Assembly: GCA_015232645.1 (NCBI GenBank)
Contig: JADFZF010000008.1
Span: 1-38,927 of the forward strand
From: Magnetococcales bacterium
Lineage (GTDB): Bacteria > Pseudomonadota > Magnetococcia > Magnetococcales > UBA8363
Direction of reading: 5' to 3'
DNA: 38,927 bases
The position numbers were made by a program, and so were the translations under genes. Below, piece after piece: positions 1 through 38,927 of this stretch (position 1 is the stretch's first letter; each line of letters opens with the position of its first letter). Below the pieces are notes generated by a model. That model did not search any database and was not told where the DNA came from. It worked only from the letters and a program-made list of their open reading frames with translations.

Positions 1-2279
1 CACAGCCGCCTCAAGGCCTCCGCCATCGGGGGGAAATCTTCCTGCTCGCCCACCACCAACAGTTGCTTGGGTCCTTTGAGAAGATGTTCCTGAATGGCGT
101 GGAACCGTTGGCAGAGCAAGTCGAGTTGTCGTGGATCATTCAAGGATTCATCCAGTTGCTTCAACCTGCGAATGGCCGACATGCCGCTCCAGACTTCATG
201 CAGGTATCCTGTGGGATTGGCGGCACTGCAGGCGGCGGTCATGGCCAGGACGTGACCGTTGTCATTGACGCGCAGCTCGGAGCTGGCACGGAACTGGGAA
301 ATCAATTCACGAATACGGGTGGATTCGTCAAAGCGGGCGTGCAACAGAGTCTCATGGATCAATTCGGCCAATGGCAGCTGGTTGCGGGTCAAAGCCTTAC
401 CATAAACGGAAAACACGCAACGAAAGCGTCCCGCATCATCCACCTCGCTCCGTACCGAAGCACGGGCGCCAATACCGCCGCTGATGGCCGATTGCCAAGC
501 CTGGGTGACCAGATAATCCCGTTGTCCCACACCCACTTCCGCCATACTTGAAGCAAACAATGGCAACAGTTCCAACAAGGTGTCATCCATATCGGGGACA
601 TCCAGGATCACCTGTTGATAGACCAGACGATTCGTGGGGCGATCGAAATGAGTCAGCGGGATGGGTACGGCGCCCTTGTCACTGCCTACGGGGATATCCA
701 GATGGGCGGGGACATCCGCCAGGGTCACCCGGGGCAGGACCTCCGAATCATCCTCCTGCCCCTGACGTTCCTGCAAATCCATGGCCGCCTGCCTGACGCG
801 AGCGATAGCCTCGGAGTCCAAGGTGGAACGGATCGCCGCCAGACGTTCCGTCTCCCGCTGGGCCATTTGGGCATTCAAGGTGGTATCGGGGGTCAAGGTC
901 ACCCGGACCCGATGCGGATTGTCCAAAAACCAGTGGCGGACGAACCGTTTGATGAAATCGGGATCGTTGACCTCCTCGCGCAAACGCTCGAGCAAGGGAT
1001 CCAGCGCCAGGGCTCGGACGGGATCGCCGCCGTGCAACGCCGACGGCAAGGCGGTCAACATAAGTTTGAGACCGTAGGGGAAGCCGTCGCCGCCGATCTC
1101 GCGCCGCGACAACTCCAACTGGTGCAATACCGCATCCACCCGTTCCTGTTCCACCCCTTCGGCGGCGACCCGCTGCAACACGTCGAGAATCCCCTGTTCC
1201 ACCTGGTCAGCCCGATCCGGTTCCGACCCTTCCACCCCACAGGCGAATACCATCTCCCGCCCCGAGTCGTCCAAACCACAAATCGGAGAGGGGGCTGTTC
1301 CGAGGTCGGTGGTTTCCAAAAATTTGAGCAACGGCGAAGAACTGTTGTCCATCAACACCCCATTGACAAGATGAGTTTCCAACAACAATTCCTGATCGAC
1401 ACTCTCCCCCAACAGCCATCCCAGAACCACATGAGTCTTGGCCTGAGTATTGGATTCACCATCCAGAGGATAATGTCCGCTCGATCGGACGGGTTGGCTG
1501 CGGCGCTGTTCCAAAGGGACCCCAAGATGAATATCCATTCGGGAAAAGTGCCGCAACACCCGATCCTGAAAGACTTCCTGATGTTCGTGGGCCGGGATAT
1601 CTCCGAAAGTCATGAAGATGGCGTTGGAGGGATGGTAGTGTCGGGCATGAAATTCCCGCAGCTGCTTCCAGGTCAGGTCGGGGATGTGTTCGGGATCGCC
1701 GCCGCTGTTGAAATGGTAGGCATTTGTGGGAAAAATCTGTTTGGACAAGTGCTCCCACAATACCCGCTCCGGGGAGGCCATGGCCCCTTTCATTTCATTG
1801 AAGACCACCCCTTTATAAACCAGCCGGGAATCGGGATCCTGAGGATTTTCCAATTCGATGCGGCACCCCTCCTGAGCAAAATCGAGCTGCAGAAGTTGCG
1901 GAAAAAAGGCGGCATCCAAATACACATCGAGGAGATTGCTGAAATCCTTGCGCGATTGACTGGCAAATGGATAAGCGGTCCAATCGCTGGCGGTGAAGGC
2001 GTTCATGAAAGTGGAGAGGGATCGTCGCAACATCATGAAGAACGGATCGCGAACCGGATAACGGCGGCTGCCGCACAGGGCGGTATGCTCCAGGATATGG
2101 GCCACCCCGGTGGAATCGGATGGAACAGTGAGAAAGGCGACCAGAAATGCGTTATGGGGGTCATCGGCCTGCAGATGCAGGTGCCGGGCACCGGTCGCTT
2201 CATGAAGATAGGATTCCACCGTGATCTTGAGGGCTTCCACCGGTTCTCGATGCACAAGTTTGAAAAAGGCGTGAGTCAT
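1..2279 (-). CDS. M16C zinc metallopeptidase, presequence-protease/insulinase-like (3' part outside window)
   Basis: About 759 codons are visible, from the ATG at 2279 to the window edge; the C-terminus is missing (family members of this type are near 970 residues). I read it by translating the reverse strand. The inverted zinc motif HILEH lies at residues 61-65 (ligands H61 and H65, catalytic E64), and the distal glutamate ligand is E162 in VFNEMKGAM, the arrangement of M16 peptidases. The text around it (GVAHILEHTALCGS, RDPFF, MNAFTASDWTAYPF) is typical of the M16C/PreP subgroup, which forms a closed chamber degrading short peptides. No signal peptide is seen, so a cytoplasmic location is inferred. 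The gene is divergent from qmoA. The substrate cannot be deduced. Confidence in the family is high. Confidence 0.93.
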   Translation of the reverse strand, partial: MTHAFFKLVHREPVEALKITVESYLHEATGARHLHLQADDPHNAFLVAFLTVPSDSTGVAHILEHTALCGSRRYPVRDPFFMMLRRSLSTFMNAFTASDWTAYPFASQSRKDFSNLLDVYLDAAFFPQLLQLDFAQEGCRIELENPQDPDSRLVYKGVVFNEMKGAMASPERVLWEHLSKQIFPTNAYHFNSGGDPEHIPDLTWKQLREFHARHYHPSNAIFMTFGDIPAHEHQEVFQDRVLRHFSRMDIHLGVPLEQRRSQPVRSSGHYPLDGESNTQAKTHVVLGWLLGESVDQELLLETHLVNGVLMDNSSSPLLKFLETTDLGTAPSPICGLDDSGREMVFACGVEGSEPDRADQVEQGILDVLQRVAAEGVEQERVDAVLHQLELSRREIGGDGFPYGLKLMLTALPSALHGGDPVRALALDPLLERLREEVNDPDFIKRFVRHWFLDNPHRVRVTLTPDTTLNAQMAQRETERLAAIRSTLDSEAIARVRQAAMDLQERQGQEDDSEVLPRVTLADVPAHLDIPVGSDKGAVPIPLTHFDRPTNRLVYQQVILDVPDMDDTLLELLPLFASSMAEVGVGQRDYLVTQAWQSAISGGIGARASVRSEVDDAGRFRCVFSVYGKALTRNQLPLAELIHETLLHARFDESTRIRELISQFRASSELRVNDNGHVLAMTAACSAANPTGYLHEVWSGMSAIRRLKQLDESLNDPRQLDLLCQRFHAIQEHLLKGPKQLLVVGEQEDFPPMAEALRRL

Positions 2280-2438
2280 GTTATCCCTTCAGGTTGCACT
2301 GGATTCGCTAAAGTGGTCCATTTTCCGTGATTACCCGTCATAATCGCAATGGTCCGATCCCATCTCAGGGCAATAATGTCGATTTAGAATCAAAATTGAC
2401 TTTATGCAAGCAAAAAGCGGATCAATAGCGAAACCCTG

Positions 2439-2467
2439 TTGAACATTCGTCGGGGGGCTCATAGAAT
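2439..2467 (+). promoter_or_regulatory. Putative sigma-70 promoter of the qmo-hdr operon
   Basis: TTGAAC at 2439-2444 and TAGAAT at 2462-2467 are separated by 17 bp; the -10 box matches the consensus at five of six positions and the -35 at four. The predicted start near 2474 would leave a leader of about 110 nt before qmoA. Found by eye only. Confidence 0.42.
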
Positions 2468-2507
2468 CGTGACTTAAGCCAGCCTAAAGCATGGCAAGCA
2501 AACCCAC

Positions 2508-2541
2508 GGTCCAGTACGGGGTCGCCCCCCAACCCTGGACC
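2508..2541 (+). other. Hairpin in the qmoA 5' leader
   Basis: GGTCCAG (2508-2514) pairs perfectly with CTGGACC (2535-2541), and a GGGG/CCCC pairing inside makes a second stem level. No U-tract follows, so it does not look like a terminator. It could stabilise the mRNA or be a protein target; that is inference. The rest of the 2280-2584 gap holds only the promoter and the strong GGAGGTG ribosome site (2574-2580). Confidence 0.4.
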
Positions 2542-2584
2542 AAACCCAACCTATTTATTGGACATAAAGTCTCGGAGGTGAATC

Positions 2585-3856
2585 ATGGCGGATGGGCAGG
2601 CCGCGGGCCAGACCATTCTGGTCGTCGGCGGCGGAATCAGTGGTCTAACCACTGCCGTTGAGGCTGCCGAAGTCGGGTACAACGTTCTTCTGGTTGAGAA
2701 ATCTCCTCATTTTGGCGGAAGGGTCACACAGCACAATAAATATTTTCCCAAACTGTGCTCCCCAACCTGCGGCTTGGAAATCAACTATCAACGCATTAAG
2801 AACAACCCCCGCATTCGGCTGATGACATTGGCGGAGGTTGAAGAAATATCGGGATCGGCAGGGGCCTACACCGCAAGGATTCGGCAAAGTCCGCGGTTCG
2901 TCAGCCAAAAATGCACCGCTTGCGGCGAATGCGCCAAAGCCTGCCAGACCGAGGTCGCCAACCCTTACAACTTCGGTTTGAACAAGGTCAAGGCCATTCG
3001 TCACGATCATTTCATGGCCTTCCCCAGCCATTACTACATGGACCCCGATTTTGCCAGGACCGACGAGGCCAAAAAACTGGCGACGATCTGTCCCGTGGGG
3101 GCCATCGAACCCGACATGCAAGCGGTCGTGATCGAGGAAAAAGTGGGGAGCGTGGTCTGGGCCACAGGCTGGAAACCCTACGACGCCGAAAAAATCATGC
3201 CCTATGGCTTCGGTCGCTTCGCCAACGTCACCACCAACATGCGTTTCGAACGAATGGCGGACCGCTTCGGACCGACGGGTGGCCAAATCATCCGCCCCTC
3301 CGATGGCAAAGAGGCCAAAAACATCGCCTTCATTCAATGCGCCGGCTCCAGGGATCACAACTACCTCCCCTTCTGCTCGCGCATCTGCTGCCTGGCCTCT
3401 ATGAAACAGGCCACCTACGTCCGCAACGCTTATCCCGATGCCCAAGTGACGATTTACTATATCGATCTCAGGGCCCTGGATCGCTATGAATCCTTCCAAA
3501 AAATGGTCGAAGGGGATCAGGGAGTCCGCTGGATCAAGTCCAAACCGGCACGCATCGACGAAGACCCTAAAACCGGCAATCCGATCGTCGTGGGAGAAAA
3601 TACCCTCACCGGGGTCCGCTACGAAGAACCGTATGACCTCGTGGTGTTGGCCACCGGCATGGAACCCAATTCCGCTACCAGTGCCAGGGTCCCCATGCCC
3701 GATGCCCATTATGACGAATATGGGTTTGTCGTATCGGCAGGCGGACTATTTGCGTCGGGCTGCTCCAGCCAACCGAACGATGTGTCGGGTTCGGTGCAGT
3801 CGAGCACCGCATCGGCGCTGAGGGCTATTCAAACCGTTGTGCATGCAAAGGGATGA
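2585..3856 (+). CDS. qmoA: QmoA, HdrA-like FAD protein of the quinone-interacting oxidoreductase complex
   Basis: 423 aa, the usual QmoA size. The N-terminal FAD-binding Rossmann motif GGGISG is at residues 15-20 and ends in an acidic VEK at 37-39. A CxxCxxCxxxC cluster (C110, C113, C116, C120) with a further CP at 169 suggests an iron-sulfur site inserted in the flavin domain. The HdrA hallmark CAGSRD...CSRICC is at about 252-269. In sulfate reducers and some sulfur oxidisers, Qmo links the quinone pool to APS reductase; QmoA and QmoB are the cytoplasmic flavin subunits. The start has a GGAGGTG ribosome site 4 nt upstream. It heads a four-gene operon; the qmoB start lies 7 nt after its stop codon. 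Confidence 0.93.
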   Translation: MADGQAAGQTILVVGGGISGLTTAVEAAEVGYNVLLVEKSPHFGGRVTQHNKYFPKLCSPTCGLEINYQRIKNNPRIRLMTLAEVEEISGSAGAYTARIRQSPRFVSQKCTACGECAKACQTEVANPYNFGLNKVKAIRHDHFMAFPSHYYMDPDFARTDEAKKLATICPVGAIEPDMQAVVIEEKVGSVVWATGWKPYDAEKIMPYGFGRFANVTTNMRFERMADRFGPTGGQIIRPSDGKEAKNIAFIQCAGSRDHNYLPFCSRICCLASMKQATYVRNAYPDAQVTIYYIDLRALDRYESFQKMVEGDQGVRWIKSKPARIDEDPKTGNPIVVGENTLTGVRYEEPYDLVVLATGMEPNSATSARVPMPDAHYDEYGFVVSAGGLFASGCSSQPNDVSGSVQSSTASALRAIQTVVHAKG

Positions 3857-3863
3857 GGAAACG

Positions 3864-6077
3864 ATGGAAACAAAGATTGGTTGCTACATCTGTACCGGCT
3901 GTGGCATCGGCGAGGCTCTGAAGGTCCAGTCCCTCGAAAAAATCGCCACCAAGGAACAAAAAATCCCCGTCGTTAAAAACCACCCGTTCCTTTGCGGTGA
4001 CGAGGGGGTGGCCCTGATTCGCAAAGACATGGAATCGGAAGGGGTCAATGCCCTGGTGATTGTCGGCTGCTCCCACCGGGTCAAATCCGAATCGTTCCGT
4101 CTGGGGACCGCCCTGATGGATCGGGTGGATATCCGCGACAAATGCCTCTGGGTCCTAGATGTCCCCGAAGGCGATAAAACCGCCGCGGAAGACCGGCAGA
4201 TGATGGCGGAAGATTATGTCCGTCTCGGCTGCGTCAAGGTCAAGAAAATGAACGATCCAAAACCTTTCGAGGCGACTACCCCGTTCTCGAAGGATGTCTT
4301 GGTGGTAGGTGCCGGCATCGCCGGCCTGACCGCCGCCCTGGAAGTGGCCCGGACCGGTTACAAGGTGCTCCTGGTCGAAAAGGAAGAGACCCTGGGCGGC
4401 AAAGTCGCCAATATGCACAAAGTTTCTCCCGCCAGACCTCCCTACAACAAACTTGAGGACAATCCGCTCCCCAAATTATTGGCCGAGGTCAAAGGCAACA
4501 GCAATATTCGCATCATGAACTCCACGGTGGTGCAAAAAACCGTCGGCGCCCCCGGCCTGTTCGATGTCACCCTGAAAAACGGCTCCAGCACCGCCCAGGA
4601 GCGGGTGGGAAGCATCATCATCGCTACCGGTTACACCGCTTATGATCCCAACAAGCTGGAAAAACATCTCGGCTACGGCTCTTCCCCCGATGTCATCACC
4701 AGCCTGGAATTCGAAGAAATGGCCAAGGCGGGCAAAATCGTCCGCAAATCGGACGGCAAACCCGCCAAACGGGTCGCCTTCTCCCTGTGCGCCGGGCAAC
4801 GCGACTCCAGTCATCTTTCCTACTGTTCCGGAGCCTGCTGCGTCTACTCGCTCAAACAGGCCCTCTACGTCATCGAAAACCAGCCCGATGCCTCCGCCTA
4901 TCTGATCTACCAGGAGGTCCGTACCCCCGGGCAAATGGAAGACTTCTACCGTAAAGTGCAAAATGAAGGGGGGATCTTCATCAAGGGCGATGTCAAACAG
5001 GTCGCGGCCAACACCACCGGCCTGACCCTGGATGTGGATGACAAACTGCTGCGCCAAAATATCAAAATGGACGTCGATCTTCTGGTTCTGGCCACCGGTA
5101 TGGAAACCACGGTGGATACCGTCGATCCCAACAGCGCCTCCCCGGTGGGAACTCAGGTGGAGGAACTACCCGGTTCGGTGTTGAACCTGCATTATCGTCA
5201 AGGACCCGGGCTCCCCTCACTGAATGGTCCATTCCCCGATTCCCATTTCATCTGCTTTCCCTATGAAACCCGACGGACGGGAATTTATGTCGCTGGCCCT
5301 GCCCGCCGTCCCATGGGAATCGCCGCCACCCGTACCGATGCCGCCGGAGCTGCCCTCAAGGCGATCCAGGTGGTGGAGTCGGTGGCGCGTGGTGCCGCCG
5401 TCCACCCGCGTGCCGGCGATCTCTCCTACCCCTCGTTCCGCGAGGAAGGATGCACCCAGTGTAAACGGTGTACCGAAGAATGCCCCTTCGGCGCTATCAA
5501 CGAGGATGCCAAAGGGAACCCCCTCTTCAATCCAACTCGTTGCCGGCGCTGCGGGACCTGCATGGGGGCCTGTCCGCAAAAAATCATATCCTTCGCCAAC
5601 TATTCGGTGGATATGATCGGTTCCATGCTCAAAGAGGTGGAAATCCCCGAGGCCGACGAAGAAAAACCGCGGATCCTGGTCTTCGCCTGTGAAAACGATG
5701 CCATCCCCGCGTTGGATATGGTGGGTCGGAGCCGGACCAATCCCCTGTCCCCCTACATCCGCATCATCCCCTTACGTTGCATGGGTTCCATGAATCTGGT
5801 CTGGATCGCCGATGCCATGTCCAAAGGGTACGACGGTATCCTGTTGATGGGATGCCGTCACGGTACCGACTATCAGTGCCATAACGTTCGCGGTTCGGCC
5901 CTGGCGGAAATCCGTTTGAGCAAGGTTTCCGAAACCCTCACCCGCCTGCAATTGGAGGCGGATCGGGTCAAAATGGTGGAAGTCAACATCATGGACGCCG
6001 AAACCCTGCCACAGGTGATCAACAACTTTGTCGCTGAAATCAAAGAACTGGATCCCAATCCCTACAAGGAATTTTGA
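3864..6077 (+). CDS. qmoB: QmoB, HdrA-like FAD/iron-sulfur protein with MvhD-type C-terminal domain
   Basis: 737 aa from the ATG at 3864; this start is preferred over the upstream in-frame ATG at 3837 because GAGGAA sits just before it and the N-terminus METKIGCYICTGCG matches the family. Order: N-terminal Cys motif (C7, C10, C13); FAD Rossmann fold GAGIAG near 148; HdrA motif CAGQRD...CSGACC near 309-326; two 4Fe-4S motifs (C530/533/536/540 and C560/563/566/570, each ending CP); a C-terminal MvhD-like domain at about 604-711 with GCRHGTDYQC. The MvhD-type region normally handles electron transfer to or from a partner. It follows qmoA and precedes HdrC/HdrB-like genes, so it is probably the electron-distributing subunit of the complex. 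Confidence 0.93.
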   Translation: METKIGCYICTGCGIGEALKVQSLEKIATKEQKIPVVKNHPFLCGDEGVALIRKDMESEGVNALVIVGCSHRVKSESFRLGTALMDRVDIRDKCLWVLDVPEGDKTAAEDRQMMAEDYVRLGCVKVKKMNDPKPFEATTPFSKDVLVVGAGIAGLTAALEVARTGYKVLLVEKEETLGGKVANMHKVSPARPPYNKLEDNPLPKLLAEVKGNSNIRIMNSTVVQKTVGAPGLFDVTLKNGSSTAQERVGSIIIATGYTAYDPNKLEKHLGYGSSPDVITSLEFEEMAKAGKIVRKSDGKPAKRVAFSLCAGQRDSSHLSYCSGACCVYSLKQALYVIENQPDASAYLIYQEVRTPGQMEDFYRKVQNEGGIFIKGDVKQVAANTTGLTLDVDDKLLRQNIKMDVDLLVLATGMETTVDTVDPNSASPVGTQVEELPGSVLNLHYRQGPGLPSLNGPFPDSHFICFPYETRRTGIYVAGPARRPMGIAATRTDAAGAALKAIQVVESVARGAAVHPRAGDLSYPSFREEGCTQCKRCTEECPFGAINEDAKGNPLFNPTRCRRCGTCMGACPQKIISFANYSVDMIGSMLKEVEIPEADEEKPRILVFACENDAIPALDMVGRSRTNPLSPYIRIIPLRCMGSMNLVWIADAMSKGYDGILLMGCRHGTDYQCHNVRGSALAEIRLSKVSETLTRLQLEADRVKMVEVNIMDAETLPQVINNFVAEIKELDPNPYKEF

Positions 6078-6125
6078 TCTCGTACCATCGCCCTGTCCGC
6101 CCCGCGATGATCCCGTTCCCGGGCC

Positions 6126-6140
6126 GTCACGGGGCGTGAC
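6126..6140 (+). other. Small perfect hairpin between qmoB and the hdrC-like gene
   Basis: GTCACG and CGTGAC pair perfectly around a GGG loop, and CGCCCCG just upstream (near 6104) could pair alternatively with CGGGGCG. There is no U-run. It may mark an mRNA processing or stability point inside the operon; this is inference. Confidence 0.35.
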
Positions 6141-6163
6141 ATGGTCCCCATCGGAGAACACAT

Positions 6164-6760
6164 ATGACTTACGACCTGACTTTTGCCAAAGAGGTCTATA
6201 AAAATTCAGAGGAGGGGCATTGGATAAAAATGTGCATGCAGTGCGGTGTATGCGCAGGATCCTGTCCCCTGGGGTTTCTCGGGGCATGGAAATATTCCCC
6301 TCGACAAATTTTTCAAATGGTGCGTGCTGGTTTGCGCGATGAGGTGTTGACCAGCTCCGACATGTGGATGTGCACCTCCTGCTACAACTGCATCGTCCGT
6401 TGCCCGCGCAACCTCCCCATCACCCACATCATCCACGGTCTGGCCCGATATGCGTCGGTTCAGGGCAAGGCGGATCCCAAACAACCCACCCATCAGTTCG
6501 CCAAGGACATCTTCTGGGAAAACATCGTCGCCACCGGTCGCGTCGGCGAGGCGGCTCTGACCATGAAATTGTACTTCAAGGATGGGATCGGCGAAGGGAT
6601 CAAGCAAGGCTTGGAAATGAAGGATTCGGCATTGGGAATGCTCAAAGCCAAACGTTTGAAGCCTCTCCCTTTCCGTGGCAAAATCAAAGGCTACCCAGGG
6701 TTCAAGGCCATGTTGAACAAGGCGTTCGAGCTTGAAAACAAAAAGGAGGGCAAGGCATGA
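6164..6760 (+). CDS. HdrC-like iron-sulfur subunit replacing the front part of QmoC
   Basis: 198 aa. Two classical 4Fe-4S motifs are visible: C24/C27/C30/C34-P and C70/C73/C76/C80-P. This is the pattern of heterodisulfide-reductase subunit C and of the soluble half of QmoC. No transmembrane helices follow, unlike QmoC, which ends in a haem b membrane domain. The ribosome site GGAGAA is at 6153-6158. The stop overlaps the next start (ATGA at 6757), indicating translational coupling with the HdrB-like gene. The expected role is relaying electrons between QmoB and the CCG-domain subunit. The exact name is uncertain (HdrC, or a QmoC fragment), so no symbol is given. Confidence 0.88.
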   Translation: MTYDLTFAKEVYKNSEEGHWIKMCMQCGVCAGSCPLGFLGAWKYSPRQIFQMVRAGLRDEVLTSSDMWMCTSCYNCIVRCPRNLPITHIIHGLARYASVQGKADPKQPTHQFAKDIFWENIVATGRVGEAALTMKLYFKDGIGEGIKQGLEMKDSALGMLKAKRLKPLPFRGKIKGYPGFKAMLNKAFELENKKEGKA

Positions 6761-7641
6761 AGGAGTATTCGTTCTTTCCAGGTTGCAGCTCGGAGCATAA
6801 CGCCTCCGCGGCCAACATGGAAACCTCCGTGCGTTCATTGTGCAAAATGTTGGCGATCCAGCTCAACGAGATCGAAGATTGGAATTGTTGCGGCGCCTCC
6901 ATCGGCTATGCGGGCGGTGGCGTCATCCCCAGGCTGTCGTTGTCGGCTCGCAATTTTGCCCTGTCCAAACAACAACAGGGCGACAAGGACCTCGTTGCCA
7001 CCTGTGCCGCCTGCTGGCTCTCCATGCGCGAAACCAGCGAACGTCTCGCCCATGAGCCCGAGGTCAAAGCCAAGGTCAACCTCGCCCTGAAGGAAGGGGG
7101 ACTGACCTATGACGGCGGAATCAAAACCCGGCATCTGGTGGAAGTCCTCATTGAGGATGTGGGCTGGGATACCATGAAAGCCAAAGTGACCAAACCCTTG
7201 TCCGGTCTGAAAGCCGCCGGATACGTCGGCTGCCAAACCAACCGCCCCTTCGGCGTCGCCGGGGACAGCTTCGAAAATCCCCAATATCTGGACCGGATGA
7301 TAGCCCTCACCGGCGCTACCGCCATCCCTTTTGCCAAAAAAGTCGCCTGTTGCGGCGGGGCCTTGATGTTTTCCGAACAGGAAAAATCCTGCCAACTCAC
7401 CAGGGATATCATCCAATGCGCCGTGGACGGCGGGGCCGATTGCATCGTCACCCCCTGCCCGGTGTGCCAGTTGAACCTTGAAGTCTATCAAGGCAAAATC
7501 AATCAGCTGTTCGGGACCAGTTTCAATATCCCCATCCTCTACTATTCCCAGTTGATGGTGTTGTCCTACGGTGGCAGTTGGACCGATGCCGCCCTGCATC
7601 AGCAAGTGGTGCCGGCGGATGTCATGAAAAAATTTGTCTGA
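6757..7641 (+). CDS. HdrB-like CCG-domain protein
   Basis: 294 aa with two CCG domains: C10, C44-C45, C83/C86 and C159, C198-C199, C234/C237. This matches CX(31-39)CCX(33-38)CxxC, which in HdrB binds the unusual non-cubane 4Fe-4S clusters that reduce disulfides. Extra cysteines C212, C221 and C229 lie in the second domain. The start overlaps the HdrC-like gene by four bases. In context it ends a QmoA-QmoB-HdrC-HdrB set. The physiological partner could be a thiol/disulfide, a sulfur carrier or a quinone-linked protein; the sequence does not decide. A strong hairpin lies 33 bp downstream of the stop. Confidence 0.9.
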   Translation: MKEYSFFPGCSSEHNASAANMETSVRSLCKMLAIQLNEIEDWNCCGASIGYAGGGVIPRLSLSARNFALSKQQQGDKDLVATCAACWLSMRETSERLAHEPEVKAKVNLALKEGGLTYDGGIKTRHLVEVLIEDVGWDTMKAKVTKPLSGLKAAGYVGCQTNRPFGVAGDSFENPQYLDRMIALTGATAIPFAKKVACCGGALMFSEQEKSCQLTRDIIQCAVDGGADCIVTPCPVCQLNLEVYQGKINQLFGTSFNIPILYYSQLMVLSYGGSWTDAALHQQVVPADVMKKFV

Positions 7642-7674
7642 TCGCTCCGCATTCCATCATTGTTCGAGATCGGT

Positions 7675-7700
7675 CTGGGAAGGGATCGCTCCCTTCCCAG
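7675..7700 (+). terminator. Perfect 11-bp hairpin after the qmo-hdr operon
   Basis: CTGGGAAGGGA (7675-7685) and TCCCTTCCCAG (7690-7700) flank a TCGC loop. No U-tract follows, so it may act with Rho or as an mRNA 3' end. It lies upstream of the preferred elyC-like start and argues against a longer N-terminus beginning at 7660. Confidence 0.55.
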
Positions 7701-7773
7701 CGGAGTCTCGGTAACAGCCCGGTCATCCCATTGTTTTAAAGCATGTTCCGTTTTTTCCTGCTGGCCCGAATTC

Positions 7774-8517
7774 ATGATTGCCCAAATCGTCACCGCCTTG
7801 ATTTCACCCCTGGGAACAGCTTTGTTTCTCGGTACCTGGGCATGGATCCTGGGTTGGTCCGGCAGGCGTCGTTTGGCGCTCGCCCTTGGTGGTTTAGCGC
7901 TCCTGTGGCTCGGCGGGTGGTCGTTGCCCGCGGTTTCTCTTCAGGTTCGTTGGGCCCTGGAACGTCCGTATCCCATGATCCCTATCGCTTCCGTGCCAAC
8001 CGCGGAAGCCATCGTCCTGCTGGGCGGGGGGATCATCCCGGCCCAACTCCCCGGCTCCTTCCCCAACCTGGAACAGCCCGCGGATCGCGCGTGGCACGCC
8101 GCCCGTTTGTTTCACGCCGGCAAGGCGCCGTTGATCATCCTGAGCGGCGGCCGGTCACGGTCGCACTATTTGACCTCCGAAGCCCAAGCCATGCGGCTGT
8201 TCATGAAGGATCTTGGGGTCCCCGATCATGCCATGGTGCTGGAAGAACGCAGCAAAAATACCAGCGAAAACGCCATTTATACCTTGGAAATCCTGCGCCG
8301 GCGCCACATTGGGACCATCCTTCTGGTCACTTCCGCCTTGCATATGCGCCGGGCTCTCAAACTGTTCCAGGCCGAAGACATCCAGATCATCCCCGCTGCC
8401 ACCGATCATGAGGTTGGCGTGGCGACTGGAGGGTGGCGCTTTTTGCCTGAGGCCAAAGCACTCGAAGGGAGTGGACGCGCCATCAAGGAATGGATCGGGC
8501 CGTTCGTCGGACGGTAA
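7774..8517 (+). CDS. ElyC/YdcF-family (DUF218) membrane protein
   Basis: 247 aa from the ATG at 7774. Two hydrophobic N-terminal segments (about 5-27 and 33-55) are followed by a DUF218 domain: EAIVLLGGGI, a region with LILSGG, TSEAQAM, LEERSKNTSENA and LLVTSALHMRRA, all characteristic of the family. E. coli ElyC (YcbC) acts in envelope biogenesis; YdcF-like proteins bind nucleotide-type ligands. The reading frame stays open back to 7660, but that part would cross the hairpin at 7675-7700 and lacks family similarity, so the later start is chosen. It ends 17 bp before the convergent pilus-type ATPase gene. Confidence 0.85.
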   Translation: MIAQIVTALISPLGTALFLGTWAWILGWSGRRRLALALGGLALLWLGGWSLPAVSLQVRWALERPYPMIPIASVPTAEAIVLLGGGIIPAQLPGSFPNLEQPADRAWHAARLFHAGKAPLIILSGGRSRSHYLTSEAQAMRLFMKDLGVPDHAMVLEERSKNTSENAIYTLEILRRRHIGTILLVTSALHMRRALKLFQAEDIQIIPAATDHEVGVATGGWRFLPEAKALEGSGRAIKEWIGPFVGR

Positions 8518-8534
8518 CACGACGACGGCAAAGG

Positions 8535-10517
8535 TCAACTCAGTTCATGGGAACGGTCAGGCATTGTCAGTTCATCGGCCCGATCGCTTCTGCCGTTCCA
8601 TGGGGTGTTGTTTTCCAAAAATGGCTCCATATAGGGGGCCACCTCTTCGAGGGCGGCAACCCCGAGCAGGACCTTGGCCAAGCCGCTCGCCACCAAAGGT
8701 TGAAACCCGCGCTTGATGGCTTCGCGACGCAAAATGGAAGCGGGTTCGTTTTTGGCGATACGCTGCTTCATTTCCTCATCCACGGTCAACATTTCATAGA
8801 TGACCGTGCGACCCACATGTCCGGTATGGTTGCATTGAAGGCATCCCGGACTGACATGCAGGAATTCGATGCGCCGAGACGTGGCGCTGGGCACCCCCAT
8901 GGCCAAGAGAAGTTGCTTTTCCATGGGAGTTGTCGGGCGTTGCCGGCGACAGGCGGGACACAAACGACGAACCAACCGCTGCGCTACGACCATGCTGACC
9001 GCGGAAGAAACCAGAAAAGGTTCCACCCCCATGTCCACCAGCCGGGTTATGGCCCCCGGGGCATCGTTGGTATGCAACGTGGAAAAGACGCGATGGCCGG
9101 TCAATGCCGCCTGGACCGATATTTTGGCAGTTTCGGCATCACGGATTTCCCCCACCATGATCACATCGGGATCATGACGCAAAAATTGTCGCAAGGCGCG
9201 GGGAAAGGTAAAGTCAATCTTGGGATTGATCTGAACCTGAGTGACGCCATCCATGCGCACCTCAACGGGATCCTCCACCGACAGCACATGGCAAAATTGA
9301 TGACGAACGATATGGTCCAAAGCGGCTCGAAGAGTTGTTGACTTGCCGCTGCCGGTAGGGCCGGTGACCAGAATCAGGCCGTGCGGGAGGGCGACGTTGC
9401 GACGGAAACGCTCCAAATCTTCGGGGGCAAACCCCAGTTTTTCCATCGGCACCAGACCCACCTGCAGGTCCAAAAGGCGCAATACCATGGTTTCTCCGCG
9501 CACCGAAGGGACGTCGGAAACCCGCAGGTCGAGCATGCGATCAGTTAGACGGACCTGGATATGGCCATCCTGGGGCAGGCGTTTTTCGGCGATATCCATA
9601 CCGGCCACGACCTTGATACGGGAAATCAGTGAATTCCTCAGGTGCAACGGCAGACGGACTTCCTCCAGCAGGCGACCATCAATGCGAAAATGGACATGCA
9701 GGAAACGCTGATCGGGGACCAGATGGATATCGCTCGCCCGTTTGGCGATGGCATTGACGATCAACTGATCAAAAAGGGTGGTGACGGATTGGCGGGGATT
9801 GAGATCGGCCGCCGCCACGGGGATCATGCCCCGCACATCGAGCCGGCCTATGGGTTGATTGACCTCCATACGGGCTTCATCGCCATACCAATTGTCGATG
9901 GCGGTTTGGATCACCGAAGCGGGGGCCAGACAAAGTTGCACCCTGAGTCCCGACAGTTGACATGCCCGCTCCGCATCCACCAATCGGGGATCGCTGCACG
10001 CCATGAGCAGATTGTTATCCTCCAAGCGCACGGGAATCGCCCCCCAAAGTGCAGCATTGCGTCCATCCATGCGTTGAACAGCGGCCGGATCCATCAATTG
10101 CTGATCAAGTTCAGTGTAGGGAAGGTTCAAGGAAACAGCTAACCCCATGGCCATGGCCCGCTCGCCAATCATCCCCCGCTCGACCAATAGTTTCCACAAC
10201 GGGGTGCCAGCAGTATTTTTCTTCCCTTCCTTGGCCTGTTGTACCGCCTCGGTGGTCACCAGGCCGGCGGTCAGAAAAACATGCAGGAGGCTTGTGGAAT
10301 CCACCATGTGATCACAACCCAATAGCTGTGCCAACCGTCTGGAAGACAACACCCCTTCCTGAGTCAAGGCTTCGATCAAGGGGGCATAACGGGGCCGAAT
10401 CGCCAAAGCCAGATCGCTTGGCGCCGTTTCCTGGGGCATCTCCTCGCTCTTTTCCCGGGTTGAGGTATCCATCTCCGCACTCGACCTGAAAGGTTGGTCC
10501 AGTGGCGACCAGTTCAT
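8535..10517 (-). CDS. GspE/PilB-family secretion or pilus-assembly ATPase
   Basis: About 660 aa using the ATG at 10517. An N-terminal MshEN/T2SSE_N-like region lies near residues 85-215, followed by the AAA-type motor: Walker A GPTGSGKST at about 386-394, Walker B DPDVIMVGEIRD near 449-460, and a tetracysteine zinc site CPAC (about 520) and CLQC (about 559). These define the extension ATPases of type IV pili and type II secretion. The frame extends to a TTG at 10658, but that codon lies within a TTGACA-containing, AT-rich, promoter-like stretch and so is doubtful; the ATG at 10472 is an alternative start. No pilus gene is adjacent. Whether it is PilB, GspE or MshE cannot be decided from this window. 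Confidence 0.9.
   Translation of the reverse strand: MNWSPLDQPFRSSAEMDTSTREKSEEMPQETAPSDLALAIRPRYAPLIEALTQEGVLSSRRLAQLLGCDHMVDSTSLLHVFLTAGLVTTEAVQQAKEGKKNTAGTPLWKLLVERGMIGERAMAMGLAVSLNLPYTELDQQLMDPAAVQRMDGRNAALWGAIPVRLEDNNLLMACSDPRLVDAERACQLSGLRVQLCLAPASVIQTAIDNWYGDEARMEVNQPIGRLDVRGMIPVAAADLNPRQSVTTLFDQLIVNAIAKRASDIHLVPDQRFLHVHFRIDGRLLEEVRLPLHLRNSLISRIKVVAGMDIAEKRLPQDGHIQVRLTDRMLDLRVSDVPSVRGETMVLRLLDLQVGLVPMEKLGFAPEDLERFRRNVALPHGLILVTGPTGSGKSTTLRAALDHIVRHQFCHVLSVEDPVEVRMDGVTQVQINPKIDFTFPRALRQFLRHDPDVIMVGEIRDAETAKISVQAALTGHRVFSTLHTNDAPGAITRLVDMGVEPFLVSSAVSMVVAQRLVRRLCPACRRQRPTTPMEKQLLLAMGVPSATSRRIEFLHVSPGCLQCNHTGHVGRTVIYEMLTVDEEMKQRIAKNEPASILRREAIKRGFQPLVASGLAKVLLGVAALEEVAPYMEPFLENNTPWNGRSDRADELTMPDRSHELS
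8541..8585. repeat. Degenerate 45-bp direct repeat, copy 1 (end of ATPase gene)
   Basis: Begins CAGTTCATGGGA, contains GGTCAG and CATT, and ends GGCCCGATC. A copy with the same blocks in the same order and spacing lies at 10510-10553 on the other side of the gene. It covers the last codons of the ATPase gene. Confidence 0.5.
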
Positions 10518-10553
10518 GGGATGGTCAGTCTCATTCTGCCCATTGGCCCGATC
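10510..10553. repeat. Degenerate 45-bp direct repeat, copy 2 (start of ATPase gene)
   Basis: Matches copy 1 at 8541-8585 in the blocks CAGTTCATGGGA, GGTCAG, CATT and GGCCCGATC with a net one-base length difference. It overlaps the proposed start codon region of the ATPase gene. Confidence 0.5.
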
Positions 10554-10787
10554 ATGACTTAACCTTCCAGGGACTGCCTGAAAAGATCGGGGCCATCGAT
10601 ACCATTCTTGATATTCCGTTAATATAACAAAAAATGATTGGCTTGCCTTGTCAAGCAAGAAAAATGCCGCATCCTCGACTGCATTGCACTCGTGATGGAA
10701 AATTAAAAAAAACTACCGTAAGACTGGACTCGTGGATTAAAAAAAGTCAGGATAGGGACTTTGAGGTCAAGAGGTGGGACGAGGGAC

Positions 10788-12203
10788 ATGTACGAAAAAA
10801 TTCGTAAGCTGCATTTTGTCGGCATCGGTGGCATCGGAATGAGCGGCATTGCGGAACTCATGCTCAATCTGGGTTATCAGGTTTCCGGCTCCGATCCGGT
10901 CGGCAATGCCCGAACCCAACGCCTGGCGGAATTGGGGGCGATGATCACGCATCATCATGATGCCAACAACGTCCTGGGAGTGGATGTCGTGATTCACTCC
11001 TCGGCGGTCGGATACGACAATCCCGAAATCGCCGCGGCTCGCAGTTACAACATTCCGGTGGCCAAACGGGCCGAAATGCTGGCCGAACTGATGCGGATCA
11101 AATATGGCATCGCCATCGCCGGGACTCACGGCAAAACCACGACCACCTCCATGGTCGCCTCCATCCTCGGGGAAGCGGGCATGGACCCCACCATCGTCAA
11201 CGGCGGTATCGTCAAGGCCATCAATACCAATGCCCGTCTGGGCAGTGGTGACTTTCTGGTCGCGGAAGCGGACGAAAGTGATGGTACCTTTCTCAAATTA
11301 TTCCCCACCATTGCCGTCGTCACCAACATCGAAGCGGAACACATGGAACACTATGGTACCATTGAAGCCTTGCGCTCGGCGTTCCATGGTTTTCTCGACA
11401 AGATTCCCTTCTACGGCCTGGGAGTGTTATGCCGCGACCACCCCGAAACCAAACGATTGCTCCCGCTGCTGGGAGACAAACGGATCGTCAGCTATGGACT
11501 CGGCGACGGGGCCGATATTCAAGCGATTCACCTGGAACGCAAGCACGGTCGCAATACTTTCGGAGTTCTCAAAAAACATTCCATCACCGGATCCATGATT
11601 CCTCTGGGGGAAGTGTCGCTGGCACAACCCGGACAGCACAACGTCCTCAATGCCCTGGCTGCCATCGCCGTGGCCCTGGAATTGGATATCGAATGGCCGG
11701 TCATTGTCCAAGCCTTGCATCAGTTCAAAGGGGTGCAACGGCGCTTCGATATCCTCTACGATTCCCCGGGACGCACGGTGGTGGATGATTATGCTCATCA
11801 TCCTACCGAAATCATGGCCACCCTCAAGGCAGCTCGGGAAGTTTTTCCGCCGGAACGCCGTATTGTCGCCATATTCCAGCCCCACCGCTATTCCCGACTG
11901 CTGCATCTGTTCGATGGTTTCCTGAACGCCTTCGGCAGCGTTGGCCTGGTCCTGGTGGATCGGGTTTACGCCGCCGGCGAACGCCTCCCCGAAGGGAGTT
12001 TCCCCCAGGGGGAACTGATCCCCCTGTTGGAAGGGATCAACAAATGCTCCCAAGTCCCTGCCCTGGCCCTGCCCGCCGGAGAAAACTGGCGCGAAGCCAT
12101 GGAAGGTCTCCTCAGACCAGGAGACGTCCTGGTGTTCCTCGGTGCCGGTTCGATCACCCATCGGGCCCGCGATTATGCGGGTTCCCTGGCTCGATCATCC
12201 TGA
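10788..12203 (+). CDS. murC: UDP-N-acetylmuramate--L-alanine ligase
   Basis: 471 aa. It adds L-Ala to UDP-MurNAc, the first amino-acid step of peptidoglycan precursor synthesis in the cytoplasm. The N-terminal UDP-binding motif GIGGIGMSG begins near residue 12 and the ATP loop GTHGKTTTT is near 112. Later landmarks are EADESDGTF, NIEAEHMEHY, the substrate segment FKGVQRRFD with DDYAHHPTE, and FQPHRYSR, all MurC-specific. The ATG at 10788 is preferred, with GAGGG at 10781-10785 before it; an in-frame codon at 10761 adds nine unlikely residues. It opens a co-directional run of division and wall genes. The 270-bp gap to the divergent ATPase is AT-rich and likely holds both promoters, though I could not define the murC one. 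Confidence 0.96.
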   Translation: MYEKIRKLHFVGIGGIGMSGIAELMLNLGYQVSGSDPVGNARTQRLAELGAMITHHHDANNVLGVDVVIHSSAVGYDNPEIAAARSYNIPVAKRAEMLAELMRIKYGIAIAGTHGKTTTTSMVASILGEAGMDPTIVNGGIVKAINTNARLGSGDFLVAEADESDGTFLKLFPTIAVVTNIEAEHMEHYGTIEALRSAFHGFLDKIPFYGLGVLCRDHPETKRLLPLLGDKRIVSYGLGDGADIQAIHLERKHGRNTFGVLKKHSITGSMIPLGEVSLAQPGQHNVLNALAAIAVALELDIEWPVIVQALHQFKGVQRRFDILYDSPGRTVVDDYAHHPTEIMATLKAAREVFPPERRIVAIFQPHRYSRLLHLFDGFLNAFGSVGLVLVDRVYAAGERLPEGSFPQGELIPLLEGINKCSQVPALALPAGENWREAMEGLLRPGDVLVFLGAGSITHRARDYAGSLARSS

Positions 12204-12216
12204 AGGCCGCCTGCTT

Positions 12217-13140
12217 ATGTCCGTGCCACCGCCACCGACACTGCCCGAAATCATGGAGGAGCATGTCCCCCTCGCGCCGCGTACCACCTGGCGTATCGGT
12301 GGGGCGGCGCGCTGGTTGGCCACCTTCAGGAATACCGACGAGCTGACATGGTTCTGGACTCGGCTCGATCCCGAAACCCCACGCTTCATCCTGGGTGGCG
12401 GCAGCAACCTGCTGATCAACGATTCCGGCTTCCACGGCGTGGTATTGGATCTGACCCGGACTCTGAATCGAATCGAGGTGCAGCATGCCACCGATACCGG
12501 GACCATCCTGTCCGCCCATGCGGGCGCCTCCAGCCGTACCCTGGCCCATACCGCCAGACGTCTCGGCCTGGGTGGCGCCGAGTTCCTGGCTGGAATCCCC
12601 GGCTCCGTGGGGGGGGCCCTGGTCATGAACGCCGGTGCCCATGGTCGCGAATTCAAGGACATTCTCGTCGATGCCCAATTGCTCGATCCCCAAGGTCGGA
12701 AACATTCCTTGACCCCCGCCGAGATGCACCTGACCTACCGCCATAGCCATATCCCCCAAGGTTGGTTGATCCTGTCGGTACGGATTCACCTGATCCCCGA
12801 TCATCCGCAACGAATTCGTCAAACCATGCAACGCTACAACCGCCAACGGCTGCTGGCCCAACCGGTGGGACAACCCTCCGCCGGCAGCACGTTCAAAAAC
12901 CCGCGAACCGGGGCTCCGGCCTGGAAGTTGATCGAGGCTGCCGGCATGCGCGGTATCCGCATCGGTCAGGCGGGAGTTTCGAATAAACATTGCAATTTTT
13001 TTATCAATATGGGACAAGCGTCAGCCAACGACATGACTCAACTTGTCTCTCGGGTCCGTGCAGCCGTCTTGGCCCATTCGGGTATTCGCCTCGAACCCGA
13101 GATTGGTTATCTCGGACCGGTCGGATTGGAACCGTTGTGA
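12217..13140 (+). CDS. murB: UDP-N-acetylenolpyruvoylglucosamine reductase
   Basis: 307 aa. This FAD- and NADPH-dependent enzyme makes UDP-MurNAc. Visible signatures are TTWRIGG at the start of the FAD domain, LGGGSNLL, GIPGSVGGALVMNAGAHG, TYRHSHIP, and the C-terminal PSAGSTFKNP, whose serine is the proton donor, then SNKHCNFFIN and LEPEI. The compact length without an extra insertion points to a type II MurB. The ATG at 12217 follows the murC stop by 13 bp with GAAGG at 12202-12206; the frame is open further upstream inside murC, but no family sequence is there. Next comes a 228-bp gap (13141-13368) with no convincing gene. Confidence 0.95.
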   Translation: MSVPPPPTLPEIMEEHVPLAPRTTWRIGGAARWLATFRNTDELTWFWTRLDPETPRFILGGGSNLLINDSGFHGVVLDLTRTLNRIEVQHATDTGTILSAHAGASSRTLAHTARRLGLGGAEFLAGIPGSVGGALVMNAGAHGREFKDILVDAQLLDPQGRKHSLTPAEMHLTYRHSHIPQGWLILSVRIHLIPDHPQRIRQTMQRYNRQRLLAQPVGQPSAGSTFKNPRTGAPAWKLIEAAGMRGIRIGQAGVSNKHCNFFINMGQASANDMTQLVSRVRAAVLAHSGIRLEPEIGYLGPVGLEPL

Positions 13141-13368
13141 CCCATGGTCTAGTCAACGATTGGCGGCGTTGCCCCAGGGATGCCTCGACGATGATGGATC
13201 GGGCCCATCCCTTTCTCCCGACCCCACCATGGGGCCGGTCACCGCATCGGGCTGGAAACTCCTGGGTCGGATTAACGGCCGTGGCCGGGAGGCCCCGGTT
13301 CCGCAACCCGCCATCCATCGGGACTCGTCGATAACAACACTCAAGTCTGCCAAAGGATCTCGGACCTT

Positions 13369-14352
13369 ATGGATCATCCCTCCCCATCCCCTCGTGATCA
13401 CATTGCCGTCCTCATGGGCGGTATCTCGCGTGAACGGGAAATCAGCCTACGCAGTGGTCAAGCCCTGGTGAACAGCTTGCGTAAACAGGGGATCGCCGCC
13501 GACCCCATCACGATCCATTCCTGGAGAGCCTTGGTCCCCGAACTTCTGGAAAAAGAAATCCATGCCGCGGTTTTAGCCTTGCACGGCCCGTGCGGAGAAG
13601 ATGGGGCGGTTCAAGGTCTCCTCGAAACCCTGGGTATCCCTTATACAGGATCGGGGATCGCCGCCGCCGCCATCTGCATGGACAAGATTTTATGCAAACG
13701 CATGCTGCGCGCCGCCGGCCTGCCAACTCCGGAATGGTCACTGGCACGAGTATCCCATGGAAAGATCGAACTGATCCAAGAACAGGATGGCTTGGTCGCC
13801 CCCCCCGTCTTTGTCAAACCGAACGGTTCCGGCTCCTCTTTCGGAGTTTTTTTCGTCCACTCTCCGGAAGAATTGGAATCAATATTGCATCAATCCGCAC
13901 AAATGTCTGAAACAGGTCAGCAAAGTTCGACCATACTGATGGAAAAAGCGGTGGTGGGCCACGAATTGACACTGTCCATCCTTGACGACCAACCACTGCC
14001 CGTCATCGAGATCCAACCAGAAAAGGGATTCTATAATTACGACAATAAATATACACCGGGCCGCACCTCTTACAATATCCCGCCGGTCAATGTCGATGCC
14101 GAGGTACAGCAACAAGTTCAACGTTTGGGGTTGGAAGCGGGGCGAATCATGGGATGCCGTGGCTTGTACCGGGTCGATTTCATGGTGGATAGCAATCGAC
14201 GCCCCTGGATCCTCGAGATCAATACCACTCCGGGATTGACGGCTACCAGTCTGGCACCGAAAGCGGCGGCTGCGGCCGGCATCGACTTCGACTCCCTGGC
14301 GGCCCGTATTCTGGCTGGGGCACGGCTGGATCGATGCTGCACCGGGTTTTGA
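13369..14352 (+). CDS. ddl: D-alanine--D-alanine ligase
   Basis: 327 aa, ATP-grasp fold. It joins two D-alanines for the peptidoglycan stem peptide. The N-terminal IAVLMGGISREREISLRSG and ALHGPCGEDGAVQGLLE are Ddl signatures. VFVKPNGSGSSFGV forms the ATP-binding loop, EKAVVGHELT follows, and the metal-binding end is YRVDFMV...ILEINTTPGLT. It lies in the usual place between murB and ftsQ. The C-terminus overlaps ftsQ by 19 bases, so the two are probably translated together. The rest of the family (ddlA versus ddlB) cannot be resolved, but cluster position favours the ddlB type. Confidence 0.95.
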   Translation: MDHPSPSPRDHIAVLMGGISREREISLRSGQALVNSLRKQGIAADPITIHSWRALVPELLEKEIHAAVLALHGPCGEDGAVQGLLETLGIPYTGSGIAAAAICMDKILCKRMLRAAGLPTPEWSLARVSHGKIELIQEQDGLVAPPVFVKPNGSGSSFGVFFVHSPEELESILHQSAQMSETGQQSSTILMEKAVVGHELTLSILDDQPLPVIEIQPEKGFYNYDNKYTPGRTSYNIPPVNVDAEVQQQVQRLGLEAGRIMGCRGLYRVDFMVDSNRRPWILEINTTPGLTATSLAPKAAAAAGIDFDSLAARILAGARLDRCCTGF

Positions 14353-15023
14353 TATTGGGGGCACTCCTCCTAGTGGTCGCCGGCTCTGCCCTGGGATGGT
14401 GGGTGGCCAGTCAACCGGGACGGTTTGCCCTGCAACGGATCCAGTTGAGTGGTCTGAACCGAACCACCCAGGCTGAAGCCATGGAACAAATCCGGGTCCA
14501 GGCTGGAACCAATCTGCTTTGGATCGACCCCAGGACGATCAAGGAACGGGTCCAGGGCCTACCATGGGTCCGAGGGGTCTGGGTACGACGGATTTTTCCC
14601 GACACCTTGTCGGTCGAGGTCACCGAAAAAATTCCGGTATGCATGGGAGTGCTGGGGGAAAAGCTGGTGTTGATGGATGAATACGGTCAGGCCATCAAAC
14701 CCTATCTGGGCAGCGATCCCCTGCTGCTGCCGGTGGTGCGTCCGCCGCCAAACAAGGACGGACCACGGGAAGTGGTGTGGCTGATCAACCTTCTGGACCG
14801 GTTTCCCGGCCTCAAGGAAAAGATTTCCGAAGCAGTAGGTTATGCAGGCAAACGGTGGGCGCTGTACACAAAGAATGGTGTTCGGCTGCTGATTTCGGCA
14901 AACGCGGATCAGGAACTGGGACTGTTGATGAAGTTGCAGGGGAAATACAAAATATTGGACAGAAAGATTCGACAGGTCGAGCTGCGAATACCTGGAAAGG
15001 TGGCAATACGCGTCAAACCCTGA
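14334..15023 (+). CDS. ftsQ: Cell division protein FtsQ
   Basis: 229 aa bitopic membrane protein of the divisome, acting at the septum with FtsB/FtsL. One N-terminal hydrophobic helix (about residues 5-24) is followed by a POTRA domain (FALQRIQLSGLNRTT, then VQAGTNLLWID) and the FtsQ beta domain (LPWVRGVWVRRIFPDTLSVEVTEKIPV, LMDEYGQAI). The sequence is as divergent as usual for FtsQ, but motif order and cluster position make the call secure. The start overlaps the end of ddl. A gap of 162 bp with no clear gene separates it from ftsA. Confidence 0.9.
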   Translation: MLHRVLILGALLLVVAGSALGWWVASQPGRFALQRIQLSGLNRTTQAEAMEQIRVQAGTNLLWIDPRTIKERVQGLPWVRGVWVRRIFPDTLSVEVTEKIPVCMGVLGEKLVLMDEYGQAIKPYLGSDPLLLPVVRPPPNKDGPREVVWLINLLDRFPGLKEKISEAVGYAGKRWALYTKNGVRLLISANADQELGLLMKLQGKYKILDRKIRQVELRIPGKVAIRVKP

Positions 15024-15185
15024 TGGCCACCAGCGGGTTGCTGGAGCCCATGTATGGTATTATTCATGGATATTTGTTTTGACTTGTGGCAGACTCATGC
15101 GTTGTCCATGGGATGACCAAGCGTCGATCCTCCGAATGGAACGAGCTGCGGTCAGAGTAAATTATCGTTACTAACGGGATACACT

Positions 15186-16424
15186 ATGCCCAAACAGGAT
15201 CAAAACCTGATTGTCGGCCTGGACATCGGCACCACCAAGATATGCTGTGTTGTGGCTGACCTGCAACCGGATGGCCGTCTGGACATCATCGGCATCGGCA
15301 CACACGCTTCCAGAGGGTTGCGCAAGGGGGTGGTCATCGACATCGACTCCACCGTGGAAAGCATGCGCATGGCGGTGGAAGAGGCGGAAATGATGGCGGG
15401 AGTGGAAATCAATATGGTCTATGCCGGCATTGCCGGAGGGCATATCAAAAGCGGCAACTCCAACGGCGTCGTCGCCACGAAAAACAACGAGGTGACCGCC
15501 GCCGACATCCAACGGGTCATCGACGCCGCCCGCGCCCAAAACGTCCCCCTGGACCGGGAAATCATCCACGTCATCCCTCAAGAGTTCATCCTTGATGGTC
15601 AGGATGGCATCAAGGAACCCCTCGGCATGTCGGGGGTCCGACTTGAGGCCCGAGTCCATATCGTAACCGGAGCCGTGGCCTCAGCGCAAAATATCATCAA
15701 ATGCATCAATCGCTGCGGTCTCGATGTCGGCGACATCATCCTTGAACAACTCGCCTCCGCCGAAACCGTCCTCACCTCCGACGAAAAGGAATTGGGCGTC
15801 TGCCTCCTCGATATTGGCGGCGGGACCACCGATATCGCCCTCTTTTCCGAAGGACATATCAAACATACCGCCGTTTTGGCCATCGGCGGCGACCATATCA
15901 CCAACGACATCGCCGTCGGCTTGCGCACCCCGACCCGGGAGGCAGAAGCCCTCAAACGTAAATATGGCTGCGCTCTGGCCTCTCTGGTCGATCCCGAAGC
16001 CACCATCGACGTTCCCTCCATCGGCGAACGCAAGCCCCGAACCATCGCCCGACATATCCTGGCGGAAATCATCGAACCCAGGGTTGAAGAACTGTTCACC
16101 CTGGTCAGCCGCGAAATCGCCCGTTCCGGCTTCGAAGAACAAATCACCGCCGGCGTCGTTCTCACCGGAGGTTCCGCCATCACCGAAGGAATGGTGGAAT
16201 TGGCCGAAGAAGTCTTCAACAAACCGGTACGCCGAGGGTTGCCTCAGGGTATCGGCGGTCTCACCGATGTCGTTTCGAGCCCCATTTACTCCACCGCCGT
16301 TGGACTGGTACAATTCGCGAGCCTTAACGAAAGAGAGATGTCCCACCGTTTTACCCCCACCGAAACCAGAGCGGGTAAAAACGTCTTGCAACGTCTCGTC
16401 GACGGCATCAAAAACGCTTTTTAA
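15186..16424 (+). CDS. ftsA: Cell division protein FtsA
   Basis: 412 aa, actin-like ATPase tethering FtsZ filaments to the membrane. The phosphate-1 loop is GLDIGTTKICCVV near residue 11; the 1C domain has MVYAGIAGGHIKS. Phosphate-2 LLDIGGGTTDIALF and adenosine motif VVLTGGSA follow. The C-terminal segment NVLQRLVDGIKNAF is amphipathic and fits the membrane-targeting helix. The ribosome site is weak, so a different promoter or start cannot be excluded. The 46-bp gap to ftsZ contains AGGGGAG as the ftsZ ribosome site. Confidence 0.96.
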   Translation: MPKQDQNLIVGLDIGTTKICCVVADLQPDGRLDIIGIGTHASRGLRKGVVIDIDSTVESMRMAVEEAEMMAGVEINMVYAGIAGGHIKSGNSNGVVATKNNEVTAADIQRVIDAARAQNVPLDREIIHVIPQEFILDGQDGIKEPLGMSGVRLEARVHIVTGAVASAQNIIKCINRCGLDVGDIILEQLASAETVLTSDEKELGVCLLDIGGGTTDIALFSEGHIKHTAVLAIGGDHITNDIAVGLRTPTREAEALKRKYGCALASLVDPEATIDVPSIGERKPRTIARHILAEIIEPRVEELFTLVSREIARSGFEEQITAGVVLTGGSAITEGMVELAEEVFNKPVRRGLPQGIGGLTDVVSSPIYSTAVGLVQFASLNEREMSHRFTPTETRAGKNVLQRLVDGIKNAF

Positions 16425-16470
16425 TTGCAAGTCAAGCCAGGCGACCCTGGAGATAGGGGAGTAAAATAAG

Positions 16471-17682
16471 ATGGCCATTGAATTCGAGACCAAGGAACCG
16501 ATGGAAGCCCGTATCAAGGTCATCGGCGTCGGTGGGGGGGGCGGTAACGCCATCAACAACATGATCCAGTCGGGTCTTGAGGGGGTAGAATTCATTGTCG
16601 CCAATACCGATGCCCAGGCCTTGGCGCGCAGCATGGCCAACATACGCATTCAAATCGGTGAAAACGTCACCCGAGGCCTGGGTGCCGGGGCCAAACCCGA
16701 AGTCGGAATGCGCGCCGCGGAAGAAAGTCGGGAACAGATTCAATCGGTCATCGGCGGATCGGACATGGTATTCATCACCGCCGGCATGGGTGGTGGGACC
16801 GGAACCGGCGCTGCCCCCATCATCGCCTCCATCGCCAAGGAGATGGGGATCCTGACCGTGGCGGTGGTGACCAAACCCTTCGGTTTCGAGGGCAAACGCC
16901 GCCTCCGCTTCGCCGAAGAGGGGCTGGCCGAACTGCGGCGTCATGTCGATACCGTCATCACCATTCCCAATCAAAAATTGTTGGCGGTGGTCGGCAAGAA
17001 TACCACCATTCTTGATGCCTTCCGCAAGGCCGATGATGTCCTGCAGCAAGCGGTGCGCGGTATCACCGACCTGATCACCGTCCCCGGATTGATCAACGTC
17101 GATTTTGCCGATGTCCGTACTATCATGGACGAAATGGGACAAGCAATGATGGGAGCGGCCCAAGGATCCGGCGATACCCGCGCCCTCGATGCCGCTACCA
17201 ATGCCATCTCCAGCCCCCTCCTCGACGATGTTTCAATTCACGGCGCTCGCGGGGTGTTGATCAACATCACCGGTGGCTACAATCTGGCCCTGCAGGAGGT
17301 GGATGAAGCGGCTACCGTTGTGCGTGACATGGCCCATGAGGACGCCAATATCGTCTTCGGCGCCGTTCTGGATGACTCCATGGAAGATACCGTCCGGGTG
17401 ACCGTCGTTGCCACCGGGATCGGAACCAGTGAAAGTATGGATCGTTCCGTCCGGGGGAACCAACCCATGGCGAAAAAGCCGACGCCCAACAGACAGGCCG
17501 GCTTGAACCCCCAGGCCTCCAATGACATACCTCACGATCCACAGGAACGCCCCAGCTCCCGCCCAGCCCCCGTCAGGCGACGGCCTGTGGTCGATCGCGA
17601 GGATCTCAACCGCAGCCTGGATCAGGTCAACAATGAAGATTCCTTCGATGTCCCTACCTTTCTCAGACGCCAAATGGAGTAG
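16471..17682 (+). CDS. ftsZ: Cell division GTPase FtsZ
   Basis: 403 aa tubulin homologue forming the Z-ring. The GTP signature GGGTGTG is at residues 107-113, preceded by [15 protein letters not shown] near 17. The T7 synergy loop [11 protein letters not shown] is at about 209-219. After the globular core come a proline/arginine-rich variable linker (about residues 325-385) and the conserved tail [11 protein letters not shown], which binds FtsA. Length and all landmarks are normal for the family. Confidence 0.98.
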
Positions 17683-18112
17683 GACCCTTGCGGAACCTGT
17701 TACTGCCCTGCGATGAGGTCGGTCGGTTCGCCCAGGGATGCTCGGTTCCAACGTCGACCACCGGGCGCCATCTCGCCAAAAAACACCCCAACGTCAAGGT
17801 TTTCACACCTGCTCAATTTTTGACGCCCAGAGCCTATCCTTAGGCCATATGCCGACGATCGCACCGGCAGGCCAACCACCCCATTCGTACCAGTTTATTC
17901 GCTCTTTTGTAAGCAAATCCTTGAACTAACTGAATTGGCTGTGTTATCCCTGTTCAACCTTCACAGGTAAAGGGAGCATGATCATTTCCCTGACTTGGCA
18001 TAATAAGTGCAAAAGTGGGCGTAAAGGGCCCCAAACGCACCGTGCCGCTGGTCAGCCCGTCACCGCTTGAATGTAGACAAGCATCATGGGGTTGGTAGCT
18101 ACACAGGGAAAC
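17683..18112. other. Non-coding stretch between ftsZ and lpxC
   Basis: About 470 bp separate ftsZ from lpxC and no convincing gene is present. A weak promoter-like pair (TTGAAC at 17921 and a TATCCC-like box near 17945) may start the lpxC transcript, leaving a leader of up to 190 nt. That leader ends in the hairpin listed separately at 18113-18140. Confidence 0.4.
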
Positions 18113-18140
18113 CGATTCCTGTCCGAGGAATCGATTTTTT
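18113..18140 (+). terminator. Terminator-like hairpin abutting the lpxC ribosome site (possible attenuator)
   Basis: CGATTCCT (18113-18120) pairs perfectly with AGGAATCG (18126-18133) over a GTCCG loop and is followed by ATTTTTT. The ribosome site AAGGGAA begins at the next base and the lpxC ATG is 14 bases after the T-run. It could end ftsZ transcripts or regulate lpxC; the second is inference. Confidence 0.6.
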
Positions 18141-18153
18141 AAGGGAAAAGCGC

Positions 18154-19077
18154 ATGTACTTTCAAAGAACGCTTAAAAATTCCATTCGTTGCACTGGAAT
18201 CGGTCTGCATGGAGGCAAGAAGGTCTATTTGTCTTTGCGTCCTGCCCCCGAAAACACAGGCATCGTCTTCCACCGAACCGACCTGAATGGGGCTCTGATC
18301 CCCGCTCGGGTACAGAACGTCACCGATACCCGCTTGTGTACGACCATCGCCAACGCTGACGGGGCGCAGGTATCCACGGTTGAACACCTACTAGCCGCCT
18401 TTGTTGGTCTCGGCGTCGACAATGCCTACGTCGACCTCGACGGACCCGAGGTTCCTATCATGGATGGTAGTGCCGCCCCATTCGTCTTTTTGATCCAATG
18501 CGCCGGAGTGGTGGAACAAGCGCTGCCCAAAAAATTCATTCGCATTAGACGTCCGATCTCAGTGGCAACCGAAAATAAAAAGGTCTCATTCGAACCTTGT
18601 GATCATTTTCGCGTCACTTTTACGGTCGATTTCGAGCATCCACTGCTCTCCAAACAGGGTGTGGCTCTGGATATTACCGAGACCACCTTCATCAAGGACG
18701 TCAGCCGGGCCCGCACCTTCGGTTTCCTCAAGGATCTGGAAACCCTGCGCGCCAGTGGGCTGGCCAAGGGGGGATCGCTGGATAACGCCATCGTCATCGG
18801 AGATTTTCGTATTCTCAACGAAGGTGGATTGCGTTACGAAAAAGAATTCGTCCGCCATAAAATCATTGATGCCATCGGTGACCTGTTTCTCCTAGGCCAT
18901 CCGATCCTCGGTCATTTCAAAGGGGTCCGTTCCGGGCATGGTCTCAACAACAGCCTGCTCAAAAAGCTGCTGCGGCAGCGTAGTGCTTGGGAGTTTGTCG
19001 AAGCCAGGCCCAAGCTGGAGGCGGTAGAGCACCCCTATCCCGTCGCCAAAAAGCCTGCCCTGGCGCTTTCCGCTTAA
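18154..19077 (+). CDS. lpxC: UDP-3-O-acyl-N-acetylglucosamine deacetylase
   Basis: 307 aa. This zinc deacetylase is the committed step of lipid A synthesis. Zinc ligands are H78 (VEHLLAA), H235 and D239 ([11 protein letters not shown]), with catalytic E77 and H262 (SGHGLNN); all match known LpxC spacing. The start [17 protein letters not shown] is typical. The ATG at 18154 with AAGGGAA at 18141-18147 is chosen; the frame is open back to 18067, but that would read through the terminator-like hairpin. It is the last gene of the division cluster, as in many proteobacteria. LpxC level is usually controlled by proteolysis of a C-terminal degron; here the tail ends in PALALSA, a plausible hydrophobic degron by inference. 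Confidence 0.97.
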
Positions 19078-19098
19078 GGTTGGAGATCGCGGGCTGCT

Positions 19099-19130
19099 GG
19101 AATGGGTCTGAAGAAATGCAGGCCCATTCC
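19099..19130 (+). terminator. Strong hairpin after lpxC
   Basis: GGAATGGGTCTG (19099-19110) pairs with CAGGCCCATTCC (19119-19130) through 12 pairs with one G-U wobble around an 8-base loop. No T-run follows. It is the likely 3' end structure of the lpxC transcript. Confidence 0.55.
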
Positions 19131-19168
19131 CGGGTGGGGCACGGGGCGCCCATTCCTCAAAAATTTTC

Positions 19169-19198
19169 AAGATAGGCCGAAGCCATTAAGATAGGCCG
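19169..19198. repeat. Two 11-bp direct repeats AAGATAGGCCG
   Basis: Exact copies occupy 19169-19179 and 19188-19198, so their starts are 19 bp apart, close to two helical turns. They lie in the 319-bp gap between lpxC and the convergent repressor gene; the remainder of the gap shows no gene. They could be a protein-binding site or chance. Confidence 0.4.
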
Positions 19199-19396
19199 TG
19201 ATGGATCGCCTTTCTCCCCGTCGCGGGGTCATCCTCAGGCGCCAGACCGGAGCCTTACGGATGACTGAAGAACTGCGATTTCGATCCCTGAGCAAGTGGT
19301 CGGCCCCCTTCCCGACCTCTTCCTTCAAACCGGGTATCCTTCAAACACCGTACAGCGCACCCCCGAGCCCGGTCTCTTCCCCCTCCTGAGCAACCG

Positions 19397-20077
19397 TCAG
19401 ACCTGATCGTATTCCTTATACTTGCAGATAGCGACGCCACACACCTGCATTTCGCCCTTGATCTCGATCAGGGGGTAGCGAGAATTGAGGGGTTTCAGGT
19501 ATTGTTGGTCACTATGGTGAATCAACTGCTTGAAGGTTGGACGATTGTTGCCTTCACGGGCGACCAGAAACTGATTGTGGGAACCAGCCATGGTTGGGTC
19601 GACGACAATAATTTCACCTTCATAAAATTCCGGCTCCATGGAGTCATCGGGGACTTTCAGGGCGAAACAGCGCTCGCTGGCTCTGGGCGACACCGGAACC
19701 CATGACGAGATGGACGGATTGAAATCATCTTTAGACGCACCGCAGAATTTGGCCAGCTCGTCCCAGGAGATGAGCGGGATGCGGGCGATGAGGGGAAAAG
19801 GACGGTAGGATTCTCCTTCTTTCAGATCACCACCGGGCTGCGCCGCGTAGTGTGAGCCACCAGCTAAAGCCATTTCTCCGAGCCCGGTGTCCAACCAGAT
19901 GGGATCGACGCCACAGGTCAGCGCTATGGACACGGTTTTGCGTGACAGACGTGATCTGCCGCATTCAATTTTATGGATGGCGGTCTGACTGAGGCCAACT
20001 TTGTCGGCGAGTTCTTTTTGGGTCAAACCTGCATGTTTTCGAGCCTGTTTGATACGTTCGCTCAGATTGCTATTCAT
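19397..20077 (-). CDS. CI/LexA-like repressor: HTH_XRE domain plus S24 autoprotease domain
   Basis: 226 aa. Residues 5-60 form an XRE helix-turn-helix (LTQKELADKVGLSQTAIHKIE) of phage CI type. The C-terminal S24 domain has Ser146 in DSMEPEF and Lys183 in RPTFKQLI, exactly 37 residues apart as in LexA (Ser119/Lys156). A Cys112-Gly113 bond lies 34 residues before the serine, the right place for self-cleavage, as in UmuD (Cys-Gly). The usual GDSM is DDSM here. Such proteins repress phage or stress genes and are cleaved with RecA after DNA damage. No phage genes surround it, so targets are unknown. The 3' end converges on lpxC. Confidence 0.88.
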   Translation of the reverse strand: MNSNLSERIKQARKHAGLTQKELADKVGLSQTAIHKIECGRSRLSRKTVSIALTCGVDPIWLDTGLGEMALAGGSHYAAQPGGDLKEGESYRPFPLIARIPLISWDELAKFCGASKDDFNPSISSWVPVSPRASERCFALKVPDDSMEPEFYEGEIIVVDPTMAGSHNQFLVAREGNNRPTFKQLIHHSDQQYLKPLNSRYPLIEIKGEMQVCGVAICKYKEYDQV

Positions 20078-20214
20078 GGTTGGTCTCTTTTGGTTGGATA
20101 TCTCTACTTGTCGGGATCAAAACCACATATCCATAGTACCGCGCTCCGGGCGGAGGGTGGAAGGAAAATTTTCAATATTTTTCATGCTTCCCGAGGCATT
20201 TCCGCACCAGATAT

Positions 20215-20220
20215 ATTATA
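20215..20220 (-). promoter_or_regulatory. Candidate -10 box of the repressor gene
   Basis: On the minus strand the sequence reads TATAAT here, about 138 bp upstream of the repressor start. No good -35 box is visible at 16-18 bp, which would fit a regulated promoter. The surrounding 20078-20340 stretch is AT-rich and holds no gene. Confidence 0.3.
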
Positions 20221-20351
20221 AAACTTTGAGCTGAAAAACATAATTCAAGAATCCATTAACAGGCATGGGCCTTGACTCATTATCTGCTTTCTAAAAGATG
20301 GTCTGTGGCGATGTGTGAAACGAAATGAGAACCGTCGTTTATTTATCTAAA

Positions 20352-20463
20352 GGGAGGACGGCTCTGTAAGGAAAGCCATCCCCTGGTCAGCCGTCCTTCC
20401 CCACAAAAATCCCTGGACAAGGACTGTTCCAGGACACCTGCTCCATCCAGCTAAGGATGGAGC
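20352..20463. other. Cluster of three hairpins (terminator array or small RNA)
   Basis: Stem 1 pairs AGGACGGCT (to 20363) with AGCCGTCCT (from 20389). Stem 2 is CCTGGA/TCCAGG at about 20412-20432. Stem 3 is a perfect 9-bp GCTCCATCC/GGATGGAGC at 20440-20463 with a 6-base loop. Read on the minus strand, stem 2 is followed by GATTTTTG, terminator-like, just past the end of the Ala/Pro-rich gene. The whole block may be a 3' UTR or a separate structured RNA. Confidence 0.45.
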
Positions 20464-20500
20464 GGTATCTGGCATCCGGTTCCTTTGTTCAAGAAGCAGG

Positions 20501-21052
20501 TTATCGACGCTTCCAGACTTCTGTATTGAGGAAGCTTTCTCCCGATTCGATATGACGACCCTTCCAGCCACCGGAACCATCGGGTTCCATCATGGCGATG
20601 GTCGGTTTGCTTTCAGTGGCGAAAGCAATCCCCAAAATATTGCCGGTCAGAAACCCCACACCGGAAATCTTTTCGTCCGCATCCTGGTAATTGACCTGAA
20701 AGGCTTCGCCTTTTTTGGTGACGCTGACGACACCCTGATATTGGCTCTTGTCCACGGCGTTGGTACCTGACACATCATAACTGCCTGCAACCACAGGGGC
20801 AGCGGCCGGGGCGGCGGCAGCTGGGGCTGGGGCCGCTGGGGCGGCGGTAGGGGCCGCAGCAGGGGCGGCGGCAGGGGCCGCAGCAGGGGCGGCGGCAGGG
20901 GCTGACGGTGCCTCGGACTTGGAAGCTGAGGTTGACGTCGAGGCCGAAGCAGCCCCATCCGCAGCATAAACCACGACGGGAGCAGCCGCGCAAAATCCCA
21001 ACGAAATTACCGCAACGGCGGTCATCAAACGAGGGGTTTTAAATTTCAACAT
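20501..21052 (-). CDS. Secreted Ala/Pro-rich protein with C-terminal beta-type domain
   Basis: 183 aa from the ATG at 21052. Residues 1-31 are a signal peptide (positive start, hydrophobic core, VVYA-AD cleavage region). Residues 33-50 are Ser/Ala/Thr-rich, and 51-88 are almost only Ala and Pro in AAAP units. The remaining roughly 95 residues (GSYDVSGTNAVDKSQYQGVV...GFLTGNILGIAF...GSGGWKGRHIESGES) alternate in a beta-sheet manner. They resemble, from memory, small secreted domains annotated fibronectin-binding-like; that is tentative. A flexible Ala/Pro arm suggests a periplasmic or surface domain held away from an anchor. The frame is open to 21181, but the signal peptide fixes the start. 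Function unknown. Confidence 0.75.
   Translation of the reverse strand: MLKFKTPRLMTAVAVISLGFCAAAPVVVYAADGAASASTSTSASKSEAPSAPAAAPAAAPAAAPAAAPTAAPAAPAPAAAAPAAAPVVAGSYDVSGTNAVDKSQYQGVVSVTKKGEAFQVNYQDADEKISGVGFLTGNILGIAFATESKPTIAMMEPDGSGGWKGRHIESGESFLNTEVWKRR
20850..20897. repeat. Two perfect 24-bp tandem units encoding Ala/Pro repeats
   Basis: GGGGCCGCAGCAGGGGCGGC plus GGCA occurs at 20850-20873 and again at 20874-20897, with a degenerate copy before it. It codes for the AAAP arm of the secreted protein on the minus strand. Copy number is likely to vary by slippage. Confidence 0.7.
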
Positions 21053-21364
21053 GGTTGGTCTCACAAAGGGTAGAGGGGTTAGAACAATAAAAACGTCCAA
21101 ACGGTATCGGGAAACAGTAACGAAGTCAATCCTTTCTGCCAGAAATGTTCCCGGGACTTCGGCGATCAGCCTGGAATTCAACAGGAAATTAACGATATAA
21201 AAAAATTATTAATAGAATGGTTCCAGCCATCCGATAAGCGAATTAATGGATAACAGGAAACTTCACTCGAAGGAAAAGTTCGCTCTTGAGAATCTCGACG
21301 CACATGCAAAACAACTAATGATCATTACGTAACAATTCGCTTCCTGCCCAGGGAGGTATTGCCG

Positions 21365-21460
21365 ATGGGTCCGAAACCGGAGGGGCTGACTTCTTTCCCT
21401 GCTCAAACAGCAATATTCTTCACGGAGGAACCGAACAGTGACAATGAGAGCCAAACATGA
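21365..21460 (+). CDS. Possible 31-aa leader ORF coupled to the SulP-type gene
   Basis: ATG at 21365 has a strong GGGAGG site at 21351-21356 (8-nt spacing) and the ORF runs 31 codons to a TGA that overlaps the ATG of the transporter gene (ATGA at 21457). The peptide starts MGPKPEGLTSFPAQ and ends NSDNESQT; I recognise no family. The transporter gene itself lacks a good ribosome site, so coupled translation from this ORF is plausible. It could be chance. Confidence 0.4.
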   Translation: MGPKPEGLTSFPAQTAIFFTEEPNSDNESQT

Positions 21461-23679
21461 TTGATCAGGCAACCCAGGATAAATCGGATGGCAAGTGGAT
21501 ACAAACAGCATGGCTTCCAACGTTATTGACAGCTCTGGTTATTGGAATTGACAATGTCGGAACAAGCTTGGCCAGCGCCTCATTATTGTATTCTGGATCG
21601 TTGGCTTCCGGTTTGAATCTCGGTATCCACGTACTCATGCTCAGTTCCATCGTCATGGCGGTGGGACTACGCAGCACACAACCTAATGGATTTGGTGTGG
21701 TGCAGGAAATGGGTATAGCGATACTTTCCGTCACACTCGTCAACATGTCCAACCATTTGGAAGGCGCCGCAGATGGTACACGGGTCGCCACCTCCCTGGC
21801 CATCATTGGCAGCGCGTCCCTGGTGACCGGATTATTGATGGTCGTCGTTGGAAGATTGCAGTTGGGGAGCTTCGCTCGATATATTCCTTTTCCAGTGTTT
21901 GCAGGATTTCTGGCCGGATCGGGGTGGATGCTGATTGATGGGGCCGTTTCCTTACTTGCAGACACACACTCTGGCGGCCTTGAATTGTTGTCGCACATGT
22001 CGGATTGGATGGTACTCTCTCAGATCATGACCGCTATTGTATTTGCCGTTGGGTTAACCATCGTTCTACATCATTTCTCTCACCCTATGATTATGCCTAC
22101 GTATATCGTATTATCTGGAGCCATTTTTTATATTATCGTATATCTAGGTGGCTGGGAAATAGACAATCTACAAATGAACGGATGGCTGCCCAAACCCATT
22201 ACCCATACCAACGAAACCAGCCAATTCGACCTGAGGTCCATCCATTCACAAATTGTCTGGTCAGAAGTTGCACTGGCCTTGCCATCGCTGTTATCCATCG
22301 CCATGCTGAACCTGCTGGATACATTGTTCACCCTCAGTGGTTTGGAGCTGACGACCGGTCGCGAACTTGAGCCCAATACCGAATTGCAAAGAACTGGAAT
22401 CGCCAACCTACTGACCTCAACGTTCGGTGGCGCCTCCGGATTCATGGACTTTGGTTATACACAGCTTGCGGAAAAAATGGGAGCCACCAACCGCTGGACT
22501 GGTCCAGCCGTGGCTGGCGTCACTGCGTTTGGACTCTTGTTCGCCGAATCCCTGATCACCATCATGCCCGTGTTTTTATCCTCCGGCATTGTATTATTCA
22601 TGGGAATCGAAATTGTCCTCGAATGGTTGATCGCAACCCGTCGCTCCGTGCCGCGTTCCGAATGGGCCGTGATCCTGATGGTTTTTCTCGTGATTGCCGG
22701 AGCTGGATTTCTTTATGGCCTGGCCCTGGGGACAACCGTCGCCATCGTACTTTTCGTCGTCAACTATGCCCGACTGCCCGTGGTGCGACGAGTCGCCACC
22801 GCGGCGCAACAACGCAGCAATGTCGATCGTTCATTGGAGGCCACGCGTTACCTCGGCCAATATGGAGATACGGTGGTGCTGCTGTATATCCATGGCTACC
22901 TCTTCTTTGGCAGCGCTGTCGCTATCGTCGATTGGATCAAATCCCGAATTGCTTCCCAGGATAAATTACCATTGCGATACCTGATTCTGGATATGCGGCG
23001 GGTTCAGGGAGCTGACTCTTCGGCCATGGCTTGTTTTAGTAAAATACAAAACCTGGCAGAAATTAACGAGTTCAATGTTATATTCTGCAGTATGACAACG
23101 CAGCTTGAAACACTTTTTCTAGGTTCGGGATTTCACTTTGAACCCAATACGGTCTTTTCCATAGAAACCGACTCTGATCATGCCCTGGAACGTTGCGAAG
23201 AACTCCTGCTGATGGATGCAAAAAATCCCAGTCTGCTCAATGCCAACATTCAACACCATTTTGAAACAATCATTGGACCACAGAAACGTATTCCCGATAT
23301 GATCAAAATGTTGGATCGCTTGTCATTCCCCCATGAAGACGTTTTGATCCGACGTGGAGATCCGGCCGATTGCATCTATTTTCTGGAATCTGGTAATGTC
23401 AAAATCTCCCTGACGCTTCCGGATGGCCGTACCTTACGTTTACGGACCATGACCTCAGGGGCCATCGTGGGTGACGTCGGCGTTTGTTTAGGTCAATCCC
23501 GTACAGCCGATGTGATCGCCGAAGGGACCGTCGTGGTATACCGCTTGCAAACTACCACTCTTGAAACCATGGAAAAACAAGACTCCAACCTCGCCATCCT
23601 GTTTCACCGTTTACTCGAAAGAGCGTTGTCCGAAAAAATAGTGGCCATGAATGAAGCCATGAAGGCGCTGCAACACTGA
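21457..23679 (+). CDS. SulP/SLC26-type membrane transporter with STAS and cyclic-nucleotide-binding domains
   Basis: 740 aa. Residues about 17-440 contain some ten hydrophobic segments and SulP-type motifs (GFGVVQEMG, FPVFAGFLAGSGW, NLLDTLFTLSGLE, NLLTSTFGGASGFMDFG). A STAS domain follows (about 460-580) with D520-S521 in the loop where such domains may be phosphorylated. A cNMP-binding domain (about 612-730) has LIRRGDPADCIYFLESG; the phosphate-binding cassette reads GDVGVCLGQSRTADV, with Asp673 in place of the usual Glu but Arg682 retained. SulP proteins transport anions such as sulfate or bicarbonate; this cNMP-fused subgroup is poorly characterised. Cyclic-nucleotide gating is inferred. 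Base composition is lower in GC than the neighbouring cell-wall genes. Confidence 0.9.
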   Translation: MIDQATQDKSDGKWIQTAWLPTLLTALVIGIDNVGTSLASASLLYSGSLASGLNLGIHVLMLSSIVMAVGLRSTQPNGFGVVQEMGIAILSVTLVNMSNHLEGAADGTRVATSLAIIGSASLVTGLLMVVVGRLQLGSFARYIPFPVFAGFLAGSGWMLIDGAVSLLADTHSGGLELLSHMSDWMVLSQIMTAIVFAVGLTIVLHHFSHPMIMPTYIVLSGAIFYIIVYLGGWEIDNLQMNGWLPKPITHTNETSQFDLRSIHSQIVWSEVALALPSLLSIAMLNLLDTLFTLSGLELTTGRELEPNTELQRTGIANLLTSTFGGASGFMDFGYTQLAEKMGATNRWTGPAVAGVTAFGLLFAESLITIMPVFLSSGIVLFMGIEIVLEWLIATRRSVPRSEWAVILMVFLVIAGAGFLYGLALGTTVAIVLFVVNYARLPVVRRVATAAQQRSNVDRSLEATRYLGQYGDTVVLLYIHGYLFFGSAVAIVDWIKSRIASQDKLPLRYLILDMRRVQGADSSAMACFSKIQNLAEINEFNVIFCSMTTQLETLFLGSGFHFEPNTVFSIETDSDHALERCEELLLMDAKNPSLLNANIQHHFETIIGPQKRIPDMIKMLDRLSFPHEDVLIRRGDPADCIYFLESGNVKISLTLPDGRTLRLRTMTSGAIVGDVGVCLGQSRTADVIAEGTVVVYRLQTTTLETMEKQDSNLAILFHRLLERALSEKIVAMNEAMKALQH

Positions 23680-23730
23680 ACAGCCCGTCCATCCGCCATT
23701 CATGGAGTGGTTGTCAAACCAGGACCGGGT

Positions 23731-26700
23731 TCAAGCTTGATTGTTCGCCAGATTCACCCCCATCCCCATCGCCAGCCCCCGCAATAAATCCCGTGCCGAC
23801 TCAAAATCATACTGGGCCACCTTGTCCATGACCCGGATCAGATCCGTAGCCAGATCATCCGTCATCGGTAAACGCTGCATCCTGGCCAGGGTTTCCTCGG
23901 CACTGGCATCATAACTCTCCAATTGTTGAAACGCCTGAAGCATGAGTGCATTGCGCTCGTTAATGATTTTCGCATCTTCCACCTGCGCCACGCTGAAGAC
24001 ATTGGCAACAGGAGGGGAATGGGGAACGGAGGCGTCAATAGACTGGCATAACGACTCCAGAGCTACCGCCATCTGCTCCAATAACGCATTCAGGTCGTCG
24101 TTGTCGTGATGACGCCGGGTGCGCAGACGGGATTCCACATCGGCCGCCCTCCATGACAGGCTTTCAGCGCCAATGGTCGCCGCCACCCCCTTCAAAGTAT
24201 GCGCCAGCCGACAAGCGGTATCGACATCCAACGCGCGCAGGGCTTGCCGTATAGCAGCTACCGCCGACCTTTGATTGGAACAAAATCGCGACAATAGCTT
24301 AAGATAGCCATCCACCCTCCCTCCCATGCGAGCCACACCCGCCTTGACATTGAGTCCGGCGATCATGGGGAGGTCCGGGGTCAAGGGTTCCTCCACCACT
24401 TCGTCACCATGCGGAGCGACAGGGAGAGGCTGAGGAGCTGCAGCCTTGATCCAGCGCGCCAGAGTGGCAAACATCTCGCGTGGCACCACCGGTTTAGCGA
24501 TATGATCCTGCATCCCCGCCTCCAGACACAATTCCCGGTCCCCCGACATGGCATTGGCGGTCATGGCCAATATGGGCAATTCCGTCAAGCCCGGGATCCT
24601 GCGAATCTCACGGGTGGCCGTCAAACCATCCATTCCTGGCATCTGCACGTCCATCAAGACGCCGTCGAAACGTTCCTTGAGCAGCCGATCCACCGCCTCC
24701 AGACCATTTTCTACCGCCACAACCGTAATATTGGCCTGCTCCAACAACTCCATGGCCACCTGACGATTGATTTCATTATCCTCCGCAAGTAAAATCTTCG
24801 CTCCCGACAGTACCGTGAAAAATTCACGCTCGTCCCCAAGCAGATTGGCCTCCTGAGGATGAAGCCGCGCCGTATGCCCAAAGGCCTCCATGATGGCCTC
24901 CAGGAGCATGCTCTGGCTGACCGGTTTGACCAAAAAGCCATCGACATGGGCTTCTTGAGTGGCCCGACGGACCACCTCCTCCTCGCCATAAGCGGTGGCG
25001 ACGATCAGCAATGGTGGCGACCGCAGTGCCAACTGAAAACGGATCGTAGTCGCCGCTGTAATCCCATCCACTTCGGGCATCATATAATCGATCAAAACCA
25101 GGGAATAAGGGGTATCGTTCTGGTCCGCTTGTCGTACCGCCAGGATCGCCTCCTGGCCACCTTGCACCTGATCGACAATGAAGGAAAAGGAATTAAGATA
25201 GAAAGTCATCACATCGCAGGCATTGACGTTGTCATCCACGACCAAGGCGCGCATACCCGCGAAGTGACTTCCAGGAAGCGACGGTTTGACAGGGACTTCC
25301 CTGCCAACCCCGAGTCGGACATCAAATTGGAACCGTGACCCGACTCCCACCTGGCTTTCCACTTGGATGGATCCATCCATCAGGGCGATCAGGCGCTTGG
25401 AAATGGCCAACCCCAAACCGGTCCCTCCATAACGCCGGGTGATGGAGGAATCGGCCTGACTAAAGGCCTGAAACAATCGATCGATTTGTTCCCCGGTCAT
25501 ACCGATACCGGTGTCCTGAATGACGAATTGCAGCCGAACCCCTTGGTCGTCGCGCTCCAACAGATGCGTGGCGATGGAAACTTCCCCCTTCTGGGTAAAC
25601 TTGACCGAATTGCTCGCCAGATTGAGCAGAATCTGGCCCAGCCTCAAGGGATCGCCGACCAGAACCCTGGGAATGTCAACGGCGGGTCGCATGATAAATT
25701 CGAGATGTTTTTCGTGCGCCTTGATGGACACCATAGACGACAGATTGCCGAGAACCTCATCCAGGGTGAACTCGATGGATTCCATGTCCAACCGCCCGGC
25801 ATCAATTTTAGAAAAATCAAGGATGTCGTTGATGATTCCCAACAACGAAGTGGCCGAGGTGTGCACCTTGCGTATGTAATCCTTCTGTTTGGCGGTCAAA
25901 CGGGTTTGCAAACACAGATGACTGAGGCCAATGATGGCATTCATGGGGGTACGGATCTCATGACTCATATTGGCCAGGAATTCCGATTTGGCCTGGCTGG
26001 CCAGTTCCGCCTTGGACAAAGCCTGGGCACGCTCTTCCTCCAGCCGTTTCTTTTCGGTAATATCGTCCTTGATGGCCAAATAGTGGGTGATAGTTCCGTC
26101 GCTGTCTCGGACCGGCGAGATCACCGCATACTCCCAAAATAACGACCCGTCCTTTCTCCGATTGTGCAGCTCCCCGCGCCAGGTTTGACCGTTGACGATG
26201 CTTTGCCACATCGTTTCGTACACCGACGCCGGGGTATTCCCCGAGCGGATCACCCCCGGTTTATTGTTGATCAACTCCTCGCGGGCAAACCCGGTGGATT
26301 CGATGCATTTGGGATTGACGTAAATAATATAACCCTCCCGATTGGTGATCATGATATCGGAGGAACTTTGATCCACCGCCTGTGACAGCAAACGAATGCT
26401 TTCCTGGGCTGCCTGCCGATCGGTGATGCATTGCACGGTGCCGATCACCTCGGTTACGGTACCCTGTTCATCGCGCTGAAACTCGGCCAGTTCGCGAATC
26501 CAACGAACCGAATCGTTCACCAGGATGCGATGTTCGATATCATAAACGGCCTGACCCTCCATGGCGTTCTGCCAGGATCGGGCCACCTTGGCCCGGTCAT
26601 CGGGGTGGATGTAACCGACGAAGGTGGGATAGTCCATGGTGGTCCCCGGTGGCAGACCCAGCAGGTCGTAGACCCCATCGGACCAGACGATCCGGCCGGA

Positions 26701-27780
26701 GGCGACCTCCATGCGCCAACTTCCCAACAAGGCCACCTTTTGCGCCCGCATGAGGGTAGCCTCACTGCGTTGCAATTCCGCGGTACGCTCTCGAACCCGG
26801 AGTTCCAGCTCCTTCTGAATGGAGTTGAGAGCCTGGGTACGGGCATCGAAAGCCTGGGCCAGGATTTCCAATTCATCATTGCTCCCCAGGGGAGCACACA
26901 ACGCCCCCCCTTCACCCCCGACGCGACGGACCCGGTCACTGAGTTCCAGAATGGGACGGGAAAAACTTTTCCCCAAGCCGATGGCGGCCACGACCGCCCC
27001 TATGACCAGGATCATTCCAAACAAGACGAACGTGGAAACAGCCCTGTGAATAGGGGCCAAAAAATCCGCGGATGGGGTTCCCACCAATACCCCCGCATGA
27101 ATGCCGCGCAGTAAAGGTGCCGAATCGTCCGCCATGACCACTTCAGTGAGATATTCCACATCGGGATGAAAATTGAAGACGAAACGGTTCCGATCTTCCA
27201 AAACAATGGCCTGGAATAATTGATCACTGTGGACCATCAGCCTTCTAGCCATGGCTTCCAGGTCGTATTGGATGACCACTGCCCCCTGGGTGGTGTAATA
27301 ATAGCGGACGGGCGCCACCATGAGCAGATGATGACTGGGTTGAGAAAGAAACACCCCCGACTGACCCATCGACAAAGCCAGTCGCAATTCCGATGAGGCA
27401 TTGAAATCGGGCGTCCGCTCCCCTTTGATGAACAGCGGTTCTCCGTCAAAATCGACCAGGGCGAAGGACAGCACATCCCGACCTTTGGAAAAATCTTCCG
27501 CAACTTTGGGCAGATAATTTTCTCTGCCCTGGGGATCGATCAATCCGTTGATGATAAAATGGCTTTCCGCCAACCTCGTGGTATGTTCCATCAACATACC
27601 GATCTGCATCTCCAGGCGCAGCATCTTGTGCCGGGCTTGGTTGCTGAGGTTGGATCGATGTTCACGATCCAAATGATTGAACAACAACAACGAAATGAAC
27701 AATGTGGACAATCCGACCGTAACCGTCACCAGAACGGAGATGTAGGTAATCAGTTTGGTGCGTATGCTTTTGGGCATCAT
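23731..27780 (-). CDS. Hybrid histidine kinase: periplasmic sensor, HAMP, two PAS, HisKA, HATPase, two receivers, HPt
   Basis: 1349 aa. TM1 is about 9-34, a periplasmic domain 35-250, TM2 about 251-270, then a HAMP-like region, a coiled coil (about 310-345), PAS at about 350-455 and 465-575, and the dimerisation domain with phospho-acceptor H607 in SHEIRTP. The ATPase domain has N-, G1- (DTGIGM) and G2-boxes (GGTGLGLA). Receiver 1 has D898 (LIDYMMP), receiver 2 has D1044 (LMDVQMP), and an HPt domain has H1194 (AHTLKG). It is thus a complete internal phosphorelay. It starts 22 bp after the stop of the double binding-domain protein and has no good ribosome site of its own, so they are probably one operon and one signalling pathway. 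No separate response regulator lies beside it; the output is unknown. Confidence 0.95.
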   Translation of the reverse strand: MMPKSIRTKLITYISVLVTVTVGLSTLFISLLLFNHLDREHRSNLSNQARHKMLRLEMQIGMLMEHTTRLAESHFIINGLIDPQGRENYLPKVAEDFSKGRDVLSFALVDFDGEPLFIKGERTPDFNASSELRLALSMGQSGVFLSQPSHHLLMVAPVRYYYTTQGAVVIQYDLEAMARRLMVHSDQLFQAIVLEDRNRFVFNFHPDVEYLTEVVMADDSAPLLRGIHAGVLVGTPSADFLAPIHRAVSTFVLFGMILVIGAVVAAIGLGKSFSRPILELSDRVRRVGGEGGALCAPLGSNDELEILAQAFDARTQALNSIQKELELRVRERTAELQRSEATLMRAQKVALLGSWRMEVASGRIVWSDGVYDLLGLPPGTTMDYPTFVGYIHPDDRAKVARSWQNAMEGQAVYDIEHRILVNDSVRWIRELAEFQRDEQGTVTEVIGTVQCITDRQAAQESIRLLSQAVDQSSSDIMITNREGYIIYVNPKCIESTGFAREELINNKPGVIRSGNTPASVYETMWQSIVNGQTWRGELHNRRKDGSLFWEYAVISPVRDSDGTITHYLAIKDDITEKKRLEEERAQALSKAELASQAKSEFLANMSHEIRTPMNAIIGLSHLCLQTRLTAKQKDYIRKVHTSATSLLGIINDILDFSKIDAGRLDMESIEFTLDEVLGNLSSMVSIKAHEKHLEFIMRPAVDIPRVLVGDPLRLGQILLNLASNSVKFTQKGEVSIATHLLERDDQGVRLQFVIQDTGIGMTGEQIDRLFQAFSQADSSITRRYGGTGLGLAISKRLIALMDGSIQVESQVGVGSRFQFDVRLGVGREVPVKPSLPGSHFAGMRALVVDDNVNACDVMTFYLNSFSFIVDQVQGGQEAILAVRQADQNDTPYSLVLIDYMMPEVDGITAATTIRFQLALRSPPLLIVATAYGEEEVVRRATQEAHVDGFLVKPVSQSMLLEAIMEAFGHTARLHPQEANLLGDEREFFTVLSGAKILLAEDNEINRQVAMELLEQANITVVAVENGLEAVDRLLKERFDGVLMDVQMPGMDGLTATREIRRIPGLTELPILAMTANAMSGDRELCLEAGMQDHIAKPVVPREMFATLARWIKAAAPQPLPVAPHGDEVVEEPLTPDLPMIAGLNVKAGVARMGGRVDGYLKLLSRFCSNQRSAVAAIRQALRALDVDTACRLAHTLKGVAATIGAESLSWRAADVESRLRTRRHHDNDDLNALLEQMAVALESLCQSIDASVPHSPPVANVFSVAQVEDAKIINERNALMLQAFQQLESYDASAEETLARMQRLPMTDDLATDLIRVMDKVAQYDFESARDLLRGLAMGMGVNLANNQA

Positions 27781-27802
27781 GATATAAACCCGGTCTTCAG
27801 CG

Positions 27803-29974
27803 TTATGGGTTGACCGCCACTAGCTTGCCGTCACGATTGAAACGGGCGAGAAAATAGCTGCCCGGATCCAGCGCATCATGGCGTTCCGGAGAAAAAGGTG
27901 GGGAATAATGTTTGATCAACCCATCATATCCTTCCAGACTTTCCAAAGCATTGCGAACCTGGATGCGGTCGGTGGTACCCGCCTTGGCGATGGCTTGGGC
28001 CAGCAGGTGAATCAGATCATAGGCCTGGGCCACCCCGACATCGGATGGCATGTCGAAGCTGTCATTGGGAAAAAAGGATCTTTTATACCCCTCCAGAACC
28101 CGGTTGGACCGAGGTGTCGGAAGGTGGGCAAAAGAAAATGTTTGCAATACTTGAAGATCGATCGTTTCTGGAAGGGGGCCGATCATGGAAATGAAATGGC
28201 CGCTGGCCAGTCCCCAATGGGAGATGATCGGAAGGGTCGGTTGACCCCTAGCCGCCTGATTGATCATCTCCTTGACCAATCCTGCCCCCTCGACGACATT
28301 GGTGACCAGCACGATCACCTGGGCCCCCGACTGCCGGATACGGTCCAGTATGGTCGCCCAGTCGTTCTCACCCCGATCGACCCAGGCCACGTGCGTGGGA
28401 GCTTGGTTTCTTTCCTTGAGGCTGCGGATCATGGATTCTTCGTTGCCTCGGCCCCACAACGAATTTTCCAGCACCAAAGCCACTTGACCGTACTTTTGCG
28501 TGGCGGCCCGGATCAGGAAGGGAGCGGCGGTCTCGTCATTGGCGGAGACTCGAAAGGTATAATTGGGCGGGGGCCCCTGATGGACCAGCTTGGCCGCCGC
28601 GGCCCATGGAACCAGGTCGACGATATGGGTTGTCTGCGCCGCCCTGGCCTGGAGCTGGGCGATGGAACTGAACGTACCACTCATGATCGCCACGACATCG
28701 GGCATGGCGGCCAATTCTTGAAAGTTTTTCAAACCGATGGACGGTATCGCCCTGTTGTCGCGACAAATGAGGCGTAATGGTCGTCCCAAAACCCCGCCAC
28801 TGGCGTTGATCTCATCCATGGCCAGCAAAGCGCCTTGCTTGATCGCCAGACTGCCACGCACACTGATCGACGACAGATCGCTGTCCATTCCGACAACGAT
28901 GACTGGCGCCGGTTTGGCCGCCTGTTGTTGCCGAAACAACGATTCTTCCGCCTTGGATATCACATCGGGACCAATAATCGCTTCAAACTGGCGGGGCAGA
29001 TGCGCCGCATTTTCGATGAAACGCAGACGCTCCGATTCGGTCAGGGTGTGAATTTCGACTCCAGAGTGACGCAGCGTTTCGAGCCACTGTTGTTCCCGAC
29101 GTTGGGTCTCTTGCCGTTCGAAGCTGACCAATTCCCGTGCCGTGGTCAACAGCAGCGTGCGTGCCTCGGCGGGCATATCCCGCATGACCAGATGGCTGGC
29201 GGCCAGAACGTAACCCAAATAACCATGGTTGCTGATGGTCAGATGCGACTGCACCTGATAAAATTTCATCGTGGCAATAGCCACCAGGGGGTTTTCCTGG
29301 CCGTCGACCACCTTGTCGGCCAGCGCCTGACGGGTGGAATGGAAATCGATCAGAATCGGGGTGGACCCCATGGTCTCGAAGTGGTGCATGATCAGCCGGC
29401 TTTTCATGGTTCTGATTTTCAGGCCATGAAAATCTTCAGGACGGCGAATGGGGCGATCGGCGGTAAACTGTTTGAAACCATTCTCCCAGAAGGCCAGCCC
29501 CTCCAATCCCACGGGACGCAATTTTTCCAATAGCAACCCGCCCAATTCGCCATCCAGGAGCTGGTAGAGAGCATCTCGAGTGGGAAAATAAAATGGTAAA
29601 TCGACCAACTGCATCGCCGGAACCGCGGGACTGAGTTTGGCGGTCGGGATCAGGAGCAGTGCCAACCGCCCCTGACGGGTCATCTCCAACATTTGATCAT
29701 CATTGCCCAGTTCTTGGGCCGGGTGAAGCTTCACGCGGAGGTTTCCACCGCTCTTCTTGTTGACTTCCGCGGCAAAACGTCGGGCCGCCTCATGCAATGC
29801 ACTGTCTTCCGGCGAATTATGTCCCAGTTCGAGGGTCGTGATGGCGGCGGCGGCAGACCGGCTCGGCGTCAACGTCACCGCCGGGGCCATGGAATAATGA
29901 ACAAGCTTGTGAATCAAAGCGACCGCAATCAACAAAAATACCGCCCCAATGGCGACCAGTTTGAACAGCTTCAT
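27803..29974 (-). CDS. Membrane-anchored fusion of TRAP-type (DctP) and LivK-type solute-binding domains
   Basis: 723 aa from the ATG at 29974. Residues 1-29 form an N-terminal membrane anchor or signal (FKLVAIGAVFLLIAVALI). Residues about 46-345 are a DctP-type TRAP binding protein with the carboxylate-binding Arg188 in GLKIRT and the DGQENPL motif at 224-230. After a short linker, residues about 357-720 form a Peripla_BP_6 (branched-chain amino acid/amide ABC) domain: SLAIKQGALLAMDEINASGGVLGRPL, GTFSS, ALVLENSLWGRGNEES, YDLIHLLAQAI. No TRAP or ABC permease genes are near; the next gene is a hybrid kinase, so a sensory role is likely, like TorT with TorS. Upstream the frame remains open to 30289, but no family sequence is seen there. 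Confidence 0.92.
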   Translation of the reverse strand: MKLFKLVAIGAVFLLIAVALIHKLVHYSMAPAVTLTPSRSAAAAITTLELGHNSPEDSALHEAARRFAAEVNKKSGGNLRVKLHPAQELGNDDQMLEMTRQGRLALLLIPTAKLSPAVPAMQLVDLPFYFPTRDALYQLLDGELGGLLLEKLRPVGLEGLAFWENGFKQFTADRPIRRPEDFHGLKIRTMKSRLIMHHFETMGSTPILIDFHSTRQALADKVVDGQENPLVAIATMKFYQVQSHLTISNHGYLGYVLAASHLVMRDMPAEARTLLLTTARELVSFERQETQRREQQWLETLRHSGVEIHTLTESERLRFIENAAHLPRQFEAIIGPDVISKAEESLFRQQQAAKPAPVIVVGMDSDLSSISVRGSLAIKQGALLAMDEINASGGVLGRPLRLICRDNRAIPSIGLKNFQELAAMPDVVAIMSGTFSSIAQLQARAAQTTHIVDLVPWAAAAKLVHQGPPPNYTFRVSANDETAAPFLIRAATQKYGQVALVLENSLWGRGNEESMIRSLKERNQAPTHVAWVDRGENDWATILDRIRQSGAQVIVLVTNVVEGAGLVKEMINQAARGQPTLPIISHWGLASGHFISMIGPLPETIDLQVLQTFSFAHLPTPRSNRVLEGYKRSFFPNDSFDMPSDVGVAQAYDLIHLLAQAIAKAGTTDRIQVRNALESLEGYDGLIKHYSPPFSPERHDALDPGSYFLARFNRDGKLVAVNP

Positions 29975-29980
29975 CTTCGT

Positions 29981-29987
29981 CTTCTCC
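29981..29987 (-). promoter_or_regulatory. Ribosome site fixing the start of the double binding-domain gene
   Basis: GGAGAAG on the minus strand lies 6 bases before the ATG at 29974 and supports this start against the long upstream open frame. Confidence 0.7.
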
Positions 29988-30641
29988 AGGACAGGCCTGT
30001 CATTGGGGGGGATGGATCGGGGACAGGCGGGACAATCCCTGCCCCACCCGCGATGCTGTCGAATCCGCCAATATTTTCCATACCACCCTTCGCTCTCGCC
30101 CTCCACATCTTCATCACGTATCTCAATGGCCGACTCCATCCACCGGGTTGGAGAGTGCCAATCGTTCATCGATGTCCCACACGTTTCTTGGAATGGGATA
30201 CCACATGCTTGGCGATGCAACAACTGTCGATTCCCGCTGGGCCCGGTGAGGGAACACTTGTCGCCGACGGCTGGCGGGCTATCGGGCACCGCGGGTGGAT
30301 GAAGCTTGCGTCCATTTATATCTAAAGTAATTCATCGCCCCTGCCGGGAAAGAACCCAGAGAACTGCCGACGCCTGGGACTGACCCCGGGAAGGGCCTGG
30401 AAAATGGAATTGACGCATGTTATACAGAAGATGGTTCACACTCGTATCCTCCAGACCGATTTCACCAAAGGGACCGGCCATCTTGGCGGTGTTTGAGGCA
30501 ATGCCTTTACCATTTGGAAATCCTGTCACTCCTGGATTCAAGGGGGGGAATGGCGGCCATCCATCCCCTGCCAGGCCCGTGGAAACCGCCCGTTTTCACC
30601 CCTTGGAGGACGAAATTCTCTTCCTGCCCTGGTCATAACCG
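29988..30641. other. Long divergent intergenic stretch
   Basis: About 650 bp between the divergent signalling operon and the LPS operon. Short open frames exist on both strands, but none has a credible start, composition or family match. A TATAAA-like box on the minus strand near 30313-30320 may drive the signalling operon, which would give a leader of over 300 nt. I see no RNA gene. Confidence 0.4.
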
Positions 30642-30669
30642 TTGCCGATAGCGTTTGCCGAGATATAAT
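30642..30669 (+). promoter_or_regulatory. Putative promoter immediately before hldE
   Basis: A perfect TATAAT at 30664-30669 has TTGCCG at 30642-30647, spacing 16. Transcription would begin near 30676, only about five bases before the hldE ATG, giving an almost leaderless mRNA. Confidence 0.42.
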
Positions 30670-30680
30670 TCAGGTACCCC

Positions 30681-32162
30681 ATGAACGTCCAGCACACCCG
30701 CCTGCTCAAAGCCCTCACCCATGATTTTCGCCAGATTACCGTCTTCGTGATCGGCGATCTGATGTTGGATCGCTACCTGTGGGGTGAGGTTTCACGCATC
30801 TCCCCAGAGGCTCCGGTGCCGGTGGTGCGGTTGAACCGCGTCAGTGAAAACCCCGGCGCAGCCGCCAATGTGGCCATGAATCTGGTACGCCTGGGACTGA
30901 ATTGCCGTCTGGCCGGGTTTGTCGGCCATGACCCCGATGGCAACAAGCTCAGGGAACTCATCGCTGCCGCCGGCATCGACGTCTCCGCCATCTGGTCACT
31001 GTCGGACCATCCCACGGTCACCAAAACCCGTATCATCGGCGGCCATCAACAAATGCTGCGCCTGGATCTCGAGGATGTCCGCCCTCCGGAAGAATCGGAA
31101 CGCCTCCGCTTTGTGGCACGCCTGCTGGAAATGCTCGATTCCCTCCCTCCCCCCGCGGCCGTGATCCTGTCCGATTATGGCAAGGGGACCTTGGGCAAAG
31201 AAACCTGCCGCGCCATCATTCAAGCGGCTCGTTCCCGCGGCTTGCCGGTGGTCGTCGATCCCAAGGGGGTCGATTATACCCGCTATCACGGTGCCACCAC
31301 CCTGACCCCCAACCGGCGCGAATTGGCCGAAGCCATTCCATGGCCCTATGCCGATCTGGCCGGCCTGCTGGCCCAGGGGGAAAAAATGATTCCTTCCCTG
31401 GGGCTGGATTTCCTCACCGTCACTTTGAGTGAATTGGGTATCGCCCTCCTGGAAAAAGATTCCACCCCCAGACGCATTCCCGCCATGGCCAAAGAGGTGT
31501 TCGATGTCTCGGGGGCGGGCGATACGGTCGTGGCAACCCTGACCGCCGGCATCGCCGCCGGTCTGTCACCCATCGAAGCCTTGCATCTGGCCAATCTGGC
31601 GGCCGGAGTGGTGGTCGGCAAGGTGGGAACCACCCCCATCACCTATCCCGAAATTCTCGCCGCCCTGTCCACCGATGCCGCCATTGGCGAATCGGACAAA
31701 ATCTGCGATCTGGAACGGGCCTCGGCCCGCGTCGCCGCCTGGCGCGAATTGGGTCAAAAAATCGTCTTTACCAATGGCTGCTTCGACCTGCTCCACGCCG
31801 GACATGTGACCTATCTCGAAAAGGCCCGCCGGCTCGGACAAAGGCTGGTCGTCGGCCTGAATACCGATCGATCGGTTCGTCAACTCAAGGGACCCTCCCG
31901 CCCCGTCATCAACGAAAATGACCGCGCTCGCGTCCTGGCTGCCATGGCCTCCATCGACATGGTGGTTCCGTTCGACGAAGAAACCCCACTCAACCTGATT
32001 CAAAACCTCCAACCCCATATCCTCGCCAAAGGGGCCGACTATTCCCTGGAACAAGTAGTCGGCTACCGCGAAGTTCAACACTGGGGGGGCGAGTGTGTTC
32101 TGATCCCCCTGGTGGAGGGGAAAAGTTCTAGCCGTATCGTCGAACATATCAAACACCCTTAG
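30681..32162 (+). CDS. hldE: Bifunctional heptose-7-phosphate kinase / heptose-1-phosphate adenylyltransferase
   Basis: 493 aa. It makes ADP-heptose for the LPS inner core: first phosphorylation at O-1, later adenylylation. The PfkB kinase domain (about 15-335) shows GDLMLDRY, NPGAAANVAMNL, LSDYGKG and the catalytic GAGD at 278-281 with base D281. The nucleotidyltransferase domain (about 355-490) has FTNGCFDLLHAGH, with the HxGH motif at 372-375, then LNTDRSVRQLKG. Both halves are complete, so the protein is the fused form. It leads an operon; hldD begins 15 bp downstream. ADP-heptose is also a known immune-stimulating metabolite in pathogens, but nothing here indicates such a role. Confidence 0.97.
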   Translation: MNVQHTRLLKALTHDFRQITVFVIGDLMLDRYLWGEVSRISPEAPVPVVRLNRVSENPGAAANVAMNLVRLGLNCRLAGFVGHDPDGNKLRELIAAAGIDVSAIWSLSDHPTVTKTRIIGGHQQMLRLDLEDVRPPEESERLRFVARLLEMLDSLPPPAAVILSDYGKGTLGKETCRAIIQAARSRGLPVVVDPKGVDYTRYHGATTLTPNRRELAEAIPWPYADLAGLLAQGEKMIPSLGLDFLTVTLSELGIALLEKDSTPRRIPAMAKEVFDVSGAGDTVVATLTAGIAAGLSPIEALHLANLAAGVVVGKVGTTPITYPEILAALSTDAAIGESDKICDLERASARVAAWRELGQKIVFTNGCFDLLHAGHVTYLEKARRLGQRLVVGLNTDRSVRQLKGPSRPVINENDRARVLAAMASIDMVVPFDEETPLNLIQNLQPHILAKGADYSLEQVVGYREVQHWGGECVLIPLVEGKSSSRIVEHIKHP

Positions 32163-32177
32163 AAGAGGCACCAACCC

Positions 32178-33140
32178 ATGATCATTGTCACCGGCGGCGC
32201 CGGTTTCATCGGCTCCAATATCGTCGCCTTTCTCAACCAGCACGGTCGCAGTGACATTCTTATTGTGGACAACCTGCAGAAAAGTGACAAATTCCTCAAC
32301 CTGAGGGATCTCAAATTCCTTGATTTCCTCGACAAAAGTGAATTTCGTACCGCCCTCGGTCGCGGTGATTTCCACGCCCTGCCCATTCAGGCCATCCTGC
32401 ATCAGGGGGCCTGTTCCGATACCATGGAATACGATGGCCGCTACATGATGGATAACAATTATACCTACTCCAAAGAGTTGTTTCACTTTGCCGTAGGCCG
32501 TGGGATTCCGTTGGTCTATGCCTCTTCCGCCGCCACCTATGGGGCTTCCATACGCTTCTCCGAACATCCCGACAATGAAAAGCCCTTGAATATCTACGGA
32601 TATTCCAAGCTTTTGTTCGACCGCTATGTCTCGCAGCACTGTTCCGGAGTGGCGAGTGTGGTGGTGGGACTAAGATATTTCAACGTCTACGGCCCGCGTG
32701 AGGGACACAAGGGGCGGATGGCCTCCATGGTCCACCAGCTTCATGAACAGATCAGGAATACCGGAGTGGCGCGCCTGTTTCGGGGCTCCGGAGGATTCGC
32801 CGATGGCGAACAACGACGGGATTTCATTCATGTCGCCGATGTGGCCCGGATCAATATCGCCCTAATGGAACGCAAACCCGCCATCCATGGAGTTTTCAAC
32901 GTCGGAACCGGCATCAGCCGCAGCTTCAATGACATCGTCACCAATCTTTACCGTGCCATGGATCGTCCCCAGCAATCTACCACCTATGTGGCCATGCCCG
33001 AGGGACTCCAAGCCAAATACCAAAATTTCACCGAAGCGGATATCTCCGCCCTGACCTCCCTGCCGGGCCTGAATTATCAACCCACGTCGCTTGAGCAAGG
33101 GATCTCCGCCTTTGTCCTGGCTAAAGAAGCGGGACTTTGA
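32178..33140 (+). CDS. hldD: ADP-L-glycero-D-manno-heptose 6-epimerase
   Basis: 320 aa, extended short-chain dehydrogenase. It converts ADP-D,D-heptose to ADP-L,D-heptose, the donor for WaaC and WaaF. The NADP Rossmann motif TGGAGFIGSN is at residues 5-14, the ASSAATYG segment near 115, and the catalytic Tyr140-x3-Lys144 in YGYSK. The stretch LRYFNVYGPREGHKGRMASM is characteristic of HldD. The ribosome site AGAGG lies upstream. The stop TGA overlaps the TTG start of waaF. Confidence 0.96.
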   Translation: MIIVTGGAGFIGSNIVAFLNQHGRSDILIVDNLQKSDKFLNLRDLKFLDFLDKSEFRTALGRGDFHALPIQAILHQGACSDTMEYDGRYMMDNNYTYSKELFHFAVGRGIPLVYASSAATYGASIRFSEHPDNEKPLNIYGYSKLLFDRYVSQHCSGVASVVVGLRYFNVYGPREGHKGRMASMVHQLHEQIRNTGVARLFRGSGGFADGEQRRDFIHVADVARINIALMERKPAIHGVFNVGTGISRSFNDIVTNLYRAMDRPQQSTTYVAMPEGLQAKYQNFTEADISALTSLPGLNYQPTSLEQGISAFVLAKEAGL

Positions 33141-34213
33141 CTCCATCATCGACCACATCGATACCTGCCATTCTGGTTGTCGGTCCCTCATGGGTCGGCG
33201 ACATGGTGATGGCGCAACCCTTGTTTCAACTCCTGAAACGTCAGATAGGTCCCTGTCTCATAGATGTCCTGGCCCCCGCCTGGAGCCTGCCCCTGGTGGA
33301 GCGGATGCCGGAGGTGCGTGCCGGAATCGACCTGCCGTTGCGCCACGGTGATCTGGGACTGGTGCGACGTTACCGTCTGGGGAAGGAGCTTCAAGGGCAT
33401 TACCGCCAGGCGATTGTGTTACCCAACTCGTTCAAATCGGCCCTGGTTCCGTTTTTTGCCCGGATCCCCCGGCGCACCGGTTTCATCGGCGAGGGGCGGC
33501 TGGGACTTTTGAACGACATGCGACGCCTGGACCGCAAGCTGTACCCGCAAACGGTGCAACGTTTTGCCGCCCTGAGCCTGGACCCGGGCCAAACCTTGCC
33601 GACGCCATTGCCCATACCGCAATTGACCCTCCTCCCACAACGCGTCTGCGCCACGTTTCGTGGCCTGGGGATTCCCCTCGACGGACATCCCAATCTGGCT
33701 CTGTGCCCCGGGGCGGAATTTGGACCGGCCAAACGTTGGCCGCTGCATCATTTTCAAACCTTGGCCCGGGAATGTACCCGGCAGGGATGGCGGGTGGTGG
33801 TGCTCGGGTCGGCCAAGGAACGGACTTTGGGAGAGGCCATCTGTCCGGCGACAGCTGGCAACTGCCTGAACCTGGCGGGAACGACCTCCCTGGAGGAGTC
33901 GGTGGACCTGCTGTCGTTTGTCCAGGCGGTGGTCACCAACGATTCGGGCCTCATGCATGTGGCCGCTGCCTTGAATCGTCCAGTGATCGCCCTTTTTGGC
34001 TCATCCGATCCCAACCATACCCCCCCCATGGCAACCCAGGCCCATATTTTGACCCGTCATTTTCCCTGTGCGCCATGCTTCAAACGCCAGTGCCCTCAGG
34101 GTGATCCTCCCCCATGCCTGGAGCAAATCACCCCGGATCAGGTCCTGGAAACCCTTCATGCATTAACCGCTCAGGGTTCCCGTCCCACCCAGATCACCAT
34201 GACAGGCTCATGA
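33137..34213 (+). CDS. waaF: ADP-heptose--LPS heptosyltransferase II
   Basis: 358 aa, glycosyltransferase family 9. It adds the second heptose to the LPS inner core at the cytoplasmic face. ILVVGPSWVGDMVMAQ near the N-terminus, LPNSFKSALVPFFA, GAEFGPAKRWP and TNDSGLMHVAAAL are WaaF signatures. A Cys-rich tail (CAPCFKRQCPQGDPPPC) is common in the family. The start is a TTG at 33137 overlapping the hldD stop (TTGA); no ATG precedes the conserved GPSWVGDM block, so the rare start is likely real. Its stop overlaps the waaC start. Confidence 0.92.
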   Translation: MTPSSTTSIPAILVVGPSWVGDMVMAQPLFQLLKRQIGPCLIDVLAPAWSLPLVERMPEVRAGIDLPLRHGDLGLVRRYRLGKELQGHYRQAIVLPNSFKSALVPFFARIPRRTGFIGEGRLGLLNDMRRLDRKLYPQTVQRFAALSLDPGQTLPTPLPIPQLTLLPQRVCATFRGLGIPLDGHPNLALCPGAEFGPAKRWPLHHFQTLARECTRQGWRVVVLGSAKERTLGEAICPATAGNCLNLAGTTSLEESVDLLSFVQAVVTNDSGLMHVAAALNRPVIALFGSSDPNHTPPMATQAHILTRHFPCAPCFKRQCPQGDPPPCLEQITPDQVLETLHALTAQGSRPTQITMTGS

Positions 34214-35217
34214 AGGTGCTCCTGGTGAAAACCTCGTCTCTGGGAGATCTCCTCCACACCCTTCCGGCGCTGACCGATGCCATGAATCATGACGGAAGTA
34301 TCGAATTTCACTGGTTGGCGGAAGAAAATCTAGCCGAAATTCCCACCTGGCACCGGGGGGTACGGCGGGTGCTGCCACTTCCCTGGCGGCGCTGGCGACG
34401 TCATCCACTTCAAGCCTGTTTGCAGGGAGAATGGCGACGTTTTCTCCGTGAATTACGCCAGGAAGACTACGATGCCATCATTGATGCCCAGGGATTGCTG
34501 AAAAGCGCCATCCCGGCCTTTCTGGCCCGCGGTGAAAGCTGGGGACTGGATCGACACAGTGCCCGGGAACCGATGGCCTCCTTATGGTATCGACATCGAC
34601 TCCGGGTGGCCAGGGAAATGCACGCCGTCGACCGGGTGCGTGCCCTGCTGGCCCAGGCCTTGCAATATCCCCTCCCCCGGGAACGACCCGATTATGGTTT
34701 ACAACAGAGGTTTGCCTCGAACCCCAATGGCGATTATCTTGTCTTCGTCCATGGCACCACCTGGGCCAGCAAGCACTGGCCAGAACATCATTGGCATCAG
34801 TTGCTGGCACTCTTGGACTCCCAAATTCCCGTCCTGTTACCCTGGGGCAACGCCCTGGAGAAAGAGACCGCGGAGCGGCTGGCACGATCCAAAAGCGACG
34901 CCGTCCGGGTGACGGAAAAATCGAGCCTGACACGCCTGGCACGGATATTGGCCCAGGCCCGAGGCGTGGTGACGGTGGATACGGGACCGGCGCATCTGGC
35001 GGCGGCGTTGAACCGACCGGCGTTCTGTCTGTACGGTCCCACCGATCCGGCCCAGGTGGGGACAGTGTGCCAAAACCATCATCATGTTCGGGGACCCTGT
35101 CCCCACTCCCCCTGCCGACGACGGCTCTGTCCCCTGGTCCCACCCGGTTCTCCATCCCCCTGCATGGAAGCCATCGATCCGCGGCATGTCCACCATTGGC
35201 TGGAGGCCTTGCCGTGA
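34210..35217 (+). CDS. waaC: ADP-heptose--LPS heptosyltransferase I
   Basis: 335 aa, glycosyltransferase family 9. It transfers the first heptose to Kdo-lipid A. The N-terminus MKVLLVKTSSLGDLLHTLPALTDA is the WaaC hallmark; then IDAQGLLKSA, LVFVHGTTWASKHWP and VTVDTGPAHLAAALNRP follow. The tail is Cys- and Pro-rich. The ATG at 34210 forms an ATGA overlap with the waaF stop; the frame is open 32 codons upstream but lies inside waaF and lacks similarity. The next gene overlaps its stop by four bases (GTGA). Confidence 0.94.
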   Translation: MKVLLVKTSSLGDLLHTLPALTDAMNHDGSIEFHWLAEENLAEIPTWHRGVRRVLPLPWRRWRRHPLQACLQGEWRRFLRELRQEDYDAIIDAQGLLKSAIPAFLARGESWGLDRHSAREPMASLWYRHRLRVAREMHAVDRVRALLAQALQYPLPRERPDYGLQQRFASNPNGDYLVFVHGTTWASKHWPEHHWHQLLALLDSQIPVLLPWGNALEKETAERLARSKSDAVRVTEKSSLTRLARILAQARGVVTVDTGPAHLAAALNRPAFCLYGPTDPAQVGTVCQNHHHVRGPCPHSPCRRRLCPLVPPGSPSPCMEAIDPRHVHHWLEALP

Positions 35218-35987
35218 CTCGGAAGCCGTTGAGCGTTGTCATCATCACCAAAAATGCGGGGAAGGTTTTGCATCCGTGCCTGCAAAGTGCCACATTTGCC
35301 GATGAAGTGGTGTTGGTCGATTGTGGCAGCGATGACGACACCCTGGAGATCGCCAGGCAATACCAAGCCCGGATCATCCATCAACCCTGGTTGGGATTCG
35401 GGCCGCAAAAACGTTTTGCCGTGGAACAGGCCCGTCATGATTGGGTATTGTGCCTGGACTCCGACGAACGAATCAGCACCGAGTTGCAAACCCGGATCGT
35501 GGAAACGTTAACGGCCCCCAAATATAAAAGTTACCTCCTGGCCCGACGCAACCGTTTCCTGGGGCGATGGTTGTCCCATGGCGAAGGCTACCCCGATTGG
35601 GTTCTACGCCTCTTCCACCGAGATCATGCCACCTGGTCCTTGGATCCGGTTCACGAAAAGGTGGAAACCAATGAACCCGTGGGTCGGCTGCGCGGCGATT
35701 TATACCACGAGTCGGAGCAAACCCTGGCCGATTATGTCACCAAACAAAATACCTACACCTCCCTTCAGGCAGAGCTAATCCATCGTTCAGGCCGTCGGTT
35801 TTCTCCCTGGCGCATGTTTTTGAATCCTTTATCCAGATTTATTAAATTCTATTTTTTCAGGCTTGGGCTGCTCGATGGCCTGCCTGGTCTCATACACATT
35901 GCCCTGGGTTCGTTCGCAAGTTTCTTGAAATATGCTAAAGTGCTGTCGTTTCAATATGACTGTGACAAACGGAAAGATTCAGTTTGA
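35214..35987 (+). CDS. Family 2 glycosyltransferase, WaaE/KdtX-like LPS core enzyme
   Basis: 257 aa starting with GTG at 35214, which overlaps the waaC stop (GTGA). The GT-A fold shows LSVVIITKNAG at the start, VVLVDCGSDDDTLEIA and LCLDSDERIS, where the acidic DSD-type motif binds metal and sugar nucleotide. The second half has RRNRFLGRWLSHGEGYPDWVLRLF and VHEKVE, characteristic of the WaaE/KdtX group that adds glucose to heptose I. A hydrophobic or amphipathic segment near 205-245 may associate with the membrane. Context at the end of a heptose operon supports LPS core glycosylation; the exact sugar is not determined. Confidence 0.9.
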   Translation: MTRKPLSVVIITKNAGKVLHPCLQSATFADEVVLVDCGSDDDTLEIARQYQARIIHQPWLGFGPQKRFAVEQARHDWVLCLDSDERISTELQTRIVETLTAPKYKSYLLARRNRFLGRWLSHGEGYPDWVLRLFHRDHATWSLDPVHEKVETNEPVGRLRGDLYHESEQTLADYVTKQNTYTSLQAELIHRSGRRFSPWRMFLNPLSRFIKFYFFRLGLLDGLPGLIHIALGSFASFLKYAKVLSFQYDCDKRKDSV

Positions 35988-36093
35988 CCAACCAACAGGA
36001 TACGTCTGGACCAGGACGTGTTCACCGCCAGCCCGTCAAGTCGTCAGCAGCAAATTGTATTGTCGTTGCCCATCGACCCAACTATTGAAAGTC

Positions 36094-36098
36094 AGGAG
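36094..36098 (+). promoter_or_regulatory. Ribosome site deciding the GTG start of the chemoreceptor
   Basis: AGGAG sits 6 bases before the GTG at 36105. The frame is open to 36018, but no site precedes that codon and the TM helix begins soon after the GTG. Confidence 0.65.
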
Positions 36099-36104
36099 CT
36101 TCGC

Positions 36105-38333
36105 GTGAGCATTAAAGATTTATCAATAAGATGGAAACTTATTTTCGGATTTGGTGTCGTTGGAGTATTATTCCTAGGAGTCATATGGCGTTATCATTTC
36201 GGCTTGGTTGATATTGAGCATGGATATCATTCTCTCCTCAGAGTTGACCTGGCGCAAAAAGAAATTGCCGACAAAATAAATATTGCCATCCTGCAGGCAA
36301 GACGCGAAGAAAAAAATTTCATCATGCGTCATGATCCCGTCTATGAACAAAAAGTCGGAAAAGCGATTGAACAGGCGATTCTACTGACCAAAGAATATGA
36401 TCGCTTAGGTCAGGAAAGCCATAACGAAGAAGACAGACGTATGGCTGCAACGATCCGGGAGAATCTCGACACCTATCACAAGGCGTTTACCCTCCTGGCA
36501 ACAAAATGGAAAGAAAAAGGTTTGACCCCGGAGCAAGGCCAGCTTGGGGTCTTACGTTCCGTTGCCGACCAGATGGAAGAAATCTGGAAAAATATGGATG
36601 TGGAACGGCTTCATATTCTGCTCCTGGAAGCGCGGCGCGCAGAAAAGGATTTTCGCCTGCGTCTTGACGCCAACTATATTAACAAACACCATGAAATTTT
36701 GGAAAAATTCTCCAGGGAAACTGATGATTGCATGCTGAGTACCGAGCTGAAAGCAAACCTTAAGGAGCTGACTAGGTCGTACCAGGAGGCATTCAGAAAG
36801 ATTGAAAAAGAAATTTCCAAAACAGGAAAAGATGTCCCCGCAGACCAGGCAAAAGATTTAAATGATACTGCCCATCGTCTCGAACGTTTTATCGCACTCC
36901 ACTATGCCGATAACGTATGGGTCCATTTCCTGATGGCCCGGCGTGCCGAGAAGGATTATCTACAACGATTGGATGAAAACTATATCAAAGAAGCCCAGAA
37001 ACAAATCGATCGACTAAAGGAAAGCATCCAGACATCAGAAATGGATATAGAATTAAAAACAAAAATTGATGGTTTACTTTCCGAATATCGTTCCGCCCTG
37101 TTATCCATCGCAGACATCAACAAGCAAATAGCTGATTTGGAACAGAAGGGCATGATTGAATCCGCACGCAACGTACTGAATCTTGTTGAAAAGTCAGAAA
37201 AGATATCGATGGAAGATGGAGACAGAAAAATCAGTGCCATGCAAGAACTCGCCGAGGCGATCAAGACCCAATCGCTGTTCATCTCACTCGCGGGATTCCT
37301 GCTGGGTGGAATCGTTGGCTGGCTTCTGAGCGCCTATATTGTGAATACCGCTGAACGTTTGGCTGTTTTTGTCAACAGGTTGGGAAACATGGACCTGTCG
37401 GGCTTATGTTCGATCCAATCCGGAGATGAGTTCGGACGTATATCCGAGGCCATAAACAAATCCATGTTCAGCCTGAAAAAAACGTTCATAACCATGCGCG
37501 AAGCATCACAACAGGTGATGCTCCATGGCCAGGAGATCGCCAGCACCGCCCAAATCATGGCGGATGGGGCATCCACCCAGGCTTCTTCGATCCAAGAGAC
37601 CTCAGCGGCGATGGAACAGATGTCGGGTAATATCTCCCAGAACACCGAAAATGCCCGTTTGACGGAAAGCACCTCCAGGATCGCTGCCAACGATGCGGTT
37701 GAGGGGGGGGAGGCAGTGAAAAAGGCGGTGACCGCCATGAAGGAAATTGCCGGCAAGATTTCCATCATCGAAGAAATCGCTCGCCAGACCAATCTGCTGG
37801 CTTTGAATGCCGCCATCGAGGCAGCACGGGCTGGTGAACATGGAAAGGGGTTTGCGGTGGTGGCGGCGGAGGTCCGTAAACTGGCAGAACGGAGCCAGCT
37901 TGCCGCGGGTGAAATCGGACAGCTCTCCACCTCTTCGGTTCAGGTGGCCGAGAAGGCGGGAACCATTATCGACAAACTGGTCCCTGACATCCAAAAGACG
38001 GCTTCGTTAGTACAAAAGATTGCCGCATCTTCTCAGGAACAGAGCACCGGAGCGGGACAGATCAACCAGGCAATTCAGACCCTGGATCAGGTCATACAAA
38101 AAAATGCCGGCATGGCGGAGGAACTGTCGGCAACGGCGCACGAGTTGAGCAATGCTTCCGAAGCCATGGCGGAAGCGGTCTCTACTTTCCGCACCGGGGA
38201 TGAGGGCCGACATGCGGCCTCGGCACAAAAGAAACGACGCAGGACCGCCCACCCTCCGGCCGTCCCGGAACGTGTCGCAGCCAAGGCACTCACTTCCTCC
38301 AGGGATGAACCCGGCGATTGGGATCAATTTTAG
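36105..38333 (+). CDS. Methyl-accepting chemotaxis protein with three-module helical sensor
   Basis: 742 aa from GTG 36105. TM1 is at about 12-28 and TM2 at about 390-412, leaving a roughly 360-residue periplasmic region that is all helical. In it the motif ARRxEKxFxxRxDxxY appears three times, at about 65-80, 176-191 and 278-293, resembling the helical bimodular (HBM) sensor family but with three units. A HAMP-like segment follows, then the cytoplasmic signalling hairpin [20 protein letters not shown] near 558-577. After a basic, proline-containing linker, the protein ends in DWDQF, which fits the xWxxF tether for CheR/CheB. The ligand is unknown; HBM receptors often bind organic acids. The first half is A/T-richer than upstream genes. 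Confidence 0.95.
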
Positions 38334-38548
38334 ATCACCATTGGCTCTGGGAAGGAGGTGCCCCCCCTTTCCCGATAACGTTAAGGAATAGGGCAGCATC
38401 CCAGGCATTGCCATTCAGCGAGTCAACGATCGGTTGCGGCAGAAAATCGAGGAACAACAGATCAGCACCCTTCGTTCCCCTCCACCAACCTGGACGATGT
38501 AATTCCATTTCCATATCAAAAATGCAATAATTATCGCATCATCCATCA

Positions 38549-38927
38549 ATGATTCGGAGATGCGCAGATGGCTGCAAGCCGAGTGGATCGGAAGTCCTGG
38601 ACCGGGCCAGGGAATGCTTGACCAAAGCCAAAACTGTGGCTGAATTGCGACAAGCTCAAGCCGTCATCCTTCCCGTTGAATTTGGAATGTCGATGCAGCA
38701 GACGGCGCAAATTCTTGGAGTGTCAGCGGGTTGGGCATGCCGGTTACGGAGACTGTTCATCCGTGAAGGCGGCAGACCATCTCCGGTTGGCGTTGGAAAA
38801 GGGGGCAGGCGTCGCGAGAACATGAGCCGTGGTGAAGAGGTTAAATTTCTGTAAGCGCCGAACGAACGCCGTTCTCAAGGTGTCTTGCTTTTCTCCGAAT
38901 TTTTTTTAACGTTCCAGGGGAGAAGTG
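38549..38927 (+). pseudogene. Remnant of an IS630-type transposase N-terminal HTH protein
   Basis: An open frame of 101 codons (38549-38854) contains LRQAQAVILPVEFGMSMQQT, ILGVSAGWACRLRRLFI and GRRRENMSRGEEVKFL, which match, from memory, the winged-HTH N-terminus found in IS630-family-associated proteins. Intact relatives continue after the FL with an APF...QGG.LVVS-like segment. Here a TAA follows FL, and the same frame then reads APNERRSQGVLLFSEFF, so the continuation appears present but interrupted and slightly shortened. It is therefore called a decayed copy that runs to the window edge. No inverted repeats were identified. The 215 bp before it (38334-38548) hold no clear gene. Confidence 0.6.

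Follow-up and report, generated by a model that had tools for sequence, protein, structure and literature searches.

A Magnetococcales chemoreceptor with a putative three-unit sensor of the HBM superfamily

The window (the whole stretch of 38,927 nucleotides analysed here, contig JADFZF010000008.1, from the draft genome, 74% complete, of a magnetotactic-type Magnetococcales bacterium) encodes a chemoreceptor in whose periplasmic part one charged motif occurs three times. Two-module helical sensors are well known, and the question raised by this locus is whether a third unit really exists, how it would be accommodated in the fold, and where it came from.

Three homologous units between two transmembrane helices

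The receptor has 742 aa and its gene (36105..38333, + strand, as are all features of the receptor given below) begins with a GTG at 36105. Since an AGGAG, likely the ribosome-binding site (36094..36098), lies six bases upstream of this GTG, we favoured it over the longer ORF start at 36018. Hydropathy analysis placed TM1 at about residues 9-30 (36129..36194; peak about 8-30) and TM2 at about residues 389-412 (37269..37340), and these two peaks bracket all the repeats, within a periplasmic sensor of ~355 residues (TM-to-TM about 380). The MCPsignal domain (residues 524-663; 37674..38093; PF00015, E 2.3e-31) scored 109.4 bits against a Pfam cut-off of 34.6 which, together with the two TM helices flanking the sensor, identifies the protein as a methyl-accepting chemotaxis protein (MCP). 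It ends with DWDQF (38316..38330), which fits the CheR/CheB tether pentapeptide pattern; a similar C-terminal pattern was found in 26 of the 111 MCP ORFs of the fetched loci.

Pfam, NCBIfam and PDB sequence searches with the sensor found no named domain. The three copies of an ARRxEK motif pointed out in the earlier note were confirmed: ARREEKNF at residues 65-72 (36297..36320), ARRAEKDF at 176-183 (36630..36653) and ARRAEKDY at 278-285 (36936..36959), spaced by 111 and 102 residues. They are the conserved cores of larger repeats, each made up of a helix with LxxARRxEKDFxxRxDxxY, a helix with YxxAF and a helix with RxxAxxxE. A hidden Markov model (HMM) of this unit recognised unit 1 at residues 50-158 (36252..36578; 78.9 bits), unit 2, the extra middle one, at residues 160-260 (36582..36884; 88.8 bits) and unit 3 at residues 264-356 (36894..37172; 76.2 bits). 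When residues 31-385 were matched to themselves, the best ungapped stretch of 45 residues scored 79 with BLOSUM62, compared to a mean of 25 (SD 6, maximum 50) for 1000 composition shuffles. When the window protein was aligned with 22 relatives that share 26-43% identity with it, the invariant residues included R66, R67, E69 and K70 of copy 1, R177, R178, E180, K181 and D182 of copy 2, and R279, E282, K283 and D284 of copy 3, so that the repetition of the motif is not due to chance.

We then sorted the relatives by size, running the unit HMM on the ORFs of 181 loci before TM detection; the counts cover non-redundant proteins in which both TM helices were found, and leave weak two-unit matches aside. 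TM-to-TM distances fell into separate classes, with 72 three-unit proteins (366-388 residues), 60 two-unit proteins (254-296 residues) and two one-unit proteins (L010 and L012, 163 residues). Six further proteins have three-unit spacing with a middle unit that the HMM did not recognise, and no four-unit sensor was seen among the matches listed. The strict motif was present in all three units of 60 of the 72 three-unit proteins, a count biased upward because a scan with a motif-based pattern supplied some of the 72, although most of the others came from a search without the motif. The middle unit by itself keeps the strict motif in 65/72. In the 60 proteins with three strict motifs, the first spacing is 111 residues in 50, and the second ranges from 88 to 103.

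Could the repeats be no more than generic coiled-coil similarity inside one ordinary helical domain? Such resemblance is common among long helical proteins and the sensor carries no Pfam-named domain. We nevertheless consider this explanation extremely improbable given that the self-match beats all 1000 shuffles, the invariance across the 23 aligned sensors is specific to particular columns, the sensor lengths are quantised, and relatives lack exactly one whole unit. On the same four grounds we ruled it out as the alternative that the earlier note had set against its own proposal. Together these data establish that the third unit is real, with three homologous units of ~100 residues lying between TM1 and TM2.

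Relation to the HBM domain and predicted fold

The check suggested in the earlier note, a search with the HBM profile PF16591, gave no match to the window protein at E <= 1, and at E <= 0.1 it was absent from the matches listed in the Pfam search of 23 three-unit sensors. Two-unit relatives matched it weakly in 6 of 42 cases, and 12 of the 23 three-unit sensors gave weak matches to CHASE3. PF16591 was also matched by three other MCPs of the window's genome, one of them above the cut-off, and these carry a worn version of the motif in both units (e.g. LRAERNF and RLGEKEV). In a profile-profile comparison, the two-unit relatives matched these three MCPs with an E of 6.4e-7 and with the motif aligned in both units, while the controls reached 0.016 or worse (0.016 for the MCP signalling region, 0.08 or worse for column-shuffled profiles, reversed profiles being included as well); where the MCP region was compared with A3 and A4, the result was not counted as a control, since the two stretches overlap around TM2. 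The link was weaker for the three-unit family itself, with an E of 6.1e-5 against the three verified PF16591 sequences over one unit only. Against 11 HBM-like sequences, only three of which were checked against Pfam, we obtained 4.5e-12 for the two-unit and 5.3e-9 for the three-unit family, the latter skipping most of the middle unit. Thus, the kinship with HBM that the earlier note had assumed holds for the family, which on these profile comparisons is a variant of the HBM superfamily and not a member of PF16591. The window sensor shares with the HBM domain of McpS and McpK this motif-aligned kinship, a near-whole McpS in its predicted fold and an MCP output, but the HBM domain holds two modules in about 250 residues, whereas the sensor places a third unit between the two and is not matched by Pfam.

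AlphaFold2, run on 30 aligned sensors, predicted an all-helical structure (pLDDT 93, pTM 0.77), and a two-unit relative was modelled with a pLDDT of 94.5 and a pTM of 0.83. The three-unit model aligned with 229 of the 235 residues of McpS (Z 17.3, 2.8 A), and since this alignment is spread across model residues 45-367, about 94 residues are extra; the two-unit model aligned over 211/235 at 2.2 A. As predicted, the sensor is therefore a near-complete McpS-like fold with an inserted unit.

The statement in the earlier note that known HBM receptors are bimodular overlooks a solved sensor, McpZ (8f7n), which is reportedly tri-modular and was the top Foldseek match of our model (E 5.5e-4). This structure, solved in 2023, is the ligand-sensing domain of a Sinorhizobium meliloti receptor; it is said to consist of three concatenated four-helix bundles and reportedly arose within Rhizobiaceae. 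Both McpZ and the window sensor are long, all-helical chemoreceptor sensors. Given that McpZ is already a longer helical sensor, a tri-unit one is not unheard of. McpZ was absent among the PDB-chain sequence matches to our sensor at E <= 10, but McpS was likewise unfound, which makes this search a weak test of common descent with McpZ. The title of the McpZ paper, as given in the reference list of PMC7617929, contains the words "reveals a novel fold". The TorS sensor (3o1h, 3i9w and 3i9y) matched the three-unit model with a Z of 13.8-13.9; it belongs to a histidine kinase, reads the binding protein TorT and has two stacked four-helix bundles according to PMC8534201, whereas the window protein is an MCP with three units. 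CHASE3, 4HB_MCP and TarH have one bundle only and are similar in size to the one-unit members.

How the third unit is placed was then approached with the models. An extended stacked bundle, as put forward in the earlier note, would be three four-helix bundles end to end; the sensor would be taller and might have a third ligand pocket. McpZ, of similar length (364 residues), would speak for such a stack as the top structural match with a Z of 14.3. However, only 260 of these 364 residues aligned, at 4.0 A, against the near-complete alignment with McpS, even if models over 400 residues can score weakly with the structure-comparison tool used. Moreover, the first periplasmic helix is barely longer in the three-unit model (~73 residues) than in the two-unit relative (~67). 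We also enumerated topologies from helix lengths, not coordinates, with 1.5 A per residue, the gaps between helices A/B and B/C treated as turns and both TM ends at the membrane: no topology closing geometrically exceeded 138 A. Two topologies closed for the two-unit model, one of them being HBM-like with two storeys. The three-unit model left six, of which a single one would remain on the assumption that every unit follows the HBM-like pattern: about 110 A high, with two storeys of six helices and the three motifs near the middle. Coevolution analysis (78 three-unit and 64 two-unit sequences, too shallow) did not distinguish the topologies and did not recover the expected one in the two-unit control. 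Taken together, a stack of three bundles appears unlikely and the proposal is not supported by the models, while a third unit that widens the sensor instead of adding a storey has, in our view, about an even chance of being correct. The last helix (B3-C3) is continuous in the three-unit model and broken at that place in the two-unit model, so that converting a three-unit into a two-unit sensor would need a change of turn.

Distribution and origin of the middle unit

By scanning contigs and keeping the best 80 of 460 confirmed places, we found the closest matches in named records within Magnetococcales, the best at 43% identity. In the class Magnetococcia, 44 of 48 genomes matched the three-unit profile at E <= 1e-12, and among the matches listed at least 36 of the 48 hold a near full-length, three-unit match. 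Two-unit proteins of the same genomes gave a split match (about 1-160 and 260-410) that misses exactly the middle. At least 17 named loci, all fetched with the motif pattern and with copies under other ids merged, encode three-unit sensors (Pseudomonadota 10, Thermodesulfobacteriota 4, Planctomycetota 2 and one labelled Myxococcota), a breadth outside Magnetococcales that is a lower bound because only those best 80 places were kept. Two-unit relatives also occur in archaea (L077 and L079), and a plasmid search gave one weak Roseobacter match. The window's genome encodes a second three-unit sensor (C375), which is part of a hybrid histidine kinase. Chemoreceptor sensors are usually classed by named domains, and this one escapes Pfam yet joins a large family spanning several phyla. 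What is new, as far as literature searches on tri-modular chemoreceptors reached, is that it occurs order-wide in Magnetococcales and is also present in other phyla, and that the extra unit is gained and lost as a whole.

Comparing units between size classes, we observed that unit 1 of three-unit sensors was nearest to unit 1 of two-unit sensors (70/70), unit 3 to unit 2 (70/70), and the middle unit to the C-terminal unit 2 as well (69/70). The simplest explanation is thus that the extra unit is a duplicate of the C-terminal one, so that the middle unit would go back to unit 2 of a two-unit ancestor. In a tree of 135 proteins from which the middle unit was excluded, unit number changed at least 14 times, 5 of these changes being forced by starred branches. 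A more careful tree of 33 proteins had 6 changes, 4 of them forced by well-supported branches, a count that is not a rate because the 33 were hand-picked from the 135 around apparent unit changes. Alignments of sisters display a single, in-phase absence of the middle unit; in the trio with L053 and L168 only these two were counted, because the L038 row held a neighbouring HBM-like receptor. These sequence comparisons indicate that whole middle units have been gained or lost repeatedly within Magnetococcales.

The third unit could be a near-neutral spacer that comes and goes without functional effect, as might be expected from the at least four well-supported changes among the 33 selected proteins, from middle units having the lowest average score against their own profile, and from the six sensors in which the middle went unrecognised. 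We find this doubtful in view of the strict motif that most middle units retain. Natural pairs that lie one unit apart (L029 and L078/L082; L039/L140 and L069; L053 and L168) offer a direct route to test the effect of the extra module on ligand range and signalling, and make the receptor a useful case of growth and shrinkage of such sensors.

Proposed signalling mechanism and genomic context

Our overall explanation, which we consider probable, is that the protein is a membrane-spanning chemotaxis receptor with an all-helical periplasmic sensor, which belongs to the HBM superfamily and has one extra repeat unit. In each unit, a long helix would break at the R-x-D-x-x-Y segment of the motif and be followed by two shorter helices. 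At the motif the long helix would cross from one bundle to the other, which would bring all three charged motifs near one mid-plane, and the third unit would widen the sensor and add no third storey. The RRxEKD network may then act as a hinge between the bundles: when a ligand shifts the helices, the movement would be relayed to TM2, the degenerate HAMP region and the MCP tip. According to PMC5126104, the ligands of the HBM receptors studied to date are mainly C4-C6 organic acids, which bind at the dimer interface, and a phosphate-binding protein is sensed by CtpL; PMC9600550 describes dimerisation as required for binding in four-helix-bundle and HBM sensors. By analogy, our best guess is that the receptor would respond either to a small organic acid bound at the dimer interface or to a solute-binding protein.

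Ligand-binding arginines lie on the first helix in Tar and McpS. The conserved arginines of each motif might accordingly contact ligands and form up to three equivalent anion sites, and copy 1 may sit no more than about one and a half helical turns from the malate region of McpS, going by the alignment starts (model 45, McpS 48). We regard this as rather unlikely since the motif is nearly identical in all units, in MCPs, in a hybrid kinase (L006) and in the archaeal two-unit sensors, as would be expected of a structural element more than of a site for one particular ligand. Its presence in every unit, in MCP and kinase receptors alike, speaks for a structural hinge, though not conclusively. 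We tentatively propose that HBM-type sensors are built from a reusable unit of ~100 residues, with size set by insertion or deletion of whole units; the charged motifs of all units would converge on one mid-plane and serve as a common hinge, and an added unit would widen the sensor and provide a further input surface without altering the output geometry.

Directly 5' of the receptor, LPS-core-type genes (30681-35987) encode a PfkB/cytidylyltransferase fusion, an epimerase, two heptosyltransferase-family proteins and a GT2 protein. On the minus strand, an 828-aa protein combines a TRAP-type DctP domain with a Peripla_BP_6 domain (27803-30289), and 22 bases after its gene lies that of a 1349-aa PAS/histidine kinase/receiver/Hpt protein (23731-27780); the two possibly constitute a double binding-protein input to one kinase. 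A Sulfate-permease-family transporter with STAS and C-terminal cyclic-nucleotide-binding domains is encoded at 21457-23679.

Other combinations were found among the relatives. In L061 and L144, a three-unit receptor carries a CZB zinc-binding domain at its C-terminus, and in L161 a single 1433-aa stretch combines a two-unit sensor with a NIT domain and a hybrid histidine kinase. Downstream of the three-unit receptor, where the window's contig ends too soon for a comparison, four Magnetococcales loci (L047, L053, L062 and L064) have a second, HBM-like MCP with weak unit matches, which suggests a receptor pair.
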